A program made the position numbers and the translations under genes. The notes beneath the pieces are model-generated. The model searched no databases. It had not been told where the DNA came from and saw only the letters and a list, made by a program, of their open reading frames with translations. Of a stretch of DNA of 64,000 nucleotides, positions 1 to 64,000 are shown piece after piece; the stretch's first letter is position 1, and every line of letters begins with the position of its first letter. This stretch comes from Subtercola boreus. Its GTDB lineage: Bacteria; Actinomycetota; Actinomycetes; Actinomycetales; Microbacteriaceae. The stretch spans positions 310,001 through 374,000 of the forward strand of contig NZ_NBXD01000007.1 of NCBI RefSeq assembly GCF_003399645.1. The letters run 5' to 3'.

Positions 1-2
1 TT

Positions 3-308
3 CGTCGCCACGCGCTCGGCTGGCAGGAACTCACACCCGACGAGCTCGACTCCCTCGGCCAGCACCTGAAAGACCTCACTGGCGCTGTCGCCGAGGCCAC
101 CGGTGCGCTCGCGACGTACTCGATGAACTTCGGTGAATCGTACGCGCACTTCCATGTGCTCGTCGCGGCGCGCGGAGAGGATGTTCCGGCCGAGCGCCGC
201 GGCGGCAACATCGTGAACCTCCGCGCCGAGCGTCTCGATCGCGCCGGAGCTCTCACGCTCGTGCCGCTGGTGCGCTCTGCCTACCGAGCGGCACTCGCGG
301 GCCGGTAG
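3..308 (+). CDS. HIT-like domain protein, 3' part only
   Basis: The reading frame is open from the left edge, so the start lies outside the window and about 101 residues are visible. The segment AHFHVLVAAR resembles the histidine-triad HxHxH signature of HIT hydrolases and nucleotidyl transferases, followed by a proline/arginine stretch like the one after the triad in that family. Only two histidines of the triad are clear (HFH), so the call is tentative. The last 28 bases overlap the end of the convergent Lrp-type gene. A divergent HIT relative is the best guess, and catalytic activity cannot be judged from this fragment. Confidence 0.5.
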   Translation, partial: RRHALGWQELTPDELDSLGQHLKDLTGAVAEATGALATYSMNFGESYAHFHVLVAARGEDVPAERRGGNIVNLRAERLDRAGALTLVPLVRSAYRAALAGR

Positions 309-778
309 GCGACCCGCTCGACGAGAGGCGTGATGCGATATGACACCAGGTCGCGCATCACGAGGCCGGTGTTCGTGCGCTTGACGCCGTCGATGTTCAG
401 GATGACGCCCGCGATGCGGTACAGATCGTCGGCGTCGCGCGCCGCGACCTGGATGAGCAGGTCGGCGACGCCCGAGAGCCCCTGCACTTCGAGCACCTCG
501 GGAATCTCCGACAGCGACTGCCCCACCGCGGCCAGCTTTCGCTGCTTCACCGTCGTCACGACGAAGGCGCGGAGGGGGTAGCCGAGGAAGGCCGGGTCGA
601 TCCGCCGTTCGAACGAACGCAGCGACATCTCGTGCGCGTATCGCTGCTGGCGGGCGCGCACCGTGTTCCTGGCCAACCCGGTCGTCTCGGCGAGGGCGAC
701 GGTCGTGGCATCCGGAGCCCTGTTCATCGCCAGAAGAAGCGTGGCATCGACGGCGTCGGCCCTGTACGGTGTGCCCAT
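281..778 (-). CDS. Lrp/AsnC family transcriptional regulator
   Basis: The product has 165 residues, the usual size of the family. The N-terminal third carries a winged helix (DATLLLAMNRAPDATTVALA, then TGLARNTVRARQQR as the recognition helix). The C-terminal part is a RAM/ligand-sensing fold with the typical GVADLLIQV and DLYRIAGVIL segments. The start at 778 is chosen because AGGAGA lies just upstream; the open frame extends further but without similarity. The gene diverges from the dehydrogenase E1 gene at 918. A perfect inverted repeat in the shared 139-base gap (813-829) is a likely operator. Lrp-type regulators next to E1-type genes are known from methionine catabolism (mdeR/mdeB in Pseudomonas), so control of that neighbour is a reasonable inference. 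Confidence 0.85.
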   Translation of the reverse strand: MGTPYRADAVDATLLLAMNRAPDATTVALAETTGLARNTVRARQQRYAHEMSLRSFERRIDPAFLGYPLRAFVVTTVKQRKLAAVGQSLSEIPEVLEVQGLSGVADLLIQVAARDADDLYRIAGVILNIDGVKRTNTGLVMRDLVSYRITPLVERVAYRPASAAR

Positions 779-812
779 AATGCTCGTCTCCTGTCGCAGC
801 CGTGAACCACGG

Positions 813-829
813 ATGATCATTGTGATCAT
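813..829. promoter_or_regulatory. Inverted repeat, likely Lrp/AsnC operator
   Basis: ATGATCA, three bases, then TGATCAT form a perfect 7+7 inverted repeat. It is strikingly AT-rich for this genome and lies between the divergent Lrp-type gene and the E1 gene, 34 bases upstream of the regulator start. Function is inferred from position and symmetry. Confidence 0.55.
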
Positions 830-917
830 ATTCGCACCATTCACTTGCGCAGTCCACCGCCCAGTGGTGCACTGGAGGCACGTTTTGCGCACCAACCGGT
901 CTACGAGGATGTAACCC

Positions 918-3323
918 ATGAACCAGATCACGCTCACCGACCAGCCCGTCACGGCCGATCAGCCCGGCGCGGCAGACCCCGGCGCGTTCGGGCACGACCC
1001 GTCGGCGAGGTTCGCCCCGCAGTACTCCGATCCGCAGCTGCAGGTGCTGGCCGACGTGGAGGAGCGGGTGCTCTGGCTCTCGACCGCCATCATTCACCAC
1101 GCCAACCGGGTGCGTGTGAATGCGTCGGGCATCAAGGTCGGCGGCCACCAGGCCTCGAGCGCATCGCTCGCCACCATCATGACGTCGCTCTGGTTCGGGC
1201 AGCTGCGCCCCGAAGACCGGGTGTCGGTCAAACCGCACGCCTCCCCGGTGCTGCACGGCATCAACTACCTGCTGGGCGGCCTCGATGAGAGCTACCTCAC
1301 GCGGCTCCGGGAGTTCGGCGGCCTGCAGAGCTACCCGAGCCGGGCGAAAGACCCCGACCGGGTGGACTACTCCACCGGGTCGGTCGGCATCGGTGCGACC
1401 GCTCCGATCTGGGGCGCGGTGTCGCGCCGGTACGCCGGAAAGGTGAGTGGCAAGCCGACGATGGGCCGCCAGTACTCGCTCGTCGGCGACGCCGAACTCG
1501 ACGAAGGCGCGGTGTGGGAGGCTGTGCTCGACTCCGCCACCCCCGAACTCGGCGAGATCGTCTGGATCGTCGACCTCAACCGCCAGTCGCTCGACCGGGT
1601 CGTGCCGAACATCGCCGCGGGCAAGATCGAGCGTATGTTCGATGCCGCCGGCTGGCAGGTCATCACGGTGCGCTTCGGGCACCTGCTGGAGAGCATCCTG
1701 AACCGGCCCGGTGGGGATGCCCTGCGGCGGCGCCTCGTCGACATGTCGAACCCGGAGTACCAGCGTCTGCTGCGCTGTGCGGCCGAGGAGGTGCGTAACC
1801 GGTTGCCGGGAGCGGGTGACGACGCCCCCGCGATCGGAGCCCTGGTCGGCACCCTCGACGACGACACGCTGCTGCGGGCCATCCGCAACCTCGGCGGCCA
1901 CGATCTCGAATCGCTGCGCGACGCGTATGCCGAGATCGACGACACGAGGCCGACGGTGATCATCGCCTACACGATCAAGGGCAACCGGCTGCCGACGGAG
2001 GGCCACCCGCAGAACCACTCGTCGCTGTTGAGCCTGGAGCAGTTCCAGACGCTCGGCGCGCACCTCGGGGAGAATCCGGATGCGCCGTTCTCGCGGTTCG
2101 CGCCCGACAGCGAGGCGGGTCGCCTCTGCGCCGAGACGGCTGCGCGACTGGAACGCGAGCCGCAGCCCATCGTGCCGCCGCCGGCCGTTCCGACGGACTT
2201 CGGCAGAACCCCGTCGGGCACCGCCACGACCCAGGCCGCACTCGGCCGGGCACTGCTCGACCTGACGCGCGCCGCTCCGGAGGCAGCGGTGGCGGTGGTG
2301 ACGGTGAGCCCCGACGTCTCGTCGAGCACCAACCTCGCCGGCTGGCTGAACAAGGTGGGCGTGTGGAGTGCGAACGAGCGCCAGGACTGGTTCAGCGACG
2401 ACGCCGAGACCATCATGCACTGGCGTGAGAAGCCGGCCGGCCAGCACATCGAACTGGGCATCGCCGAGGTCAACCTGGTGAGCCTGCTCGGCGAGTTGGG
2501 AGCCACCTGGAGCCGGTGGAGCCAACCGCTGTTCCCCATCGGCGTGCTCTACGACCCTTTCGTCGAACGGGCGCTGGAGCCGTGGTCGTACGGCATCTAC
2601 GCCGGCGGCCAGTCGATTCTGGTCGGGACTCCTTCGGGGGTGACCCTCGCTCCCGAGGGTGGTGCGCACCAGTCGATCAAGACCCCCTCGATCGGGCTCG
2701 AGCAGCCCGGCTGCATCAGCTACGAGCCGGCGTTCGCTCTCGATACGGAGTGGACCCTGCTGGCCAGCCTCGGTCGGCTCGGCCGCCCTGACGGAACGTC
2801 GGCGTACCTGCGTCTGTCGACGAAGCCGATCGATCAGCAGCTCGCGGCGGTTCCCGACGACCCGGCGGCACGCGAGCGCCGTCGTCGGCAGGTGATCGCC
2901 GGCGGTTACGTGCTGAGGGCCCGGGAGCATCCGGATGCCACGATCGTGACGATGGGCGCGATGGTTCCGGATGCCCTGACCGCCGCCGACCGCATCGAAG
3001 CGCAGGGCTCCCGAATCGAGGTCGTCTGCATCACGAGCCCGGGCCTACTCTACGAGGCGCTGCAGGGCCGGAACGGGCAGGACGCACACGCCGAGACGTG
3101 GATCCTCGACCAGCTGTTCCCCCGAGAGAAGGCGGTGCCCCTGGTGACGGTACTCGACGGTCATCCGCACACACTCGCGTTCCTCGGCGCAGTCAACCGG
3201 GTGCCGATGCGCAACCTCGGCGTCAGCCGCTTCGGGCAGGCTGGAGACGTGACCGACGTCTACGCGTACCACGGCATCGACACCGAAAGCATCATTCGTG
3301 CAACACTCGACGTCATCGCCTGA
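918..3323 (+). CDS. Homodimeric 2-oxo-acid dehydrogenase E1 (AceE/MdeB-like)
   Basis: This 801-residue thiamin-diphosphate enzyme has the AceE/transketolase fold. The N-terminal half has the TPP/Mg motif region VGDAELDEG (about residues 188-196) and DLNRQSLD (about 218-225). The C-terminal half has the transketolase pyrimidine and C-terminal domains. It should decarboxylate a 2-oxo acid and pass the acyl group to a lipoyl E2, but no E2 or E3 gene is present here. At 801 residues it is about 90-100 shorter than housekeeping AceE of actinobacteria, which suggests a specialised paralogue. The start follows GAGG with good spacing. The Lrp-type regulator diverges from it, as in the mdeR/mdeB pair of Pseudomonas, whose E1 acts on 2-oxobutyrate. 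The substrate here is unknown. Confidence 0.8.
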   Translation: MNQITLTDQPVTADQPGAADPGAFGHDPSARFAPQYSDPQLQVLADVEERVLWLSTAIIHHANRVRVNASGIKVGGHQASSASLATIMTSLWFGQLRPEDRVSVKPHASPVLHGINYLLGGLDESYLTRLREFGGLQSYPSRAKDPDRVDYSTGSVGIGATAPIWGAVSRRYAGKVSGKPTMGRQYSLVGDAELDEGAVWEAVLDSATPELGEIVWIVDLNRQSLDRVVPNIAAGKIERMFDAAGWQVITVRFGHLLESILNRPGGDALRRRLVDMSNPEYQRLLRCAAEEVRNRLPGAGDDAPAIGALVGTLDDDTLLRAIRNLGGHDLESLRDAYAEIDDTRPTVIIAYTIKGNRLPTEGHPQNHSSLLSLEQFQTLGAHLGENPDAPFSRFAPDSEAGRLCAETAARLEREPQPIVPPPAVPTDFGRTPSGTATTQAALGRALLDLTRAAPEAAVAVVTVSPDVSSSTNLAGWLNKVGVWSANERQDWFSDDAETIMHWREKPAGQHIELGIAEVNLVSLLGELGATWSRWSQPLFPIGVLYDPFVERALEPWSYGIYAGGQSILVGTPSGVTLAPEGGAHQSIKTPSIGLEQPGCISYEPAFALDTEWTLLASLGRLGRPDGTSAYLRLSTKPIDQQLAAVPDDPAARERRRRQVIAGGYVLRAREHPDATIVTMGAMVPDALTAADRIEAQGSRIEVVCITSPGLLYEALQGRNGQDAHAETWILDQLFPREKAVPLVTVLDGHPHTLAFLGAVNRVPMRNLGVSRFGQAGDVTDVYAYHGIDTESIIRATLDVIA

Positions 3324-3350
3324 ACGACACCGGCGGCAGAGGATCAACCC

Positions 3351-4427
3351 ATGACTTTCACCATCACAGACACCGCCGTGTTCGACGGAGACGACCTCCT
3401 CGCAGGTCGTCACGACGTTCGTGTCGACGGGGGAACGGTCACAGCCGTGACCCCGGCCGGAGCGGTCGCGCCCAGCGGAGCGGTCGTCGACGCTGCCGGA
3501 GCAACGCTGCTCCCGGGGCTCATCGACGGGCACGTGCACTTTCAGCAGCCGGTCGACTTCTCGGCGCTTCTCGCCGGCGGTGTGACAAGCGCCGCCGATA
3601 TGGCGAGCTGGCCGCCCGAACACCTGGCGGACCTCCGATCGCGAAGCGGCGGCATCGTCTTCACCACCCCCGGGGCACCGCTCATCGGGCCGGCCGGGCC
3701 GCACTCGCACATGCCGGGCCTCAGCGAAGCGGTGATCGACTCGCCGGAGGCCGCGAGACGGGAGGTCGCGATCCGCGTCGCCCAGGGCGTCGACTACATC
3801 AAACTCGTGCTCGAGGCAGAGGGCCGCGGCGGCCCCGAACCCGATGCAGCGCGCGCTGCGGTCGAAGCTGCGCATGCAGCGGGGCTGCGCGTCGTCGCCC
3901 ACGCCAGTTCGGTCGGTGCCATCGCACTGGCCGTGGAGATCGGCGTCGACATCCTGACCCATGCGCCGCTCGACGGCACGGTGGCAGCAGAGACGATCGC
4001 ACGGATCGTGGAGCAGGGCATCGTCGTGGTGCCGACCCTCATCATGATGCGCACGGTCGCCGAAGCCCGGGGTGTGCCGCAGGCGTATGCGAACGCGAGG
4101 GCGTTCGCCACGGCCATCCACGACGCGGGCGTCGTCATCGTGGCGGGCAGTGACGCCAACAGCGCACCGGGGTCGCCGGCGGCCGTCTTCCACGGCACGG
4201 GAGCGCGCGATGAGACCGGTCTGCTCGTCGACGCCGGCCTCAGCCCCGTCGAGGCGCTGCGGGCCGCGACAAGCACGAGTGCCGAGCTGTACGGATTCGA
4301 GAACCGGGGTGTCATCCGGCCCGGCAGCGTCGCCGACCTCCTGCTCGTGAACGGCGACCCGACCGCAGACATCGCCGCCGTCGGTGACATCAGGGGTGTC
4401 TGGCTCGCGGGCCGGCGCGTCTCCTGA
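3351..4427 (+). CDS. Amidohydrolase family protein (imidazolonepropionase-like)
   Basis: The 358-residue metal-dependent hydrolase begins with the small beta domain. The metal-binding GLIDGHVHF lies around residue 57, a lysine in DYIKLV near 146, histidines in VVAHAS and ILTHAP near 183 and 204, and the catalytic aspartate in AGSDANS near 264. These are the ligands of binuclear amidohydrolases such as imidazolonepropionase and prolidase-like enzymes. The C-terminal GVIRPGSVADLLLVNGDP is the classic end of the family. AGAGGA precedes the ATG. It lies 27 bases after the E1 gene in the same direction and heads the catabolic region. The substrate is probably a cyclic amide or ester, and I cannot name it. 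Confidence 0.82.
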   Translation: MTFTITDTAVFDGDDLLAGRHDVRVDGGTVTAVTPAGAVAPSGAVVDAAGATLLPGLIDGHVHFQQPVDFSALLAGGVTSAADMASWPPEHLADLRSRSGGIVFTTPGAPLIGPAGPHSHMPGLSEAVIDSPEAARREVAIRVAQGVDYIKLVLEAEGRGGPEPDAARAAVEAAHAAGLRVVAHASSVGAIALAVEIGVDILTHAPLDGTVAAETIARIVEQGIVVVPTLIMMRTVAEARGVPQAYANARAFATAIHDAGVVIVAGSDANSAPGSPAAVFHGTGARDETGLLVDAGLSPVEALRAATSTSAELYGFENRGVIRPGSVADLLLVNGDPTADIAAVGDIRGVWLAGRRVS

Positions 4428-4448
4428 CCGTCACGGCGACCGGCTGCT

Positions 4449-5057
4449 TCACCAGAGGTCGGGCAGGTGCACGTCGGGGATCACCGCCGGCAGGAACCCG
4501 TCATTCCGCGCACGACGGTGAATCTCCTCGCCGCCCTGCCCGGCCTTTCGTGCTGCAACGATCTGCTCGGGATCGAAGAACTTCCCGACGGGGTTCAGGC
4601 TGAACTCCTCCGACTCCCACATCCATTCCTTCGATCTGTTCCAGCTGCCGAAGGTGTCGAACTGGATCTCCACTCCGTTGCCTTCCGGATCCTGGTAGTA
4701 CATCGACATGGTCATGCCGTGGTCGAGGCAGACGAACGGTCGGATGCCGCGTTCCGCGAGCCGCTCGTAGTTGTCGAGCCAGACGTCGAAGGTCCCGTAC
4801 TCGAAGGCGGTGTGGTGCAACCCCACGGTGTGGCCCTTGTCGACGGATGGCTTCAGATCGGGCAGAGCGAGCAGCGCGATACGGTGGTTGGCCTCGTCAT
4901 TGGACAACCAGGCACCCTCGGTGCCGTGGTAGACCGGCTCCAGCCCGGCGATGGCTTCGTAGAACTCGACCATCTCGTCGAGCTTCAGCGTCGCGAACGT
5001 GGTGTGGTGGAACACGGGTCGAATGATCGGCCGGCGACGATTGCGGTTCGCGGTCAT
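4449..5057 (-). CDS. VOC family dioxygenase-like protein
   Basis: The product has 202 residues. Two vicinal-oxygen-chelate modules are visible. Probable metal ligands are His in FHHTTF (residues 17-18), His in GLHHTAFEY in the middle, and Glu in GNGVEIQFD near the end, the His-His-Glu set of extradiol ring-cleavage dioxygenases and glyoxalase-like proteins. DHGMTMSMYYQDPEGN is typical of catechol 2,3-dioxygenase-like members. The start at 5057 has GAGGAG seven bases upstream; a longer open frame to 5264 is rejected. It is transcribed leftward, downstream of the IclR gene, with an inverted repeat in its leader. Ring cleavage in the neighbouring aromatic pathway is a plausible role, not proven. 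Confidence 0.78.
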   Translation of the reverse strand: MTANRNRRRPIIRPVFHHTTFATLKLDEMVEFYEAIAGLEPVYHGTEGAWLSNDEANHRIALLALPDLKPSVDKGHTVGLHHTAFEYGTFDVWLDNYERLAERGIRPFVCLDHGMTMSMYYQDPEGNGVEIQFDTFGSWNRSKEWMWESEEFSLNPVGKFFDPEQIVAARKAGQGGEEIHRRARNDGFLPAVIPDVHLPDLW

Positions 5058-5077
5058 GGGGTTCTCCTCCTCGAGTA

Positions 5078-5100
5078 TCGAACGCGGATGGCGCATTCGA
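5078..5100. promoter_or_regulatory. Inverted repeat upstream of the VOC gene
   Basis: TCGAACGC, seven bases, then GCATTCGA form 8-base arms with one mismatch, 20 bases upstream of the VOC start codon. It is a candidate site for the neighbouring IclR regulator or another repressor. Confidence 0.4.
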
Positions 5101-5169
5101 CTGAGGTCTTGTGTAGCCGAACAACCGCAGCGGCACACAGCGGCCTGCCAATGGTCGGAAGCTGAGACC

Positions 5170-5949
5170 CTATCGACCGCTCCGCTGCACATCGCGCGAG
5201 ATGGCGCGAGCGATCGCGACGACGGCGGGCTCCAGCGCCCGGGTGTCGAGTGAGCCGTCGGCACCGAGCGCAGAGATCGCTGCCACGCAGTGGCCTGCGC
5301 GATCGAGGATCGGTGCCGCGACAGACGCGGCGGGCTCCGGCAGCAGCCGAGTCATGTAGGCGACACCCGTTTTCTGCGCCACGTCGAGCTGCGACCGCAG
5401 CGTCGCGGAGTCCATTCGGGTGTGTTCCGGTTCGAGAAAGAGCTCCCGCCTCAGATACGCCTCCTGGAACTCGGGCCGGCTGTACCCGAGCAGAACGTGG
5501 CCGAGGCCGGTTCCGTGCAGCGGCACGCGCCCGCCGACATGGTAGAGCACCCTACCGGCGCCGGGGGCGGAGAGCCGCTCGACGATGACGGCCTCGTCGT
5601 TCTCCCTGACCGCGAGTTGCACGTGCTGGCGGGTCGCGCGGTGGAGGTCTTCCATATACGGCAGGGCGATGGCTCGGAGGCCATGCCCGCGCGGGGCGAG
5701 CGCGGCATATTCGAGCATCCGGAGACCGATGGTGAAGGTGCCGTCGCCCTGTCGCTCGAGGGCACCCAGGCGGACGAGGTGCTGCGCGAGCCGCAGGGTC
5801 GAGCTGAGGGGGATGCGAGCCCGCTCGCTCAACCGCGTCAGGGTCAGGGCTGTCTCGTCGTCGGAGAAGACGTCGAGGAGCCGGAAGGCTCGATCGAGCA
5901 GCGGCTCCCCGGAGGCGGGACGCCCGCCGCGCCGCGGGGTGGTGGTCAT
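5170..5949 (-). CDS. IclR family transcriptional regulator
   Basis: The product has 259 residues. The N-terminal winged helix reads LLDRAFRLLDVFSDDE, then LSERARIPLSSTLRLAQHLV as the helix-turn-helix. The C-terminal effector-binding domain carries VHLPLHGTGLGHVLLGY-like features (here VPLHGTGLGHVLLGYS) and the closing VAAPILDRAGHCVAAISALG block. IclR proteins usually control aromatic or acid catabolism and bind pathway intermediates. The gene diverges from the FAD hydroxylase at 6054 and precedes the VOC gene on the same strand, so it probably controls both units. Inverted repeats sit in both gaps. Confidence 0.88.
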   Translation of the reverse strand: MTTTPRRGGRPASGEPLLDRAFRLLDVFSDDETALTLTRLSERARIPLSSTLRLAQHLVRLGALERQGDGTFTIGLRMLEYAALAPRGHGLRAIALPYMEDLHRATRQHVQLAVRENDEAVIVERLSAPGAGRVLYHVGGRVPLHGTGLGHVLLGYSRPEFQEAYLRRELFLEPEHTRMDSATLRSQLDVAQKTGVAYMTRLLPEPAASVAAPILDRAGHCVAAISALGADGSLDTRALEPAVVAIARAISRDVQRSGR

Positions 5950-5954
5950 ACTGC

Positions 5955-6011
5955 GATAGTGCCATCCATTGAAAGTCCGGGCAAGGCTCGGCCTGTGTAT
6001 GGGGCACTATC
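5955..6011. promoter_or_regulatory. Spaced inverted repeat between IclR and hydroxylase genes
   Basis: GATAGTGCC at 5955-5963 and its exact reverse complement GGCACTATC at 6003-6011 flank the divergent promoter region. Spaced 9-base arms fit a site bound by two IclR dimers. A further partial copy (CAGTGCCC) lies around 6030. Function is inferred. Confidence 0.45.
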
Positions 6012-6053
6012 AGACGTGTCGAAGAAGACAGTGCCCAGCTCAGGAGTTCACCC

Positions 6054-7652
6054 ATGACTGATGACGTCGTGCCCGTACTGATCGTCGGCGGTGGCCCCGT
6101 CGGGTTGGCGCTCGCCGAAGAGTTGAGCCTGCACCGTGTGCCGGTGATCGTGGTGGAACCACGCGCGGTGGTCGAACACTCCCGGCCCCGGGCGAAGACG
6201 ACGTCAGTGCGCTCGATGGAACACTTTCGCCGCTGGGGCATCGCCGATCACCTGCGCCGGGTGGCTCCCCTCAGCAGAACCTGGTCGCAGCGTGTGACCT
6301 TCGTGCAGACCGTCACGGGGCAGGAGATCACCTCTGTTGAGGGGTGTCTGGGCCTCGATGCCGGCCCCGACCTCACCCCGGAGCCGGCCCAGCAGGTGAC
6401 CCAGCCTCTCGTCGAAGAGGTGATGCGCGCCGATCTCGCTCAGAAAGCCGGGGTCGAGCTGCTGTTCGGCTGGCACGCCGTCTCGGTGGAGGACGGCCCG
6501 GATCACGCGCGGGTCGTCCTCAGCAACGGGGAGGGCGAGCGACGCACTGTGTCCGCGCTCTATGTCGTCGGCGCAGACGGGCCCCGCAGCGTCGTGCGCT
6601 CGGCGATGGGCGCCCGGTACGAGGGTTCCGTCGCCGGTCGGCCGAACGTCAACATCACCTTCCGGTCGAGCGAACTCGCCGGCCTGATCCCCCACGCACC
6701 GTCGATCCACTACTGGGTGCTGAATCCCGACGCCCCCGGCGTGGTCGGGCCTCTCGATCACGCCGGCACCTACTGGGCGATCTCGACCGGAACCACCCAC
6801 GTCGACGATGCTGCGCACGCCGCACGCATCGTGCGATCCCTTCTCGGCGCAGACGTCGATGTCGAGGTGCTCGCAACCGACCCGTGGCAGGCGCGCATGC
6901 TTCTCGCCGACCGGTACCGCACCGGCAGGCTCTTCATCGTCGGTGATGCCGCCCACCAGAATCCTCCGTGGGGTGGCCACGGCTTCAATACCGGGGTCGG
7001 TGACGCAGTCAACCTGGGTTGGAAGCTCGCCGCGGTGCTCGGCGGATGGGCGCCCGACGCGCTGCTCGACAGTTACGGGGTCGAGCGGCGCCCCATCGAG
7101 GGCCAGACGATCGAGTTGGCGGCGTCGAATATGGCCTCGCTCTCCGTCGACCTCAGCAACCCGCTGCTGATGGCGTCAGGAGCGGCATTCGAGGCCGCGC
7201 GCGCTGAACTCGGGCCGGTCATCCGACGACTGAAATCCCCGGAATTCCTGAGTTCCGGGCTGGTGCTGGGGTACGGCTACGGGCCGACCTCCCGGCAGCA
7301 GGCGGCCACCCCGGCCGACTACGAACCCCGCGTCGAGGCCGGCAACAGACTGCCTCACAGAGTCGTGCACGGCCACGCGATCTACGATCTGCTGGGCGAG
7401 TGGTTCACGGCGATCGGCACAGCAGCTGAGGTGTCACCCCTTCTCGCCGAGGCCGACCGACGCGGCATCCCGCTCGCACATCTCGAGACGGCGGAGCCGG
7501 GTGTCGTGCTGGTCAGACCCGACCAGCACATCGCCTGGGTCGGCGGTTCGTCTGCGGACTGGGGCGACGTACTCCAGCGTGCCATCAGCGGGTTCGCTGC
7601 CGTGGCCGGCGCTGCTGCCGCGCCCGTGAGAGCCGAAGGAGCACTCGTATGA
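6054..7652 (+). CDS. FAD-dependent aromatic hydroxylase (class A monooxygenase)
   Basis: This 532-residue flavoprotein monooxygenase should insert one oxygen into a phenolic ring using NAD(P)H. The N-terminal dinucleotide fold VLIVGGGPVGLALAE lies at residues 8-22. The middle has a DG motif (YVVGADGPRSVVRSAMG). The second FAD motif GDAAHQNPPWGGHGFNTGVG lies near residue 297 and is followed by DAVNLGWKLA. The extended C-terminal thioredoxin-like tail is typical of the MhpA/PheA group. AGGAG precedes the ATG. The stop overlaps the ATG of the next gene (ATGA), so it leads a coupled operon with the decarboxylase-like amidohydrolase and the aldehyde dehydrogenase. The substrate is probably a hydroxybenzoate or hydroxyphenyl acid. 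Confidence 0.88.
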   Translation: MTDDVVPVLIVGGGPVGLALAEELSLHRVPVIVVEPRAVVEHSRPRAKTTSVRSMEHFRRWGIADHLRRVAPLSRTWSQRVTFVQTVTGQEITSVEGCLGLDAGPDLTPEPAQQVTQPLVEEVMRADLAQKAGVELLFGWHAVSVEDGPDHARVVLSNGEGERRTVSALYVVGADGPRSVVRSAMGARYEGSVAGRPNVNITFRSSELAGLIPHAPSIHYWVLNPDAPGVVGPLDHAGTYWAISTGTTHVDDAAHAARIVRSLLGADVDVEVLATDPWQARMLLADRYRTGRLFIVGDAAHQNPPWGGHGFNTGVGDAVNLGWKLAAVLGGWAPDALLDSYGVERRPIEGQTIELAASNMASLSVDLSNPLLMASGAAFEAARAELGPVIRRLKSPEFLSSGLVLGYGYGPTSRQQAATPADYEPRVEAGNRLPHRVVHGHAIYDLLGEWFTAIGTAAEVSPLLAEADRRGIPLAHLETAEPGVVLVRPDQHIAWVGGSSADWGDVLQRAISGFAAVAGAAAAPVRAEGALV

Positions 7653-8614
7653 GAATCATCGCCATCGAAGAACACATGCTGCCGAGAGACGTCATCGAAG
7701 CCGCCGGGGTCGATCTCGGCCTGCGTGCCGGAAAACGTGCCGCCGAACTCGACGAGGTGGGTGAGGCGAGACTCCGGGTGATGGATGACGCGGGCATCGA
7801 CGTACAGGTGCTGTCGGCGCTCAGCTACTTCGTGCAGGGGCTCGAACCGCAGCGGGCCGTCGATGTCAACCGCAGGATCAACGACCGGCTGGCCGAGATC
7901 GTGGCGAACAGGCCCGATCGGTTCCAGGCGTTCGCCGCGCTGCCCATGAGCGACCCCACCGGGGCCGCCGATGAGCTCACGCGGTGCGTCGAAGAGCTGG
8001 GGTTTTTGGGGGCGATGATCCACGGCCAGACGAACGGGATGTTCCTCGACGACGTGGCGGCGCGGCCCGTGCTTGAGGCCGCGACCCGGCTGGATGTGCC
8101 CCTCTACCTCCACCCCGCGCCGCCGCCCGCCCGCATCGTCGACACGTACTACTCGGGTCTGCCGCCCGAAGTGGCGGCCTGCCTCTCGACGTCGGGTTGG
8201 GGGTGGCACTCCGAGACCGCGATGCATGTGCTGCGGATGGTCGCCCAGGGTGTGTTCGAGCACCTGCCAGAGCTGAAGGTCATCCTCGGTCACATGGGCG
8301 AAGGGCTGCCCTTCCACATCGACCGCATCGAAGACATGCTGAACCCGGTGGTCACCGGTCACTCGCTGAGCGTGGCCGAGACGCTCCGCCGAAACCTCCA
8401 CCTCACCACCTCGGGCTACAACTCCGAGATACCCCTGCAGTGTGCGATCGCCGCTTTCGGTGTCGATCGCATCATCTTCTCGGTCGATCATCCCTTCGCC
8501 CCCAGTGGGAAGGCGACCGATTTCCTCCTTTCTGCGCGGCTGAAACCGGGCGACCTGGAGAAGATCGCCCACGGCAATGCAGAAGCCCTCCTCCGAATCG
8601 AAGGACGATCATGA
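7649..8614 (+). CDS. ACMSD/resorcylate decarboxylase-type amidohydrolase
   Basis: This 321-residue protein belongs to amidohydrolase family 2. The N-terminal IEEHM (Glu7, His9) gives the ExH metal ligands. LYLHP near residue 152, GHMGE near 214 and the aspartate in FSVDHPFAPSG near 282 complete the site used by gamma-resorcylate, 2,3-dihydroxybenzoate and related non-oxidative decarboxylases. The family can also hydrolyse lactones. It overlaps the hydroxylase by four bases and the aldehyde dehydrogenase by four bases, so the three are surely made together. Removing a carboxyl group from a ring acid before or after hydroxylation fits the context. Confidence 0.82.
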   Translation: MRIIAIEEHMLPRDVIEAAGVDLGLRAGKRAAELDEVGEARLRVMDDAGIDVQVLSALSYFVQGLEPQRAVDVNRRINDRLAEIVANRPDRFQAFAALPMSDPTGAADELTRCVEELGFLGAMIHGQTNGMFLDDVAARPVLEAATRLDVPLYLHPAPPPARIVDTYYSGLPPEVAACLSTSGWGWHSETAMHVLRMVAQGVFEHLPELKVILGHMGEGLPFHIDRIEDMLNPVVTGHSLSVAETLRRNLHLTTSGYNSEIPLQCAIAAFGVDRIIFSVDHPFAPSGKATDFLLSARLKPGDLEKIAHGNAEALLRIEGRS

Positions 8615-10092
8615 CCCTCTCCGTTGCTGCAGAACGCACGACGATCACCACCCATTTCATTGATGGCAGATGGACGGATGTCGGTGGGCCGACATTCCCG
8701 GTCTTCAACCCTCTCGACGGCGAGATCGTCTCCGAGTCGGCCGCGGGTGGTGCTATCGAGGCGAAGGCCGCGGTCGCAGCCGCAGCCGCAGCCTTCCCGG
8801 CGTGGGCGAACCTGGCTCCCGGGGCAAGGCAGATGCTCTTCCTGAAGGCAGCCGACATCGTCGAGCGTCGAACTGAGGAGCTCGTCGAGCTGATGGCCGT
8901 CGAAGGGGGCGCGAGTCGGGCCTTCTCGGCGTTCCAGATCCGCCTGTCGGCCGCGATGCTCCGCCAGGCCGCCGGCTGGGGCTACCTCCCGGCCGGCGAT
9001 ATTCTCCGAAGCGATGTGCCGGGCCGAACGGCGACCGTCACCCGCAAGCCGCTCGGTGTGGTCGCCGGATTCACCCCGTGGAACGGTGCCTTCTACCTCG
9101 CCTGGCGAACGTTCCTTTTGCCGATGGCGTTCGGCAACACGACCGTCATCAAGCCGTCGGAACTGGCGCCGCGCTCAGCCGGGCTCGTTCACGCCGAAAT
9201 TCTCGAGGAAGCCGGATTTCCGGCCGGAACCTTCAACGTGATCACGCATGCTCCGGGGGCCGCGGCCGAGATCGCCGAGGTGTTCTTCGAAAGCCCGGCG
9301 GTGCGCTGCATCAACTTCACGGGCTCCGACAAGACCGCGCGCATCCTCGGCGCCCAGGCGGGCCGGGCGTTGAAGCGCATGGTTCTCGAGCTCGGCGGGT
9401 TCAACCCGGTCATCATCCTCGACGATGCCGACCTCGAGGAATCGATCAGGGCCGTGACCTTCGGGGCGTTCCTGCACCAGGGCCAGGTCTGCATGAACTC
9501 ACGGAAGGTCTACGTGCACAGCTCGCTGCACGACGACTTCGTGTCGGGGCTCACCGCCCGGGTCGAGGGGCTGAAGATCGGTGACCCGAGGGACCCGGGG
9601 GTGATCATCGGGCCGCTGATCGACGACCGCGCTGTCGAGCAGATCCAGGTGCGGGTTCAGGATGCGCTCGACCGCGGCGCGACGCTGGTCACGGGCGGCA
9701 GAGCAAACGGCCGACTCTACCCGCCGACGATCCTCACCCACGTGCCGGCGGATGCGATCTGCGCTACCGGTGCCGATGAGACGTTCGGGCCGCTCCTGGT
9801 CATCGAAGCATTCGACGATGCCGAGGCCGCGTTCCGAGCCTCGCAGAACACACCCTTCGGGCTCAGTGCGTCGATCATGACGCGGGACCGCGCCCGCGGT
9901 CTCGACCTGGCCGCCCGTTTCGACACTGGCATCATCCACATCAACGCGCCGACCATGGCCAGCGAGGCGGCCCTGCCGGTGGGCGGCGTCAAAGACAGCG
10001 GCTGGGGCCGGTCCGGCTACTACGCCATCGAAGACTTCACCGAGGTTCGACTGACCACTCTGAGCAGCGAACCCGGGAGGTACCCCTTCTAA
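8611..10092 (+). CDS. NAD(P)-dependent aldehyde dehydrogenase
   Basis: The product has 493 residues and the normal ALDH architecture. The substrate/cofactor segment FTPWNGAFYLAWR lies around residue 156, the cofactor loop FTGSDKTARILG around 235, the catalytic glutamate in LELGGFNPVII around 260 and the catalytic cysteine in GQVCMNSRK around 294. The tail ends in a GWGRSGYYAIEDFTE block typical of vanillin/benzaldehyde dehydrogenase-like members. The ATG overlaps the stop of the preceding gene (ATGA); an upstream open extension to 8197 only shadows that gene. It likely oxidises an aldehyde made in the same pathway. Confidence 0.88.
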   Translation: MTLSVAAERTTITTHFIDGRWTDVGGPTFPVFNPLDGEIVSESAAGGAIEAKAAVAAAAAAFPAWANLAPGARQMLFLKAADIVERRTEELVELMAVEGGASRAFSAFQIRLSAAMLRQAAGWGYLPAGDILRSDVPGRTATVTRKPLGVVAGFTPWNGAFYLAWRTFLLPMAFGNTTVIKPSELAPRSAGLVHAEILEEAGFPAGTFNVITHAPGAAAEIAEVFFESPAVRCINFTGSDKTARILGAQAGRALKRMVLELGGFNPVIILDDADLEESIRAVTFGAFLHQGQVCMNSRKVYVHSSLHDDFVSGLTARVEGLKIGDPRDPGVIIGPLIDDRAVEQIQVRVQDALDRGATLVTGGRANGRLYPPTILTHVPADAICATGADETFGPLLVIEAFDDAEAAFRASQNTPFGLSASIMTRDRARGLDLAARFDTGIIHINAPTMASEAALPVGGVKDSGWGRSGYYAIEDFTEVRLTTLSSEPGRYPF

Positions 10093-10207
10093 CAGGATCC
10101 ACCGGGGTATTCGCCGGCGTCGACGACGACGTTCGGCTACAGCAACACCGATCGCGAGAGGCGGCACAGGAGCCGCCATACTGTCGCGCACAGAAAGGGT
10201 GTCACAC

Positions 10208-11575
10208 ATGTCCATCCGCGAATCCATCGACCGCGCACCGCTCAGCCGGTACCAGGTCCTGGTGATCTCCCTCTGCCTTCTGATCGTTCTGATCGAAGGC
10301 TACGACCTTCTGCTGATGGCGTTTTCGGCCTCAGCCGTCGCCGCCGACTGGAAGCTGAACGCCACGCAGATCGGGGTGCTGCTCAGCGCCGTCGGCATCG
10401 GCCTGGTGTTCGGTTCGGCGTTCATCTCGCCTCTCGCCGACCGTATCGGCAGGCGCCGGATGACCCTGCTCAGCCTCGCGATCGTCAGCGTGTCCATGGC
10501 TGCGTCTGCGCTGACGACCGACATGGTCGGACTCGCGGTCACCCGGGTGATCACGGGCGTCGGTGTCGGTGGCCTCGTCGCAGGGCTGCCGGTCGTGATC
10601 GCCGAGTTCGCTCCGCAGCGACGCAGGGCGACCATGATCGCCCTGGGTACCGCCGGCCTGCCGATCGGTGGCGTCGTCGGAGGGTTTGTCGCATCCATCG
10701 TGCTGGGTACCTTCGGGTGGCGGGCGAGCTTCGTCGTCGGCGCGGTCTTCACCGTGATCGTGTTCTTCGTCGTTCTCCTCGTGCTGCCGGAGTCGATCGA
10801 CTTTCTGCTGGTGAAGCGGCCGAAAGGCGCACTGGAGACGATCAACCGCACGCTCGCCAGAATGCAGGTGGCGGCGATCAGCGTGCTCCCCGAGCCCGAT
10901 CCACGACCGAAGAATGTGGTCGTCAGCGAACTCTTCAAGGGCCGGAATGGACGGAAGACGGCACTGATCGGGTTCGCCTTCTTCGTCATGATGGGCGCGT
11001 TCTACTTCGCGAACGGCTGGACGCCACGTCTGCTGCTGCAGGCAGGCATGACGCCACAGCAGAGCATCGGGGCGGGAGTGCTGCTGAACGTCGGCGGCGC
11101 CCTTGCCGCGATCATCTTCGCCGTGCTCGCGATCCTCTTCAGGAACAGAACCCTGACCATCATCGCGTTCGCCGGCGCCGCCATCGCATTCCTCACGATG
11201 GGCCTCTCGTTCGGCAGCCTCGGGTGGACGCTGTTCCTCGCCCTCGCGGTCGGTGCGCTCATCCAGGCCTGCGCAACCGGGTTGTTCACCATCTCGCCGG
11301 AGCTGTTCCCCACCTCGGTGCGTACGACCGGTGTCGGCTTCGCCGTCATGCTGGGCCGGATCGGCGCCATCATCTCCCCAATTCTCGCCGGGGTGCTGAT
11401 CGACGGCGGATGGAGCGCACCATCGCTGTACCTGCTCTTCGCCGTGCCGCTGGTGCTCGGGGGGATCGCCGTGATCGCGCTGCGCGGCACGGGCGGAGCG
11501 AGCCCGGTGAAGCGTTCGGTCGCGCCGACCACGGTGAACGCCCAGGCCCCGGGAATCGGCAGTGTCGCCCGATGA
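10208..11575 (+). CDS. MFS transporter, aromatic acid:H+ symporter type
   Basis: The product has 455 residues and about twelve hydrophobic segments. Segment 1 contains [19 protein letters not shown], close to the DGxD signature of the AAHS family (PcaK, BenK). After segment 2 comes the MFS loop [13 protein letters not shown]. After segment 8 the matching second-half loop is less clear. The ATG at 10208 is preferred because AGAAAGGG lies eight bases before it; a GTG at 10199 is also possible. It follows the aldehyde dehydrogenase by 115 bases and overlaps the HisD-like gene by four bases. Import of the aromatic or related acid used by the cluster is the likely role. Confidence 0.83.
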
Positions 11576-12885
11576 TCATCCAGCTGAAGTCAGCGCGTCG
11601 CTCGAACGCCGACGACGAACGAGCGGTGCGCACAACGGTCGAAGAGATCATCGCTGCTATCGAAACCGGCGGTGACCAGGCCGTACGGGAGTACAGCTCC
11701 CGCTTCGACCATTGGTCGCCGGCGAGCTTCAGGCTGACCGATGACGACGTAGCCGACGCTCTCGGACACCTCTCGCGAGGGCAGATCGACGACATCCTCT
11801 TCGCGCAGAGCCAGATCCGCAACTTCGCGCAGATCCAGCGGGAGTCCCTGCACGATGTCGAGGTGGAGACCTATCCCGGGGTGATCCTCGGTCACAGGCA
11901 TATCCCTGTCGATGCCGTGGGGTGCTACGTGCCGGGTGGGAAGTATCCACTTCTTGCTTCGGCGCACATGAGCGTCATCACCGCCAAGGTCGCCGGAGTC
12001 CAGCGGGTCGTCGCCTCGGCGCCGCCCTTCGACGGCTCTCCACACCCGGCCATCGTCGCGGCGATGCACCTCGCCGGGGCCGACGAGATTTTGGCTCTCG
12101 GCGGCACGCAGGCGGTTGCGGCCATGGCGATCGGCACCGAGAGCATCGCTGCCGTCGACATGCTGGTCGGGCCCGGCAACGCCTACGTCGCGGAAGCCAA
12201 GCGCCAGTTGTTCGGCCGTGTCGGCATCGACCTCTTCGCCGGCCCGACCGAGACGCTGATCATCGCCGACGACACCGTCGACGCCGAGTTGTGCGCCGTC
12301 GACCTGCTCGGGCAGGCCGAACACGGGCCGACCAGCCCGAGCATCCTGCTGACCACCAGCAGGAAGCTCGCAGAAGCCACCATCGCCGAGGTGGAACGAC
12401 AGCTGACGATCCTGCCGACAGCAGCCATCGCGTCCGTGAGCTGGGCAGATTTCGGCCAGGTCATCGTGTGTGAGACCGACGAGGAGATGCTGGGCGTCGC
12501 GAACGACCTCGCGTTCGAGCATGTGCAGGTGATGACGAACGATCCCGATTTCTTTCTCGCCGGGCTGCGCAACTTCGGCGCGATGTTCCTCGGGCCACGC
12601 ACGAACGTCGCGTTCGGCGACAAGGTCATCGGCACGAACCACACACTGCCGACAAAGCGAGCGGCACGGTACACCGGGGGGCTCTGGGTCGGAAAATTCT
12701 TGAAGACCTGCACCTACCAGCGCGTGATCACCGATGCGGCGAGTGCAGAGATCGGTGCCTACGGCTCGCGGCTGGCGCACCTCGAACACTTCGTGGGTCA
12801 CGGCGAACAGGCGAACATCCGCGTGCGGCGCTACGGCAATCAGCCCGGCCTGCCGTGGTACGAACCCGTCAGCGCTGACGCCTAG
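11572..12885 (+). CDS. HisD-family NAD-dependent dehydrogenase, catabolic paralogue
   Basis: This 437-residue protein is a full-length relative of histidinol dehydrogenase. Residues matching the HisD zinc and catalytic sites are present: Gln and His in LLGQAEHGP, the Glu-His pair in LAFEHVQVM, Asp in [15 protein letters not shown], and the last His in HFVGHGEQA. No other his gene is nearby; it is coupled to an MFS carrier and an SDR. HisD relatives outside histidine synthesis include HpsN, which oxidises sulfopropanediol to the acid in two steps. A similar alcohol-to-acid oxidation of a small substrate is the best inference. The start overlaps the MFS stop (ATGA). Confidence 0.8.
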
Positions 12886-13644
12886 ATGCTGCCCGTCACT
12901 CCCACGTTCCGGCTGGATGGCCGCCGGGCCTTCATCGTCGGTGCGAGCCGAGGCATCGGACTCGCCTCGGCCGCTGCCCTGTCCGAGGCCGGGGCCGAGG
13001 TGTTCGTCGCAGCGCGTTCGACGTCGGAGCTGGATTCGTTCTGCGCCGAGCTTCGCGCTGCTGGGCGGTTGGCGACCGCGGTGGCGCTGGACGTGACCGA
13101 TTCGCGCGCGGTCGACGCGGCTTTTGTGGACTTCGGGCCGTTCGAGATCGTGGTCCACAGCGTCGGCATCAACCGGCCCGTCGAACTCGTCGACCTGCAC
13201 GACGCCGACCTCGACGACATGATAGCCGTGAACGTGCGGTCGGCTTTCGTTGTCGCGCGAGCGGCGACGCGCGGGATGAAAGAGCTCGGCGGAGGTTCGA
13301 TCATTCTGATCTCGTCTCAGATGGGCCACGTCGGGAGCCCGCGTCGAACGGTGTACTCGGCCACGAAGCACGCGCTGGAGGGTCTGGCCAAGTCTCTCGC
13401 CTGGGAGGTCGGCATGAACAACGTGCGCGTGAACACGATCTGCCCGACGTTCATCGAAACCGAGATGACCAAGCACATGCTGGGCTCCCCGGGATTTCGG
13501 AAATGGGTGTCGGAACGCAACGCCCTCGGCCGGGTCGGCACCGTCGAGGAAGTCATGGGCGCCGTCGTCTTTCTTGCCGGAGATGCGTCGAGCCTCATGA
13601 CGGGTTCGTCCCTGATGCTCGATGCCGGCTGGACCGCGCAATGA
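12886..13644 (+). CDS. SDR family oxidoreductase
   Basis: The product has 252 residues and the classical short-chain dehydrogenase fold. The cofactor motif is GASRGIG, the NNAG position reads SVGIN, and the catalytic serine is in ILISSQMG. Tyr and Lys are in VYSATKHAL, and the closing block is SSLMTGSSLMLDAGW. The ATG directly abuts the TAG of the HisD-like gene. Working next to a HisD-type enzyme, it may oxidise or epimerise a hydroxyl group of the same substrate. This pairing is also seen in sulfopropanediol degradation (HpsN with HpsO/HpsP). Confidence 0.85.
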   Translation: MLPVTPTFRLDGRRAFIVGASRGIGLASAAALSEAGAEVFVAARSTSELDSFCAELRAAGRLATAVALDVTDSRAVDAAFVDFGPFEIVVHSVGINRPVELVDLHDADLDDMIAVNVRSAFVVARAATRGMKELGGGSIILISSQMGHVGSPRRTVYSATKHALEGLAKSLAWEVGMNNVRVNTICPTFIETEMTKHMLGSPGFRKWVSERNALGRVGTVEEVMGAVVFLAGDASSLMTGSSLMLDAGWTAQ

Positions 13645-13678
13645 GTACATCCACAGTCAGTCGATCACAGGAGAGAAC

Positions 13679-14671
13679 ATGAACTACATCGAAGCCGACT
13701 CCCACGCAGACCTCTTCGTTCCTCATTCCTTCGAGGAACACGTCGTCGATCTGGGGGAGATCCGAATGAACTACGCGGTCGTCGGTGATCCCGCGTCGCC
13801 CGCCCTGCTGCTCATCCCGTCGCAGAGCGAGTCGTGGTGGGGCTATGAACAGGCGATACCGGCTCTCGCCGAACACTTCCAGGTGTTCGCCGTCGACCTG
13901 CGGGGCCAGGGCCGCTCGACGTGGACGCCGGGTCGGTACACCCTCGACACCTTCGGTGCCGACCTCGTGCGATTCATCGATCTCGTCATCGAACGACCTA
14001 CGCTGGTGAGCGGGCTCTCGTCGGGCGGCACGATCGCTGCTTGGCTGTGCGCCTTCGCGAAACCCGGCCAGGTTCTCGGCGGCGTCTGGGAAGACGCGCC
14101 CTTCTTCGCCTCTGAGTCACAACCCGCGTGCGGGCCGTCGGTGCACCAGGGAATGGGCCTGACGTTCGAACTGTGGAACACCTATCTCGGCGACCAGTGG
14201 TCGGTCGGCGACTGGGCCGGCATGCAACGGGCGATTCCGCGGGTGATGCCCCGTTCGACGCTCCAGGGCCTGGCGCGCATGTTCCCGATGCCTCTCGGGG
14301 AGCGCCCGGCCGACCCGCCGCAGAACATGAAGGAGTACGACCCCGAGTGGGGCGGGGCCTTCGCCTCGGGTTCGGCGACGGCATCCTGCGACCATGAGAA
14401 TATGCTCTCGAACGTCAAAGTTCCGGTGCTGATCACCCACCACTTTCGCCAGGTCGATGAACACACGGGTCGTCTGACGGGGGCGATGACCGACTTCCAG
14501 GCCCAGCGCGTGCAGGAGCTGGTGCGGCAGGCCGGCCAGCCGGTCAGCTACCTCTCGTTTCCCGACATGGGGCACGCGATGCACCGATCGGATCCCCGGC
14601 TCTTCGCCGAGACCGTCATCGAGTGGGCGGCTACGGCCCACCCCGCGGTCGCATCGGCAGGTCGAGCGTGA
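13679..14671 (+). CDS. Alpha/beta hydrolase
   Basis: The product has 330 residues and the fold of haloalkane dehalogenase-like and C-C/ester hydrolases. The nucleophile serine sits in [12 protein letters not shown] near residue 118, with an oxyanion region at [15 protein letters not shown]. The catalytic histidine is in [12 protein letters not shown] near the end. DLRGQGRST is typical of the family. AGGAGA precedes the chosen ATG. It lies 34 bases after the SDR and overlaps the next SDR start (GTGA). Ester, lactone or ring-fission-product hydrolysis are all possible. Confidence 0.83.
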
Positions 14672-15426
14672 GACTCACCGGCAGTACCGTGCTCATCACC
14701 GGTGGGGGATCGGGCATCGGCCGCGGGCTCGCCGAGGCACTGGTCGAGCGAGGCAACACCGTCATCGTCGCCGGTCACCGTGCCGACCTGCTGGCCGACG
14801 TGGCTGTAGCGAACCCCGGCATCGGGACTGTGCTGGTGGATGTGACAGATGTTGCGAGCATCGCGGCCTGCGCGAAAGAGGTGCTGTCGACGCATCCCGA
14901 ACTCGACGTTCTCATCAACTGCGCCGGAGTGATGATCGACGACGACCCGACGGCCCCCGTCGACGAGGGGGAGCTGGTGGTGGTGATGGGCACCAACCTG
15001 CTCGGCCCGATCCGCATGATCTCCGCCTTCATCGAGCATCTGCGCGAAGTACCCGACAGCGCGATCGTCAACATCACGTCGATGCTCGGCTACGCCCCGC
15101 TCGCCCGGTCGTCGCTCTACTCTGCGACCAAGGCGGCCATGCACTCGTACACTCTCTCGCTGCGGTACCGGCTGCACGGGGAGGGCCCCGAGATCATCGA
15201 GATAGCACCGCCGCTCACACGAACGGCGCTCCAGGCGGTGAACCTCACCGACCCCGGCGCCATGCCGCTCGACGAGTTCCTTGCCGAGACGCTGCAGGCC
15301 CTCGAAGCCGGTGAGCCCGAGGCCTATGTGGTCCGCGCGCGCGAGCGCCGGGATGCGCAGCGCACCGATGACATCGGGATCACCCGCCGGTTCAACGACC
15401 TCATGAACCCGACTGTCGGTCGCTGA
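14668..15426 (+). CDS. SDR family oxidoreductase (DltE-like)
   Basis: The product has 252 residues. The cofactor motif is [14 protein letters not shown] follows strand four, the catalytic serine is in VNITSMLGY, and Tyr/Lys are in LYSATKAAM. The specificity region [12 protein letters not shown] matches the DltE/YciK-like subgroup. The GTG start overlaps the stop of the hydrolase (GTGA), so this is the last gene of the rightward operon. Its last 26 bases overlap the convergent hydrolase gene. Confidence 0.85.
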
Positions 15427-16288
15427 CGGGCGCGGCGACCGATTTCGCGAAGGCGAGCTCGGCGTCTTCGAACCCTTTACTCGGCGTGTGGAAGTCGATG
15501 CAGTGGCCGCTGCCGGGCACCAGCTCGATGTCGAGTGAGGCAGCCGACGTGAAGCCCGCCCGGTACTCGTCGATCTCGTTCTGGTTCGTGACCCAGAGGT
15601 TGTCGAACTCGCCCTGGCGGTGGAAGACGGGTACGGTGATGCGGCCGCAGGTCTCCCCGCGCCGATCGATCCATCCGCCCGTGATGTCGAGCAGCTCGGC
15701 CTTGGGTACGAGCGTGTTCGAGGGGTGGCTCGCAGCGGGCATGTCGTCGGCGTAGGTTCCGACCGGGCCGAACATGAGCTGATCCTTCAGCGGCACCGGC
15801 AGGTCGATCATCGGGATCGGAGGCAGGGCTGCCCATGCACCCGCCGACTCGGCGGGCACCCGCACGAGGCACCCGGATGTCGCAAGCCCCTGCAGCGGCC
15901 AGACGGGCCGATTCGCGGCGATGGCCGTCGCGATGGCGCCGCCGATGGAGTGGCCGACCAGCACCACTCCGGATGCCTCACCGCCGTACTGGGCCCAGAT
16001 CTCCCCGATCGCGGCATCCAGAACCTCGGCGTTCGCCAGGATGATCGAGTCGTCGCTCTCGAGCGGGCTGGAGCCTTCGTAGTTGGGGCGGTCGAGTGCG
16101 ATGATCGGAACACCTGCCCCGGCGCCCCGCTCGAGCAGGGAGTATCCCGGGATGTCGAAGTACATCGAAGAGTAGGTGCCACCGTGGAGGGCGACGACGA
16201 GCGGCACACCCGCGGCCGGTTTCACGCCGTTCGTGCGACCGGTGAACGTGCGGGCGTCCTGTGTGGTGTGGGTGAACGGGGTAGACAT
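15401..16288 (-). CDS. Alpha/beta hydrolase
   Basis: The product has 295 residues. The nucleophile lies in [13 protein letters not shown] around residue 107, the acid is probably Asp in RQGEFDNLW, and the histidine is in [25 protein letters not shown] is the oxyanion-hole region. The ATG at 16288 follows AAAGGACA. It converges on the catabolic operon and overlaps its end, so it is probably controlled separately. A degraded GntR regulator lies just upstream on the same strand and may once have controlled it. Confidence 0.82.
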
Positions 16289-16395
16289 CGTTGTCCTTTC
16301 GGTTGGGTGCAAGCCGCCATCCCGACCCGACGGTCGTGAGAATTCCTGCTATCCGCTACGATATATCATTTTTGAAATCTCGTCATGCCCGACCA

Positions 16396-16542
16396 TCACA
16401 AACCCGTGAGCATCGCGAGGGAGGGCGCGCGCCGCTTCTCGATGTGCGTGAAGGCGATGGATTCGGCCAGGCGGTTGCTGCCGGCGCGGATGGCGTCGAA
16501 GAGGCCGTGGTGCTTGGCTAACGCCTCCGTTTGACTGCGCAT
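16396..16542 (-). pseudogene. C-terminal relic of a GntR/FadR-type regulator
   Basis: About 48 residues reading EALAKHHGLFDAIRAG and AESIAFTHIEKR match the end of an FCD ligand-binding domain, where a histidine, FDAI, an acidic/alanine stretch and a final HIE/HLE helix recur. No DNA-binding domain or upstream part remains before the next relic. The stretch 16289-16634 therefore holds only this relic and a short AT-rich patch near 16355-16380 (ATATATCATTTTTG). The FCD assignment rests on pattern only. Confidence 0.5.
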
Positions 16543-16634
16543 CCCACAGTGATTTTCATCCCGCTTCCGCTTGCCCTTCGGGTGAGTTTGCGTTTGGTTT
16601 GATGTGGCCCGATGCATCCGAATGGAGAATCAGC

Positions 16635-16850
16635 ATGGAGATCACTGTTTTTGGGGCCAATGGACCGACCGGCCGCTCCGTTGTGCGGCAGTCTCTCGCA
16701 GCGGGCGACGGGGCCACGGCCGTCACGCGGAAGCCCGGCGACTAGTCCCTCACGGCGCCCCGCCTGCGGGCGGTCTCGGCCGATGTGACCAACGCGCCGG
16801 ATGTCGCCGCCACTGTCATCGGGTCGGCCGCGGTGCACTCCGTCGGCTCT
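16635..16850 (+). pseudogene. N-terminal relic of an NAD(P)H-binding (NmrA-like) protein
   Basis: The first codons read MEITVFGANGPTGRSVVRQS, the typical start of atypical SDR/NAD(P)H-binding proteins. An in-frame TAG follows at 16743-16745. After it the same frame continues with family-like sequence (LRAVSADVTNAPDVAATVIG) and then breaks off where a GSDAVxxxLG segment should follow. Only about 70 of roughly 210 expected residues remain. The relic runs in frame into the metal-sensor gene and now supplies its promoter DNA. Confidence 0.6.
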
Positions 16851-16861
16851 GTTCTGTGGAA

Positions 16862-16885
16862 TAATCTGCGTATGGATGCAGATAA
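16862..16885. promoter_or_regulatory. KmtR-type operator overlapping the start codon
   Basis: TAATCTGC and GCAGATAA form 8-base arms with one mismatch, separated by eight bases that contain the ATG. ArsR/SmtB repressors bind imperfect inverted repeats of this shape at their own promoters. Overlap with the start codon means bound repressor would block transcription directly, and it suggests a very short or absent leader. An AATAAT hexamer at 16859-16864 could be part of the -10 region. Confidence 0.55.
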
Positions 16886-17240
16886 ACAGATTTGCGGTCG
16901 AAGCCCCGACAGCCAGTATGTGGAGCTGACCGTCGAGATCTTCGGAATGCTCGCCGATGCAACGCGGGTACGGATAATCCTCGCCCTCCGGGATCAGGAA
17001 CTGTCGGTGAACCATCTCGCCGACATCCTCGACAAGAGTCCTGCGTCGGTGTCCCAGCACCTCGCAAAACTTCGCCTGGCGCGAATCGTGTCGACCAGGC
17101 AGGACGGTACCCGGGTCTTCTACAGTCTCGCCGACGAGCACGCCATCCAGCTGGTGAGCGATGCCATCTTCCAGGCCGAGCACAGCCTCGGCGGATCCCC
17201 TCGGCACCACCACGCGCTCGACCGCAAGGACACTGAATGA
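16872..17240 (+). CDS. kmtR: ArsR/SmtB metal sensor, KmtR-like (Ni/Co)
   Basis: This 122-residue winged-helix repressor closely resembles mycobacterial KmtR. It has a cysteine near the N-terminus, VEIFGMLADATRVRIILAL, the recognition helix SPASVSQHLAKLRLARI, and a C-terminal sensor region DEH, FQAEHS, PRHHH. In KmtR the metal ligands are the His of the first motif, Glu-His of the second and the two His of the third, and all are present here. KmtR represses a CDF exporter, and here the coupled next gene is exactly that (ATGA overlap). The start at 16872 is placed at the operator; the longer open frame upstream is the NmrA-like relic. Confidence 0.85.
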   Translation: MDADKQICGRSPDSQYVELTVEIFGMLADATRVRIILALRDQELSVNHLADILDKSPASVSQHLAKLRLARIVSTRQDGTRVFYSLADEHAIQLVSDAIFQAEHSLGGSPRHHHALDRKDTE

Positions 17241-18319
17241 ACATGCACCACGAGCATCGGCACGACTCCCCAGCTGACGATCATCACACCCACGACCACC
17301 CCCACGACCACCCCCACGACCACCCTCATCCGCACGAACACGAGCACGATGAACACGGGCACTCCCACCCGACGGGTGTCAGAGGCTTCTTCTACGGCCT
17401 CTTCGTCCCACACACCCATGACGCCGCCGATTCCATCGACGACGCCCTCGAAGCCAGCGCCCACGGTGTCCGGGCACTGAAGATCAGTCTCTTCATCCTT
17501 CTCGGCACCACGGTCCTCCAGTTCCTGGTCTTCCTCATCAGTGGCTCCGTTGCGCTGCTGGCCGACACGATCCACAACTTCTCCGACGCCCTGACTGCTG
17601 TACCGCTGTGGATCGCCTTCATCCTCGGTCGACGCCTCGCAACTCGCCACTACACCTACGGTTTCGGGCGTGCCGAAGACCTCGCAGGCCTCTTCATCGT
17701 CGCGGTCGTTGCGCTGTCAGCGGTCGTTGCTGCGTGGGAGTCCATCAACCGCCTGTTCGACCCGCACGACCTCCGGAACCTCTGGTTCGTTGCCGCCGCC
17801 GGCCTGATCGGCTTCGCGGGCAACGAGATCGTCGCCGTCTACCGCATCCGGGTCGGTCAGAACATCGGCTCAGCAGCCCTCGTGGCAGACGGTGTGCACG
17901 CACGCCTCGACGGTTTCACGTCCCTCGCCGTCGTTCTCGGCGCGGTCGGGGTGATGCTCGGCTTTCCTCTTGCCGACCCCATCATCGGCATCATCATCTC
18001 GGCCGCGATCATCGTTCTGCTCTGGGGCACCGTCAAGAGCATCGGTCGGCGTCTGATGGACGGCATCGAACCCGACCTCGTCGACCGAGCCCGCGACGCA
18101 CTCGAAAGCACCCCCGGGGTTCTCGCCGTGATTCGCATCCAACTCCGCTGGGTCGGGCACCGCCTGCAGGGAGCGGCAACACTCCAGGTCGCCGACGCCC
18201 CACTCTCAGACGTCGAACGCACTCTCCACGACGCCGAACACAACACGGAGCGCGCCCTGCCGAACCTCGACGACTTCACCCTCCGCGCGGTCACCTCACC
18301 GCCCACGCACCACACCTGA
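17237..18319 (+). CDS. CDF family metal efflux transporter, His-rich
   Basis: This 360-residue cation diffusion facilitator exports divalent metal from the cytoplasm by proton exchange. The first 48 residues contain more than 15 histidines, a soluble metal buffer. Six membrane segments follow. The transport-site motifs are LADTIHNFSDA (near 105-115) and VADGVHARLDGF (near 217-228). The HxxxD arrangement is usual for Zn, Co or Ni carriers. The cytoplasmic C-terminal domain is shortened but present and ends in HH. Coupling to a KmtR-like sensor suggests nickel or cobalt export. Confidence 0.88.
   Translation: MNMHHEHRHDSPADDHHTHDHPHDHPHDHPHPHEHEHDEHGHSHPTGVRGFFYGLFVPHTHDAADSIDDALEASAHGVRALKISLFILLGTTVLQFLVFLISGSVALLADTIHNFSDALTAVPLWIAFILGRRLATRHYTYGFGRAEDLAGLFIVAVVALSAVVAAWESINRLFDPHDLRNLWFVAAAGLIGFAGNEIVAVYRIRVGQNIGSAALVADGVHARLDGFTSLAVVLGAVGVMLGFPLADPIIGIIISAAIIVLLWGTVKSIGRRLMDGIEPDLVDRARDALESTPGVLAVIRIQLRWVGHRLQGAATLQVADAPLSDVERTLHDAEHNTERALPNLDDFTLRAVTSPPTHHT
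17291..17326 (+). repeat. Tandem 12-base repeat coding for His-Asp-His-Pro
   Basis: Three head-to-tail copies of CACGACCACCCC (last copy ending in T) encode the HDHP units of the metal-binding tail. Copy number could vary by slippage and change the length of the histidine-rich loop. Confidence 0.7.
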
Positions 18320-18428
18320 CAGAGCAGGATCCGGATGGGAGGGTTTCCCGCCCCTCGGGCGCCGCAGTCGGTTCTCATTCTTCTCCTCGCACCTGTTCCG
18401 CCGGTACCGTGACGGTTCACAATGGGGC

Positions 18429-19196
18429 ATGGCCGAATTCTTCGCGAACGCCGAATCGTATGACCGCTTCATGGGCCGCTTCTCCGTGCCGTTGGCGAAG
18501 CGATTCATCGACCTGGTCGCCCCCGCGCTCGGTGGGTCGGCGCTGGATGTCGGCTGCGGCCCCGGTGCTGTGACGGGAGAACTCGTCGACGCCCTGGGCG
18601 CTGACCGGGTCAGTGCGGTCGACCCGTCAGAACCCTTCGTGCAGGCGGCACGATCGCGGTTCCCCGGTGTCGACATCCGGGTTGCCGCGGCGGATTCCCT
18701 CCCCTTCCCGGATCACACCTTCGATCTGACGCTCGCACAACTCGTCGTGCACTTCATGACCGATCCTGTGGCCGGCATCCGCGAGATGGCGCGAGTCACG
18801 CGGCCAGGCGGAACGATCGCTGCGAACGTCTGGGACTTCTCGGGCACGCGGGGACCCCTGGGGGTATTCGATCGGGCCGTGCTCGATCTGGACCCGTCGG
18901 CGCCGATCACCGAGATCACGAAGGGCACCGCTGACGGGGATCTTGCTGCGGTCTTCGCCGACGCGGGTCTCACCGACAGTGCGGCGGGCGAACTGACCGT
19001 CAGTGTTCTGTTCCCGTCTTTTGCTGACTGGTGGGATCCGTTCACGCTCGGAATCGGCCCGGCCGGAGCCTACGTGGCGGCCCTGGACGCGCCACGACGG
19101 GAGAGGCTCCGGCATCAGGCAGCTGAGCTCCTTCCCGATGGTCCTTTCACCATTCGAGCGACCGCCTGGACAGTCGTCGGTCGAAAGCCGGAGTAG
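18429..19196 (+). CDS. Class I SAM-dependent methyltransferase
   Basis: The product has 255 residues. The AdoMet motif I is SALDVGCGPGAVTGEL (about residues 38-53), and the acidic ribose ligand is in SAVDPSEPF. Motif III is the DLTLAQLVVHF stretch and the post-motif is ARVTRPGGTIAANVWDF. It belongs to the UbiE/methyltransferase 11 type whose substrates cannot be predicted. The ribosome-binding site is weak (ATGGGGC). It stands alone, 109 bases after the CDF gene, and converges on uppP across a hairpin. Confidence 0.8.
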   Translation: MAEFFANAESYDRFMGRFSVPLAKRFIDLVAPALGGSALDVGCGPGAVTGELVDALGADRVSAVDPSEPFVQAARSRFPGVDIRVAAADSLPFPDHTFDLTLAQLVVHFMTDPVAGIREMARVTRPGGTIAANVWDFSGTRGPLGVFDRAVLDLDPSAPITEITKGTADGDLAAVFADAGLTDSAAGELTVSVLFPSFADWWDPFTLGIGPAGAYVAALDAPRRERLRHQAAELLPDGPFTIRATAWTVVGRKPE

Positions 19197-19218
19197 AACC
19201 CGATTTCGACGGGCACCA

Positions 19219-19245
19219 CCGTGGCGGCGGGCCGTGCCGCCACGG
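19219..19245. terminator. Hairpin between convergent methyltransferase and uppP
   Basis: CCGTGGCGGC and GCCGCCACGG form a perfect 10-base stem with a 7-base loop, between the two stops. It has no long T-run, but its position fits a bidirectional terminator. Confidence 0.65.
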
Positions 19246-19248
19246 CTG

Positions 19249-20085
19249 TCACGTGGCGGCGATCACACCGGTTGCCAGCAGCACCGCGACGACGAGTCCG
19301 AGCGCGACGCGATACCAGATGAACACGGTGATCGGATGCCGTGCCACCAGTCGGAGGAGCCAGGCGATCGACGCGTAGGCGACGATGAAGCTGACGATGG
19401 TTCCGATGGCTGTGGCTCCCCAGCCCACGGTCGCGCTGACCGCGGAGGCCTGGCTGGCACTCTCGTAGGCGCCGGCGCCGATCAGGGCCGGGATGGCGAG
19501 GAAGAACGAGAGCCTGGTCGCTGCCACGCGGTCGAGGTTGCGGAGCAGGCCGGCGCTGATCGTCGCACCCGAGCGGGAGACCCCCGGGATGAGGGCGATG
19601 CACTGGAACAGGCCGATGATGAGCGCGTCCTTCAGCGTCAGGCTCTCCTCGGGACGGGACTTCCGGCCGATCCGTTCGGCGACGAACATGACGGCACTCC
19701 ACAGGATGAGCCCGGCCACGACGACCCAGAGATTGCGGAGGGCGCCCGAGACGAGGTCTTTCGCCGCGAACCCGACGATGCCGATGGGCAGTGACCCGGC
19801 GATGACGTACCAGGCGAACCGGTAGTCCCGGTTACGACGGGCATCAGCGGAGAAGAGGCCTCGCCACCAGGCGCTGAGAAGGCGGCCGATGTCGGAGCGG
19901 AAGTAGATGATCACGGCGACGATCGCCCCGAACTGGATGATCGCGGTGAACGCCGTGACGCCCGGATCGTCGATCTGGAACCCCAGGAGCTTCTCGACGA
20001 GGGTGAGGTGGCCGGTGCTCGAGACGGGGAGAAACTCGGTGAGTCCCTCCACAACGCCGAGGATGATCGCGTACAGCAGGTTCAC
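19249..20085 (-). CDS. uppP: Undecaprenyl-diphosphatase UppP
   Basis: This 278-residue polytopic membrane enzyme removes a phosphate from undecaprenyl diphosphate so the carrier can be reused for peptidoglycan synthesis. Family motifs are LGVVEGLTEFLPVSSTGHL at residues 8-27 (the catalytic Glu-rich and S/T region) and GVSRSGATI around 170, followed by SFFLAIPALIGAG. About eight membrane segments are visible. The GTG start at 20085 directly opens the conserved N-terminus, with only a weak Shine-Dalgarno. It is the last gene of the leftward envelope cluster. UppP also confers bacitracin tolerance. Confidence 0.93.
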   Translation of the reverse strand: MNLLYAIILGVVEGLTEFLPVSSTGHLTLVEKLLGFQIDDPGVTAFTAIIQFGAIVAVIIYFRSDIGRLLSAWWRGLFSADARRNRDYRFAWYVIAGSLPIGIVGFAAKDLVSGALRNLWVVVAGLILWSAVMFVAERIGRKSRPEESLTLKDALIIGLFQCIALIPGVSRSGATISAGLLRNLDRVAATRLSFFLAIPALIGAGAYESASQASAVSATVGWGATAIGTIVSFIVAYASIAWLLRLVARHPITVFIWYRVALGLVVAVLLATGVIAAT

Positions 20086-20146
20086 AGGGGGCTCGATTCT
20101 GGGGTCGGGTCGGCGGGATGCTCGAGAAAGACGCGGCTGAGAGGGG

Positions 20147-20923
20147 TCATGCGGTGCGGACTTTCCGTGTGGCGAAGATCTCGGGGGCGGGCTTCTGAGA
20201 GACGGCGCCGATGAGGCGCAGGAGGAGGGTCGCGGTGATGGTGCCGGCCGCCAGGATGCTGGCGAGCACGACGATCTGGAATCGGCCCGCCTCCAGCGGA
20301 GAGGCACCCCCGAAGATCGCGCCGACGAATGCCCCGGGGAGAACGACCACGCCGGTGGTCTTGGTCTGGTCGATCGAGGGAACCAGCGCGGAGTGGATGG
20401 CGGTGCGGGCAAGCAGACGGGTGGATTCGAGCGGGGTGGCGCCGAGCGCGAGCCACCCTTCGACCTCGTCCCAATGGTCACGCACCGAGGTGTGGAAGGT
20501 GCGTCCCGTCAGCGTTGCGATGCTCATGGTGTTGCCGATGACGATGCCGCCGATCGCGAGGGCGTAGCGCGGCGAGAACTCGATCGCACCGGTGCTGAAG
20601 ACAATGATCAGTACCGCAAGGTTGCCGGCGATCATCGCCGCACCGATGGCCGCGGTCTGCCGGCGGTCGGCACGGATTCGGCGGGCGACGGTGTACACGG
20701 CCGCAGCGAACATGACCACCAGTCCCGCCGCGACGAGGAGCGGGTTGCCCAGGATTCCGGCCAGCACCAGGCTCAGGGCGGCGAGTTGCGCGGCGCCGCG
20801 GAGGATCGCCCAGAGCGGAGCGGAAGCCTGGGGCACACGCGCCGCAGTGAGACCGAAGAGGGCGATCGCGGCGAGGAGGAGCACCGCGACGAGGGTCGGT
20901 ACCAACCCGGCCAGAACGTCCAC
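20147..20923 (-). CDS. FetB/YbbM-like ABC permease
   Basis: This 258-residue UPF0014 membrane protein has about seven membrane segments. Family blocks are LRGAAQLAALSLVLAG, GGIVIGNTMSIA near residue 125, and LPGAFVGAIFGGASPLEAGRFQ with the following helix. In E. coli FetB pairs with the ATPase FetA in metal export and redox resistance, but no FetA gene is adjacent. The GTG start follows the DedA stop by seven bases. It could use the LolD-type ATPase a few genes upstream or one encoded elsewhere. Confidence 0.82.
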   Translation of the reverse strand: MDVLAGLVPTLVAVLLLAAIALFGLTAARVPQASAPLWAILRGAAQLAALSLVLAGILGNPLLVAAGLVVMFAAAVYTVARRIRADRRQTAAIGAAMIAGNLAVLIIVFSTGAIEFSPRYALAIGGIVIGNTMSIATLTGRTFHTSVRDHWDEVEGWLALGATPLESTRLLARTAIHSALVPSIDQTKTTGVVVLPGAFVGAIFGGASPLEAGRFQIVVLASILAAGTITATLLLRLIGAVSQKPAPEIFATRKVRTA

Positions 20924-20930
20924 GCGGTCG

Positions 20931-21545
20931 TCAGGCCTTTCGCCGGCGACGGAGGATGTCGATCACGATCGGCAGCACCGAGACGATGACAATCAGCACC
21001 GCGATGACTTCGATGTTGTCTTTGACGAACGGGATGCCGCCGAGGAAGTACCCGGCGAGGGTGAGGATCAGCGCCCAGGCGATGCCGCCGATGCCGTTCC
21101 AGACCAAGAACGAGCGGAACGGCATCTTGGACATTCCCACGATCGGCGGCACGAATGTGCGAACGAGCGGCACGAAGCGCGCCAGCACGAGGGCTCGGCC
21201 GCCATAGCGGGTGAAGAACTCGTCTGCCTGGTCGCGGTACTTCATCTTGAACAGGCGTGCGTCGTCTGTGAACAGTCTCGGCCCGAACCGTTTGCCGATG
21301 TGGTACCCGGTCTGGTCGCCGAGGATGGCGGCGGCAGCCGTACCGGCCACCAGCAGCGGCAGGGGAAGCCCGAGCGGGCCGGCGAGCAGCGCGGCCGTGA
21401 AGACGAGCGTGTCGCCGGGCAGGAACGGGAACAGCAACCCGGTCTCGATGAACACGATCGCCATGACGACGACCAGCGCCCAGGGTCCCACGCCCTCCAG
21501 GAGCGGCGTGGGGTCGAGAAGGCTGGCGGTGTGTACGTGGATCAC
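20931..21545 (-). CDS. DedA family membrane protein
   Basis: The product has 204 residues. Family signatures are the GLLFPFLPGDTLVFTAALLAG region near residues 36-56, and GRALVLARFVPLVRTFVPPIVG with its conserved arginines around 118. Four to five hydrophobic segments follow. Some DedA proteins (UptA, PopT) were shown to flip undecaprenyl phosphate across the membrane. With uppP two genes away this role is attractive. The GTG overlaps the stop of the FtsX-like gene (GTGA), so it is translated with the ABC transporter. Confidence 0.87.
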   Translation of the reverse strand: MIHVHTASLLDPTPLLEGVGPWALVVVMAIVFIETGLLFPFLPGDTLVFTAALLAGPLGLPLPLLVAGTAAAAILGDQTGYHIGKRFGPRLFTDDARLFKMKYRDQADEFFTRYGGRALVLARFVPLVRTFVPPIVGMSKMPFRSFLVWNGIGGIAWALILTLAGYFLGGIPFVKDNIEVIAVLIVIVSVLPIVIDILRRRRKA

Positions 21546-22962
21546 TCGATGGCCAATGCTCTGACGGGGGAGACCCGTACGGCGGAACGGGCGGGAACGG
21601 CGGAGGCGACGACGGCGAGAATGACGGCGCCGGCGACGATGCTGATGATGATCCACGGCGGGATGGTGGGTGCGAAGAACCCGCCGATGTGATGGTCGCT
21701 GGCGATCGCGGCGAGCACACCCGCCCACCCGTAGAAGACGCCGAGAACGAGGCCCGTGGCCCCGCCGACCACGGTGAGCTGGATGCTCTCGGCCAGGATC
21801 ATCGTGCGAACCTGCTGTTTCGTGAAGCCGAGTGCCCGCAGAAGCCCGATCTCACGGCGTCGCTGGATCACGCTGAGCGACAGCGAGTTGACCAACCCGA
21901 CGGCGGCGATCACGAGTGAGAACCCGATGAGCACCGCCAGGATGCCCATGGTCAGCTGCAGGAAGGCCTGGTCTCCCTCAGCGTCGGCGGCTTCTGCGCC
22001 TGCGGCCACCGGTCCCGTCTGGGCGAGGAAGGACTGCCCGGCGACCGAGAACATCGTGACCAGGGTGACGCCGATGACCAGTCCGATCGTCGAGCGGGAG
22101 GATCTGGCGGGGTAGCGCAGCGCGTTCGCGCTGGCGAGCACGCTCGGCGTCGATGAGCCGGTGAGCCGCCCGGCGGCCCGCAGCATGGCCGGAATGAAGA
22201 AGCTCGAGCCGAGCACGAACCCGACGAAGCTCAGCGCGCCACCGGGAGCCGCGATCAGCAGCCCGAGCGGGGTCTTCAACCCGACGGCGACGCCCGCGAC
22301 GAGAAGCACGATGCCGCCGACGAACGCTGCGATCACCAGGGTGCGGCGGCGCCCGGGCATCTCGGCGGCGGTGACGACCTTAGGCTCCTGGCTCGCACCG
22401 GTGGCCTCGATGGGAGAGACGGCGAGAATCCGGCGGGAACCGAACCACGCCGCACCCGTCGTGCTCAGCACCCCGACGAGAACCGGGGCGAAGAGCAGGG
22501 GTGAGAGCGTGTCGATCGAGACGTCGACGAAGGTTCCCGAGGTGACGAGGGCGCCGTATGCGAGCTGGGTGACGAGGAGCCCCACGACGAGGCCTGCAAC
22601 CGAACCGGCGAGGCCGACGACGGCACCCTCGATGGCGATGGCACCGCGGAGGGTACGGGCCGACGCACCGAGCAGCCGCATCAGGGCGATGTGTCTGGCG
22701 CGCCCGGCCATGATGATGCCGAACGTGTTCGCGGTGACGATGCAGGCCACGAACACCGCGATGAAGAAGAACAGCAGGTCGAGCACGTCGAGCAGCGCAA
22801 CGACGTAGCCGTGCTTGATGAACTGGCCGCCGATGGACTGCACCCGCAGCACGATGTCCATCTCGATCATCATCGTCGCGAAGACAGAGGTGATGAAGGC
22901 GACGAGCACGCTCGACGTGTGCTGGCGGCCGCCGTGCACGAGCTCCCGCAGGGCAAGGGCGA

Positions 22963-22966
<4 letters not shown>
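21542..22966 (-). CDS. FtsX-like ABC transporter permease
   Basis: The 474-residue protein has two MacB/FtsX-type halves. A first membrane segment near residue 20-40 is followed by a short (not large) external loop and three segments around 65-170. Another four segments lie between about 210 and 465. The coupling-type motif RHIALMRLLGAS near residue 92 recurs as RREIGLLRALGFTKQQVRTM near 364. It ends VSPVRALAIE, a standard FtsX permease ending. The GTG start overlaps the ATPase stop (GTGA). With the ATPase and the upstream two-component system this resembles peptide-antibiotic sensing and resistance transporters. Confidence 0.87.
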
Positions 22967-23718
<752 letters not shown>

Positions 23719-23830
23719 CAGAAAACTCCTTCTCGTGGGTCATTCCACGCTACGAAGAGGTCCCACCCCTGCGAATCGGCCGAGCGGAGCATCTTGGCCG
23801 TACATCGCTGTGATGACGGGACCGTCAGCG

Positions 23831-24499
23831 TCAGTCGGAGCCGATGAGGCCGTTCTCGTAGGCGAAGATCACCAGCTGCACCCGGTCACGCAACCCGAGT
23901 TTGCCGAGAATGCGGCTGACATGGGTCTTGACGGTGGTGTCGCTGAGGTGGAGGGATGCCGCGATCTCGGCATTGCTCAGCCCCGAGGCGATGAGGTCGA
24001 AGAGGTCGAGCTCCCGCGGGGTGAGGGCTTCGAGCGACTGGGAACGGTTCGCGGTGTGCGGAGCGGCGAAGCGCCGGATGAGGTTCGTGGTCGCACTCGG
24101 TGCCAGCACGGCGCTGCCGGAGTGCACGGTACGGATGGCCGCGAGCAGGAATTCCGGGTCGGTGGACTTCAGGAGAAAACCGCTCGCCCCGGCGTTGATC
24201 GCATCGAAGGTGCGGTCGTCGAGGTCGAAGGTGGTGAGCACGATGAACCGCGGCCGTGGCCCGGCACCCGGCGGCTCGGCCAGCACGCGGGTGATGGCCT
24301 CGATGCCGCCCATCCGGGGCATCTCGAGATCCATCAGCACGACGTCGACGGGCGTCGAAGCGACGAGCTCGACGGCTTCATGGCCGTTCGAGGCCTCCCA
24401 CTCGACGGTGAGGTCGTGCTGGGAGTTCACGACCATCGCGATTCCGGCGCGGAACAGTGGCTGGTCATCCGCCAATCCCACCCGGATCGAGCTGCTCAC
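23831..24499 (-). CDS. NarL/LuxR-type response regulator
   Basis: The product has 222 residues. The receiver domain starts at RVGLADDQPLFRAG, with the phospho-acceptor Asp in VVLMDLEMPRMGG near residue 56, Thr in IVLTTFD and Lys in GFLLKSTDP. The C-terminal LuxR-type helix-turn-helix reads LTPRELDLFDLIASGLSNAEI and DTTVKTHVSRILGKL. The GTG start overlaps the kinase stop (GTGA). It should be phosphorylated by that kinase and activate the ABC/DedA/uppP set downstream. Confidence 0.92.
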   Translation of the reverse strand: MSSSIRVGLADDQPLFRAGIAMVVNSQHDLTVEWEASNGHEAVELVASTPVDVVLMDLEMPRMGGIEAITRVLAEPPGAGPRPRFIVLTTFDLDDRTFDAINAGASGFLLKSTDPEFLLAAIRTVHSGSAVLAPSATTNLIRRFAAPHTANRSQSLEALTPRELDLFDLIASGLSNAEIAASLHLSDTTVKTHVSRILGKLGLRDRVQLVIFAYENGLIGSD

Positions 24500-25701
24500 T
24501 GCAGTGTTCCCGTGACCCGGTAGGGCAGGCGGGCATCGACCCGGAACCCGGGCGGACCGTCGGTACGGCGGCCGGCCTCGACGGTTCCGTCGAGGAGCCG
24601 CATCCGCTCGCGCATGCCGATCAGTCCCTGGCCGGGAAGCACGACCCGGCCGGGGGCCTGCGGGGGCGAATCGGATGTCTCCACCGTCTCGACGCCGAAG
24701 CACACGTCGTTCGGGCCCCAGTCGAGACGCACGGTCGCCGCTGTTCCCCGGCCGCCGTGCTTGATGGCATTCGTGAGCGATTCCTGGAGCACGCGGAACA
24801 TCGTCAGGTCGTGGGCCGCGGTCAGCGGCATCCGGATGCCCGTCTCGCTCACACTCACGTCGAGGCCGGCCTGCCGGACACTGGTGACGAGCACGTCGAG
24901 GTCGCCGGTGCTGATGCCGGCGGTCGTCGCGTCTCCGGGTTCACGCAGCACGCTGAGCAACTCGTGCACGTCATCGAGGGCGGAGCGTGCAGTGCGGTTG
25001 ATCGTCTCGAGGGCCGTCGTCTCAGCGAGGGGGTCGCTCGCTTTCGCGTAGCGTGCCCCGTCGGACTGGGCGATGACCACGGCGAGCGCGTGGCCGATGA
25101 GGTCGTGCATCTCGCGGCTGAGCAGGGCGCGTTCGCGCTCCTGGGTGAGGCGAGCCTCCGCCAGGATCCGGTCGCGGTCACGGTCGGCCCGCGCCGCGGC
25201 CGACGCCCGGCGGTTTCGCACCAGAACACCGAGCGCCCAGAACAGGGCGAGAGCCGCCGCGATCACGCCGCTCACGATGACGGAGTAGACGCCGCGCGAC
25301 ACCGGGTCGGTCGGGATGAGGGCGCCGTCTCCGGTCGGGGGAGCGAACAGGATGAGACGGGCGCCGGCAATGCCGCCCCCGATCACACTCGAGGAAAGCC
25401 CCGCCCATCGCACGAGGCGGCTCTCCGCCAATCCGGTCGTGAAGACGGCGGCGAGGATCAGGATGTCCCCGACCAGCAGGCCGTCGACCGTCGCGACCTG
25501 CACCAGCGCACCGACCCAGGCGATCGCAAGACCGAGGCCGGGCATCCGTCGCCAGAAGGCGAGGGAGAGGGCCAGAACGATGTCGATCAGCATTCCGGCG
25601 ACACCATCGCGCACGAAATCTGCGGCGCCGAACAGCACGAACGCCGCGACGGCGACGCTCGCATCGGTGATGCGCGGGCGCCTCTCGAACCAGATCAACA
25701 C
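24496..25701 (-). CDS. Sensor histidine kinase (DesK/NarX-type)
   Basis: The product has 401 residues. The N-terminal half has about six hydrophobic segments and almost no external domain, so the signal is probably sensed in the membrane. The dimerisation and phosphorylation helix holds the phospho-His in LLSREMHDLIGHAL near residue 211. The HATPase part has the N-box LTNAIKHGGRG near 308 and a GQGLIGMRERM block. The start is uncertain: the GTG at 25701 is chosen, since the upstream extension overlaps the iron box of the divergent transporter. It pairs with the coupled response regulator. Confidence 0.87.
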   Translation of the reverse strand: MLIWFERRPRITDASVAVAAFVLFGAADFVRDGVAGMLIDIVLALSLAFWRRMPGLGLAIAWVGALVQVATVDGLLVGDILILAAVFTTGLAESRLVRWAGLSSSVIGGGIAGARLILFAPPTGDGALIPTDPVSRGVYSVIVSGVIAAALALFWALGVLVRNRRASAAARADRDRDRILAEARLTQERERALLSREMHDLIGHALAVVIAQSDGARYAKASDPLAETTALETINRTARSALDDVHELLSVLREPGDATTAGISTGDLDVLVTSVRQAGLDVSVSETGIRMPLTAAHDLTMFRVLQESLTNAIKHGGRGTAATVRLDWGPNDVCFGVETVETSDSPPQAPGRVVLPGQGLIGMRERMRLLDGTVEAGRRTDGPPGFRVDARLPYRVTGTLQ

Positions 25702-25742
25702 ACGGGCAACTCTAACCCTGCGTGGTGCCGCACCCCTGAGAG

Positions 25743-25761
25743 TGAGGGTAGCCTTACCTTG
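25743..25761. promoter_or_regulatory. DtxR/IdeR-like iron box
   Basis: TGAGGGTAGCCTTACCTTG matches the actinobacterial DtxR/IdeR consensus at 13 of 19 positions, including the central TAGNCT and ACCT blocks. It lies 34 bases upstream of the iron-binding protein gene, where a metal-loaded repressor would block transcription under iron-replete conditions. Confidence 0.7.
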
Positions 25762-25794
25762 CCCGAACAATGTGTGTGAAAGCCCGAAGGATCC

Positions 25795-26838
25795 ATGAAA
25801 CGCCTCCCCGTCATCGTCGCCGTCTCGGCGACAGTCGCCCTAGCCCTCTCGGCCTGTGCCGGTTCAGCCTCGACCCCCGCCACGCCCGCTGACCCCTCGT
25901 CTCTCGCGGGGACGTCGATCACGGTCTACAACGCCCAGCACGAAGAGCTCACCCAGGCCTGGGCCGATGCCTTCACGGCCGAGACCGGTGTCACGGTGAC
26001 TCTCCGCAACGGCGACGACTCCGAACTGTCGAACCAGCTCGTGGCCGAAGGCGCTGCGTCTCCCGCCGACGTGTTCCTGACCGAGAACTCGCCGGCGATG
26101 TCGCTGGTCGAGAACGCGGGCCTGTTCGCCGATGTCGACGCGTCGACGCTGGCGCAGGTTCCGGATGCCTACCGGCCGTCGACCGCGAAGTGGACCGGCA
26201 TCGCGGCCCGCTCCACGGTGCTGGTCTACAACCCCTCCCTGCTGCCGGAGGCAGACCTGCCCGCATCCCTCAGCGACCTCGCCGACCCGGCGTGGAAAGG
26301 TCGCTGGGCCGCATCTCCGGGCGGAGCCGACTTCCAGGCGATCGTCTCGGCCTACCTCGACCTGAAGGGTTCTGACGCGACCCTGGCGTGGCTGACGTCG
26401 ATGAAGACGAACTACGTCGACTACAAGGGCAACAGCACGGTCATGAAGGCCGTCAACGCCGGCCAGGTTCCGGCCGGTGTGATCTACCACTACTACTGGG
26501 CGATCGACCAGGCCGGCACGAAGGAGAACAGCGGCAACACGAAGCTGTACTACTTCAAGAACCAGGACCCGGGCGCATTCGTCAGCATCTCGGGTGGGGG
26601 AGTGCTTGCCTCGAGCAAGAAACAGGCCGCTGCGCAGGCGTTCCTCGCGTTCATCACCGGTACCGCCGGCCAGACGATCCTGCAGACCGGTACGAGCTTC
26701 GAATACCCCGTGGCCAGCGATGTCACCCCGAACACGGCGTTGCCCGCTCTCGACACCCTCGATGCCCCCGCCATCGACCCCTCGACGCTGAACAGCACCG
26801 AGGTCACCGACCTCATGACGCAGGCCGGCCTCATCTGA
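25795..26838 (+). CDS. Ferric iron ABC transporter, substrate-binding lipoprotein (FbpA-like)
   Basis: The product has 347 residues. A lipoprotein signal peptide ends in ALSACAG, so Cys20 should be lipidated and the protein anchored outside the membrane. The mature part is a type-2 periplasmic-binding fold. ITVYNAQHEE near residue 40 starts the mature domain, and a double-tyrosine motif in VIYHYYWAID near residue 229 matches the Fe(III)-binding tyrosines of FbpA/FutA. A DtxR-like box lies upstream and the permease gene overlaps by one base. The set imports ferric iron. Confidence 0.88.
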   Translation: MKRLPVIVAVSATVALALSACAGSASTPATPADPSSLAGTSITVYNAQHEELTQAWADAFTAETGVTVTLRNGDDSELSNQLVAEGAASPADVFLTENSPAMSLVENAGLFADVDASTLAQVPDAYRPSTAKWTGIAARSTVLVYNPSLLPEADLPASLSDLADPAWKGRWAASPGGADFQAIVSAYLDLKGSDATLAWLTSMKTNYVDYKGNSTVMKAVNAGQVPAGVIYHYYWAIDQAGTKENSGNTKLYYFKNQDPGAFVSISGGGVLASSKKQAAAQAFLAFITGTAGQTILQTGTSFEYPVASDVTPNTALPALDTLDAPAIDPSTLNSTEVTDLMTQAGLI

Positions 26839-28358
26839 TGGCCGCAGGGCGGCTGAGGCCGTCACTCCTGCTCGTCACGGTGGCGGTACTGGCCGTCATC
26901 ATGCTGCTGCCCGTCGGCTACGTGGTCGCCATCGGGTTCCAGGTCGGCTGGCCGACGCTTGCTCCTCTGGTGTTCCGGCCGAAGGTCGGCGAACTGCTGG
27001 TGAACACCGTGCTGCTCGTCGTTCTCGGCGTACCCGTGACGATCCTGCTCGGGGTGGGCGGCGCGTGGCTCGTCGAACGCACGACCCTCCCCGGCCGACG
27101 GGTCTGGGCCGTGCTTCTGGCTGCACCGCTGGCCGTCCCGGCATTCGTGAGCAGCTACGGCTGGGTCAGCGCCATCCCCTCCATCGGCGGCATCGGCGGG
27201 GGCCTGCTCGTCGCGACTCTCGCCTACTACCCCCTGGTCTACCTGCCCGCGGTCGCCACGCTCCGCCGGCTTGACCCCGCGCTCGAGGAGTCCGCCCGGG
27301 CACTCGGGCTGGGGCCCTGGAGGGTCTTTGCGCGCGTCGTTCTGCCCCAGCTGAGACTTGCCGTCTGGGGCGGCGGCCTCGTCGTCGCCCTGCACCTGCT
27401 CTCGGAGTACGGCGCGTTCGCGCTCATCCGTTTCGACACCTTCACCACCGCGATCGTCGTGCAGTACCAGTCCACCTTCGCCGGCCCCGCCGCCAGCGCG
27501 CTCGGCATCGTGCTCGCCGGGCTCTGTCTCATCCTGCTCTTCGGCGAATCGGCGACGCGCGGCGGGGCGCGGTATTCCCGGGTCGGATCGGGTGCGGCGA
27601 GACCCGCGGTGCCGCAGAGACTCGGTCGGGCGACGCCCGTCGCCCTCGCCGGGCTGGTGGTGCTGCTGGTCGCAGCGATCGGCGTTCCCGCCGCCAGCCT
27701 CGTGCGCTGGCTCAGCATCGGCGACCCCTGGTCGCAGCGCGAACTGCCGGGGGCCATCGTGCAGACGGCGGGCCTGGCCGCGATCGGTGCCGTCGCGACG
27801 GTGCTCGTGGCCCTCCCCATCGCCTGGCTGACCGTTCGTCACCCGGGTCGTCTTCCCCGATTTCTGGAAGGCGCCTCCTCTCTCGCCAGCAGCCTGCCGG
27901 CCATCATCATCGCGCTGGGCCTCGTCACGATCACCATCCGGGTCGTTCCGGCGCTGTACCAGTCCGTGTTCACCGTGGTGCTCGCCTACGTCATCATCTT
28001 CCTGCCGCGCGCGCTCGTGAGCCTCCGTGCCGGCATCGCCCAGGCGCCGGTCTCCCTCGAAGAGGCCGCCCGGTCGCTCGGCCGCTCACCCCTCGTGGCT
28101 CGCGCTCAGGTGACCCTGCCCCTCATTCTCCCCGCCCTCGGCGCAGGGGCTGCGCTGGTGGGGCTCGGGGCCGCCAACGAACTCACCGCGACACTTCTGC
28201 TCGCCCCCAGCGGTACGAGAACCCTCGCCACCCAGTTCTGGTCGGCCAGCACGTCGGTCGCCTACTCCGACGCAGCCCCCTACGCGCTGCTGCTCATCGT
28301 GCTGTCGCTTCCCTCGGTGGCCATTCTCTTCCTGCAGACCCGAAAGCGTGTTCGCTGA
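26838..28358 (+). CDS. Ferric iron ABC transporter, fused double permease (FbpB-like)
   Basis: The product has 506 residues and about twelve hydrophobic segments in two homologous halves. Each half carries the cytoplasmic EAA loop: EESARALGLGPWRVFARVVLP near residue 152 and EEAARSLGRSPLVARAQVTLP near 414. This double-domain design is characteristic of iron(III) and thiamine permeases. The ATG overlaps the TGA of the binding-protein gene (TGATG), and its own stop overlaps the ATPase start in the same way. Confidence 0.92.
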   Translation: MAAGRLRPSLLLVTVAVLAVIMLLPVGYVVAIGFQVGWPTLAPLVFRPKVGELLVNTVLLVVLGVPVTILLGVGGAWLVERTTLPGRRVWAVLLAAPLAVPAFVSSYGWVSAIPSIGGIGGGLLVATLAYYPLVYLPAVATLRRLDPALEESARALGLGPWRVFARVVLPQLRLAVWGGGLVVALHLLSEYGAFALIRFDTFTTAIVVQYQSTFAGPAASALGIVLAGLCLILLFGESATRGGARYSRVGSGAARPAVPQRLGRATPVALAGLVVLLVAAIGVPAASLVRWLSIGDPWSQRELPGAIVQTAGLAAIGAVATVLVALPIAWLTVRHPGRLPRFLEGASSLASSLPAIIIALGLVTITIRVVPALYQSVFTVVLAYVIIFLPRALVSLRAGIAQAPVSLEEAARSLGRSPLVARAQVTLPLILPALGAGAALVGLGAANELTATLLLAPSGTRTLATQFWSASTSVAYSDAAPYALLLIVLSLPSVAILFLQTRKRVR

Positions 28359-29398
28359 TGTCAACACTCGTTCTCACCGGCATCACGAAGCACCTGGGCG
28401 GGCAGCCGGTTCTGCAGAACGTGACCCTGACCGTACCGAGCGGCTCACGAACATCCGTCGTCGGAGCGTCAGGCAGCGGCAAGAGCACCCTGCTCCGTCT
28501 CATCGCCGGGTTCGATGCTCCGGATGCCGGACAGATCAGCCTCGGCGGCGCCGTTCTGGCGGGCGGGGACTCGTCTGTTCCCGCGCACCGCAGGGGGGTG
28601 GGGTATGTCGCGCAGGATGGGGCCCTGTTCCCGCACCTCACGGTCGAGCAGAACATCCGCTTCGGACTGCCCCGAAGGGCACAGCGCTCGGCACGGGTGG
28701 CCGAGGTCGCTGCCCTGGTGGCCATCGGCAGCACCCTGCTCGGCCGGTATCCGCACGAGCTCTCCGGAGGCCAGCAGCAGCGGGTCGCCCTGGCCCGCGC
28801 ACTGGCGCCCGAACCCGAGGTCGTGTTGCTCGACGAACCGTTCAGCGCGCTCGACACGGGGCTGCGGGCATCCACCCGGAGAGCGGTCATCGAGGCCCTC
28901 GAACAGAGCGGCGTCACCACGATCCTCGTCACTCACGACCAGGATGAGGCCCTGTCGTTCGGTGACCAGGTCGCGATCATTGCCGGCGGCCGGATCTCGC
29001 AGGCCGGACCGCCGGCTGCGGTCTTCGACGACCCGCACACGGAGGACATCGCGCGGTTCCTCGGAGACGCGATCTTCCTGGCCTGCTCCGTGCGCGACGG
29101 CGGTGCGCACACGGTACTGGGATCGCTCGCCATCACGCACGACCACAGCGCGCCGGGGGAGGGCCAGAAGGCCCTGGTCAGGCCCGCGCAGTTCACCATC
29201 GACGGCGGGAGCGCCTCACCCAACGCCACAATCATCGACGTTCAGACGGTCGGCGCGAAGCTCGACGTGCTCCTCGAGGTGAGGCCGAGCAGGGATGTGG
29301 TCCGCCTGCCGTTCGTCACCGCCGTCCCTGAGCGTTACAGGACAGGTCAGGCGGTTCGAGTGGATGTCGTCGGCGGGGTGGTGGTCTACCCGGGCTGA
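28358..29398 (+). CDS. Ferric iron ABC transporter, ATPase (FbpC-like)
   Basis: The product has 346 residues. Walker A is GASGSGKSTLL near residue 36, the Q-loop is YVAQDGALFPHLTVEQN, the signature LSGGQQQR lies near 134, Walker B is VVLLDEPFSALD and the switch is ILVTHDQDEAL. The C-terminal third (after about residue 240) is a TOBE-type regulatory domain, with KALVRPAQFTI as its recognisable strand. It energises the preceding permease. A perfect hairpin follows the stop. Confidence 0.93.
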   Translation: MSTLVLTGITKHLGGQPVLQNVTLTVPSGSRTSVVGASGSGKSTLLRLIAGFDAPDAGQISLGGAVLAGGDSSVPAHRRGVGYVAQDGALFPHLTVEQNIRFGLPRRAQRSARVAEVAALVAIGSTLLGRYPHELSGGQQQRVALARALAPEPEVVLLDEPFSALDTGLRASTRRAVIEALEQSGVTTILVTHDQDEALSFGDQVAIIAGGRISQAGPPAAVFDDPHTEDIARFLGDAIFLACSVRDGGAHTVLGSLAITHDHSAPGEGQKALVRPAQFTIDGGSASPNATIIDVQTVGAKLDVLLEVRPSRDVVRLPFVTAVPERYRTGQAVRVDVVGGVVVYPG

Positions 29399-29400
29399 CG

Positions 29401-29419
29401 GTCCGTGAGCGTCACGGAC
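29401..29419. terminator. Hairpin after the iron transporter operon
   Basis: GTCCGTGA, three bases, then TCACGGAC form a perfect 8-base stem between the convergent iron operon and the TetR gene. It probably ends both transcripts. Confidence 0.6.
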
Positions 29420-29423
29420 ACGA

Positions 29424-29996
29424 TCACGACCGCTTCGTACCCCGCAGGCCACGATCGAGGAAGTCGATCATCCAGGCGAAGCTCTCATCGATGTCGGCAC
29501 TGAGCTGGAAGCCGTCTGCCGCCTCGAGGGTTGCAAAACCATGCAGCATGCTCCGCAGCATCCGCAGGGCGTGTATGTGGTCGTGGTCAGCGAGCCGGTA
29601 ACCGTGCAGAACGGCGGAGAGTGAGGCGAGGGTCCGTTCGATTGCGGGGCCGAGCGGATCGTCGGCACCGGTGGGGCCGACCCCTGTCGTCGCCGCGTAC
29701 CGACCCGGATGCTGTTTGACGTAGTTGCGCAGGGCCTGGGCCGCGGCGGCGAGGGCTTCGACGCCCGCGCGGCCCTGGGTGGCGTCGCGGACCGTGTCGC
29801 CCACCTCGGTTGCGCCGAGCACGGCGATGCCGTGGGTGAGGGCGGCGAGGCCGTCGACGTGTTTGTACAGGGAGGGTGTCTTCACTCCGAGGCGTTCTGC
29901 GACGACGCTCATACTGAGCTGGTCGAGACCGACCTCGTCGGCCAGGGCGGCTCCGGCCTCGACGACCGCCCTGGCGTCGAGTCCCGCCCTAGGCAT
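29424..29996 (-). CDS. TetR family transcriptional regulator
   Basis: The product has 190 residues. The N-terminal helix-turn-helix is VVEAGAALADEVGLDQLSM followed by VAERLGVKTPSLYKHV, a textbook TetR recognition helix. The C-terminal part resembles the TetR_C_33/WHG domain (RNYVKQHPGRYAAT). The ATG lies inside the last codons of the hydrolase gene (8-base overlap, ATGCCTAG), so both are made from one transcript. It probably represses that operon through the large palindrome upstream of the hydrolase. Confidence 0.88.
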   Translation of the reverse strand: MPRAGLDARAVVEAGAALADEVGLDQLSMSVVAERLGVKTPSLYKHVDGLAALTHGIAVLGATEVGDTVRDATQGRAGVEALAAAAQALRNYVKQHPGRYAATTGVGPTGADDPLGPAIERTLASLSAVLHGYRLADHDHIHALRMLRSMLHGFATLEAADGFQLSADIDESFAWMIDFLDRGLRGTKRS

Positions 29997-30843
29997 TGCG
30001 GGGCTGCGTGGCCGGAGCGAGCGTTCTGCCGAGGAACGGCAGGAGCAGGTCGAGAAGCTCACGGGGTGTCTCGGCGTGCGGGTAGTGGCCGGCGCCGTCG
30101 ATGACCGCGAGCTCGCCCAGGCCGGCGGGGAGGTCGGCGAGGATGCGCTCGCCCTCGGCGCGCGGGTCGGCCCAGTCGGGGTCGGCGCTGCCCTCGACGA
30201 TGAGCACCGGGCATCGTACGTTCGCCAGTTGGGCGCCAGCATCGGCGGGGGTGGTCTTCGTCATCGCCTGCAGCACCCGCCCGTACTCGGGCTGGCTCAG
30301 GGTGGCCTGGATGCGCGAGCGTTCGGTGCCCCAGTCGGTGGGCTTGGCGGAGATCGCGAGGTCGAGGTAGGCCAGCCACGCCGTGAGGCTTCCCGTCATC
30401 ATGACCTTCGCGAGCTGCACGGTGCCCGCCCGGTGGTTCTTGACGCGGAGGAGGCCTCCGAGATCCATGGACTGCTTGCGTGTGAAGGGCGCCAGTTCGG
30501 CGAGGCCGACGATCAGGTCGGGTGCAGTGGCGGCTGCGATGGTTGCGGCTCCACCGCTGATCGACTGGCCGACGATGACCGCGGGGCCGCCGAGGTGACG
30601 AACGAGGGCGACCAGGTCGCTGGCGATGTCGGTGCGGCTGTAGCCCTTCCACCCTGTGCTCGAGTCGCCGCAGCCACGGATGTCGACACTGGCCACGCGG
30701 TAGCCGGCGGCCGCGAGGACCGGTGCGACGAAGCGGTAGGAGTGCCGGCTGTCGCCCATGCCGTGCGCGAGCACCACGAGAGGCCCTGCCCCGGTCAGGT
30801 CGTAAGCGATGGTTCCCTCGTCGAGGGTGAGGTACTCGGTCAT
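29989..30843 (-). CDS. Alpha/beta hydrolase under TetR control
   Basis: The product has 284 residues. HGMGDSRHSYRF gives the oxyanion region near residue 27, DIRGCGDSS is the family turn, and the nucleophile serine lies in VGQSISGGAATI near 92. The acid is in GSADPDW and the histidine in GAGHYPHAETP near 253. A cap of about 90 residues lies between. Its substrate is unknown. A hydrolase transcribed with its own TetR repressor usually detoxifies or uses a small ester. Confidence 0.85.
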   Translation of the reverse strand: MTEYLTLDEGTIAYDLTGAGPLVVLAHGMGDSRHSYRFVAPVLAAAGYRVASVDIRGCGDSSTGWKGYSRTDIASDLVALVRHLGGPAVIVGQSISGGAATIAAATAPDLIVGLAELAPFTRKQSMDLGGLLRVKNHRAGTVQLAKVMMTGSLTAWLAYLDLAISAKPTDWGTERSRIQATLSQPEYGRVLQAMTKTTPADAGAQLANVRCPVLIVEGSADPDWADPRAEGERILADLPAGLGELAVIDGAGHYPHAETPRELLDLLLPFLGRTLAPATQPRNA

Positions 30844-30857
30844 ATCGGTCTCCTTTT

Positions 30858-30894
30858 GGCTAATGTTCGTAGCTTAAAGCTAATACGGTTAGCC
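30858..30894. promoter_or_regulatory. 37-base palindrome, likely TetR operator
   Basis: A perfect inner palindrome TAGCTTAAAGCTA (30870-30882) and outer arms GGCTAA (30858-30863) and TTAGCC (30889-30894) share one exact centre. It lies 15 bases upstream of the hydrolase ATG. The shape suits binding of one or two TetR dimers. Confidence 0.72.
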
Positions 30895-30915
30895 GATGCT
30901 GTCAAGGAGACCGAG

Positions 30916-32502
30916 TCAGCCTTTGGCGTTGCCGCCGTTGCCCTTTCCCTTCCCATTGTTGCCGTTCCCGTTGCCGTTGTTGCCTGTGGTCGCCGAGGGC
31001 GACGGCGAGGGGGCGGGAGCGGGCGCAGGCGCGGAGGCTGACGGTGCCGGGGCGGGGGACTCGGGAGCCGGGGAGGCGGGGGCCGTGGTCGGCGGGGTGG
31101 TGGCGGGGGTCGTGCTGTCGTCGGTCGGGGCGGCGGTGTCTTCGGGGGCGGAGGAGTTTCCGTCGGCCGGAGCGGCCGTTTCGACGACCGGCTCGGTGCT
31201 GGGCGCAGGTGTCTGGGTGGTGGCGGGGGCGGGGCCGGCCGGGGCGGAGTTGGAGGCCGGAGTCAGGAGGGTGCCACCGACCCAGATGGCGCCGGCCAGA
31301 ACGACGGCGCCGACGAGGGCGCCGATGAGCGCACCTCTGCGACGTTTCGGGCGTTCGGGCTCTGCGGGGTCGCCGAGGGGAGTGTCGACACGGCCCGGAG
31401 GGGCGGCCGCGGCTGCGGCTGCGACGGCGGGCGCCGCAGAGCGGTGAAGCGCGACCGTCGGGGCGGTGGGTGAGTCTGCGGGGTGAAGGGCGACGGTTGC
31501 GGCAGTGGGCGCATCCTGGGACGGCAGCGCAACGGTCGGCGCATCCTGGGGCGGCCGGGCAGACGCAGGCAGCGCAGAAGTCGCCAGCAGTGCGGTGGCG
31601 GCCGCGGCACCAGCCCCAGCCCCAGCCTCAGCACCAGCACCAGCACCAGCCTCCCAGGTGACGAGATCGCGCGCGATGTCGCGCGAACGCACCGCGACCT
31701 CGAGTGCGGTGGGCCGGGCCGCGGGGTCGCGCGCCGTCATCTGCGTCAGCAGCGACACCCAACTCGCCGGCAGATCGTCGCCGACGACCGGGTCGCGCGA
31801 GGCGCGGGCGCTCATCGACTCCACGACGGTTCCCGGATATTCGCGGCGGCCGGTGAGGCCCTCGAGAACGACGAGTCCGAGCGCATACACGTCTGCCTCG
31901 GGCCCCGGGTAGGCGCCGGAGGCCTGTTCGGGGCTGAGATAGGAGGCGGTGCCGACGATCATGCCGACCGTCGTCATGCGATCGTTGCCGACGAGGTGGG
32001 CGATACCGAAGTCGGCGAGTTTGGCGCGGTGGGTGGGCGCCGGCAGGCCGGTGGGGGAGAGCAGGATGTTCGCCGGTTTCAGATCGCGGTGAACGATGCC
32101 CTGGGAGTGCATGGCCGCAAGGCCCTCGGCGATGTCGGTCGCGATCTGGGCGGCGATCGCCCCGCGGAGCGGTCCGTGGTCGAGCGTCGAGCGGAGGTCG
32201 GGCCCGGGAACGAGCTCCATCACGAGAAAGCTGGGCACGGCGCTGTCACCCGAGGCGAGGTGCGCGTCATACATCGTGACGAGTGTGGGGTGGTTCAGGC
32301 GGGCGAGCACATCGACCTCGCTGCGGCGCCGGTCGTCGTCACGGGCTTCGCCGGGGTTGAAGAGTTTGAGCGCGACGGCCCGCCCGAGCTGCTTGTCGCG
32401 CGCCTCGTAGACCGTCGACATACCGCCCGCTCCGATGCGCCCGGTGATGGTGTACCGGTCGGCGAGGGTTCTGCCGATCCATCCGGTGTCGTCGGAGGCC
32501 AT
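30916..32502 (-). CDS. Membrane Ser/Thr protein kinase (PknB-like) with Pro/Ala-rich exported tail
   Basis: The product has 528 residues. The kinase domain covers about residues 14-272: glycine loop GRIGAGGMSTVYEA, Lys in AVALKLF, catalytic loop IVHRDLKPANILL, DFG in LADFGIAHL, and activation segment GTASYLSPEQ. A juxtamembrane stretch of about 110 residues repeats APTVAL/ATVAL units, likely phosphorylation sites, and a basic KRRR stop precedes one membrane segment (about 391-413). The outer 115 residues have no PASTA domains; they are Pro/Ala/Thr-rich and end in an Asn-Gly-Lys-rich tail. It faces a MarR gene across a short promoter gap. Confidence 0.9.
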   Translation of the reverse strand: MASDDTGWIGRTLADRYTITGRIGAGGMSTVYEARDKQLGRAVALKLFNPGEARDDDRRRSEVDVLARLNHPTLVTMYDAHLASGDSAVPSFLVMELVPGPDLRSTLDHGPLRGAIAAQIATDIAEGLAAMHSQGIVHRDLKPANILLSPTGLPAPTHRAKLADFGIAHLVGNDRMTTVGMIVGTASYLSPEQASGAYPGPEADVYALGLVVLEGLTGRREYPGTVVESMSARASRDPVVGDDLPASWVSLLTQMTARDPAARPTALEVAVRSRDIARDLVTWEAGAGAGAEAGAGAGAAAATALLATSALPASARPPQDAPTVALPSQDAPTAATVALHPADSPTAPTVALHRSAAPAVAAAAAAAPPGRVDTPLGDPAEPERPKRRRGALIGALVGAVVLAGAIWVGGTLLTPASNSAPAGPAPATTQTPAPSTEPVVETAAPADGNSSAPEDTAAPTDDSTTPATTPPTTAPASPAPESPAPAPSASAPAPAPAPSPSPSATTGNNGNGNGNNGKGKGNGGNAKG

Positions 32503-32591
32503 GTTCCCTTTCGTGCCCGTCGCGTGGGATGTTGCTGGGGATGTCGCGGTTCGCTAGTCAAACTAACTAACGGTGCCGCACACTAGACAGT

Positions 32592-33125
32592 GTGACGGAT
32601 TCATTCGACTACAGCGACCTCGTGCGGGAAGACGCGGCCGAGGCGAGCGCCACGGGCCACGCAGGCGGCGCGGATGATCGAACAGCGGATGACACGAATG
32701 TACTCGAAGCGCTGCACATGTTCCGCGCGGCCGAAGCTGCGATGCGTCGCCGCACCGGCTCGGCCATGGGGCTCGGCGAGAACGACCTGCTCGCGCTGCG
32801 GTTCATTCTCAACCAGAGGGCAGCCGGTCATCCGATCGCGTCGAAGGACGTGACGAGGTACCTCGGCATCTCGAGCGCCTCGACCACAGTGCTGTTGCGC
32901 CGACTCGAGGCGGGCGGGTTCATCGAGCGGCGGGAGAACAGCTCCGATCGCCGGTCCAGCGAGATCGTGCCGACGCCGGCGGCCGAGGGCGACACCGGGC
33001 CCATGCTCGCGATGGCGCAGAACCACATGGCGGCGGCCACGCAGACGCTCTCTGCCGAGGAGGCTCGCACGGTGGCGCAGTTCCTCACGATGATGCGGGC
33101 CACGGTCGACCAGATCGGTGCCTGA
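32592..33125 (+). CDS. MarR family transcriptional regulator
   Basis: The product has 177 residues. The winged helix reads LGENDLLALRFILNQRAAGHP, then IASKDVTRYLGISSASTTVLLRRLEAGGFIER and the wing RRENSSDRRSSEIVPT. The N-terminal 35 residues are an extra acidic, Ala-rich stretch. The GTG start is adopted because it opens the frame just after the promoter gap; no strong Shine-Dalgarno is seen, so a leaderless or short-leader message is possible. Palindrome-like TAGTCAAACTA upstream (32555-32565) could be an autoregulatory site. Confidence 0.85.
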   Translation: MTDSFDYSDLVREDAAEASATGHAGGADDRTADDTNVLEALHMFRAAEAAMRRRTGSAMGLGENDLLALRFILNQRAAGHPIASKDVTRYLGISSASTTVLLRRLEAGGFIERRENSSDRRSSEIVPTPAAEGDTGPMLAMAQNHMAAATQTLSAEEARTVAQFLTMMRATVDQIGA

Positions 33126-33168
33126 ACCGCGCTCCGCGACGGTGTGCACTACACGCCGGCGGACACGC

Positions 33169-33211
33169 TTGTCAAGAGATTGCTAGACCACTGAACTAGT
33201 TGCTAAGTTCA
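33169..33211 (+). promoter_or_regulatory. Promoter and overlapping inverted repeat before the small membrane genes
   Basis: TTGTCA at 33169-33174 and TGAACT at 33192-33197, 17 bases apart, could be -35 and -10 elements. The -10 overlaps a perfect 6+6 inverted repeat TGAACT/AGTTCA (33192-33211) that ends five bases before the ATG. Repression by the adjacent MarR protein is likely; the repeat is the main evidence. Confidence 0.5.
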
Positions 33212-33215
33212 CATC

Positions 33216-33380
33216 ATGAATATTCTCGTTGCAATCATTGCCATCGTGGCCGTCGTCCTTCTCATCACCGGCGGGGTCACCCAGTCGCTGAGCTTCCTGA
33301 TCTGGGTCGGTGTCGTTCTGCTCGTCATCGCCCTCATCGTCTTTCTGCTCCGCTTCATCTCGGGCCGCAGCCGCGTCTGA
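33216..33380 (+). CDS. Small two-helix membrane protein
   Basis: This 54-residue protein is almost entirely hydrophobic, with one segment at about residues 3-19 and a second at about 26-46. A short polar turn (GGVTQSLS) lies between, and the end is basic (RFISGRSRV). No enzyme motif is seen. It lies directly behind the promoter with inverted repeat and 54 bases before a second small membrane gene. It is shorter than usual gene-calling cutoffs but has normal codon use. Function is unknown; membrane stress or envelope roles are speculative. Confidence 0.65.
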   Translation: MNILVAIIAIVAVVLLITGGVTQSLSFLIWVGVVLLVIALIVFLLRFISGRSRV

Positions 33381-33434
33381 CGCGGCGCGTCCGTTTCGGA
33401 CAAACCCCTCACCTCTGAAAGAAGGAGCACCATC

Positions 33435-33692
33435 ATGAGTCTCGGATCAGGAATCGTCCTTTTCGTCATCGGCGCCATCCTCGCCTTCGCTGTCGACATC
33501 CAGGTGTCGTGGGTCGACCTGCAGGTCGTGGGGTACATCCTCATGGCGGCCGGCGTGGTCGGCATCATCCTCGGAATCGTGCTTATCACGCGCCGTCGAC
33601 AGACCTCCATGACCACCCGTTCAGCGGTCGACCCGGTCAGCGGCGAGAGCGTCTCGCGTCGTACGGTAGACCGCAACGACCCTCTCGTCTGA
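33435..33692 (+). CDS. DUF6458-like small membrane protein
   Basis: The product has 85 residues. The N-terminal two thirds hold two hydrophobic segments (GSGIVLFVIGAILAFAV and VVGYILMAAGVVGIILGIVL) separated by the short VSWVDLQ loop. The rest is a basic, Ser/Thr/Arg-rich cytoplasmic tail ending DPLV. This is the layout of a common actinobacterial family of unknown role. AAGGAG lies before the ATG. The tail is rich in possible phosphorylation sites and the next gene, one base away, is a protein kinase, so it might be a substrate. Confidence 0.75.
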   Translation: MSLGSGIVLFVIGAILAFAVDIQVSWVDLQVVGYILMAAGVVGIILGIVLITRRRQTSMTTRSAVDPVSGESVSRRTVDRNDPLV

Positions 33693-33693
33693 C

Positions 33694-35097
33694 GTGTCGG
33701 GGCCGCCGATCGACAAGACCCTCGGCGGCCGCTACCGACTCATCGAACCCATCGGGCACGGTGGTATGTCGACGGTGTTCCGGGCGCGTGACGAGGCGCT
33801 GGGTCGGGATGTCGCCGTCAAGCTCTTCCACACGAGCGAGTCGTCATCCGGCCGCATCGACGCCGAGCTCACCGTGCTTGCGACCATCGACCACCACGCC
33901 CTGGTTCAGCTGTTCGACGCCGGAGCCGAGCCCGACGGGTTCGGGCGCACCAACCGGTACCTCGTCATGGCGCTGGTGGGCGGAACCGACCTGCACCAGC
34001 GCCTCGCGAGTGGTTCCCGGCTCTCCGCCCGGCACATCTCCGAGATCGGGTACGACGTCGCTGAGGCTCTGGACTACATCCACGCGCGGAACGTCGTTCA
34101 TCGCGATCTGAAACCCTCGAACATCCTCCTCGTCGACTATCGCGACGGTTCGACGCGTGCCCGCGCCAAACTGACCGATTTCGGTATCGCGCTCGCCGAT
34201 GGGTCGGAGCGCCTCACCGCCGAGGGTGCCACCACGGGAACCGCCGCCTACCTCAGCCCGGAGCAGGCCGCCGGCCGGGACGTGTCTGCGGCGACCGACG
34301 TCTACTCCCTCGGTCTGGTTCTGCTCGAGTGCTTCACCCGGCGTCTGGAGTTCGCGGGCAGCATGGTCGAGTCGGCCATCGCACGCCTCGAGCGGGATCC
34401 GGTCATCCCCGACAGTCTCTCGCCGCTCTGGCGCGAGCTGCTGACGGCGATGACCGCGCGCAACCCCTCTCTGCGACCGCAGCGCCACGAGCTCGTCGCC
34501 GCCCTGCGACAGGTGGTGATCGCCGAGAGCGGCCGCCACAAGATGGATGTGGCTGAGCCGCTGTTCATACCGGGGGCGCCGGCCGGGTCGACGCCGCGCT
34601 ACCACTCCGCCATCCTCGACACCCTCCCGAGCGAGGCGCTCGACCGGGTGACCGCCATGGCGGCCAGGCTCTTCTCTGCCCCGATCGCGATCGTCAGCGT
34701 CGTCGACCACGATCGCACATGGTTCCGGTCGCATTACGGTGACGCCGTCGACGAGATCGCCCGCCAGATCGATCTGACGGCTGCGCTCTCGCCGAGCGAC
34801 GAGCCGATCGTGATCGAAGATGGGCGAACGGATGATCGTGCCCGGGATCATCCGCTGGTCACCGGCCCGCTGCAGCTCCGGTTCTATGTCGGCGTACCGT
34901 TGCGTCGCAGCAACGGAGCGGTGATCGGAACCCTCAGCGTTCTCGATTTCATTCCCGGAACCGTCAGCGCGGCCGAGGTCGCGAACCTGGAAGACCTGGC
35001 TGCGCTCGTCGTCAGCCAGCTCGAACTGCGCCAGCTCAGCCTTCAGCCGACGGTCGAGATGACCGCACCCGGGGTGGGGCGGCAGGCCTTCCCGTGA
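33694..35097 (+). CDS. Soluble Ser/Thr kinase with C-terminal GAF domain
   Basis: The product has 467 residues. The kinase domain (about 9-270) has glycine loop EPIGHGGMSTVFRA, Lys in VAVKLFH, VVHRDLKPSNILL, DFG in LTDFGIAL and GTAAYLSPEQ. It is closely similar to the kinase encoded at 30916. In place of a membrane segment it has a GAF domain (about 300-455): VTAMAARLFSAPIAIVSVVD, WFRSHYGD, LRFYVGVPLRRSNGAVIGTLSV. This combination suggests kinase activity set by a small ligand or redox state in the cytoplasm. The GTG start lies one base after the DUF6458-like gene. Confidence 0.88.
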   Translation: MSGPPIDKTLGGRYRLIEPIGHGGMSTVFRARDEALGRDVAVKLFHTSESSSGRIDAELTVLATIDHHALVQLFDAGAEPDGFGRTNRYLVMALVGGTDLHQRLASGSRLSARHISEIGYDVAEALDYIHARNVVHRDLKPSNILLVDYRDGSTRARAKLTDFGIALADGSERLTAEGATTGTAAYLSPEQAAGRDVSAATDVYSLGLVLLECFTRRLEFAGSMVESAIARLERDPVIPDSLSPLWRELLTAMTARNPSLRPQRHELVAALRQVVIAESGRHKMDVAEPLFIPGAPAGSTPRYHSAILDTLPSEALDRVTAMAARLFSAPIAIVSVVDHDRTWFRSHYGDAVDEIARQIDLTAALSPSDEPIVIEDGRTDDRARDHPLVTGPLQLRFYVGVPLRRSNGAVIGTLSVLDFIPGTVSAAEVANLEDLAALVVSQLELRQLSLQPTVEMTAPGVGRQAFP

Positions 35098-35121
35098 CCG
35101 TTGCCGCGCCGAGGCGCCCGG

Positions 35122-36744
35122 TCAGCCCGTGATCGCCAGCGAGGCAGGGCTGCTGTAGTTGCCGGCCGTGTCGACGGCGAACACGACAACCGTGTACTTC
35201 TGGCCCGCGATCAGCTGCGGCAGTGGAGTTGAGGTGAGCGTGTTGGCGCCCAGGGCGAATCCGCTGGTCGGAGTCGCATCCGCGCCGGTTCCGGCTACCA
35301 GCCGAGAGACGGTGAACGCGGTGTCAGACGCGGTCGACGCCTTCCAGGTCGCCGTGCGGGTGGCCGCGCCGGTGCCGCCGCTGACGCTGACCCCGGTGAC
35401 GGAGGCCGGCGGGGTCACGTCGGTGCGGTTGTGGTACTGCAGTGTTCCCGTCATTACGGCCGACTCGCTCGCGCACTTCTGCGTGAACGACAGGTCGACG
35501 AGTGCAGGAGAGCCGTCGGGGTTCAGCACGAACTGCCGCACGGTGAGGGTGCCGGTGTTGTCACCGCAGCCGCGACCGAAGCCCGAGACGGTGACCCCAT
35601 ACGGCTTGGCCGTCGCGGAGGGGTGGGTGCTCGCCTGGAAACTCGCGGCGGGGTACGTCCCCACCGGGAGCGCGGCGCTTCCGCCGCCCGCGGTGGAGAA
35701 CCTCGCCATCGCTGTGCCCGGGTCAGCGCCGTTGGGCGCGAGAGGCGTGAAGGAGAACCCGCCGACGGTGGACAGGTTCGCCATACCGGTGACGGTGAAG
35801 GCGCTGCCACCGAGGGTGTGGGTCGTTCCGCCGTCGACGTAGTCCCGGCCCGAAATGACGAGCGAATTGGTGCCGAGCGGGGAAGTGCCGGCCAGCGACA
35901 CGGTCTGGGTGCTCGATCCCACGGGAAGCGAGAGCGTTGCGACCCGGGGACCCGAGGCGGTGGGCGAGAATCCGATCTTCAGCGAGCAGCTGGCTCCGGA
36001 TGCCAGTGGCCGGTTGCTGCACTGGTCACCGGAGATCGTGTAGTCGGCGCGGGCGCCCGCGGTGACAGCCACGGCACCGATGGTCACGGCTGAGGAGGAG
36101 GTGTTGTGCATCCGTTCCGTCACGACGATGGGCGTGGATCGTACGGGAGTCTGCGGCCATTCGACGTGGCGGGTGGCGAGAACGGGTGTCGTGTCATCCG
36201 GCTGTCCCAGGCGCAGCTCGCCGAAGAGCACGGTGGTGGGTGCGCGGTCGCCCGTGCGAAAGACGATGTCGAAGCGCTTGATGGTGCCGTCCGCGTTGGC
36301 CGCGATGTCGAGCACGTCGACCTCGCCCGCCACCACGGGGTAGGAGGTGTTGCCGACCGTCACGGTCAGTCGCGGCTTCGCGTCGTCGGCTGCGGTGGAA
36401 CTCAGCGCCGGATAGCGGCCCGGCGCGAGCAGCTGGCCGCTCGGCGGCACCACTTCGATGACGGAGGAGGTCGCGGCGGTCGCCCCAGGAACGGAGACGG
36501 CAACGCCGTTCTTCAGCGATGAGGTCGCCCGAAGCGTCGCGGCACCCGAATCGGCCGATCCGACTACTGCCGCCGACGGATCGCCGGAGGAGTAGAGCGA
36601 CGTGAGGTTCACGATCGGTGCCGTGACGGCTGCCAGAGCTGGCACCGCTGCCTGCGCCGACGGGGCGGCCCCCATCGCGAGCACCAGCATCGTCGATGCG
36701 GCGACCGCACCCAGAGCGGCTGAGCGGAACAACTGTCGTGGCAT
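35122..36744 (-). CDS. Exported protein with HYDIN/ASH-type and fibronectin-like domains
   Basis: The product has 540 residues. A signal peptide of about 33 residues ends at APSAQAA. The middle (about 200-265) has an ASH/Spd-2-HYDIN type module, seen as CSLKIGFSPTASGPRVATLS, with paired cysteines in ISGDQCSNRPLASGASCSLK. Another Ig-like stretch follows, then a C-terminal fibronectin type III domain (PPASVTGVSV to VVFAVDTAGNYSSPASLAI). No catalytic motif or sortase signal is visible. GGGGGAG precedes the ATG. It is probably a secreted or wall-associated binding protein. It converges on the kinase gene. Confidence 0.72.
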   Translation of the reverse strand: MPRQLFRSAALGAVAASTMLVLAMGAAPSAQAAVPALAAVTAPIVNLTSLYSSGDPSAAVVGSADSGAATLRATSSLKNGVAVSVPGATAATSSVIEVVPPSGQLLAPGRYPALSSTAADDAKPRLTVTVGNTSYPVVAGEVDVLDIAANADGTIKRFDIVFRTGDRAPTTVLFGELRLGQPDDTTPVLATRHVEWPQTPVRSTPIVVTERMHNTSSSAVTIGAVAVTAGARADYTISGDQCSNRPLASGASCSLKIGFSPTASGPRVATLSLPVGSSTQTVSLAGTSPLGTNSLVISGRDYVDGGTTHTLGGSAFTVTGMANLSTVGGFSFTPLAPNGADPGTAMARFSTAGGGSAALPVGTYPAASFQASTHPSATAKPYGVTVSGFGRGCGDNTGTLTVRQFVLNPDGSPALVDLSFTQKCASESAVMTGTLQYHNRTDVTPPASVTGVSVSGGTGAATRTATWKASTASDTAFTVSRLVAGTGADATPTSGFALGANTLTSTPLPQLIAGQKYTVVVFAVDTAGNYSSPASLAITG

Positions 36745-36831
36745 GGTTCTCCCCCGTTTGCGTACCTTTCGAGATCCTGCCACACCCGCGCCCGGCGCGC
36801 CCATCGTCAGGCGGAAGCTGCGGTGGCCGCG

Positions 36832-37764
36832 CTAGGGCTGGTTCAGGGTGAGGAGGGCAGAGGCATTCACGCCGTAGACGCGCTCGACGATGGTTTCGAA
36901 GGCCTCCCTCGAGGGAAAGCCGCAGCGCTCGGCGATGGACTCGACCTCGGGGAGGGTGCCGGGACGAAGCAGCGGCACCGCGGTGATCAACCGGCGCTCG
37001 GTGATCAGCTCTTCGGCGGTCTTCCAGCCGGTCTGCTGCAGCATTTCATCGAGTGCACGAGCGGTGGTCTTGTTCTGCCGGGCCAGCGATTTTCGGTCGA
37101 AGCTGGGGTCGGTGTGATGCTCGGCGATGAGGTCGAGGATGTGGCTGAGCACGGGGCGATCGGGGCGGGTGTGCCAATCCTGGTCTGCGCTGAGCAGCCC
37201 GGCCACCAGGCGTGTGAGGATGGTCGCCGCCGGCTCTGTTCTGATCGGATGCGTCTTCATCACGGTGGCCAGCGCGAGGAAGAAAGGCACCGCAGGATGG
37301 GTGCGCACCACGCTCGCCGAGATCGCGGTGAATCGCTCCGGCAGCATCCCGTCGAAGTCGGAGCTCCCGGCGTCGAAGCTGACCGAGAGCAGTCGGGTGC
37401 TCTGGCGGCAGATCACCCGGGGGGTCGTGTGGGCCGGCTGGACGGCGGCCGAACCCGCGGTGTAGAAGTACCGCGATCCCTCGGTGACGACCTCGGCCAT
37501 TCCCTCCACGACGAACACCAGTGATAGGGATGCCGGGTTCGGAAACCCGACGGGGACGCCGATCGCCGCATCGTGGTCGAATGACGTGAGCGTCAGGTCG
37601 GCGATCGTCGAACGGCCGAAGGTGCAGCGGGTTCCGCGGACGGCGAATTCCGGGGCATCCTGTGCCTGAACGGACGGGCCGAGAGAGGCGAGGCCTTCAG
37701 GCCCTGAAAGCTCGACGGGCATGGTCGTGCTGAATTCGAGCTGAGAGTCGTTCACCTCTGGCAT
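36832..37764 (-). CDS. AraC family transcriptional regulator
   Basis: The product has 310 residues. The N-terminal about 200 residues are an AraC-binding-like domain of the type seen in CbdS/FeaR regulators (FPNPASLSLVFVVEGMAEV, then STRLLSVSFDAG). The C-terminal DNA-binding half has ILDLIAEHHTDPSF for the first helix pair and SIAERCGFPSREAFETIVERVYGVN for the second. The second recognition helix is short of some consensus residues, so the C-terminus is divergent. It is the last gene of the leftward sugar transporter group and probably controls it. Confidence 0.8.
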   Translation of the reverse strand: MPEVNDSQLEFSTTMPVELSGPEGLASLGPSVQAQDAPEFAVRGTRCTFGRSTIADLTLTSFDHDAAIGVPVGFPNPASLSLVFVVEGMAEVVTEGSRYFYTAGSAAVQPAHTTPRVICRQSTRLLSVSFDAGSSDFDGMLPERFTAISASVVRTHPAVPFFLALATVMKTHPIRTEPAATILTRLVAGLLSADQDWHTRPDRPVLSHILDLIAEHHTDPSFDRKSLARQNKTTARALDEMLQQTGWKTAEELITERRLITAVPLLRPGTLPEVESIAERCGFPSREAFETIVERVYGVNASALLTLNQP

Positions 37765-37833
37765 GGCCAGCCTCTCTCCCGACGCACAGCGGCGCGGCAG
37801 TCATGGCAACTGGGGTCATGAGCAGCACACGAT

Positions 37834-38724
37834 CTATCGGATACCGCTCCGGGCGAATCCTTGCACGAAGTACCGCTGGAAGACCAGGAACAGGATGACC
37901 ATCGGGGCGACGTTCAGCAGCGCGAACGCCATCGTGCCGCCGTAGTCCGAGCCGAACTGGCCCTGCAGGTACAGCAGCCCGATCGGCAGCGTGAAGAGCG
38001 CGTTCTGCTTCAGGGCGATGAGCGGCCAAGCGAAGTCGTTCCAGGTCTGCAGCAGGCTCATGAAGAACAGCACCGCGATCAGCGGCTTCGACAGGGGCAG
38101 GATGATGCGGGTGAACACCCGCCAGTTGCCCGCACCGTCGATGCGCGCGGCCTCGATGAGGTCGGTCGGGATGGCGAGGATGAACTGGCGGGCCAGGAAG
38201 AGCCCGAACGCCGAAGCGGCGGTCGGCAGGATGACGGCCCAGTAGCTGCCGTAGAGCCCCAGCCCCGTGACGAGGTTGAACAGGGGCACCATGATCACCT
38301 GCACCGGGATCATCAGCGTCGACAGCGCGATCAGGAACAGCACGCTCGATCCCCGGAACTTCAGGTGCGCCAGCGCGTAGCCGCCGAGGAGGTTCACGCT
38401 GACGGTGATCAGCGCAACGGTGACGGCAATGGCAGCCGAGTTGCCGAACCAGGTCACCACGGGGAATCCGTTGAAGACGCGTTCGAAGTTCGAGGTCGTG
38501 AAGGTGCCGGGCCAGAGCCGCACCGCCCCGCTGAGCAGGTCGGAGCGGGTCGAGAACGCGACCACGAGCATCCAGTACAGCGGGAACAGGATGATCACGG
38601 AGACGACGATCGCGAGCAGGAGCCGCAGCATCCGCCAGCGGAAGTCGGACGTCTTCTTCGCGGCGTTCCGCTCCGGGAGGCTCGGGGTGAGCGCCCGACG
38701 GGTGGGCAGCAGTTCGGTAGCCAT
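37834..38724 (-). CDS. Sugar ABC transporter permease (MalG type)
   Basis: The product has 296 residues and six membrane segments. A cytoplasmic N-terminus of about 45 residues precedes the first segment. The EAA loop reads LIEAARIDGAGNWRVFTRIILP near residue 190 and the family ending is QRYFVQGFARSGIR. It is the CUT1-family partner of the MalF-like protein. ATG overlaps the preceding stop (TGATG). Confidence 0.92.
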   Translation of the reverse strand: MATELLPTRRALTPSLPERNAAKKTSDFRWRMLRLLLAIVVSVIILFPLYWMLVVAFSTRSDLLSGAVRLWPGTFTTSNFERVFNGFPVVTWFGNSAAIAVTVALITVSVNLLGGYALAHLKFRGSSVLFLIALSTLMIPVQVIMVPLFNLVTGLGLYGSYWAVILPTAASAFGLFLARQFILAIPTDLIEAARIDGAGNWRVFTRIILPLSKPLIAVLFFMSLLQTWNDFAWPLIALKQNALFTLPIGLLYLQGQFGSDYGGTMAFALLNVAPMVILFLVFQRYFVQGFARSGIR

Positions 38725-39707
38725 CAGTCGACCAGGTCCCGGGTTCGGCTCGCACGCCACTGCACCGCAGTGAAGACGAGGGTGATGAGCAGCAGCACGA
38801 CGCCGATGGCCGCCGCGTAGCCCTGGTCGCGCGTGACGAAGCCGTTGTTGTAGGCGTAGGTCACGAGCACCGAGGTGGCGTTCTGCGGCCCGCCGCCGGT
38901 CAGCACGAAGACGATGTCGAAGACCTGGAATGAGTAGATGACGTTCATGATGAGCAGGAAGAACGAGGAGGGACCGACCAGCGGAACCGTGAGAAAGCGA
39001 AAGCGCTGCCAGCCACCGGCGCCGTCGAGCCTAGCCGCCTCGTACAGCTCGGGGCTGATGCTCTGCAGGCCCGCCAGGTAGATCAGCATGTTGAATCCGA
39101 CCCGCCACCACAGGGTCACCAGCACGACAGAGGTGAACGCGGCCGCGCCGCCGGACTGCCACGGGATGGTCTGCAGTCCCGCGAAGCGCAGCAGTTTGTC
39201 GAGGATGCCGTTGTTCTGGTCGAACACCAGCACGCCGATCAACGCCGTCGCCACCCCCGAGATCGCCATCGGCAGAATCAGGATGCTGCGGAAGAGCCCA
39301 CGCGCCGGCAGCACCGAATTCAGCAGGACGGCAGCTCCCAGCCCGAGCAGCATCGACAGCGGGGTGACCAGCGCGGTGAAGAGTGCCGTGTTGAAGGTGG
39401 AACGCCAGAAGACCGGATCTGTGGCGAGGCGCGCATAGTTGTCGAGGCCGGCAAAGGTACCCGAGCCGAACCCGTTCGTCTTCTCGAAGCTGATGACCAC
39501 GGCAGACACCAGCGGAAAGAGAACGAACAGGCCCAGCAGAACGAGGTTCGGCGTCAGGAACGCGTATCCCGCGAGGTTGGCCCGCCAGAGCCGCCGCCGC
39601 CGGCCGCCCCGGCCCGAGGAGGCGACCGTCCGCGCGGTGGCGCTGGGCGCGGCCGCCGAGACCGAACCGGGAATTGACGCGGTGGCCGACGCCGAAGCGG
39701 TGCTCAT
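38724..39707 (-). CDS. Sugar ABC transporter permease (MalF type)
   Basis: The product has 327 residues and six membrane segments, beginning LAGYAFLTPNLVLLGLFVLFP near residue 46. The EAA loop reads LYEAARLDGAGGWQRFRFLTVP around 232, and the end is the TALVFTAVQWRASRTRD-type tail. The first about 40 residues are Ser/Ala-rich with a basic patch before the first segment. The start overlaps the binding-protein stop. Together with the MalG-like protein it forms the sugar channel. Confidence 0.92.
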   Translation of the reverse strand: MSTASASATASIPGSVSAAAPSATARTVASSGRGGRRRRLWRANLAGYAFLTPNLVLLGLFVLFPLVSAVVISFEKTNGFGSGTFAGLDNYARLATDPVFWRSTFNTALFTALVTPLSMLLGLGAAVLLNSVLPARGLFRSILILPMAISGVATALIGVLVFDQNNGILDKLLRFAGLQTIPWQSGGAAAFTSVVLVTLWWRVGFNMLIYLAGLQSISPELYEAARLDGAGGWQRFRFLTVPLVGPSSFFLLIMNVIYSFQVFDIVFVLTGGGPQNATSVLVTYAYNNGFVTRDQGYAAAIGVVLLLITLVFTAVQWRASRTRDLVD

Positions 39708-41008
39708 CAGGCCGGAGCCGTGGCTGCGGCGATGCCGCTGGTCATGTTCGCCAGCGTGTCGGCCGTGCTCTGGCCGCCGACGAACGCCTCCTCGAGCTGG
39801 TTCTGCAGCACCGTGATGATCTTCGACATGTTGGGCGAGGCGACCTGGCTGGAGTCCTGGGCCTGCACCGAGCTGGCCTGCCCGACGAAGATCGGCGAGA
39901 GCTCCGGGCGCACCGCGAAGTCGATGCCCGACTGGATGAGGTCGGCGCGGGTCGGCAGCAGCGAGGCGCTGGCGCAGAACTGGGACATCTCCTCCTGCTC
40001 TGTCATGAAGGCGAGGAACTTGGTCGCCAGCTCCGGCTGGGTCGTCGCGGCCGTCGCGACGAGCGCGTTGCCGCCGAAGTCGCCTGCGGAGCGTTCATTG
40101 CGGGGTGAGAAGGTGGCCCCCCATTCGAAGTCGAGCGTGCTGGTCGCATCCGGAATCAGGAACGCCCCGCCCGAGGTCATCGCCGAAGTCTGGGCATACC
40201 ACGTGTCCGCGGCGAGAGTCGTCGACTTGACCGAGTTGTTCTGGGGCACGTAGCCGGCCGTGAAGAAGTTCTTCGTGAAGTCGACGGCCGCGGTCCCGGC
40301 GGGGGAGTCGATGGCCGGGGTGAGGAGGTCCTCCGACAGGAAGCGGCCGTTCGACTCGAACAACCAGCTGAGCCAACGGGTCACACCGTTGCCCTGCCAG
40401 TTGTAGGCGAACGGGTACTTCTCGGCGGGCAGCGAACCGCGCAGGGTCTTCATGACCTGCTCGAACTCGTCCCAGCTCCAGGCCGTGTCGAGCGTGGTCG
40501 GGATGTTCGTGATGCCCGCCGCCGTCAGGGCGTCCTTGTTGTAGAGGATGACCGAGGTATCGGTGTGGTGGGGAACGCCGTAGGGCTTCCCAGAGTTCTG
40601 TACGGCGGCCCACGCCTGGGGCGTGAAGTTGTCGCTGAAGCCCTGCTCGAGCTGGGTGCTGAGGTCGAGCAGCTGGCCGCGGCCGGCGTAGCTGCCGAAC
40701 GTGTAGTAAGGAACGCGGAAGACGTCGGGCGGGTTGCCCGCCTGCAGCTGTGCGTCGATGTTGGTGAACATCTGGCCGTAGGGCACGGCGTTCAGGTTCA
40801 CCGTGGCGCCGGAGTTGGCCTTCTGGAACCGGTCGATGGCGGCCTTGAAGCCGGCGAGTTCGGCGTCGGTGCCCCAGGTGGTGAACGTCAGCGTTCCGGT
40901 CGCGGCGGTCGAATCGGCCGCGGGCGGCGCGAAGCCACAGCCGGCCAGCAGGAGAGGCAGCGAGGCCGCCCCGGCCCCCAGCAAGAATGTTCGGCGGTTC
41001 AGTTCCAT
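39707..41008 (-). CDS. Sugar ABC transporter, substrate-binding lipoprotein
   Basis: The product has 433 residues. The signal begins MELNRRTFLLGAGAASLPLL with twin-arginine-like NRRTF and ends in a lipobox LLLAGCG, so the protein is probably Tat-exported and lipidated. The mature part is a family-1 extracellular solute-binding protein (LTFTTWGTDAELAGFKAAID, then GNPPDVFRVPYYTFG). GGAAATTTG precedes the ATG; the longer open frame to 42217 is only antisense to the thiolase. No glycosidase or ATPase gene is adjacent, so a shared MsiK-type ATPase is likely. The sugar is unknown. Confidence 0.88.
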   Translation of the reverse strand: MELNRRTFLLGAGAASLPLLLAGCGFAPPAADSTAATGTLTFTTWGTDAELAGFKAAIDRFQKANSGATVNLNAVPYGQMFTNIDAQLQAGNPPDVFRVPYYTFGSYAGRGQLLDLSTQLEQGFSDNFTPQAWAAVQNSGKPYGVPHHTDTSVILYNKDALTAAGITNIPTTLDTAWSWDEFEQVMKTLRGSLPAEKYPFAYNWQGNGVTRWLSWLFESNGRFLSEDLLTPAIDSPAGTAAVDFTKNFFTAGYVPQNNSVKSTTLAADTWYAQTSAMTSGGAFLIPDATSTLDFEWGATFSPRNERSAGDFGGNALVATAATTQPELATKFLAFMTEQEEMSQFCASASLLPTRADLIQSGIDFAVRPELSPIFVGQASSVQAQDSSQVASPNMSKIITVLQNQLEEAFVGGQSTADTLANMTSGIAAATAPA

Positions 41009-41067
41009 CAAATTTCCTTCCGAGCGAAACATCATCCTTACAAAAACCGAGCAATGCACGACAGGGG

Positions 41068-41077
41068 CTTGCGCAAG
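41068..41077. promoter_or_regulatory. Palindrome in the transporter/thiolase divergent gap
   Basis: CTTGCGCAAG is a perfect 10-base palindrome, 60 bases upstream of the binding-protein gene and 79 bases upstream of the thiolase gene. It is a candidate operator for a regulator acting on one or both units. The short length limits confidence. Confidence 0.3.
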
Positions 41078-41155
41078 ACCAATCGGGCGTACCGTTGTGC
41101 GAGCGGCCGCCACCGGCGAGCCCGCACACAGCGTGGTGAACAGAGAGGCTGGGCG

Positions 41156-42304
41156 ATGAGTCGCGAAGCGGTGATTGTCGAAGCGGTACGAACACCCCTC
41201 GGCAAGCGGGGCGGATTGCTGGCCGGGGTGCATCCGGCCGACCTGAGCGCGTACGTGCTGCAGGCGCTGGCCGCCCGCACCGGCATCGACCCGGGCCTGG
41301 TCGAAGACGTGATGTGGGGCTGCGTCGGCCAGATCGGCGAGCAGAGTTTCGACATTGCCCGCACAGCGGTGCTGTCGGCCGGCTGGCCCGAGCACGTGCC
41401 CGGAACGACCGTCGACCGGCAGTGCGGGTCGTCGCAGCAGGCCGTGAACTTCGCGGCGGCGAGCATCCTCGCCGGTCACTACGACATCGTCGTGGCCGGC
41501 GGCGTCGAGAGCATGTCGCGCGTGCCGATGGGGTCGAGCACGACCGCCGGCGGCTCGCCGCTCGGCGCGCTCTACACCGCGCGGTACGGCCCCGAGTTTC
41601 CCAACCAGGGCATCGGTGCCGAGCAGATCGCCGCTGAGTGGAAGATCTCGCGCACCGCCCTCGACGAGTTCGCGCTCGCCTCGCACGCGAAGGCCGCTGC
41701 TGCGATCGACCGCGGTGCCTTCGCCAGCCAGATCGTTCCCGTCACGACGGCCGACGGGGTGGTGGATGCCGACCAGGGCGTGCGTCGCGGCGGCACGCTC
41801 GAGAAGCTGGCCTCGCTCGCGCCAGCCTTCACCCCCGACGGTGTCGTGACGGCCGGTAACGCCTCCCAGATCAGCGACGGATCGGCGGCCCTGATGCTGA
41901 TGGGCTCCGACACGGCCGCCGAGCTGGGCCTCACGCCGATCGCTGCGATCGACACCGTCGCCGTGGTCGGCAGCGCGCCGATGCCGATGTTGACCGGTCC
42001 GATCCCGGCGACCGAGAAGCTGCTGGCCCGCAAGGGCATCTCCATCGACGACATCGGTACCTTCGAGGTGAACGAGGCCTTCGCCTCCGTCGTTCTGGCG
42101 TGGCTGCACGACACGAAGGCCGACGAGTCGCGCCTCAACCCGAACGGCGGAGCGATCGCGCTCGGGCACCCGCTCGGTGCCAGTGGGGCGCGCATCATGA
42201 CCACGATGCTGAACCACATGAGGGAGAACGACCTGCAGTACGGCCTGCAGGTGATGTGCGAGGGCGGCGGCCAGGCCAACGCGACGCTGCTGCGGCTGCT
42301 CTGA
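41156..42304 (+). CDS. Acetyl-CoA acyltransferase (thiolase)
   Basis: The product has 382 residues and the full thiolase fold. The nucleophilic cysteine is in TTVDRQCGSSQQAV near residue 88, the His of NEAFASVVLAW is replaced in the usual position by the NEAF motif, the active His is in GGAIALGHPLGASGAR near 338 and the second cysteine in VMCEGGGQAN near 368. It cleaves or forms 3-ketoacyl-CoA. AGAGAGG precedes the ATG. Next come MaoC and SDR genes with one- and four-base overlaps. The trio covers thiolysis, hydration and hydroxyacyl oxidation of a fatty-acyl or steroid-type chain. Confidence 0.9.
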   Translation: MSREAVIVEAVRTPLGKRGGLLAGVHPADLSAYVLQALAARTGIDPGLVEDVMWGCVGQIGEQSFDIARTAVLSAGWPEHVPGTTVDRQCGSSQQAVNFAAASILAGHYDIVVAGGVESMSRVPMGSSTTAGGSPLGALYTARYGPEFPNQGIGAEQIAAEWKISRTALDEFALASHAKAAAAIDRGAFASQIVPVTTADGVVDADQGVRRGGTLEKLASLAPAFTPDGVVTAGNASQISDGSAALMLMGSDTAAELGLTPIAAIDTVAVVGSAPMPMLTGPIPATEKLLARKGISIDDIGTFEVNEAFASVVLAWLHDTKADESRLNPNGGAIALGHPLGASGARIMTTMLNHMRENDLQYGLQVMCEGGGQANATLLRLL

Positions 42305-42756
42305 TGGCGGTCTTCGCGTCGCTCGAGGCGCTGGCCGGAGCGGTCGGCTCCGACCTCGGAACGGCCGGGCCGATCACGATCAGCCAGAACGACATCGACA
42401 CGTTCGCCCGCGTCACGCACGATGAACAGTGGATCCATGTCGATCCCGAGCGCGCGGCAGACGGCCCCTACGGTACGACCATCGCGCACGGTTTTCTCAC
42501 GCTGTCTCTCGCCTCGGCGTTCCTGGCCGAGTTGCTGACCGTCGAGGGGGTGAGCGCGGCCATCAACTACGGGTTGGGCAGCGTGCGCTTTCCCGCGCCG
42601 GTGCCGAGCGGCTCGGCGGTGTCGGCCAGGGGCATCCTGAGCGGTTACGAGGAGAAACCGGGCGGCGCCGAGGTGCGCGTTCAACTGACGATGACCGTGC
42701 CGGGCGGCGCCAAACCGGTCTGCGTGCTCGAGCAGATCGTGCGGTACCTGCGGTGA
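42304..42756 (+). CDS. MaoC-type (R)-specific enoyl-CoA hydratase
   Basis: The product has 150 residues and a single hot-dog domain. The hydratase-2 motif is visible: FARVTHDEQWIHVDPERA with Asp and His, then GPYGTTIAHGFLTLSL. These give the catalytic Asp/His pair around residues 37-42 and the conserved HGF segment. TGATG couples it to the thiolase gene. Confidence 0.88.
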   Translation: MAVFASLEALAGAVGSDLGTAGPITISQNDIDTFARVTHDEQWIHVDPERAADGPYGTTIAHGFLTLSLASAFLAELLTVEGVSAAINYGLGSVRFPAPVPSGSAVSARGILSGYEEKPGGAEVRVQLTMTVPGGAKPVCVLEQIVRYLR

Positions 42757-43535
42757 GGCAGGGCGGGGGGCCGGGCGGCAGGCTCGACGGCCGGGTCGCC
42801 ATCGTCACGGGCGCGAGCCGCGGCATCGGGCTCGGCATCGCGGAACGACTCGTGTCGGAGGGGGCGCGGGTCTGTATCACCGCGCGCGGCGGGGAGGCGC
42901 TCGCGGCGGCCGCAGGGCTGTTTCCAGCTGAATCGGTCATCCCGGTCGCTGGTCGGTCGCACGACCCCGAGCACCGGCGGCAGGTTCTCGATACCGTCGC
43001 TGAAAGGTTCGGGCGCCTCGACATCCTCGTCAACAACGTGGGGATCAACCCCGACCTCGGCCCGCTCGCCGAGCTCGACCTCGACGCGGCACGCAAGATG
43101 AGCGAGGTGAACGTCATCGGCACCCTGGCGTGGGTTCAGGATGCCCTGCGGCACGAATCCGCCGGGTTCGCCCGCGCGGGCGGGACGATCGTCAACGTCA
43201 CGTCGGTGACCGGCCAGACACCCTCGGCGGGGATCGGTTTCTACGGAGTCACCAAGGCCGCACTCGATCACCTCACCCGAACCCTCGCCGTGGAACTCGC
43301 GCCGGGCATCCGGGTGAACGCGGTCGCGCCGGCGGTGGTCAAGACGGTGTTCGCTGCCGCCCTCTACGAGGGTCGCGAGGCGGAGGTGTCGGCCGACTAC
43401 CCGCTCGGGAGGCTGGGTGTGCCCGCCGATGTCGCGGGGGCGGTCGCGTTCCTGGCCTCGGATGACGCCGCGTGGATCACCGGCCAGGTGTTGAACGTCG
43501 ACGGCGGGCTGCTCGTCGCCGGAGGTTCCGCCTGA
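42753..43535 (+). CDS. SDR family oxidoreductase (3-oxoacyl reductase/hydroxyacyl dehydrogenase-like)
   Basis: The product has 260 residues. The cofactor motif is TGASRGIGLGI near residue 20, NNVG follows strand four, Ser lies in NVTSVTGQ, Tyr/Lys in FYGVTKAAL, and the closing AWITGQVLNVDGG is FabG-like. The GTG start overlaps the MaoC stop (GTGA). It probably interconverts the hydroxy- and keto-acyl-CoA handled by its two partners. Confidence 0.87.
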   Translation: MRQGGGPGGRLDGRVAIVTGASRGIGLGIAERLVSEGARVCITARGGEALAAAAGLFPAESVIPVAGRSHDPEHRRQVLDTVAERFGRLDILVNNVGINPDLGPLAELDLDAARKMSEVNVIGTLAWVQDALRHESAGFARAGGTIVNVTSVTGQTPSAGIGFYGVTKAALDHLTRTLAVELAPGIRVNAVAPAVVKTVFAAALYEGREAEVSADYPLGRLGVPADVAGAVAFLASDDAAWITGQVLNVDGGLLVAGGSA

Positions 43536-43558
43536 CCCCGGGCGTGTTCTGAGGGTGG

Positions 43559-43600
43559 TTCTCCACAGGCTTCGGCGCTGTTCTGCGAGAGTTCTCCACA
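43559..43600 (+). repeat. Two TTCTCCACAGG direct repeats, 33 bases apart
   Basis: TTCTCCACA occurs at 43559-43567 and 43592-43600, each followed by GG and a TTCG within a few bases. Each differs by one base from the DnaA box TTATCCACA. The 33-base spacing is about three helical turns. They lie in the promoter region of the MoxR gene, and DnaA or another regulator may bind there. No origin features (AT-rich element, dnaN or dnaA) are present. Confidence 0.4.
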
Positions 43601-43651
43601 GGTTCGCAACGGGGGGTCGAGCATCCGTTTTCGCGGCGTAGCATTGCGAAG

Positions 43652-45052
43652 ATGACGCGCCCAACCATTGCAACAGTCGGCGAGCTCCGCGCATCGGGGC
43701 ACCTGCAGAAGACCCTCCGGGTCGAGATCCGCGACAACCTCCTCGCCGCCCTCCGCGAGGGCCGCGACCCGTGGCCGGGGCTGCACGGCTTCGAGACCAC
43801 GGTCATCCCGCAGCTCGAACGCGCGCTCATCGCCGGGCACGACATCGTGCTGCTCGGTGAGCGCGGGCAGGGTAAGACCAGGCTGCTCCGCACGATGTCG
43901 GGGCTGCTCGACGAATGGTCCCCGGTCATCGAGGGCTCGGAGCTCGGCGAGCACCCCTACGAACCCATCGTCACCGGCAGCCAGCGGCGCGCGGCAGAGC
44001 TGGGCGACGACCTGCCCGTCGCCTGGCGCAGCCGCGACGAGCGCTACTTCGAGAAACTGGCCACGCCCGACACGAGTGTGGCCGACCTCATCGGCGACGT
44101 CGACCCGATGAAGGTGGCGGAGGGGCGGAGCCTCGGAGACCCCGAGACCATCCACTTCGGCCTCATCCCGCGCAGCCACCGGGGCATCGTCGCGATCAAC
44201 GAGCTGCCCGACCTCGCCGAGCGCATTCAGGTCGCCATGCTGAACGTGATGGAGGAGCGCGACATCCAGATCCGCGGCTACGTGCTGCGGCTGCCGCTCG
44301 ATGTGCTGGTGATGGCGAGTGCGAACCCCGAAGACTACACGAACCGCGGGCGCATCATCACTCCGCTGAAAGACCGGTTCGGGGCGGAGATCCGCACGCA
44401 CTATCCGACCGAGCTCGACGATGAGGTGGCGGTCATCCGCCAGGAGGCCGAGCTGGTCGCCAGTGTGCCCGACTACCTCGTCGAGATCCTCGCGCGCTTC
44501 ACCCGCGCCCTGCGAGCATCCAGTGCCGTCGACCAGCGAAGCGGTGTCAGCGCCCGGTTCGCCATCGCTGGTGCCGAGACGATTGCCGCTGCGGCCCTGC
44601 ACCGCGCGACGCGGCAGGGTGAAGACGCGGCCGTGGCCCGGCCGGTCGACCTCGAGACGGCGGTCGACGTGCTCGGTGGCAAGATCGAGTTCGAGTCGGG
44701 CGAGGAGGGTCGCGAAGACGAGATCCTCGACCACCTGCTGCGAACGGCGACGGCCGAGACGGTGCGCGCCCACTTCCGTGGGCTCGACTTCACCCCCCTG
44801 GTGGATGCCGTCGAGCGAGGCATCATGATCACCACCGGCGAGCAGGTGACGGCCCGCGATTTTCTCACCGGGTTGCCGGTGCTCGGGGAGTCGGAGCTCT
44901 ACGACCAGATCTGCGACCGGCTCGGTGCAGGTTCGGGCGCCGAGGTGAACGATGGCCAGCGCGCGGGAGCAATTGAGCTGGCCCTCGAAGGGCTCTACCT
45001 CTCGCGCAAGATCAGCAAGGAGAGCGGCGGGGGCGAGACGATCTATGGCTAG
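43652..45052 (+). CDS. MoxR/ChlI-type AAA+ ATPase
   Basis: The product has 466 residues. Walker A is LLGERGQGKTRLL near residue 69, Walker B is GIVAINELPDL near 177 with Asn-Glu in place of the usual Asp-Glu, and sensor 1 is VMASANPEDYTNRG near 223. An arginine in PLKDRFGAEI follows, then a helical lid and a C-terminal extension to residue 466, longer than typical MoxR (about 330). It overlaps the VWA gene by eight bases. Such pairs act as chaperone-like metal-insertion or remodelling machines. The substrate here is unknown, and true magnesium chelatase is unlikely without tetrapyrrole genes. Confidence 0.85.
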   Translation: MTRPTIATVGELRASGHLQKTLRVEIRDNLLAALREGRDPWPGLHGFETTVIPQLERALIAGHDIVLLGERGQGKTRLLRTMSGLLDEWSPVIEGSELGEHPYEPIVTGSQRRAAELGDDLPVAWRSRDERYFEKLATPDTSVADLIGDVDPMKVAEGRSLGDPETIHFGLIPRSHRGIVAINELPDLAERIQVAMLNVMEERDIQIRGYVLRLPLDVLVMASANPEDYTNRGRIITPLKDRFGAEIRTHYPTELDDEVAVIRQEAELVASVPDYLVEILARFTRALRASSAVDQRSGVSARFAIAGAETIAAAALHRATRQGEDAAVARPVDLETAVDVLGGKIEFESGEEGREDEILDHLLRTATAETVRAHFRGLDFTPLVDAVERGIMITTGEQVTARDFLTGLPVLGESELYDQICDRLGAGSGAEVNDGQRAGAIELALEGLYLSRKISKESGGGETIYG

Positions 45053-47105
45053 AACGAACCGTCGGCTGACGCGCGACTCACGGTACGGCAAGTACGTCGA
45101 CGGGCCCGATCCGCTCGCGCCACCGGTCGACCTGGCCGAGGCGCTCGATGCGATCGGCGAAGACGTGATGGCGGGTTCGTCGCCCGAGCAGGCGCTCCGC
45201 GAATTCCTTCGCCGGGGCGGTGCCGAACGGGCAGGGCTCGACGACCTCGCGCGGCAGGTCGCCGAGCGGCGCCGGGAGCTGGCCTCGAAGCACAACCTCG
45301 ACGGCACCCTGCAGGAGATCAGGCAGCTGCTCGATCGGGCCGTGCTCGCCGAGCGCAAGCAGCTCGCCCGCGACGCGCTGATGGACGAGGGCGACAGGGC
45401 CCTCTCCGAGATGCAGCTCGACAATCTCTCGCCCTCACCCGCGGCCGCGGTCAGCGAGCTGAACGGCTACGACTGGAAGAGCAGTGACGCCCACGCCGAT
45501 TTCGAGAAGATCAAAGACCTGCTGGGCCGCGAGATGCTCGACCAGCGTTTCGCCGGGATGAAACAGGCGCTCGAGAATGCGTCCGACGAAGACCGCGCCG
45601 CCATCACGGCGATGCTCGGCGATCTCAACACCCTGCTCGATGCCCACAAGCGCGGCGAGGACACCCCCGAACAGTTCGACGAGTTCATGGCGAAGCACAG
45701 CGGTTTCTTCCCCGAGAACCCCAGCACCATCGACGAGCTGCTCGACACGCTCGCCCAGCGCGCCGCCGCTGCCCAGCGCATGCGCAACTCGATGACCCAG
45801 GAGCAGCGCGACGAGCTCGACGCCCTCGCGCAGGAGGCCTTCGGTTCACCCGAGCTCATGGAATCACTCGCCGAACTCGACGGCAACCTGCAGTCGCTCC
45901 GCCCGGGCGAGAACTGGGATGGATCGGAGGGGATGAACGGCGAGCAGGGCCTCGGCCTCGGAGACGGTACCGGGGTGTTCCAAGACCTGGCCGACCTCGA
46001 TGCACTCTCGGAGCAGCTGTCGCAGGGCTACAACGGCTCACGCATCGACGACCTCGACCTCGAAACCCTCAGCCGCCAGCTCGGTGAGCAGGCTGCGGTG
46101 GACGCGCGCACCCTCCAGCAGCTCGAGAGGGCCCTGCGCGACTCCGGCACCATGAAGCGCGCGTCCGATGGCTCGCTCAAGCTCACGCCCAAGGCGATGC
46201 GCCAACTCGGGAAGGCTCTGCTGCGCGACGTGGCCGAGAAGATGTCGGGCCGCCAGGGCAACCGCGACCTGCGCCAGGCGGGTGCGGCGGGGGAGCGCAG
46301 CGGCGCCACGCGCGAGTGGGCCTTCGGCGACACGGAGCCGTGGGATGTGACGCGCACGATCACGAATGCAATCACGCGCACGGCGGGCCTCGGCGGTGCG
46401 GGCCCGCGGGGCCCGGGCGTGCGCATCGAGATCGGCGACGTCGAGGTGCAGGAGACCGAGGCGCGCACCCAGGCCTGCGTGGCACTGCTCGTCGACACCT
46501 CGTTCTCCATGGCGATGGATGGCCGCTGGGTACCGATGAAGCGCACCGCCCTGGCGCTGCACACCCTGATCACGAGCCGTTTCCGCGGTGACGAGCTGCA
46601 GTTGATCGGCTTCGGTCGTCACGCCGAGGTGATGGACATCGACCAGATCGTGGGCCTCGACGCCATGTGGGACAAGGGCACCAATCTGCACCATGCACTG
46701 CTGCTGGCGAACCGGCACTTTCGGAAGCACCCGAACGCCCAGCCTGTGCTGCTGATCGTCACCGACGGCGAACCGACCTCCCACCTCGAGCCGAACGGTG
46801 AGGTGTTCTTCAGCTACCCGCCGCATCCGCTCACCGTGGCGCACGCCGTTCGCGAACTCGACACCTCGATGCGCCTCGGGGCACAGACGTCGTTCTTCCG
46901 TCTCGGCGACGACCCGGGCCTTGCCCGTTTCATCGACTCCATGGCGCGGCGCGTCGGTGGCTCGGTGGTGGCGCCCGAAGCCGACGACCTCGGTGCGGCC
47001 GTGGTGAGCTCGTATCTCGGCTCCCGTGGCGGCCCCGCGGCCGGTGGTGGGGGCGGCGGATTCGACGACATGTTCGGCCGCGGCTGGGGCCGCTGGGCCG
47101 GTTAG
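45045..47105 (+). CDS. VWA domain protein, partner of the MoxR ATPase
   Basis: The product has 686 residues. The N-terminal about 450 residues are largely helical and acidic, with many Gln/Leu/Asp heptads and no membrane segment. The C-terminal VWA domain (about 475-660) has an intact MIDAS: DTSFSM near residue 484, Thr in DKGTNLHHAL, and Asp in IVTDGEPTSH. It ends in a glycine-rich tail (GGGGGGFDDMFGRGWG). The ATG lies within ATGGCTAG, the end of the ATPase gene. ChlD/CoxE/RavA-ViaA type partners share this design. Confidence 0.87.
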   Translation: MARTNRRLTRDSRYGKYVDGPDPLAPPVDLAEALDAIGEDVMAGSSPEQALREFLRRGGAERAGLDDLARQVAERRRELASKHNLDGTLQEIRQLLDRAVLAERKQLARDALMDEGDRALSEMQLDNLSPSPAAAVSELNGYDWKSSDAHADFEKIKDLLGREMLDQRFAGMKQALENASDEDRAAITAMLGDLNTLLDAHKRGEDTPEQFDEFMAKHSGFFPENPSTIDELLDTLAQRAAAAQRMRNSMTQEQRDELDALAQEAFGSPELMESLAELDGNLQSLRPGENWDGSEGMNGEQGLGLGDGTGVFQDLADLDALSEQLSQGYNGSRIDDLDLETLSRQLGEQAAVDARTLQQLERALRDSGTMKRASDGSLKLTPKAMRQLGKALLRDVAEKMSGRQGNRDLRQAGAAGERSGATREWAFGDTEPWDVTRTITNAITRTAGLGGAGPRGPGVRIEIGDVEVQETEARTQACVALLVDTSFSMAMDGRWVPMKRTALALHTLITSRFRGDELQLIGFGRHAEVMDIDQIVGLDAMWDKGTNLHHALLLANRHFRKHPNAQPVLLIVTDGEPTSHLEPNGEVFFSYPPHPLTVAHAVRELDTSMRLGAQTSFFRLGDDPGLARFIDSMARRVGGSVVAPEADDLGAAVVSSYLGSRGGPAAGGGGGGFDDMFGRGWGRWAG

Positions 47106-47872
47106 AAGAGGGGCCAGGGTACGGCGGGCATCTGGCCGCGGGGGGACGGGAAGCGGCCCGCGCTCGACAGACGCCGGCAGCGGCCGGCGAGGGCGACGAT
47201 CTCGGCGCGGGTGAGCAGCGGAGCGAGAGCCTCGCCGAGGTCGCCGGTGAGCGCGGTGCTCACGCGGTCGAGCCCGGCGAGTTCAGACGCGTCGAGGTCT
47301 TCGTCGATCCAGCCCCAGAGCACGGTGCGGAGCTTGTGCTCGACGTGGAAGGTCAGGCCGTGGTCGACGCCGTGGCGGTGGCCGTCCGGCATCTCGAGCA
47401 CGTGGGCGCCCTTGCGGTCGGCGTTGTTCACCACGGTGTCGAAGACGGCCATGCGCCGGAGCACGGCTGTGTCTTCGTGGATGAGCGCGACCGGACGGTT
47501 GTGCTCATCGTGCCCGTCGAACACGTGACGCCAGCCCCTCTCGGGTACCTCGTCGGCAGCAACAAGGTCGACGGCATCCTGATCGGGGTCGATGTCCTGC
47601 CAGAGTTGCACCATGCCGCGGCCCAGGGGCCCGTCACGAAGCCACGTGAGCGGCACCACGTTCCAGCCGAAGGCCTCGGAGACGAGATACGCGGCCGCCT
47701 CGCGGTGGGCGAGATTGCCATCGGGGAAGTCCCAGAGCGGTCGCTCGCCCGAGATCGGCTTGTACACCACGGCCGTCTCGCCGAGCTGGGCGAGATAGGT
47801 GCCGTTCGAGGCCGTGGTGATGCGCCCGGTGATCTCCAGCTGCTGCTCGTCGGCGTCGGGCGCGAGCGGCAT
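47102..47872 (-). CDS. SCO1664 family protein (PI3/4-kinase-like fold)
   Basis: The product has 256 residues. The family is named after Streptomyces SCO1664 and resembles phosphatidylinositol 3/4-kinase-like catalytic folds. Visible are VVYKPISGERPLWDFP with a conserved Lys, then MAVFDTVVNNADRKGAHVL (the DxxxNNADR catalytic-type loop) near residue 143, and GVDHGLTFHVEHKLRT (DHGLTF like a DFG equivalent). Kinase activity is plausible but unproven. It couples to the DUF3090 gene by TGATG and converges on the VWA gene with a 4-base overlap. Confidence 0.85.
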   Translation of the reverse strand: MPLAPDADEQQLEITGRITTASNGTYLAQLGETAVVYKPISGERPLWDFPDGNLAHREAAAYLVSEAFGWNVVPLTWLRDGPLGRGMVQLWQDIDPDQDAVDLVAADEVPERGWRHVFDGHDEHNRPVALIHEDTAVLRRMAVFDTVVNNADRKGAHVLEMPDGHRHGVDHGLTFHVEHKLRTVLWGWIDEDLDASELAGLDRVSTALTGDLGEALAPLLTRAEIVALAGRCRRLSSAGRFPSPRGQMPAVPWPLF

Positions 47873-48426
47873 CAGAGACCGTCGGGCAGTTCGCAGACGT
47901 GGCGGCCGGGTTCCATCGGCATGCCGCAGAACGGGCACATCGGCCGGCCGGCGCCCACGATCTCCCGGGTGCGCTTGGCGAAGGCGCGTGCGGTGCCGAC
48001 CGGGATGCGCACCACGAGCAGCTCGGCGGGTTCCACCTCGCTCGGCTCGGCGTCAACGGCGCTGTCGTCTTCCGTGTCGGTCAGCGGATACGCCTCGATG
48101 ACGACCTGCACCGTCGACGGATCCCAGCCGAGGCTCATCGCCCCGGTACGGAACTGCTCGTCGACAGGCTCGAGCGGATCGTTGTCGACGAGTTCGATCG
48201 GGGTCGTCTCGGGGATGCTGAACGGATTGCCCTCCGCCGTCTTCAGCTCGTCGAGGATCTCGTCGATCTTCTCGGCGAGCAGGGCCGACTGCTCCTTCTC
48301 GAGACCGACGCTCACGAGCTGGGCGCCGTTTCGCACCTGGAGGTAGAACGATCGCGACCCCGGCTGCCCGATGGTGCCCACGACGACGCGGTCGGGCCAG
48401 GCGAACTTATGGACGATTGTGGTCAT
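47872..48426 (-). CDS. DUF3090 family protein
   Basis: The product has 184 residues. Family features are WPDRVVVGTIGQPGSRSFYLQ at the N-terminus, the LLAEKIDEILDEL helix near residue 50, and a C-terminal zinc-ribbon-like CPFCGMPMEPGRHVC (four possible metal ligands). Function is unknown. It belongs to a widely conserved actinobacterial block with the SCO1664-type gene and the phosphatase. A TAAAAT -10 element six bases before the ATG suggests a leaderless message. Confidence 0.88.
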   Translation of the reverse strand: MTTIVHKFAWPDRVVVGTIGQPGSRSFYLQVRNGAQLVSVGLEKEQSALLAEKIDEILDELKTAEGNPFSIPETTPIELVDNDPLEPVDEQFRTGAMSLGWDPSTVQVVIEAYPLTDTEDDSAVDAEPSEVEPAELLVVRIPVGTARAFAKRTREIVGAGRPMCPFCGMPMEPGRHVCELPDGL

Positions 48427-48432
48427 ACCTCT

Positions 48433-48438
48433 ATTTTA
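48433..48438 (-). promoter_or_regulatory. -10 element for a leaderless DUF3090 transcript
   Basis: On the minus strand TAAAAT is followed by six bases and then the ATG, so transcription would start at or next to the start codon. No matching -35 is visible. AT-rich hexamers are rare in this DNA, which strengthens the call. Confidence 0.5.
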
Positions 48439-48446
48439 CAAGTGCG

Positions 48447-49157
48447 TCAGAGGGTGGCGGGCGCCTCATGCCCTGCTCCGCCGCCGACCTGGGCATCGGG
48501 CGTCGGCGATGCGGCCCGCAGCCACGACAGATCGCCCGAATCGGTGTTGGTGGAGACCACATCGGGCCGGTTGGTGCCGTAGCGCACGATGGAGACGGAT
48601 GCCGGACCGACGCTGATGCGCTGGAAGAGGTCGAGGTGCATTCCGAGCGCATCCGCCAGAACCGACTTGATGATGTCGCCGTGGCTCACCGCGACCCAGA
48701 CGGCCCCCGGGCCGTGCTCTGCCTCGAATGCGGCATCGTGCCGCCTGATCGCCGCGACCGACCGCGCCTGCATCGCGCCGAGGGACTCGCCCCCCGGAAA
48801 GTGTGCGGCAGAGGGCTGGCCCTGAACCACCGACCAGAGCGCCTCCTTCGACAGCTCCTTCAGCGACCGGCCCTGCCACTCGCCGTAGTCGCACTCGGTG
48901 ATGGCCTTCTCGATGAGTGTGCTGGGGGCATCCCGCTCGCTCGCTTGAGCCTCGAGGATGTAGCGCGCCGTCTGCCGGCACCGCTCCAGCGGGCTGACCA
49001 CCACGCCCACCAGCGGCACCGGGGCAAGCCTCGCGCCGGTTCGCGCCGCCTGGTCCCGCCCGACGCTGTCGAGCCTCACGCCCGGGGTACGCCCCGCCAG
49101 CACACCGGCCTGGTTCGCGGTGGTGCGGCCGTGCCGCACGAGAATGACAGTGGCCAT
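48447..49157 (-). CDS. Histidine phosphatase (MSMEG_4193-type phosphomutase family)
   Basis: The product has 236 residues. The phospho-histidine motif is ILVRHGRTTAN at residues 5-15, Arg-Cys in SPLERCRQTA near 55, Glu in ECDYGEWQG near 88, and the second His in WVAVSHGDIIKSVLAD near 154. The C-terminal extension of about 40 residues is Gly/Ala/Pro-rich. In mycobacteria the equivalents (Rv2135c, Rv2134c, Rv2133c) lie next to mycothiol gene mshC, but no mshC is present here. Confidence 0.88.
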   Translation of the reverse strand: MATVILVRHGRTTANQAGVLAGRTPGVRLDSVGRDQAARTGARLAPVPLVGVVVSPLERCRQTARYILEAQASERDAPSTLIEKAITECDYGEWQGRSLKELSKEALWSVVQGQPSAAHFPGGESLGAMQARSVAAIRRHDAAFEAEHGPGAVWVAVSHGDIIKSVLADALGMHLDLFQRISVGPASVSIVRYGTNRPDVVSTNTDSGDLSWLRAASPTPDAQVGGGAGHEAPATL

Positions 49158-49213
49158 GCCTATAGCCTACGCAGCCCGAGCCCCGCCTCCCTGCCGGACG
49201 GCCCGGGCGCGCG

Positions 49214-50596
49214 TCAGCCCGCGATGCGGATGAGCTTCTTGTTCGCGAACTCCTCGAGCGCGAATCGGCCCATCTCCCGGCCCGAGCCCGAGCGCTTGAC
49301 GCCGCCGAACGGCAGCTCGGCCGCGTCGCCCAGCACGATGTTGACCCAGACCATCCCCGCGTCGATGCCGTCGGCGACCCGCAGGGCCTGCTCGGGGTCC
49401 GTTGTGTAGACGTAGCTGCCGAGCCCGAAGGGCGTGTCGTTCGCCAGCTCGACGGCCTCCTTCTCGTTCGAGACGCGGTAGATCGCGGCCACCGGGCCGA
49501 AGAACTCCTCGCGGTAGGCGTCCATCTCGGGCGTGACGCCTTCGAGTACCGCGGGCGGGAAGAAGTTGCCCGAGGGCGTTCCGCTCGCGAGAACGGTCGC
49601 GCCCTGGCTCACAGCCCGGTCGAGCTGCTCGGTGAGCCGGCCGGTGGCGGCAGCTGACGAGAGCGGGCCCAGAAGCGTGCCCGCAGCCAGCGGGTCGGCG
49701 GGCTGTGCGGCCGTGAACACCTCGGTGAACTTCGCCGCGAAGGCGTCGTAGAGGTCGTCGATGACGATGAACCGCTTCGCGGCGTTGCACGACTGCCCGT
49801 TGTTGTCGAGGCGGGCGTTGACGGCATCCTGAACCGTGGCATCCAGATCGTCGGTCGACAGCAGGATGAACGGGTCGGAGCCGCCGAGCTCGAGCACGAC
49901 CTTCTTCAGGTGCGTGCCGGCGAGCTGCGCGACCGCGGCGCCGGCGCGTTCGGAGCCGGTGACAGAGACGCCCTGCACGCGCGGGTCGGCGATGACGGTC
50001 TCGACCTGCTCGTTGTCGGCGTAGATGTTCACGTACACGCCGGAGTGCCCGCCGAGTTCGGCGATGGCGTCGTCGAAGATCCGGGCGATGGCCGCCGCAG
50101 ACTCCGGGCACTGCGGGGCATGTTTCAGCAGGATGGTGTTGCCCACCACGATGTTCGGGCCGGCGAACCGGGCGACCTGGTAGTACGGGAAGTTCCACGG
50201 CATGATGCCGAGCAGCACGCCGAGGCCTGAGCGACGGATGAACGCCGAACCGGTGCCGTCTTCGAGCGCGATCGCCTCGTCCGCCAGGAACGCCTGGCCG
50301 TTGTCGGCGTAGTACTGGTAGATCGCTGCCGCGAACTCCACCTCACCCTGGGCCTGGTCGAGCGGCTTGCCCATCTCTTGCACGATGATCCGGGCGAGCT
50401 CGTCGCGGCGTTCGAGGTGCAGGGCGGCGACACGCGCGATGAGGGCGGCCCGGGCATCCACCCCGACCGTTCGCGACCACTCTTCGTAGGCGCTCGACGC
50501 CGACCCGATGGCCGCGTCGAGGTCGGCCGGCGTGATCGTCGGGTACTCGCGCACGGTCTCGCCCGTGGCGGGGTTGATGACGGCGTAGTGGCTCAT
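49214..50596 (-). CDS. NAD-dependent aldehyde dehydrogenase (GabD-like)
   Basis: The product has 460 residues. The substrate/cofactor segment MPWNFPYYQVAR lies near 138, the loop VTGSERAGAAVA near 205, the catalytic Glu in LELGGSDPFI near 228 and the catalytic Cys in NGQSCNAAKR near 263. The GSDPF block with the early WNFPY marks the short succinate-semialdehyde dehydrogenase-like group. The gene is coupled (ATGA overlap) to the amine oxidase gene. Oxidation of an amine-derived aldehyde such as 4-aminobutanal or succinate semialdehyde is likely. Confidence 0.88.
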   Translation of the reverse strand: MSHYAVINPATGETVREYPTITPADLDAAIGSASSAYEEWSRTVGVDARAALIARVAALHLERRDELARIIVQEMGKPLDQAQGEVEFAAAIYQYYADNGQAFLADEAIALEDGTGSAFIRRSGLGVLLGIMPWNFPYYQVARFAGPNIVVGNTILLKHAPQCPESAAAIARIFDDAIAELGGHSGVYVNIYADNEQVETVIADPRVQGVSVTGSERAGAAVAQLAGTHLKKVVLELGGSDPFILLSTDDLDATVQDAVNARLDNNGQSCNAAKRFIVIDDLYDAFAAKFTEVFTAAQPADPLAAGTLLGPLSSAAATGRLTEQLDRAVSQGATVLASGTPSGNFFPPAVLEGVTPEMDAYREEFFGPVAAIYRVSNEKEAVELANDTPFGLGSYVYTTDPEQALRVADGIDAGMVWVNIVLGDAAELPFGGVKRSGSGREMGRFALEEFANKKLIRIAG

Positions 50597-52023
50597 GCGG
50601 GGACTCCCTCGGTGGTGATGGTGGTGGATGTCGCGGCCGAGGCCTCGACGCTTCCCAGCGCGGCGCCGATCTCCTCGGCCAGGCGCCAGCCCACCCGGAT
50701 CGCCCCGTCGACGTGCTGGTACCCGTGCGCGGCGAGGTCACTCGAACCGAACCACATCGGCCCGACGGGCTCGAGCTGCATGGCGCCGTAACGGGTCAGT
50801 CCGCCCAGGTCGAAGCTCGTGGCGTAGGCGCCCTGCGTCCACTCCTCGGCGGCCCAGTCGCTCTCGTAGTACACGCTCGGCGCCAGTGCGGCGGGCCCGT
50901 AGTAGGTTGCGAGCGACGAGAGGATCGCCGCGCGCCGCTCGTCGGCCGGGAGGGTCAACAGCGCGTCGGCCTTCTCGTCGGAGACGAACCCGACCAGCGT
51001 GCCCCGGCTCTCGCCGTGGTTGGAATTGTCGTAGGCCTCGTGCACGGTCTGGTACGGGCTGAACGCGGTGCCCGACAGGCCGTCGGCACGCCAGAACGGC
51101 GTCTCGTAGGTGGCATGCACCTTGATGACGAGCCCGAGCGACTGGTGCTGCAGCTGCTGCTGGCGGAGTCTCGGCAGCGGCGGCTCGTACCCGATGCGGG
51201 AGTACAGGTTCGGGGGCACCGCGACCAGGGCGGCGCGGGCCGTGACGACACTGTCGGCGGTGTGCACGCGAACGCCCCCAGTCGGGCCTCCGGCGCCCTC
51301 GCTCCACTCGATGCGGGTGACCGGCTGCGACAGCACGACGTCGTCACCGAGTGCCTCGGCGAGCCGCAGCGGCACCTGCTGCAGACCGCCGACCACGCGC
51401 TTGTCGAGGATGAAGTCGGCGTCGACCAGGTGGCTGAAACTGCCGGCGCTCGCGGCCATCAGCAGGGCCTGCAGCAGCGAGAACGAATGCGCGGGCTTGG
51501 TGAGCATAGCGTCGGCGATGAACAGTGCGATGTTGTCGCGCGCCTCCTCGTCGTCGCTCTGCTGCTCGAGCCAGCTGCTGAACGACACCCGGTCGTATTC
51601 TGTTGCCCGGGGGTGCAGCCAGGGCGCAGCCGGGTCGGTCTCGGCGACCAGCACATCGAGCACCGCGATGAGGCGTTCCAGCTCGGCCTTCGTGTGTTCA
51701 CTTGCCGGGAAGATGTCGCCGGTGAACCGTTCGGCGACCCCGTCGGGACCGACGTAGACACTCTCGCCCTCCCGGTACCGGGAGTAGGTGGAGAGCCCGA
51801 GATCGTCGAGCGTCTGGATGAGCGCGGTCTGGTCGGGCGAGACCCACTGCCCGCCGACCTCGTACAGCTGGCCGTCGATGTGGTCTGTCAGAAGGCGGCC
51901 GCCCACCCGGTCGCGTGCCTCCAGAACGAGCACGCTCAGACCGGCGGACCTCAGGCGGGTTGCGGCGGTGAGGCCGGTCGCCCCCGCACCGATCACGACG
52001 ACATCGCATTCCGACTTCAGCAT
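50593..52023 (-). CDS. Flavin-containing amine oxidase (putrescine oxidase-like)
   Basis: The product has 476 residues. The FAD-binding motif is VVVIGAGATGLTAATRLRSAG at 7-27 and the second flavin segment LEARDRVGGRL follows. GGQWVSPDQT is the family substrate-side motif. The C-terminal flavin site (GAIRVGWRLAEEIG) closes it. It should oxidise a primary amine to aldehyde, ammonia and hydrogen peroxide, and the coupled aldehyde dehydrogenase then acts on the product. Similarity to Rhodococcus-type putrescine oxidase is suggested by layout. GAGGAG precedes the chosen ATG at 52023. Confidence 0.87.
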   Translation of the reverse strand: MLKSECDVVVIGAGATGLTAATRLRSAGLSVLVLEARDRVGGRLLTDHIDGQLYEVGGQWVSPDQTALIQTLDDLGLSTYSRYREGESVYVGPDGVAERFTGDIFPASEHTKAELERLIAVLDVLVAETDPAAPWLHPRATEYDRVSFSSWLEQQSDDEEARDNIALFIADAMLTKPAHSFSLLQALLMAASAGSFSHLVDADFILDKRVVGGLQQVPLRLAEALGDDVVLSQPVTRIEWSEGAGGPTGGVRVHTADSVVTARAALVAVPPNLYSRIGYEPPLPRLRQQQLQHQSLGLVIKVHATYETPFWRADGLSGTAFSPYQTVHEAYDNSNHGESRGTLVGFVSDEKADALLTLPADERRAAILSSLATYYGPAALAPSVYYESDWAAEEWTQGAYATSFDLGGLTRYGAMQLEPVGPMWFGSSDLAAHGYQHVDGAIRVGWRLAEEIGAALGSVEASAATSTTITTEGVPA

Positions 52024-52138
52024 GGTTCTCCTCGTCAAGGCGTCTGGTGACATCCTATTCAACGACGGGCCCCGGCCGGTTTGGCGATAATCTCAGGTGC
52101 AGAGCGCCGGGACGGTTCCGGCCGGGAACGGAGTCAGC

Positions 52139-52495
52139 ATGTTCGAGGCAGAGAACGTACGCGAGTGGATCGGGTTGCCGGTCGTCGACCAGAACGGCGA
52201 CAAGATCGGCACGCTGGAGAGCCTGTACTTCGACACCGCCAGCGACGTTCCGACCTTCGCCACGGTGCACATCGGCATCCTGGGTGGCCAGAAGCTCGTC
52301 TTCGTACCCCTCGCCGGTGCGGTCGTCGCCCCGAAGCACCTGAAGGTGCAGTACGACAAGAAGCTGGTGAAGGATGCGCCCTTCATCGCGACAGACGGCG
52401 CCCTCGATGCGGCTTCAGAGCCCGCCGTGTTCGCCCACTACGGCCTCGCACACGAGACGGGCTCGAACGGCGAGCGTCGCCTCGGCCGTCGCTGA
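52139..52495 (+). CDS. PRC-barrel domain protein
   Basis: The product has 118 residues. The N-terminal PRC-barrel reads VREWIGLPVVDQNGDKIGTL and SLYFDTASDVPTFATVHIG, followed by LVFVPLAGAV. The C-terminal 40 residues are polar. Such proteins often act in stress tolerance or RNA processing by binding partners; no enzyme activity is expected. The ATG at 52139 follows GGAG. The stop lies eight bases from the end of convergent menB. Confidence 0.82.
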   Translation: MFEAENVREWIGLPVVDQNGDKIGTLESLYFDTASDVPTFATVHIGILGGQKLVFVPLAGAVVAPKHLKVQYDKKLVKDAPFIATDGALDAASEPAVFAHYGLAHETGSNGERRLGRR

Positions 52496-52502
52496 CGTCG
52501 GC

Positions 52503-53387
52503 TCAGAACTGCCAGGGGTAGGGCCCCCAGTCGGGCTCCCGCTTCTCGAGGAACGCATCGCGACCCTCGACGGCCTCGTCGGTGCCGTACGCCAGCCTGG
52601 TCGCTTCGCCCGCGAAGATCTGCTGCCCCACGAGCCCGTCGTCGAGCGCGTTGAACGAGAATTTGAGCATCCGGATGGCTGTCGGTGACTTCGTGAGGAT
52701 CGTGTTCGCCCAGGCGTAGGCGGTGGTCTCGAGCTCGGCGTGCGGTACGGCGGCGTTGACCGCACCCATCTCGTACGCTCGCTGGGCGCTGTACTCCTCG
52801 GCCAGGAAGAAGATTTCGCGCGCCACCTTCTGACCCACCTGGCGGGCGAGGTAGGCACTGCCGTACCCGCCGTCGAAGGAGCCGACGTTCGCGTCGGTCT
52901 GCTTGAACCGCCCGTGCTCGGCGCTCGCGATCGTGAGGTCGCAGACCACGTGCAGCGAATGGCCGCCGCCCGCCGCCCAGCCCGGAACGACCGCGATGAC
53001 GACCTTGGGCATGAACCGGATGAGCCGCTGCACCTCGAGGATGTGCAGGCGCCCCGTCGCGTGCGAGCCGTCGGCGTACTGGTAGCCGTCACGGCCCCGG
53101 ATGCGCTGGTCGCCCCCCGAGCAGAACGACCGGTTGCCCTTCGCGCTCGGCCCGTTGCCCGTCAGCAGAACGACGCCGATGCGAGTGTTCTGGCGGGCAT
53201 CCTCGAGCACCCGGAAGAGCTCGTCGACCGTCTGGGGGCGAAACGCGTTCAGAACCTCCGGCCGGTCGAAGGCCACCCGGGCCACGCGACCGGCGGTGTC
53301 GTGGTGGTAGGTGACGTCTGTCAGGTCGGTGAAGCCGTCGACCGGCACCCAGACCGACTCGTCGAAGAGCTCGGAGATCGCAGTCAT
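52503..53387 (-). CDS. menB: 1,4-dihydroxy-2-naphthoyl-CoA synthase (MenB)
   Basis: The product has 294 residues and the crotonase fold. MenB-specific features are the long N-terminus WVPVDGFTDLTDVTYHH, AKGNRSFCSGGDQRIRGRDGYQY with oxyanion glycines near residue 90, WAAGGGHSLHVVCDL near 136 and the TDANVGSFDGGYGSAYLARQVG block with the active Asp/Tyr. The ending WGPYPWQF is typical of MenB. It closes the naphthoate ring in menaquinone synthesis. No other men gene is visible in the window. Confidence 0.95.
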   Translation of the reverse strand: MTAISELFDESVWVPVDGFTDLTDVTYHHDTAGRVARVAFDRPEVLNAFRPQTVDELFRVLEDARQNTRIGVVLLTGNGPSAKGNRSFCSGGDQRIRGRDGYQYADGSHATGRLHILEVQRLIRFMPKVVIAVVPGWAAGGGHSLHVVCDLTIASAEHGRFKQTDANVGSFDGGYGSAYLARQVGQKVAREIFFLAEEYSAQRAYEMGAVNAAVPHAELETTAYAWANTILTKSPTAIRMLKFSFNALDDGLVGQQIFAGEATRLAYGTDEAVEGRDAFLEKREPDWGPYPWQF

Positions 53388-53547
53388 GCCTTCAGCTTAG
53401 ATCGCGTCGGCGTGCACCGAAGGCTGAGTGCAAGCTGGAAAATAAGCGAGCCTCTGAGGATGCGTACAGAATGCTTAGACAATCCTCAGAAGAAACATAT
53501 CGTCCCTATGTGGGCTCCATTGCGGGAGCCGATAAGGGAGGAATTGC

Positions 53548-55530
53548 ATGTTGAACTCTTCGGGGCGGGCCATCCGCCCGCGTCACATCGCGGGCGCGGT
53601 CACAGCCGCTGTCTGCCTGGTCGGGCTGTCGCTGGTGGGAACGAACACCGCCTCTGCCGCCGACCGCGTGGACTTCGACGGAGCCGTCCCCGCCTGGGCC
53701 GTCTCCGCGAATGATGCCGGTGCCGCGGCCGCAGACACGAGTGTGGAGGGCGAGATCTTCCTGCCGCTGCGGGATGCTGCGGGAGCGGCCGCTCTCGCAA
53801 CCGCGGTATCGACGCCGACCTCGCCGACGTACAAGCAGTTCCTCACCCCCCAGCAGTGGATCGCGAAGTACTCGCCGACCCAGGCCACCTCGGATGCGGT
53901 CGTCGCCTATCTGAAGGCAGCCGGGGCATCCATCACCGCTGTTCCCGACAGCCGCCAGTACGTCGTGTTCCGTGCGAACGTCGCGCAGGTCGACGCGGCG
54001 TTCGGCACCGAGCTGCACAGCTACTCCATCGCCGGCGCGACCCTCGTCGCCCCGTCGACGGCACCCTCCCTCCCGGCCTCCCTCGCCTCGCAGGTCTCGG
54101 CGGTGAGCATCGACCAGGGCCGAACCCTCAACCACCCCGATCTGGTCAAGCCCGACAGTGAGCCGGCGGGCAGCAGCAGCCAGGCGCAGTCGAAGCTGGT
54201 CGCGCCGGCGGCGACCCCGGCCATCGTGACGCCCTGCTCGAACTACTGGGCACAGTTCACCGTCACCGCCCCCGCGGCCTACGGCCAGACCCAGTTCCCC
54301 ACGGCGAACTGCGGTTACACGCCCCGACAGATCCGCTCGGCCTACGGCCTGACGCCGAACGTCAACACCGGTGCCGGCCAGACCGTCGCCATCATCGACG
54401 CGTACGCCTCGCCGACCATCCGTGAGGATGCGAACACCTACTCGGCCCAGCTCGGGGAGCCCTCGCTCGCCGGACTGTTCACGCAGGTCGTACCCGACCC
54501 CAGCGAGTTCACCGACATCGACCTGTGCGCCGGCCCCGCCAACTGGCAGGGCGAGCAGACGCTCGACGTCGAAGCCGTGCACGGTGTCGCTCCGCGGGCG
54601 AACATCGTCTACGTGGGTGGAACGAACTGCGACGCCGGCATCGACGTCGCCATGTCGAAGATCCTCGACAACAAGCTCGCCACCATCGTGAGCAACAGCT
54701 ACGGCAACATCGGCGAGGCTGTCTCGCCCGACCTGGTGCGCGGCGAGGAGAACATCTTCACGCAGGCCGCCGGCGAGGGTATCGGCCTCTACTTCTCCAG
54801 CGGTGACAACGGTGACGAGGTCGCAGCCCTCGGTTACGCCTCGCCCGACTACTCGGCCTCCTCCCCGCTCGTCACGAGCGTCGGCGGAACCAGCCTCGCG
54901 GTCGCGAAAGACGGCTCGTACCTGTTCGAGACCGGATGGGGCAGCACGGGTGACCAGATCCTCAACACCAACGGCAAGCTCTCGCTGGCACAGCCGCTCC
55001 CCGGCACCTTCCGCTTCGGCGCCGGTGGTGGCGTGAGCGCCCTGTTCAAGCAGCCGGCGTACCAGAAGGGCACGGTTCCGACCGCGCTGGCGAAGGGTAT
55101 GCGAGTGTCTCCGGATGTCGCGGCCGTCGCTGACCCGTACACCGGGTTCCTCATCGGCCTGCGTCCCATCACCGACGACACCACGCTGGCGACCGGCCCG
55201 TTCGAGAATTCCTCGATCGGTGGGACCTCCCTGGCGTCACCGGTCTTCGCCGCGCAGATGGCGCTCGTTCAGGCGGGCACCAAGACGACGATCGGGTTCG
55301 CGAACCCGCTGCTGTACTCGGTCAACAAGTCCAACCCGCAGGTGTTCCGTGACATCGTTCCGCAGAATCCGCAGAAGGCGCTCGTGTTCACGAGCCCCTC
55401 GACCGGCATCACGCGGCTCATCACGCTCGACACCGACACCTCGCTGAAGACCGCGAAGGGGTATGACGACGTCACCGGTATCGGCAGCATCGACGTGAAC
55501 AAGGCGATCGCCTCGGGCGCGGTGAAGTAG
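53548..55530 (+). CDS. S53 family (sedolisin/kumamolisin-type) exported serine protease
   Basis: The product has 660 residues. A signal peptide (about 1-40, ending NTASAA) and a pro-kumamolisin activation domain (about 65-190) precede the catalytic domain. Catalytic residues are visible: Glu and Asp in GEQTLDVEAV (spacing four, near 336 and 340), oxyanion Asp in YFSSGDNGDE near 419 and the serine in GGTSLASPVF near 561. The calcium site is at the C-terminus: RDIV near 605 and GYDDVTGIGSIDV near 640. These acid-active endopeptidases are secreted and self-processing. A strong terminator follows. The last 90 bases recur at 60455, marking a duplication. Confidence 0.92.
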   Translation: MLNSSGRAIRPRHIAGAVTAAVCLVGLSLVGTNTASAADRVDFDGAVPAWAVSANDAGAAAADTSVEGEIFLPLRDAAGAAALATAVSTPTSPTYKQFLTPQQWIAKYSPTQATSDAVVAYLKAAGASITAVPDSRQYVVFRANVAQVDAAFGTELHSYSIAGATLVAPSTAPSLPASLASQVSAVSIDQGRTLNHPDLVKPDSEPAGSSSQAQSKLVAPAATPAIVTPCSNYWAQFTVTAPAAYGQTQFPTANCGYTPRQIRSAYGLTPNVNTGAGQTVAIIDAYASPTIREDANTYSAQLGEPSLAGLFTQVVPDPSEFTDIDLCAGPANWQGEQTLDVEAVHGVAPRANIVYVGGTNCDAGIDVAMSKILDNKLATIVSNSYGNIGEAVSPDLVRGEENIFTQAAGEGIGLYFSSGDNGDEVAALGYASPDYSASSPLVTSVGGTSLAVAKDGSYLFETGWGSTGDQILNTNGKLSLAQPLPGTFRFGAGGGVSALFKQPAYQKGTVPTALAKGMRVSPDVAAVADPYTGFLIGLRPITDDTTLATGPFENSSIGGTSLASPVFAAQMALVQAGTKTTIGFANPLLYSVNKSNPQVFRDIVPQNPQKALVFTSPSTGITRLITLDTDTSLKTAKGYDDVTGIGSIDVNKAIASGAVK

Positions 55531-55548
55531 CACTCCACCCGCAGCATC
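55457..55548 (+). repeat. Direct repeat, copy 1: 3' end of the S53 gene
   Basis: This stretch is repeated at 60455-60546 at a constant distance of 4998 bases with only two differences, both silent third-codon changes (gac to gat, acc to act). It covers the last 24 codons of the protease gene and 18 bases beyond the stop. Confidence 0.92.
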
Positions 55549-55560
55549 GCAGCATCGCAC

Positions 55561-55602
55561 GACGGATTCCCGCGGGGCCTCTGGAGCCCGCGGGAATCCG
55601 TC
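55561..55602 (+). terminator. Strong terminator of the S53 gene
   Basis: GACGGATTCCCGCGGG and CCCGCGGGAATCCGTC form a perfect 16-base stem with a 10-base loop, 30 bases after the stop. The second copy of the region at 60455 lacks this hairpin but keeps the sequence after it. Confidence 0.85.
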
Positions 55603-55630
55603 GTTAACGCCCGCCCGCGCTAGAGGTTCT

Positions 55631-55659
55631 TTGACAGGGGAGCGCGAACGGAGTAGACC
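55631..55659 (+). promoter_or_regulatory. Probable promoter of the unknown exported-protein gene
   Basis: A perfect -35 TTGACA (55631-55636) is followed after 17 bases by TAGACC (55654-55659) as a weak -10. A six-codon open frame (55674-55694, product MNKHRL) with its own GAGGGG site lies in the leader just before the AAGGAG site of the main gene. Confidence 0.5.
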
Positions 55660-55709
55660 AGAACGAGGGGAACATGAATAAACATCGCTTATGAGCGAAG
55701 GAGAAACCC

Positions 55710-56333
55710 ATGTTCGAGAGCAAGCAGGCATATTCAGTAGCGGCGATTGTCGCGCTGGTAGCGGCGGCGAACTCGATGCCGGTATCGGCATCGAGTTCAG
55801 CTGACGCCTCCACTCAGCCAGCCACGACACCACCACAGGTTGCGCGAATGACCTTCCGTTATGACCCGGTGATTGCAGCGGCCCACGGTTATGAGGTGAG
55901 AACGGATGACGACGGTTACGCGTATGCCGTTCCCGCGGGTACTCCGAAGGGCAGCATGAGGGGCGCGACGCCCCCGGCGCCGACCGCAGCAGTTCATGAA
56001 GGCGCCGCGGATGTGACCGTCACGGGCGACTGCGGCACGGCTAGCCTGACCTTTACCTCGAAGTCGCACTTCACGACGAGCTATGTCATCTTTCCGCAGT
56101 GGGGTTTCGCCCTCAGCCACACCTGGCACGTCGCAGTGCATTCGAGCATCGACGCGGCATCGTTCAATCTGGACGGCGCGGCTCCGCCACTGAGCCAGGG
56201 GTGGCAGGGTGAACGAGACATCGACGTGCAAGCTCTTTCGGGCCAGCTCCTCTCGGGCGTCGCTGGTGGAACAACCACAACGGTTCTGGGCGAGTGTGTC
56301 GCTGCTAGCCCGACCGACTCGATCGTGTATTGA
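55710..56333 (+). CDS. Unknown exported protein
   Basis: The product has 207 residues and I recognise no family. The first about 28 residues look like a signal peptide (KQAYSVAAIVALVAAANSMPVSA), followed by an Ala/Thr/Pro-rich linker. The body has DDDGYAYAVPAGTPKGSMRG, a likely disulfide pair (Cys in GDCGTAS and in VLGECVAAS) and several Phe/Trp/His-rich strands. Codon use and GC are a little lower than the surroundings. AAGGAG precedes the ATG. The next gene follows within nine bases, so the two are probably functional partners. It lies inside the block bounded by the protease-end repeats. Confidence 0.65.
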   Translation: MFESKQAYSVAAIVALVAAANSMPVSASSSADASTQPATTPPQVARMTFRYDPVIAAAHGYEVRTDDDGYAYAVPAGTPKGSMRGATPPAPTAAVHEGAADVTVTGDCGTASLTFTSKSHFTTSYVIFPQWGFALSHTWHVAVHSSIDAASFNLDGAAPPLSQGWQGERDIDVQALSGQLLSGVAGGTTTTVLGECVAASPTDSIVY

Positions 56334-56341
56334 GGAGCATC

Positions 56342-56953
56342 ATGGCTGAAGCCACAATGATGGGTACCTTCCACCAGGGCCGGTCGGCTCCTTACACGCC
56401 CTTCTTCACGCCACCGTTCAACGAGGCAGAGGTGCTGAAGCTGGGGCGTCCAGTGGGGCATATCGACTCCGACGTTCTGCGACTGAGGGGGTACTCGATC
56501 GAGTCTGTGGATGGAACCCCCGATCTCATCGATGCGGCCTATTGCCCCAGGCAATGGCAGGAGTTTCTGCCCCACGTGTCAAGTTCATCTGTGCGGACCG
56601 GCTTTGTTCCGGATGGCTCTCACTCAGACGAACGTGAACGTCGAGCTCGCGTCCAGCTCCTTGCGCACGCCACCGCGCATATCTGCAATACTCACCCCTC
56701 GTGGGAGCCGATGACGGGAAGAGCAGGATTCCTGGCCGAGAGGGAAGAGTTGAGTGATGCGCTCCTCGCAACTCCGGTGTTCGCGGCACTGATCCTGCTC
56801 GGCGGTAAGCCCATCGAGGTGCAAATGTTCGATCATCTCGGGGAGCGCTTCGCGCTGCTTCCTCCGCTCGAGCACAGCCTCATTGTGACGATCGCCGGCC
56901 CACCCGAGACTTTCGACAGCACCTTCTCGCTGAGGCTCCCTTCGCCGGAATAA
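56342..56953 (+). CDS. Unknown cytoplasmic protein, coupled to the exported protein
   Basis: The product has 203 residues and I recognise no family. There is no signal or membrane segment. The first half has several Phe/Pro/Tyr (SAPYTPFFTPPFNEAEV), the middle LIDAAYCPRQWQEFLPHV, and the second half a helical stretch EREELSDALLATPVFAALILLGG followed by strands. GAGGAG lies five bases before the ATG; an in-frame TTG at 56330 would overlap the previous stop. As the downstream partner of an exported protein it could be an assistant, immunity or control factor, but this is only a guess. A hairpin follows. Confidence 0.65.
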   Translation: MAEATMMGTFHQGRSAPYTPFFTPPFNEAEVLKLGRPVGHIDSDVLRLRGYSIESVDGTPDLIDAAYCPRQWQEFLPHVSSSSVRTGFVPDGSHSDERERRARVQLLAHATAHICNTHPSWEPMTGRAGFLAEREELSDALLATPVFAALILLGGKPIEVQMFDHLGERFALLPPLEHSLIVTIAGPPETFDSTFSLRLPSPE

Positions 56954-56972
56954 GGCTCCACTGCTGCAAAAT

Positions 56973-57008
56973 GACAGACTCTCGCGGTCCTCAGGACGGG
57001 AGTCTGTC
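56973..57008. terminator. Bidirectional terminator
   Basis: GACAGACTC at 56973-56981 and its complement GAGTCTGTC at 57000-57008 form a perfect 9-base stem. It lies after the unknown gene and overlaps the end of the broken reverse-strand gene, so it can serve both. The GACAGACTCT word occurs again at 57633, beyond that gene. Confidence 0.65.
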
Positions 57009-57576
57009 TTCGGAGGGCCTGTCTCGCCTTGTCACCGTGCAGTGAGGGCCCACGAACGGTTCGCCGTCACGGTGATGACCGACGGACCAGAAGAAAGGGG
57101 GGACGGTCCCCGAATAGGCGCCGATCGCGTCCACGAGGAGGCCGTAGTCGAACGCTTTGCCCGTCTCCTCAATGATGGCGAAGTTCCCCGATCCATCGGT
57201 CGTGGCGCTGAGCTCGCCGGCCTTGCCGTCGGAGAGGAACAGGCTGTCGCCGTCTCCGGTCGGCGCAAGGGGCGCCGAAGGCGAGTCGGGCACGACAGTG
57301 ATCGACCAGTCACCGCTCGCCTGCACTTGCAGATTCACTCCTTCGGAGAGAGAGAAAGCCGAAGGCCGTCGTGCCCGAATACGACTCGATCGTGTTGACC
57401 AGCAGTTCCCCGGTCGACCCGTTGGCGGAGTCGAGAACGGGGACGGCGAAGGTGCCCTCACCCTTGTAGGTCGCGGTCGCGGTCACGGTCAAGATTGCGG
57501 CCGTCGCTCCCCGGGGTAGGGCGATGATGTCGTCTCCTCCGCCCGCTGCGGTTGTGGCGAAGGTGAACAGCTTCAC
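56991..57576 (-). pseudogene. Unknown Ala/Gly/Thr-rich protein gene broken at a CT repeat
   Basis: Reading from a GTG at 57576 gives VKLFTFATTAAGGGDDIIAL and further beta-rich sequence up to GFLSL, where the frame shifts. The continuing frame reads SEGVNLQVQASGDWSITVVP, then DGDSLFLSDGKAGELSATTD, and ends near 56991. Both parts look like one beta-sandwich protein of about 190 residues. The shift falls in a (CT)n run near 57345. Adding one CT unit would restore a single frame, so slippage is the simplest cause. Assembly error is possible. Function is unknown. A conserved GNFAIIEETGKAFDYGLLVD stretch may help a search. Confidence 0.65.
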
Positions 57577-57669
57577 GATGCCTGTGCCTCTCGATCTGTG
57601 TTGACTCTTGATAGACCCTCGTATCGGTAAAAGACAGACTCTGCCCGGCCAGATCAGTACTGTTGCCTC

Positions 57670-58035
57670 ATGACCACGGCCGAGCGGCAGACCGCCGACA
57701 GGAGCAGCGCGCGCACCACGGGCGCGCCTCCCCGGCTTCGCATCTCGCTCCCCGGCATCGCGGCTCTTGCGGGAGTGCAGCGACCGGTCGTCTCGGTGTG
57801 GCGCACTCGCGCATCCAACTATTCCTCAGGCGCACGGTTTCCCCTTCCCGTCGCCGAACGCGGGGGAGCAGAGCTGTTTGACGCGCACGAGGTCGCCGCA
57901 TGGCTCGTCGAAACGGGCCATGGGAACAACCCGAACGCACTCGGTGACATGGCAGCATTCGCGATGGCGCCGGAATTTGTACCCGGTGCCGCCACCGGCT
58001 TCGACCGGTCTGTGGCAGGAGCGCAATATGAGTGA
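57670..58035 (+). CDS. Small helix-turn-helix protein, first gene of the GIY-YIG cassette
   Basis: The product has 121 residues. The middle has a winged-helix/MerR-AlpA-like DNA-binding stretch ISLPGIAALAGVQRPVVSVW. A short FPLPV-type loop and FDAHEVAAWLVETGHGNNPN follow. The same layout is found at the N-terminus of some actinobacterial N6-adenine DNA methylases, so the protein may read DNA sites. No methylase motif (NPPY) is present. The ATG at 57670 lies within 10 bases of the previous AT-rich leader, with no strong Shine-Dalgarno. The stop overlaps the nuclease start by eight bases. Confidence 0.7.
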   Translation: MTTAERQTADRSSARTTGAPPRLRISLPGIAALAGVQRPVVSVWRTRASNYSSGARFPLPVAERGGAELFDAHEVAAWLVETGHGNNPNALGDMAAFAMAPEFVPGAATGFDRSVAGAQYE

Positions 58036-58993
58036 GACAGGACCTCAGCTCCGGTTCACTCGGTTCGATGTGTCGGAGCTCGGCGTTCCGTCGCTGCTGT
58101 TCACTGACCCGACCGCGCTGACCGGTATCTACATTCTCGAGTTCGGAAACGGCTTTCGGTACGTCGGTAAGACGGTCAACATCATTTCGCGCAGCGCGAC
58201 GCATGTTCGGCGCCACGGGGATGTCGTCGCCATCAACTTCGCTCCGTGTTCGAAAGTCGATCTGGACTTTTTCGAACGCCAGACGATCCGGGCGCAGGAG
58301 GCAACGTTCGATCTTCGGAACAAGTTGCTCACCTCCTTGCCCGGGGGAAAAGACACCATCGAGATCGAAGTGCGCGAAGGGGTCTCTGCGGCGCTACCGT
58401 GGCTGCGGTCTGTGAGACGCCGCGCCGAGCCGGTGTTGGGCAAAGCCGGTCGTTCGCCGAAGCTCTCGCGTTTGCGTCAGCGCGATGACTACGAGCAGCT
58501 CACCCAGGCCTTGGCCGTCTATATCGACGAGACAATTCCCGACCCGAATCGCACGGCGGGGGTTCTCTGGTCGATTTCAGTTCTTCCGCGAACAAGCGGT
58601 GGGCGAGTAGTCACCCTCAACTGCGGTGGACTCGAGGCGATGTGGGCTGCTGACGATGTGGAGAATGGCAAGCCTGTCGTCACGGTCTCCCTGAATCTTG
58701 CATCCAGCAATGAGATCGGTGATGAGAACGAGGAGGAGGATAGCGACGAGTCTGAGACGTTCGGCATCGTGGATGTCGCCGAGGTCCAGTATGGACAGGC
58801 TCTCGTGACTACAGTTCGTCTGGAATCCTGGTCTGCTTTCGAGCACCTCATTCGTGAGCCGACGATCGCAGAAGCCGCATATCGGCTCAATACTCAGATG
58901 ATGAGGCAGGGGAAGAACCGCTACCGGCGGTTTCACGATGGGCCCTTCGGTCAAATCCTTCTGGATCGTGCGTCTCGCAGGGGGCTGCAATGA
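58028..58993 (+). CDS. GIY-YIG nuclease domain protein
   Basis: The product has 321 residues. The nuclease core occupies about residues 33-90: GIYIL (33-37), RYVGKT (44-49), Arg55, His59 and Glu83 in LDFFERQTI, the expected order of GIY-YIG catalytic residues. A KLLTSLPGGKD stretch with Asn at 101 follows. The remaining about 210 residues are unlike named nuclease families and contain RRRAEPVLGKAGRSPKLSRL (basic), an acidic run DENEEEDSDESE near 240, and EHLIREPTIAEAAYRLN. It overlaps both neighbours, so it acts with them. Plausible roles are restriction, phage defence or mobile-element cleavage. Confidence 0.8.
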   Translation: MSETGPQLRFTRFDVSELGVPSLLFTDPTALTGIYILEFGNGFRYVGKTVNIISRSATHVRRHGDVVAINFAPCSKVDLDFFERQTIRAQEATFDLRNKLLTSLPGGKDTIEIEVREGVSAALPWLRSVRRRAEPVLGKAGRSPKLSRLRQRDDYEQLTQALAVYIDETIPDPNRTAGVLWSISVLPRTSGGRVVTLNCGGLEAMWAADDVENGKPVVTVSLNLASSNEIGDENEEEDSDESETFGIVDVAEVQYGQALVTTVRLESWSAFEHLIREPTIAEAAYRLNTQMMRQGKNRYRRFHDGPFGQILLDRASRRGLQ

Positions 58994-59808
58994 ATCCCGC
59001 CTCGTTCACCCTCTCGCGATCGTCCTTCGGCTCCCACTCCATCGGAAGGCCCGACGCGCTGGGTGGACAACTCGAGTGGTTCTGGGCCGTACCGGGTGTT
59101 TTTCGCGCTCTGGCTTCACCTTCATCGGGGGAGGCGGTGCCAGCGCTACCTGTGAGCGGCCACCCACACGAACAGTCGCTCGGATACTGGGGTGCGCTGC
59201 ACTAGATCCTGCTGCGAAGGCTCGGGTGGTCCCGCCCCGATCGGGGTCTCAGGTGGTGGTATGAGAACGGGAAACCGAAAGACGATCCCACCCTGGGGCT
59301 TGTTGCAGAGGTGTGGGATGCTGACGGTGCGTTGGATATCTACCTAGCGTGGCTCTTACAGAACCAGTTCGCCTTTGATCTGAAGAAGCCCCGTGTTACT
59401 TGGGCAGATTCATCAGCCAGTTCGGCTGTGCCCCGGGAATGGGAAGTTTGGTTGGACCGCTTTCAGTCATCGGCGGACGCCGGGTCGTTCCACGATTTTG
59501 CGCTGTCCGGCGGATGGGATCCGCTTCACCTGAGCGGCCACCTCGGCGAGACGGGCAGCCCGGACGTCAACTCCCGGCTCTTTCGCGACGGAATTTCGAA
59601 AACAAGTGGCGCATTCATAACGTCGACGATGGACGCTTGGTACACGGATCTGTCGGCCAAGGCAACTGATCTCAAGATGATCGGAACGCACTCCTGGAAA
59701 GTCGACGTTTTCGTAAAACCGGTTGGTTTTCTCGGCACGTTTCGAAGGTCGGCGCAAACCGGTCTGTGGTTCGCGGGGCGTCACCGGTACCACTCGGCAG
59801 GAAATTAA
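58990..59808 (+). pseudogene. Unknown third cassette protein split by an in-frame amber codon
   Basis: The ATG overlaps the nuclease stop (ATGA). The frame reads 71 codons, hits TAG at 59203-59205, then stays open in the same frame for 200 more codons with normal-looking protein (RRLGWSRPDRGLRWWYENG, then GALDIYLAWLLQNQFAFDLK, to TGLWFAGRHRYHSAGN). An intact protein would have about 272 residues. I recognise no family; it is Trp-rich and hydrophilic with no membrane segment. A point mutation, a read-through or a sequencing error would each fit. A GTG at 59311 could start a shorter separate protein. Confidence 0.65.
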
Positions 59809-60003
59809 TGCCTACCTGGTAGTCAGACTGCGATCGCAGGGTGACACAAAGAGGCTTCCGTCGCGTTTTCGTACTATCTCGATAGAGACAACTAAGGCGG
59901 AGCTCCCGAGACCGGTGTCGTCGGCGAGGGAGCGGAGGCGGTGAGCGGTTTTGAAGAGGCCATTGACTTCGCCAGTTGGGTACACCGGGCTCTGCAATGC
60001 CCC
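59809..60003. other. No supported gene
   Basis: Short open frames run on both strands, but none has a convincing start or family pattern. A reverse-strand stretch at 59812-59997 (SLADDTGLGSSALVVSIEIV) could be further decayed coding DNA. Base composition is lower in GC than the neighbours, as in the rest of the block. Confidence 0.5.
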
Positions 60004-60450
60004 TCAGGGCTTCAGCTCGAGATTCAAAAGGCGCAGCATGAGCGATGAGAGGCCAGATTCGAGCTCATCCACCCGCCGCTCGTCTTCCTGCAGGCTGGAG
60101 ATGAAAGCTCTCAACGGACATCTGGCACTGTCGATCTGAGCGTGCTCGACGGCTTGCAGCGCCAACACCCGGCGCTTGAGCCTAGCGAAAGCCCGAGCCG
60201 GCCCTGGTGGAGGAGGATCGAGGTTGCCATCTCGATCGCATCACGGCATCCAATGAGGGCACGGCGCTCGTCGTCGAGCTTTTCTTTATGCAATTGTTCG
60301 AGTAGTTCCTGATGCGTTCGATGGACTGCTGGCGCTAGTGATCGGCATAAGCGCTAACACCGACCGCGACTGCCATGAGAACGAGCGGCGCGGCGATCGT
60401 CAACGCTCCTGCGCTCGCGATGGCCAGACCCGCAGTCGCCGCGGAACCGC
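60004..60450 (-). pseudogene. Decayed reverse-strand gene with membrane segment and coiled coil
   Basis: Read from right to left, three pieces in different frames join well. The first is hydrophobic (TAGLAIASAGALTIAAPLVL), the second begins HQELLEQLHKEKLDDERRAL and continues GCRDAIEMATSILL, and the third is helical (LQEDERRVDELESGLSSLML) with a stop at 60006-60004. Frame changes fall near 60330 and 60180. Together they look like about 150 residues of a membrane-anchored coiled-coil protein. The intact N-terminus is cut at the boundary with the protease-end repeat. It is probably dead. Confidence 0.6.
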
Positions 60451-60454
60451 CCGC

Positions 60455-60565
60455 AGGGGTATGACGATGTCACTGGTATCGGCAGCATCGACGTGAACAA
60501 GGCGATCGCCTCGGGCGCGGTGAAGTAGCACTCCACCCGCAGCATCCGTCGTTTAACGCCCGCGA
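60455..60565 (+). pseudogene. Direct repeat, copy 2: relic of an S53 protease 3' end
   Basis: The first 92 bases match 55457-55548 with two silent differences and keep the GYDDVTGIGSIDV calcium-site coding and the TAG. After GCAGCATC the copy jumps straight to CCGTCGTTTAACGCCCGC, which resembles the sequence just after the terminator of copy 1, so the hairpin is deleted. No upstream protease sequence is present. It marks the right edge of the inserted or rearranged block. Confidence 0.88.
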
Positions 60566-60656
60566 CTTGACTCCCGGGCCTGCGACACGCATGCTCGGGA
60601 GAGTCGGCACATCGGTGTGCAGCGACATCACGAACGAATTCAAGGGGGATTTCATC

Positions 60657-61985
60657 GTGCAAAGGAACAACATCCACAGGCGCGTCTTCATGGTCGCGGC
60701 GGGCTGCATCACGGCTGCAGCACTCGGGCTGACGGGAGCCGTCTCGGCGTCGGCGGCCCCGTCCGCGAGCCAGGTCGCCCTGGGCGGCAGCCCGCTACGC
60801 AGCAGCGTCACCGCCGTGGCCGTCGTGCCGCCGGGCCCGCCCACGGTGCTCTACACCGCGATGTTCCCGGGCCGCGACAGCGAGATCTTCCTCGAGACGG
60901 TGCAGGCCGGTTCGTACGGCAGCGCGAAGCCCGAGCAGGTCAGCTACGTCTACGACCTGAACGACGACAACGTGTGGCGAAAGCCGGTCATCCCGGTGTC
61001 GCCCGGAGCGACCGAATTCTCCATCCTCGCTCGCGACGGAATCGTGGACGGCCAGGTCAACACCATCCGGCTCAAGGCGCGTGCGGTCATCGGCGGCAGG
61101 GTCTACGACAGCGCTCCGAGCGCACCGGTCAGCATGTACGTCTTCGGCAACATCGACTTCGACTACCAGCTGAAGACGGTCGTCGCGGGCGATGCCGTCA
61201 CGTTCTCGTGGGATGTGCGCTCGATCCTTCACGGGCAGCGCGCGACGTTCGAGTTCACCGACAGCGTGACCGGGCAGTACAGGCCCGTCGATGCGGTGGG
61301 CAGTGTCACGGTCAGTGCCGGATTCGGGGCGACAGTCACGGGGTCGCTCCTCGTGACGGGTGAGAGCGTCGACTCCGACTCGCGCTTCTTCTCGACGACG
61401 GCAACCACCGGGCCCGCCAGCAGCGGCGCACCCTTCACCCAGACGCCCGCGCCGACCATCGTCGGTACGCCCCTCGTCGGATCGGTGCTGACCGCCCGGG
61501 CGGGAACCTGGAAGCCGCTGCCGGTGTCGTTCAGCTACCAGTGGAACCGCAACGGCACACCCATCGCGGGCGCGACCTCCGGGCAGTACACGCTGGTGCC
61601 CGACGATGCCGCCGCCACGATCACCGTGAGCGTCACCGGACGTACCCCGAGCGGCACGAGTGCCACCCTCCTGTCGCAGCCCACGGCGGCCGTCGCGGCG
61701 AAGGTCATCACCGGTGATCTGGGCTTGCTCTTCGGTACTGCGGCACTCGGCCAGACGCTCTTCGTTCCCACTCCGAACCTGAACGTGGCCGGAGCCGCGA
61801 TCTCGTACCAGTGGCTGCGCAACGGCATCCCGATCGCCGGCGATACCCGCTCGCGCCACACTGTCACGCGGGCGGATGTCGGCTACGGCCTCTCGGTCAC
61901 CGTCTCCGCCCGCAAGACGGGCTACACGGGCCTGACGGAGACGTCGTACCAGACGGATCCGATTGCACCCGCGGCCGCCGACTAG
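60657..61985 (+). CDS. Exported protein with two YQW-type Ig-like repeats
   Basis: The product has 442 residues. The start is the GTG at 60657 behind AAGGGGG; the longer open frame upstream is not favoured. A signal peptide covers about residues 1-37 (RRVFMVAAGCITAAALGLTG, ending SASAAPS). The middle (about 50-275) has beta-rich strands of unknown family. Two repeats end it: SYQWNRNGTPIAGATSGQY near 312 and SYQWLRNGIPIAGDTRSRH near 405, each followed by an ITVSVTG/LSVTVSA strand. Such repeats occur in actinobacterial surface and carbohydrate-related proteins. No sortase motif or enzyme site is visible. Confidence 0.75.
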   Translation: MQRNNIHRRVFMVAAGCITAAALGLTGAVSASAAPSASQVALGGSPLRSSVTAVAVVPPGPPTVLYTAMFPGRDSEIFLETVQAGSYGSAKPEQVSYVYDLNDDNVWRKPVIPVSPGATEFSILARDGIVDGQVNTIRLKARAVIGGRVYDSAPSAPVSMYVFGNIDFDYQLKTVVAGDAVTFSWDVRSILHGQRATFEFTDSVTGQYRPVDAVGSVTVSAGFGATVTGSLLVTGESVDSDSRFFSTTATTGPASSGAPFTQTPAPTIVGTPLVGSVLTARAGTWKPLPVSFSYQWNRNGTPIAGATSGQYTLVPDDAAATITVSVTGRTPSGTSATLLSQPTAAVAAKVITGDLGLLFGTAALGQTLFVPTPNLNVAGAAISYQWLRNGIPIAGDTRSRHTVTRADVGYGLSVTVSARKTGYTGLTETSYQTDPIAPAAAD

Positions 61986-62020
61986 AGAGCATCCACGTCA
62001 TCGGCCGGGGGAGCGGCCTC

Positions 62021-63316
62021 CTAGAAGTGGGTGGTGCCGTAGACGGGGGCGGTCGGCGCCAGGAGGCTGCGGAGGCGGAGCGCCGCGCCGGGGGTGAGTT
62101 CGGTGAGCTGGGCGGCGGCCGCGAGGGTGAGGGGGTCGACCCCGCCGAGGTAGAGCGAGCCCAGGGCGGGCGCGTCGAGCGCGACGTCGGGGGCGGCCGC
62201 GTCGTCGCGGGTGACGGTGGCCCGGCCGTCCGCGATCTGCAAGCGGAAGGTCCCCTCCGCGAACCCCAGCGGGTCGGTGACGGCGAGCGTGATCCTGCCT
62301 GCGGCCGCGGCTGCGTAGCCCCGCGCCTCGAAGGCGGCGACGACATCGAGTACGCGGATCCAGAGCCAGTCCTCGACGCCGGTGTGTGTGAGCGCGCGCC
62401 AGTCGGCGATGGCCCAGCGCAGGGGGTCGTCGGCGGGCGCTGTCTCGCAGACGACGCGATCGATGAGGTCGACGGATGCGAGAAAGGCCCACAGACCGAG
62501 GTAGGCATTGTCGTCTGCGGCGACGAGGTCGAGCACCTCGAGCGTCTGCGGATCGGAGTCCCACCCCTTGAACACGTACGAGACGTAACCGTCGAGCGTT
62601 CCGGCCTCGGAGTAGTGCACCGCGGCATAGACCCCGAGGTTCGCCTCGGCCTTCTCGGTCGCCCCGCCGGAGATGCGGCTCCAGGTCGCAGCATGCCGGT
62701 CCACAGAACCGGGATGTGCGGCGTGGAAGGCCGCGAAGACCGACGGACCGAGGGTGACCAGGTCGGCCGCCTCGACCAGTTCCGTTCGCCCGGTCGGCTC
62801 AGCGAGCATCCGGAACCGCGAATCGGTACGCAGCGCGGAGTGACTGACCCAGGTCGCAACCCCGAAACCGAAGCGTCGATAGATAGTCGCCTCTGAGACC
62901 GTGAGTGCCGCAACCGGGATGCCTGCGGCCGCCGCAGCGCTGAGGTTGTCGGTCATCATGCGGCGGAGCAGCCCGTTGCGGCGATGGGTGGGGCTGACGG
63001 TGACGTTCGACACAAGATGCACCGGAATGAGCGCGGGGCCGCCGACGTTCAGCGTGCTCGGGTACGACGCGAAGGTGGCGACCGGGTCGGATGCGGCGTC
63101 TGCGGTACGCAGATACACCCCGGTCAGCTGTCGCGCGTCTTGAGCGAGGTTGCCGGCGGTGCGGGCGAGCTGCTCAGGGGTTGCGCGGTCGTCGTGGAAG
63201 CCGCGGCGCTCGGCCTGGATCCAGGCGCCGGTCGCCGGCTCGGCCTGTGCTTGGTCGCCGCCCTCGATGACAGCGGCGGGAAAGGTGCGGAAGTGGTAGT
63301 CGTCGGGGGAGCCCAT
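62021..63316 (-). CDS. Eis-like GNAT family N-acetyltransferase
   Basis: The product has 431 residues. The first GNAT domain carries the acetyl-CoA motif VSPTHRRNGLLRRMMTDN near residue 108, the second is degenerate, and an SCP2/sterol-carrier-like C-terminal domain follows (ADGRATVTRDD, LGSLYLGGVDP). The chain ends in phenylalanine, whose carboxylate is catalytic in Mycobacterium Eis. Eis proteins acetylate amines of aminoglycosides and peptides and can lower drug sensitivity. The gene stands alone and converges on the Ig-repeat gene. Confidence 0.87.
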   Translation of the reverse strand: MGSPDDYHFRTFPAAVIEGGDQAQAEPATGAWIQAERRGFHDDRATPEQLARTAGNLAQDARQLTGVYLRTADAASDPVATFASYPSTLNVGGPALIPVHLVSNVTVSPTHRRNGLLRRMMTDNLSAAAAAGIPVAALTVSEATIYRRFGFGVATWVSHSALRTDSRFRMLAEPTGRTELVEAADLVTLGPSVFAAFHAAHPGSVDRHAATWSRISGGATEKAEANLGVYAAVHYSEAGTLDGYVSYVFKGWDSDPQTLEVLDLVAADDNAYLGLWAFLASVDLIDRVVCETAPADDPLRWAIADWRALTHTGVEDWLWIRVLDVVAAFEARGYAAAAAGRITLAVTDPLGFAEGTFRLQIADGRATVTRDDAAAPDVALDAPALGSLYLGGVDPLTLAAAAQLTELTPGAALRLRSLLAPTAPVYGTTHF

Positions 63317-63386
63317 GACTCAACGGTAGCCCGCCGTCTGGCTGCCGGTCACCCGCCGTTCGCCTGGGCGGCCTAGGTTCGGCAGT

Positions 63387-63653
63387 GTGCTGAACGGGAA
63401 TCCTTCGCTTGCCGACATCGACCTGCCCTCCGACATCGACGGGAGGGTCGACTTCTGGACCAGCCATCGCCAGTACACGCTGCTGAACCACCGCGCTGAC
63501 GTCTGGTACCTCTTCTGCCTCGAGAAGTCGACTCCGCAGATGACGCACACGCTCGACGTGCGTGGCTCGGAGTGGGTGGCGTCGCCGATCGACCGCGGCC
63601 GCAACGTGCACGCGCCCGACTGGCGCGACGCCCTCCGCCGCGTCGTCGTCTAG
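63387..63653 (+). CDS. Small hypothetical protein
   Basis: The product has 88 residues and starts with GTG. The sequence reads DIDGRVDFWTSHRQYTLLNH and CLEKSTPQMTHTLDVRGSEW, with no known domain or signal. Codon use is normal for the genome. It lies between two genes on the other strand. The start is the best in-frame choice, but a strong ribosome site is lacking. Function is unknown. Confidence 0.5.
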   Translation: MLNGNPSLADIDLPSDIDGRVDFWTSHRQYTLLNHRADVWYLFCLEKSTPQMTHTLDVRGSEWVASPIDRGRNVHAPDWRDALRRVVV

Positions 63654-63675
63654 GCCCGGCCCTCCACGCCCCACC

Positions 63676-64000
63676 TCACTTGCAGAACCTGAAGTTGCTG
63701 AGGTTCAGAAGCACGCACGCTTCACGGGTCGCGACGCCCGGCAGGGCTGCGACGGCGAGGTACTGCATGCCGTCGCTGTTCGGGTGCAGCGACAGCTCCG
63801 AGATGAACGTGGTGGGGTCGAGCACCACGCCGTTGACGTAGGGCTTCTTCGAGCAGACGCTGTGCGTCACCGAGCCCTCGAAGGTGGGAACGTAGGTGAA
63901 CCCCGCGGCCTGGGCCTGGCTCTTCACCGTCGAGGCGAGCAGGGTCTCGATGCCGTGCAGGTAGGGAGTGTCTGAGTCGGTGAACGGAAAGCTGTTCGCG
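63676..64000 (-). CDS. SGNH/GDSL-type esterase, C-terminal part only
   Basis: The frame is open to the right edge, so the start lies outside; about 107 residues are visible. The catalytic Asp/His block is recognisable as LHPNSDGMQYLAVA, where ...xxHPN is typical of SGNH hydrolases. Cys in HSVCSKKPY and in REACVLL, FRFCK may pair. The upstream sequence DTPYLHGIETLLASTVKSQA fits the helix before the last strand. It is probably exported, but the signal region is not visible. Confidence 0.7.
   Translation of the reverse strand, partial: ANSFPFTDSDTPYLHGIETLLASTVKSQAQAAGFTYVPTFEGSVTHSVCSKKPYVNGVVLDPTTFISELSLHPNSDGMQYLAVAALPGVATREACVLLNLSNFRFCK

Follow-up and report, generated by a model that had tools for sequence, protein, structure and literature searches.

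Type I R-M systems with an extra first gene are found in genomes of the same family as Subtercola boreus and on plasmids of Arthrobacter, Paenarthrobacter and Streptomyces, and their genes follow the order gene 1, hsdM, hsdS, cargo in some of them, and hsdR. The GIY-YIG superfamily of nucleases is described as taking in homing and repair enzymes (PMC1564403), and N6-methyladenine-dependent type IV enzymes of the wH-GIY-YIG type are portrayed as single proteins in which a winged helix is fused to the nuclease (PMC11037411). An initial annotation of the window analysed here, a stretch of 64,000 nucleotides of S. boreus (contig NZ_NBXD01000007.1, positions 310,001 to 374,000), proposed a coupled cassette of an HTH gene, a GIY-YIG nuclease gene and a third gene (Table 1) that would act as one system, possibly in phage defence. 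Our analysis suggests that a horizontally acquired defence island, situated at the 3′ end of an S53-type protease gene, has probably decayed to leave this locus. What it holds is most likely a surviving nuclease of an unstudied family amid the remains of a DNA-restriction (anti-phage) locus that has broken down. Decay of a known system can yield a cassette that resembles a new coupled system; single-gene searches, comparison of the fragment with full-length relatives, the border genes and the GC step served as checks against such an artefact.

Table 1. Positions of features in the window and, where an L number is given, in fetched loci
Feature	Position	Strand	Remarks
Direct repeat, left copy	55442..55548	+	3′ end and stop of S53-type protease gene
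Two ORFs in direct-repeat block	55710-56953		first secreted-looking
Decayed TM2-domain-type gene, 3′ half	57035..57558	-	~residues 171-349 of relatives
First gene ("HTH")	57670..58035	+	121 aa; N-terminal ~100-residue remnant of type I R-M operon gene 1
Nuclease gene	58028..58993	+	321 aa; two-domain GIY-YIG, frame intact
Third gene	58990..59808	+	in-frame TAG at 59203-59205; relatives without interruption exist
Direct repeat, right copy	60440..60546	+	repeat partner
Gene 1, examples	L135:4255-6366; L139:4437-6512; L057:5983-8046		first gene of type I R-M operons
Cargo genes between hsdS and hsdR	L135:9222-10253; L136:8677-9888; L137:1997-3175; L140:9982-11187		variable
Second nuclease-family copy	L039:563-1417		own genome, contig 6
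Hhe/PDC-S37-like giant protein	L064:4511-14739		near nuclease family
Hhe/PDC-S37-like giant protein	L103:3-4040		near third-gene family

The cassette and its first gene

The overlaps of 8 and 4 bases between the three frames, all in one direction, were confirmed. The low GC content noted for the cassette holds for the whole (0.611 compared with 0.676 for the window) but not for the HTH gene itself (0.678). Only the nuclease and third genes are low (0.592 and 0.600), with a step from 0.678 to 0.592 at the HTH/nuclease junction. A promoter scan, which is uninformative for this organism, found none. The overlaps in one direction and the low GC common to the nuclease and third genes speak for a genuine three-gene system, in which the HTH protein would regulate, the GIY-YIG nuclease would cut foreign DNA and the third protein would be a partner or an immunity factor; so does the occurrence of the nuclease and third-gene families near defence genes. 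However, the first gene is elsewhere part of a much longer protein and has a GC content unlike the other two, a stop lies inside the third gene, and no searched relative locus holds a second trio member. For the last point, blastp was run with the three queries and already known relatives on the ORFs of fetched loci; these made up five sets (22, 10, 40, 6 and 9 loci) that share some members, and each locus came with ~1.5 to 9 kb of flanking sequence. Whichever of the three genes the relatives belong to, only the window's own loci contain more than one member. In this sample the three genes are thus found together nowhere else, and the claim that they form a unit is not supported. Titles and abstract starts of open-licence papers likewise yielded no description of the trio, although the families may have been described elsewhere. 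Given the missing second members, the truncated first gene and the interrupted third gene, the three-gene system was rejected, and we consider it very improbable.

No Pfam match passes for the first gene (there is a chance-level PAM2 match), and its HTH label goes back to weak PADLOC matches, at 5.7e-5 to a type I methylase model (N-terminal part) and at 2.2e-4 to PDC-M06B. A single-sequence structure model of the protein was discarded as fold evidence because its pLDDT of 40.8 is too poor, and a search of the query against solved structures gave chance-level matches only. The proposed kinship with restriction-methylase operons was borne out: the relatives are the first genes of type I R-M operons. 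They occur in 12 of 298 other genomes of the family and on five plasmids. The open frames around the 12 family matches span 365-856 aa, 11 of them exceeding 630 aa. Wide neighbourhoods were examined for nine of these chromosomal matches and for four of the five plasmid records. In the nine chromosomal loci gene 1 encodes 656-838 aa, with that of L141 ended at 610 aa by the contig end, and in all eight loci where the contig continues it is directly followed by an hsdM-type gene. These eight genes have a common N-terminal sequence; the identity of hsdM was tested by Pfam in one operon (L135), where N6_Mtase matched at 1.1e-110 together with HsdM_N, and a downstream gene contained HSDR_N, SWI2_SNF2 and T1RH-like_C. 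The annotation of three plasmid records (NZ_CP014575, NZ_CP015733 and NZ_CP109103) shows the same operon order, and in plasmid AP014720 the operon genes are annotated in pieces. In many relatives full-length gene 1, of ~690 aa and without Pfam match, heads a type I R-M operon, whether this lies on a chromosome or on a conjugative-typed plasmid. Between hsdS and hsdR these operons can carry variable cargo genes, which encode a 5′-nucleotidase family protein in L135 and look NTPase-like by eye in the others.

In the alignment with these relatives, similarity of the window protein covers approximately residues 22-100 and ends soon after; judged by this, what the first gene encodes is the truncated start of a much longer protein. 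When 11 operon proteins of three relatives were searched against 55.0-62.5 kb of the window, no significant match to hsdM, hsdS or hsdR was found (best hsd E 0.52), and the three genes of a type I R-M system are accordingly not recognised there. The genome itself has one N6_Mtase match, which lies on another contig (E 1e-13) and covers the profile partially.

Borders of the block and site of insertion

To the left of the cassette lies the 3′ half of a TM2-domain-type gene, without its TM2 part and detected as three matches in three frames. A gene of this type faces the gene-1 operon in five of the nine loci (L135, L138, L139, L142 and L143), with a small ORF in between in L138 and a TM2 domain recognised by Pfam in L135, and was not seen in the other four. 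Both marks of a type I R-M remnant, the gene-1 N-terminus and the facing TM2-type gene, are therefore present in the window.

The direct repeats said to bound the block were recovered, with 93% identity over 107 nt and an identical right part. The product of the protease gene contains a Pro-kumamolisin activation domain according to Pfam, and we take this protease family to be S53. In one congener locus (L121) a protease gene of 80% identity is followed ~130 bp later by an acetyltransferase gene, so positions 55533-62022 are extra in the window. The other six of seven congener loci match on the acetyltransferase side only and are thus uninformative on the insertion. Overall, the suggested horizontal or foreign origin is supported. 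A plasmid origin of the block was rejected since its DNA had no match in the plasmid collection.

With the protease 3′ end and stop, the repeat resembles the attachment-site duplication of integrative elements; among the scanned ORFs of the block, Pfam recognised no recombinase. The block also contains two further ORFs, which have no Pfam match at E≤1 and no relatives among the fetched loci.

The nuclease and third-gene families

The catalytic residues attributed to the nuclease were confirmed: G33, I34, Y35, Y45, G47, R55, H59, E83 and N98 are invariant in 30 aligned members. Further residues, namely W181, P187, T189, R193, E203, N223 and Y255, are kept in the C-terminal part of these members, where a half of ~180 residues is without Pfam match. 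PF01541 is matched by 26 of the 30 members (E≤0.01), and the window nuclease alone scores 0.068, which does not pass this cut-off. Its predicted structure (pLDDT 87.5, pTM 0.73) matched 2lwf, which we take to be a GIY-YIG-like structure, with probability 1.00 (TMt 0.56, E 0.027), and several viral proteins named GIY-YIG, also with probability 1.00; the whole model had no match in the PDB at E≤0.001. The nuclease profile found only 1zg2 among solved structures (E 0.0014, over 29 residues of the GIY-YIG part). Taken together, the residues, the PF01541 matches of the family and the predicted fold place the window nuclease in the GIY-YIG superfamily.

Across the order, 395 other genomes were searched for the nuclease and 20 had a relative, with a weak or partial match in three. 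A profile search with the nuclease alignment gave 33 loci in 33 named genomes; ten of their contigs have the same length as contigs in the order-wide set, with which they therefore partly overlap. A contig search with the single nuclease sequence found nothing. By its sequence the window nuclease is an intact member of a sporadic actinobacterial two-domain GIY-YIG family. Plasmid matches comprise two records, both from Rhodococcus, of which one was examined. A second copy on contig 6 of the same genome has 35% identity over 199 residues and a shorter C-terminus, and adjoins a protein with a weak TerB match. A phage origin of the nuclease was rejected, as it had no match in the phage collection; the scan of viral contigs retrieved no relative of either the nuclease or the third gene.

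The initial annotation also suggested looking for enrichment near known defence genes, and the nuclease family does have an excess of N6_Mtase and GmrSD_N matches within 10 kb. Eight of 66 marker matches lie at this distance compared with 0.55 expected across 33 named genomes, under a null of uniform placement without a control family, while defence genes cluster in general and two of the eight (G704, G706) represent one syntenic locus. Three matches are within 3 kb (0.19 expected) and nine within 15 kb (0.81 expected). For this count, 38 nuclease matches were reduced to one per genome by omitting five second or partial matches, and all 40 N6_Mtase and 26 GmrSD_N matches served as markers, some of them being pieces of one gene or adjacent. 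In 25 of the 33 genomes no such marker lies within 10 kb of the nuclease. Individual loci show HsdM 68 bp downstream of the nuclease in Arthrobacter cryoconiti (L063), GmrSD_N abutting it in Arsenicicoccus (L064) with an Hhe/PDC-S37 protein downstream, GmrSD_N nearby in L024, and NOV_C adjoining it on the examined Rhodococcus plasmid (L058) with a methyl-directed restriction enzyme 2 kb further. Vsr is found near the nuclease, pointing away, in Clavibacter (L060), and AbiD-like genes in L076 and L079. Neighbours at many other loci appear ordinary by eye.

These ordinary-looking neighbours and the sporadic distribution (20 of 395 other genomes in the order) would also agree with a DNA-repair, recombination or selfish mobile enzyme residing in variable regions, with the cassette as a random pile-up, and homing and repair enzymes are counted among the GIY-YIG superfamily (PMC1564403). 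Such a role is disfavoured by the excess of nearby N6_Mtase and GmrSD_N genes, by the Arsenicicoccus and A. cryoconiti neighbourhoods and by the missing matches in the phage collection and viral contigs, and we regard it as rather unlikely. It concerns the functional step only and can hold together with decay of the locus. For the nuclease itself, a role in defence has roughly even chances.

Relatives of the third gene number five in 298 other genomes of the family and six in 395 others of the order. The third product had been read as one open frame, which an in-frame TAG in fact splits; tblastn matches of relatives cross this codon in a single frame, and the protein is probably not made in full. 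Eleven relatives were examined (L050-L054, L100-L105), and chosen neighbours were scanned with PADLOC in six of these loci, leaving out L054, L101, L102, L104 and L105. Defence genes were found in all six, a chosen set without a control: an Old-like neighbour in L050, where a second neighbour had no PADLOC match; PglZ, BrxL, a cytosine methylase and an MzaA/MzaB-like protein in L051; HmaC/DUF499 overlapping the relative by 8 bases in L052; a type I REase 48 bp upstream in L053; a UvrD/GajB-like helicase in L100; and Hhe/PDC-S37 at ~2 kb in L103. Relatives are thus found beside or near defence systems that are unrelated to one another (BREX, type I R-M, HmaC/DUF499, Old-like and Hhe-like), and the family resembles an accessory gene that attaches to various defence loci. 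A giant Hhe/PDC-S37-like protein occurs near the nuclease family in one genome and near the third-gene family in a different one. Five members of the third-gene alignment (A2) matched nothing in PADLOC and nothing convincingly in Pfam (one match at 0.072), the query had chance-level matches only among solved structures, and a search of the plasmid collection with the relative from L050 found no match. Neither the nuclease nor the third-gene family has an assigned function in the libraries searched, that is, Pfam and PADLOC for the families and also NCBIfam for the window proteins only. As both families recur near defence genes without such an assignment, they are reasonable candidates for phage-resistance tests. 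The suggestion of a phage defence system stands in regard to the defence context but not to a system of three genes.

Probable decay of the locus and comparison with known systems

The left part of the locus retains the order seen in related type I R-M loci, with an outward-facing TM2-type gene followed by gene 1 of the hsd operon. Both bear marks of decay: the TM2-type gene is frame-broken and lacks its 5′ half, and gene 1 is cut after ~100 residues. The intact nuclease gene and then the stop-bearing third gene follow directly after the gene-1 fragment. A deletion or recombination would have brought two accessory defence genes up against the 5′ end of an hsd operon, and translation of the nuclease may as a consequence now be coupled through the 8-base overlap. 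By analogy with its superfamily, the nuclease would be a metal-dependent endonuclease using the GIY tyrosine that alone cuts incoming DNA, its C-terminal domain serving recognition or regulation. The HTH fragment would be at most a residual DNA-binding peptide.

Some observations weigh against decay. An intact nuclease frame that neatly overlaps the fragment would also be expected from selection for a coupled unit, and the TM2-type neighbour is absent in four of nine gene-1 loci. An intact type I operon that includes the third gene as well as the nuclease did not turn up, and the order in which the events took place was accordingly not seen; the two genes may never have been part of that operon. 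Moreover, the stop and the frame breaks could partly be sequencing errors. We still consider decay the probable history of the locus. More tentatively, the two-domain GIY-YIG proteins could constitute an undescribed family of stand-alone restriction nucleases of Actinobacteria, with a C-terminal domain that senses DNA modification or structure. The window member would then have acquired the leader of a type I R-M operon that is dead and would work alone or together with the HTH remnant.

Among candidate phage-defence genes in PADLOC, one PDC-S14 model matches 8 of the 30 members of the nuclease family (best 5.9e-6), a similarity that may be confined to the GIY-YIG domain, and does not match the window nuclease. 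With the GIY-YIG superfamily (PF01541) the latter shares the catalytic residues and the predicted N-terminal fold, but its C-terminal half sets it apart, as does the lack of a PDB counterpart for the whole model. Similar to the wH-GIY-YIG type IV enzymes, as far as these are described (PMC11037411), a GIY-YIG nuclease occurs alongside a putative DNA-binding domain; unlike there, the putative HTH of the window comes from a different protein family and is encoded by a gene fragment of its own. Pfam recognised no winged helix in the 321-aa nuclease, and neither the structure model nor its matches gave the C-terminal fold an assignment. Compared with type I R-M systems that begin with gene 1, the window has kept the N-terminal ~100 residues of this gene and the facing TM2-type left neighbour, whereas the rest of gene 1, hsdM, hsdS and hsdR are gone and the GIY-YIG nuclease and third gene stand in their place.
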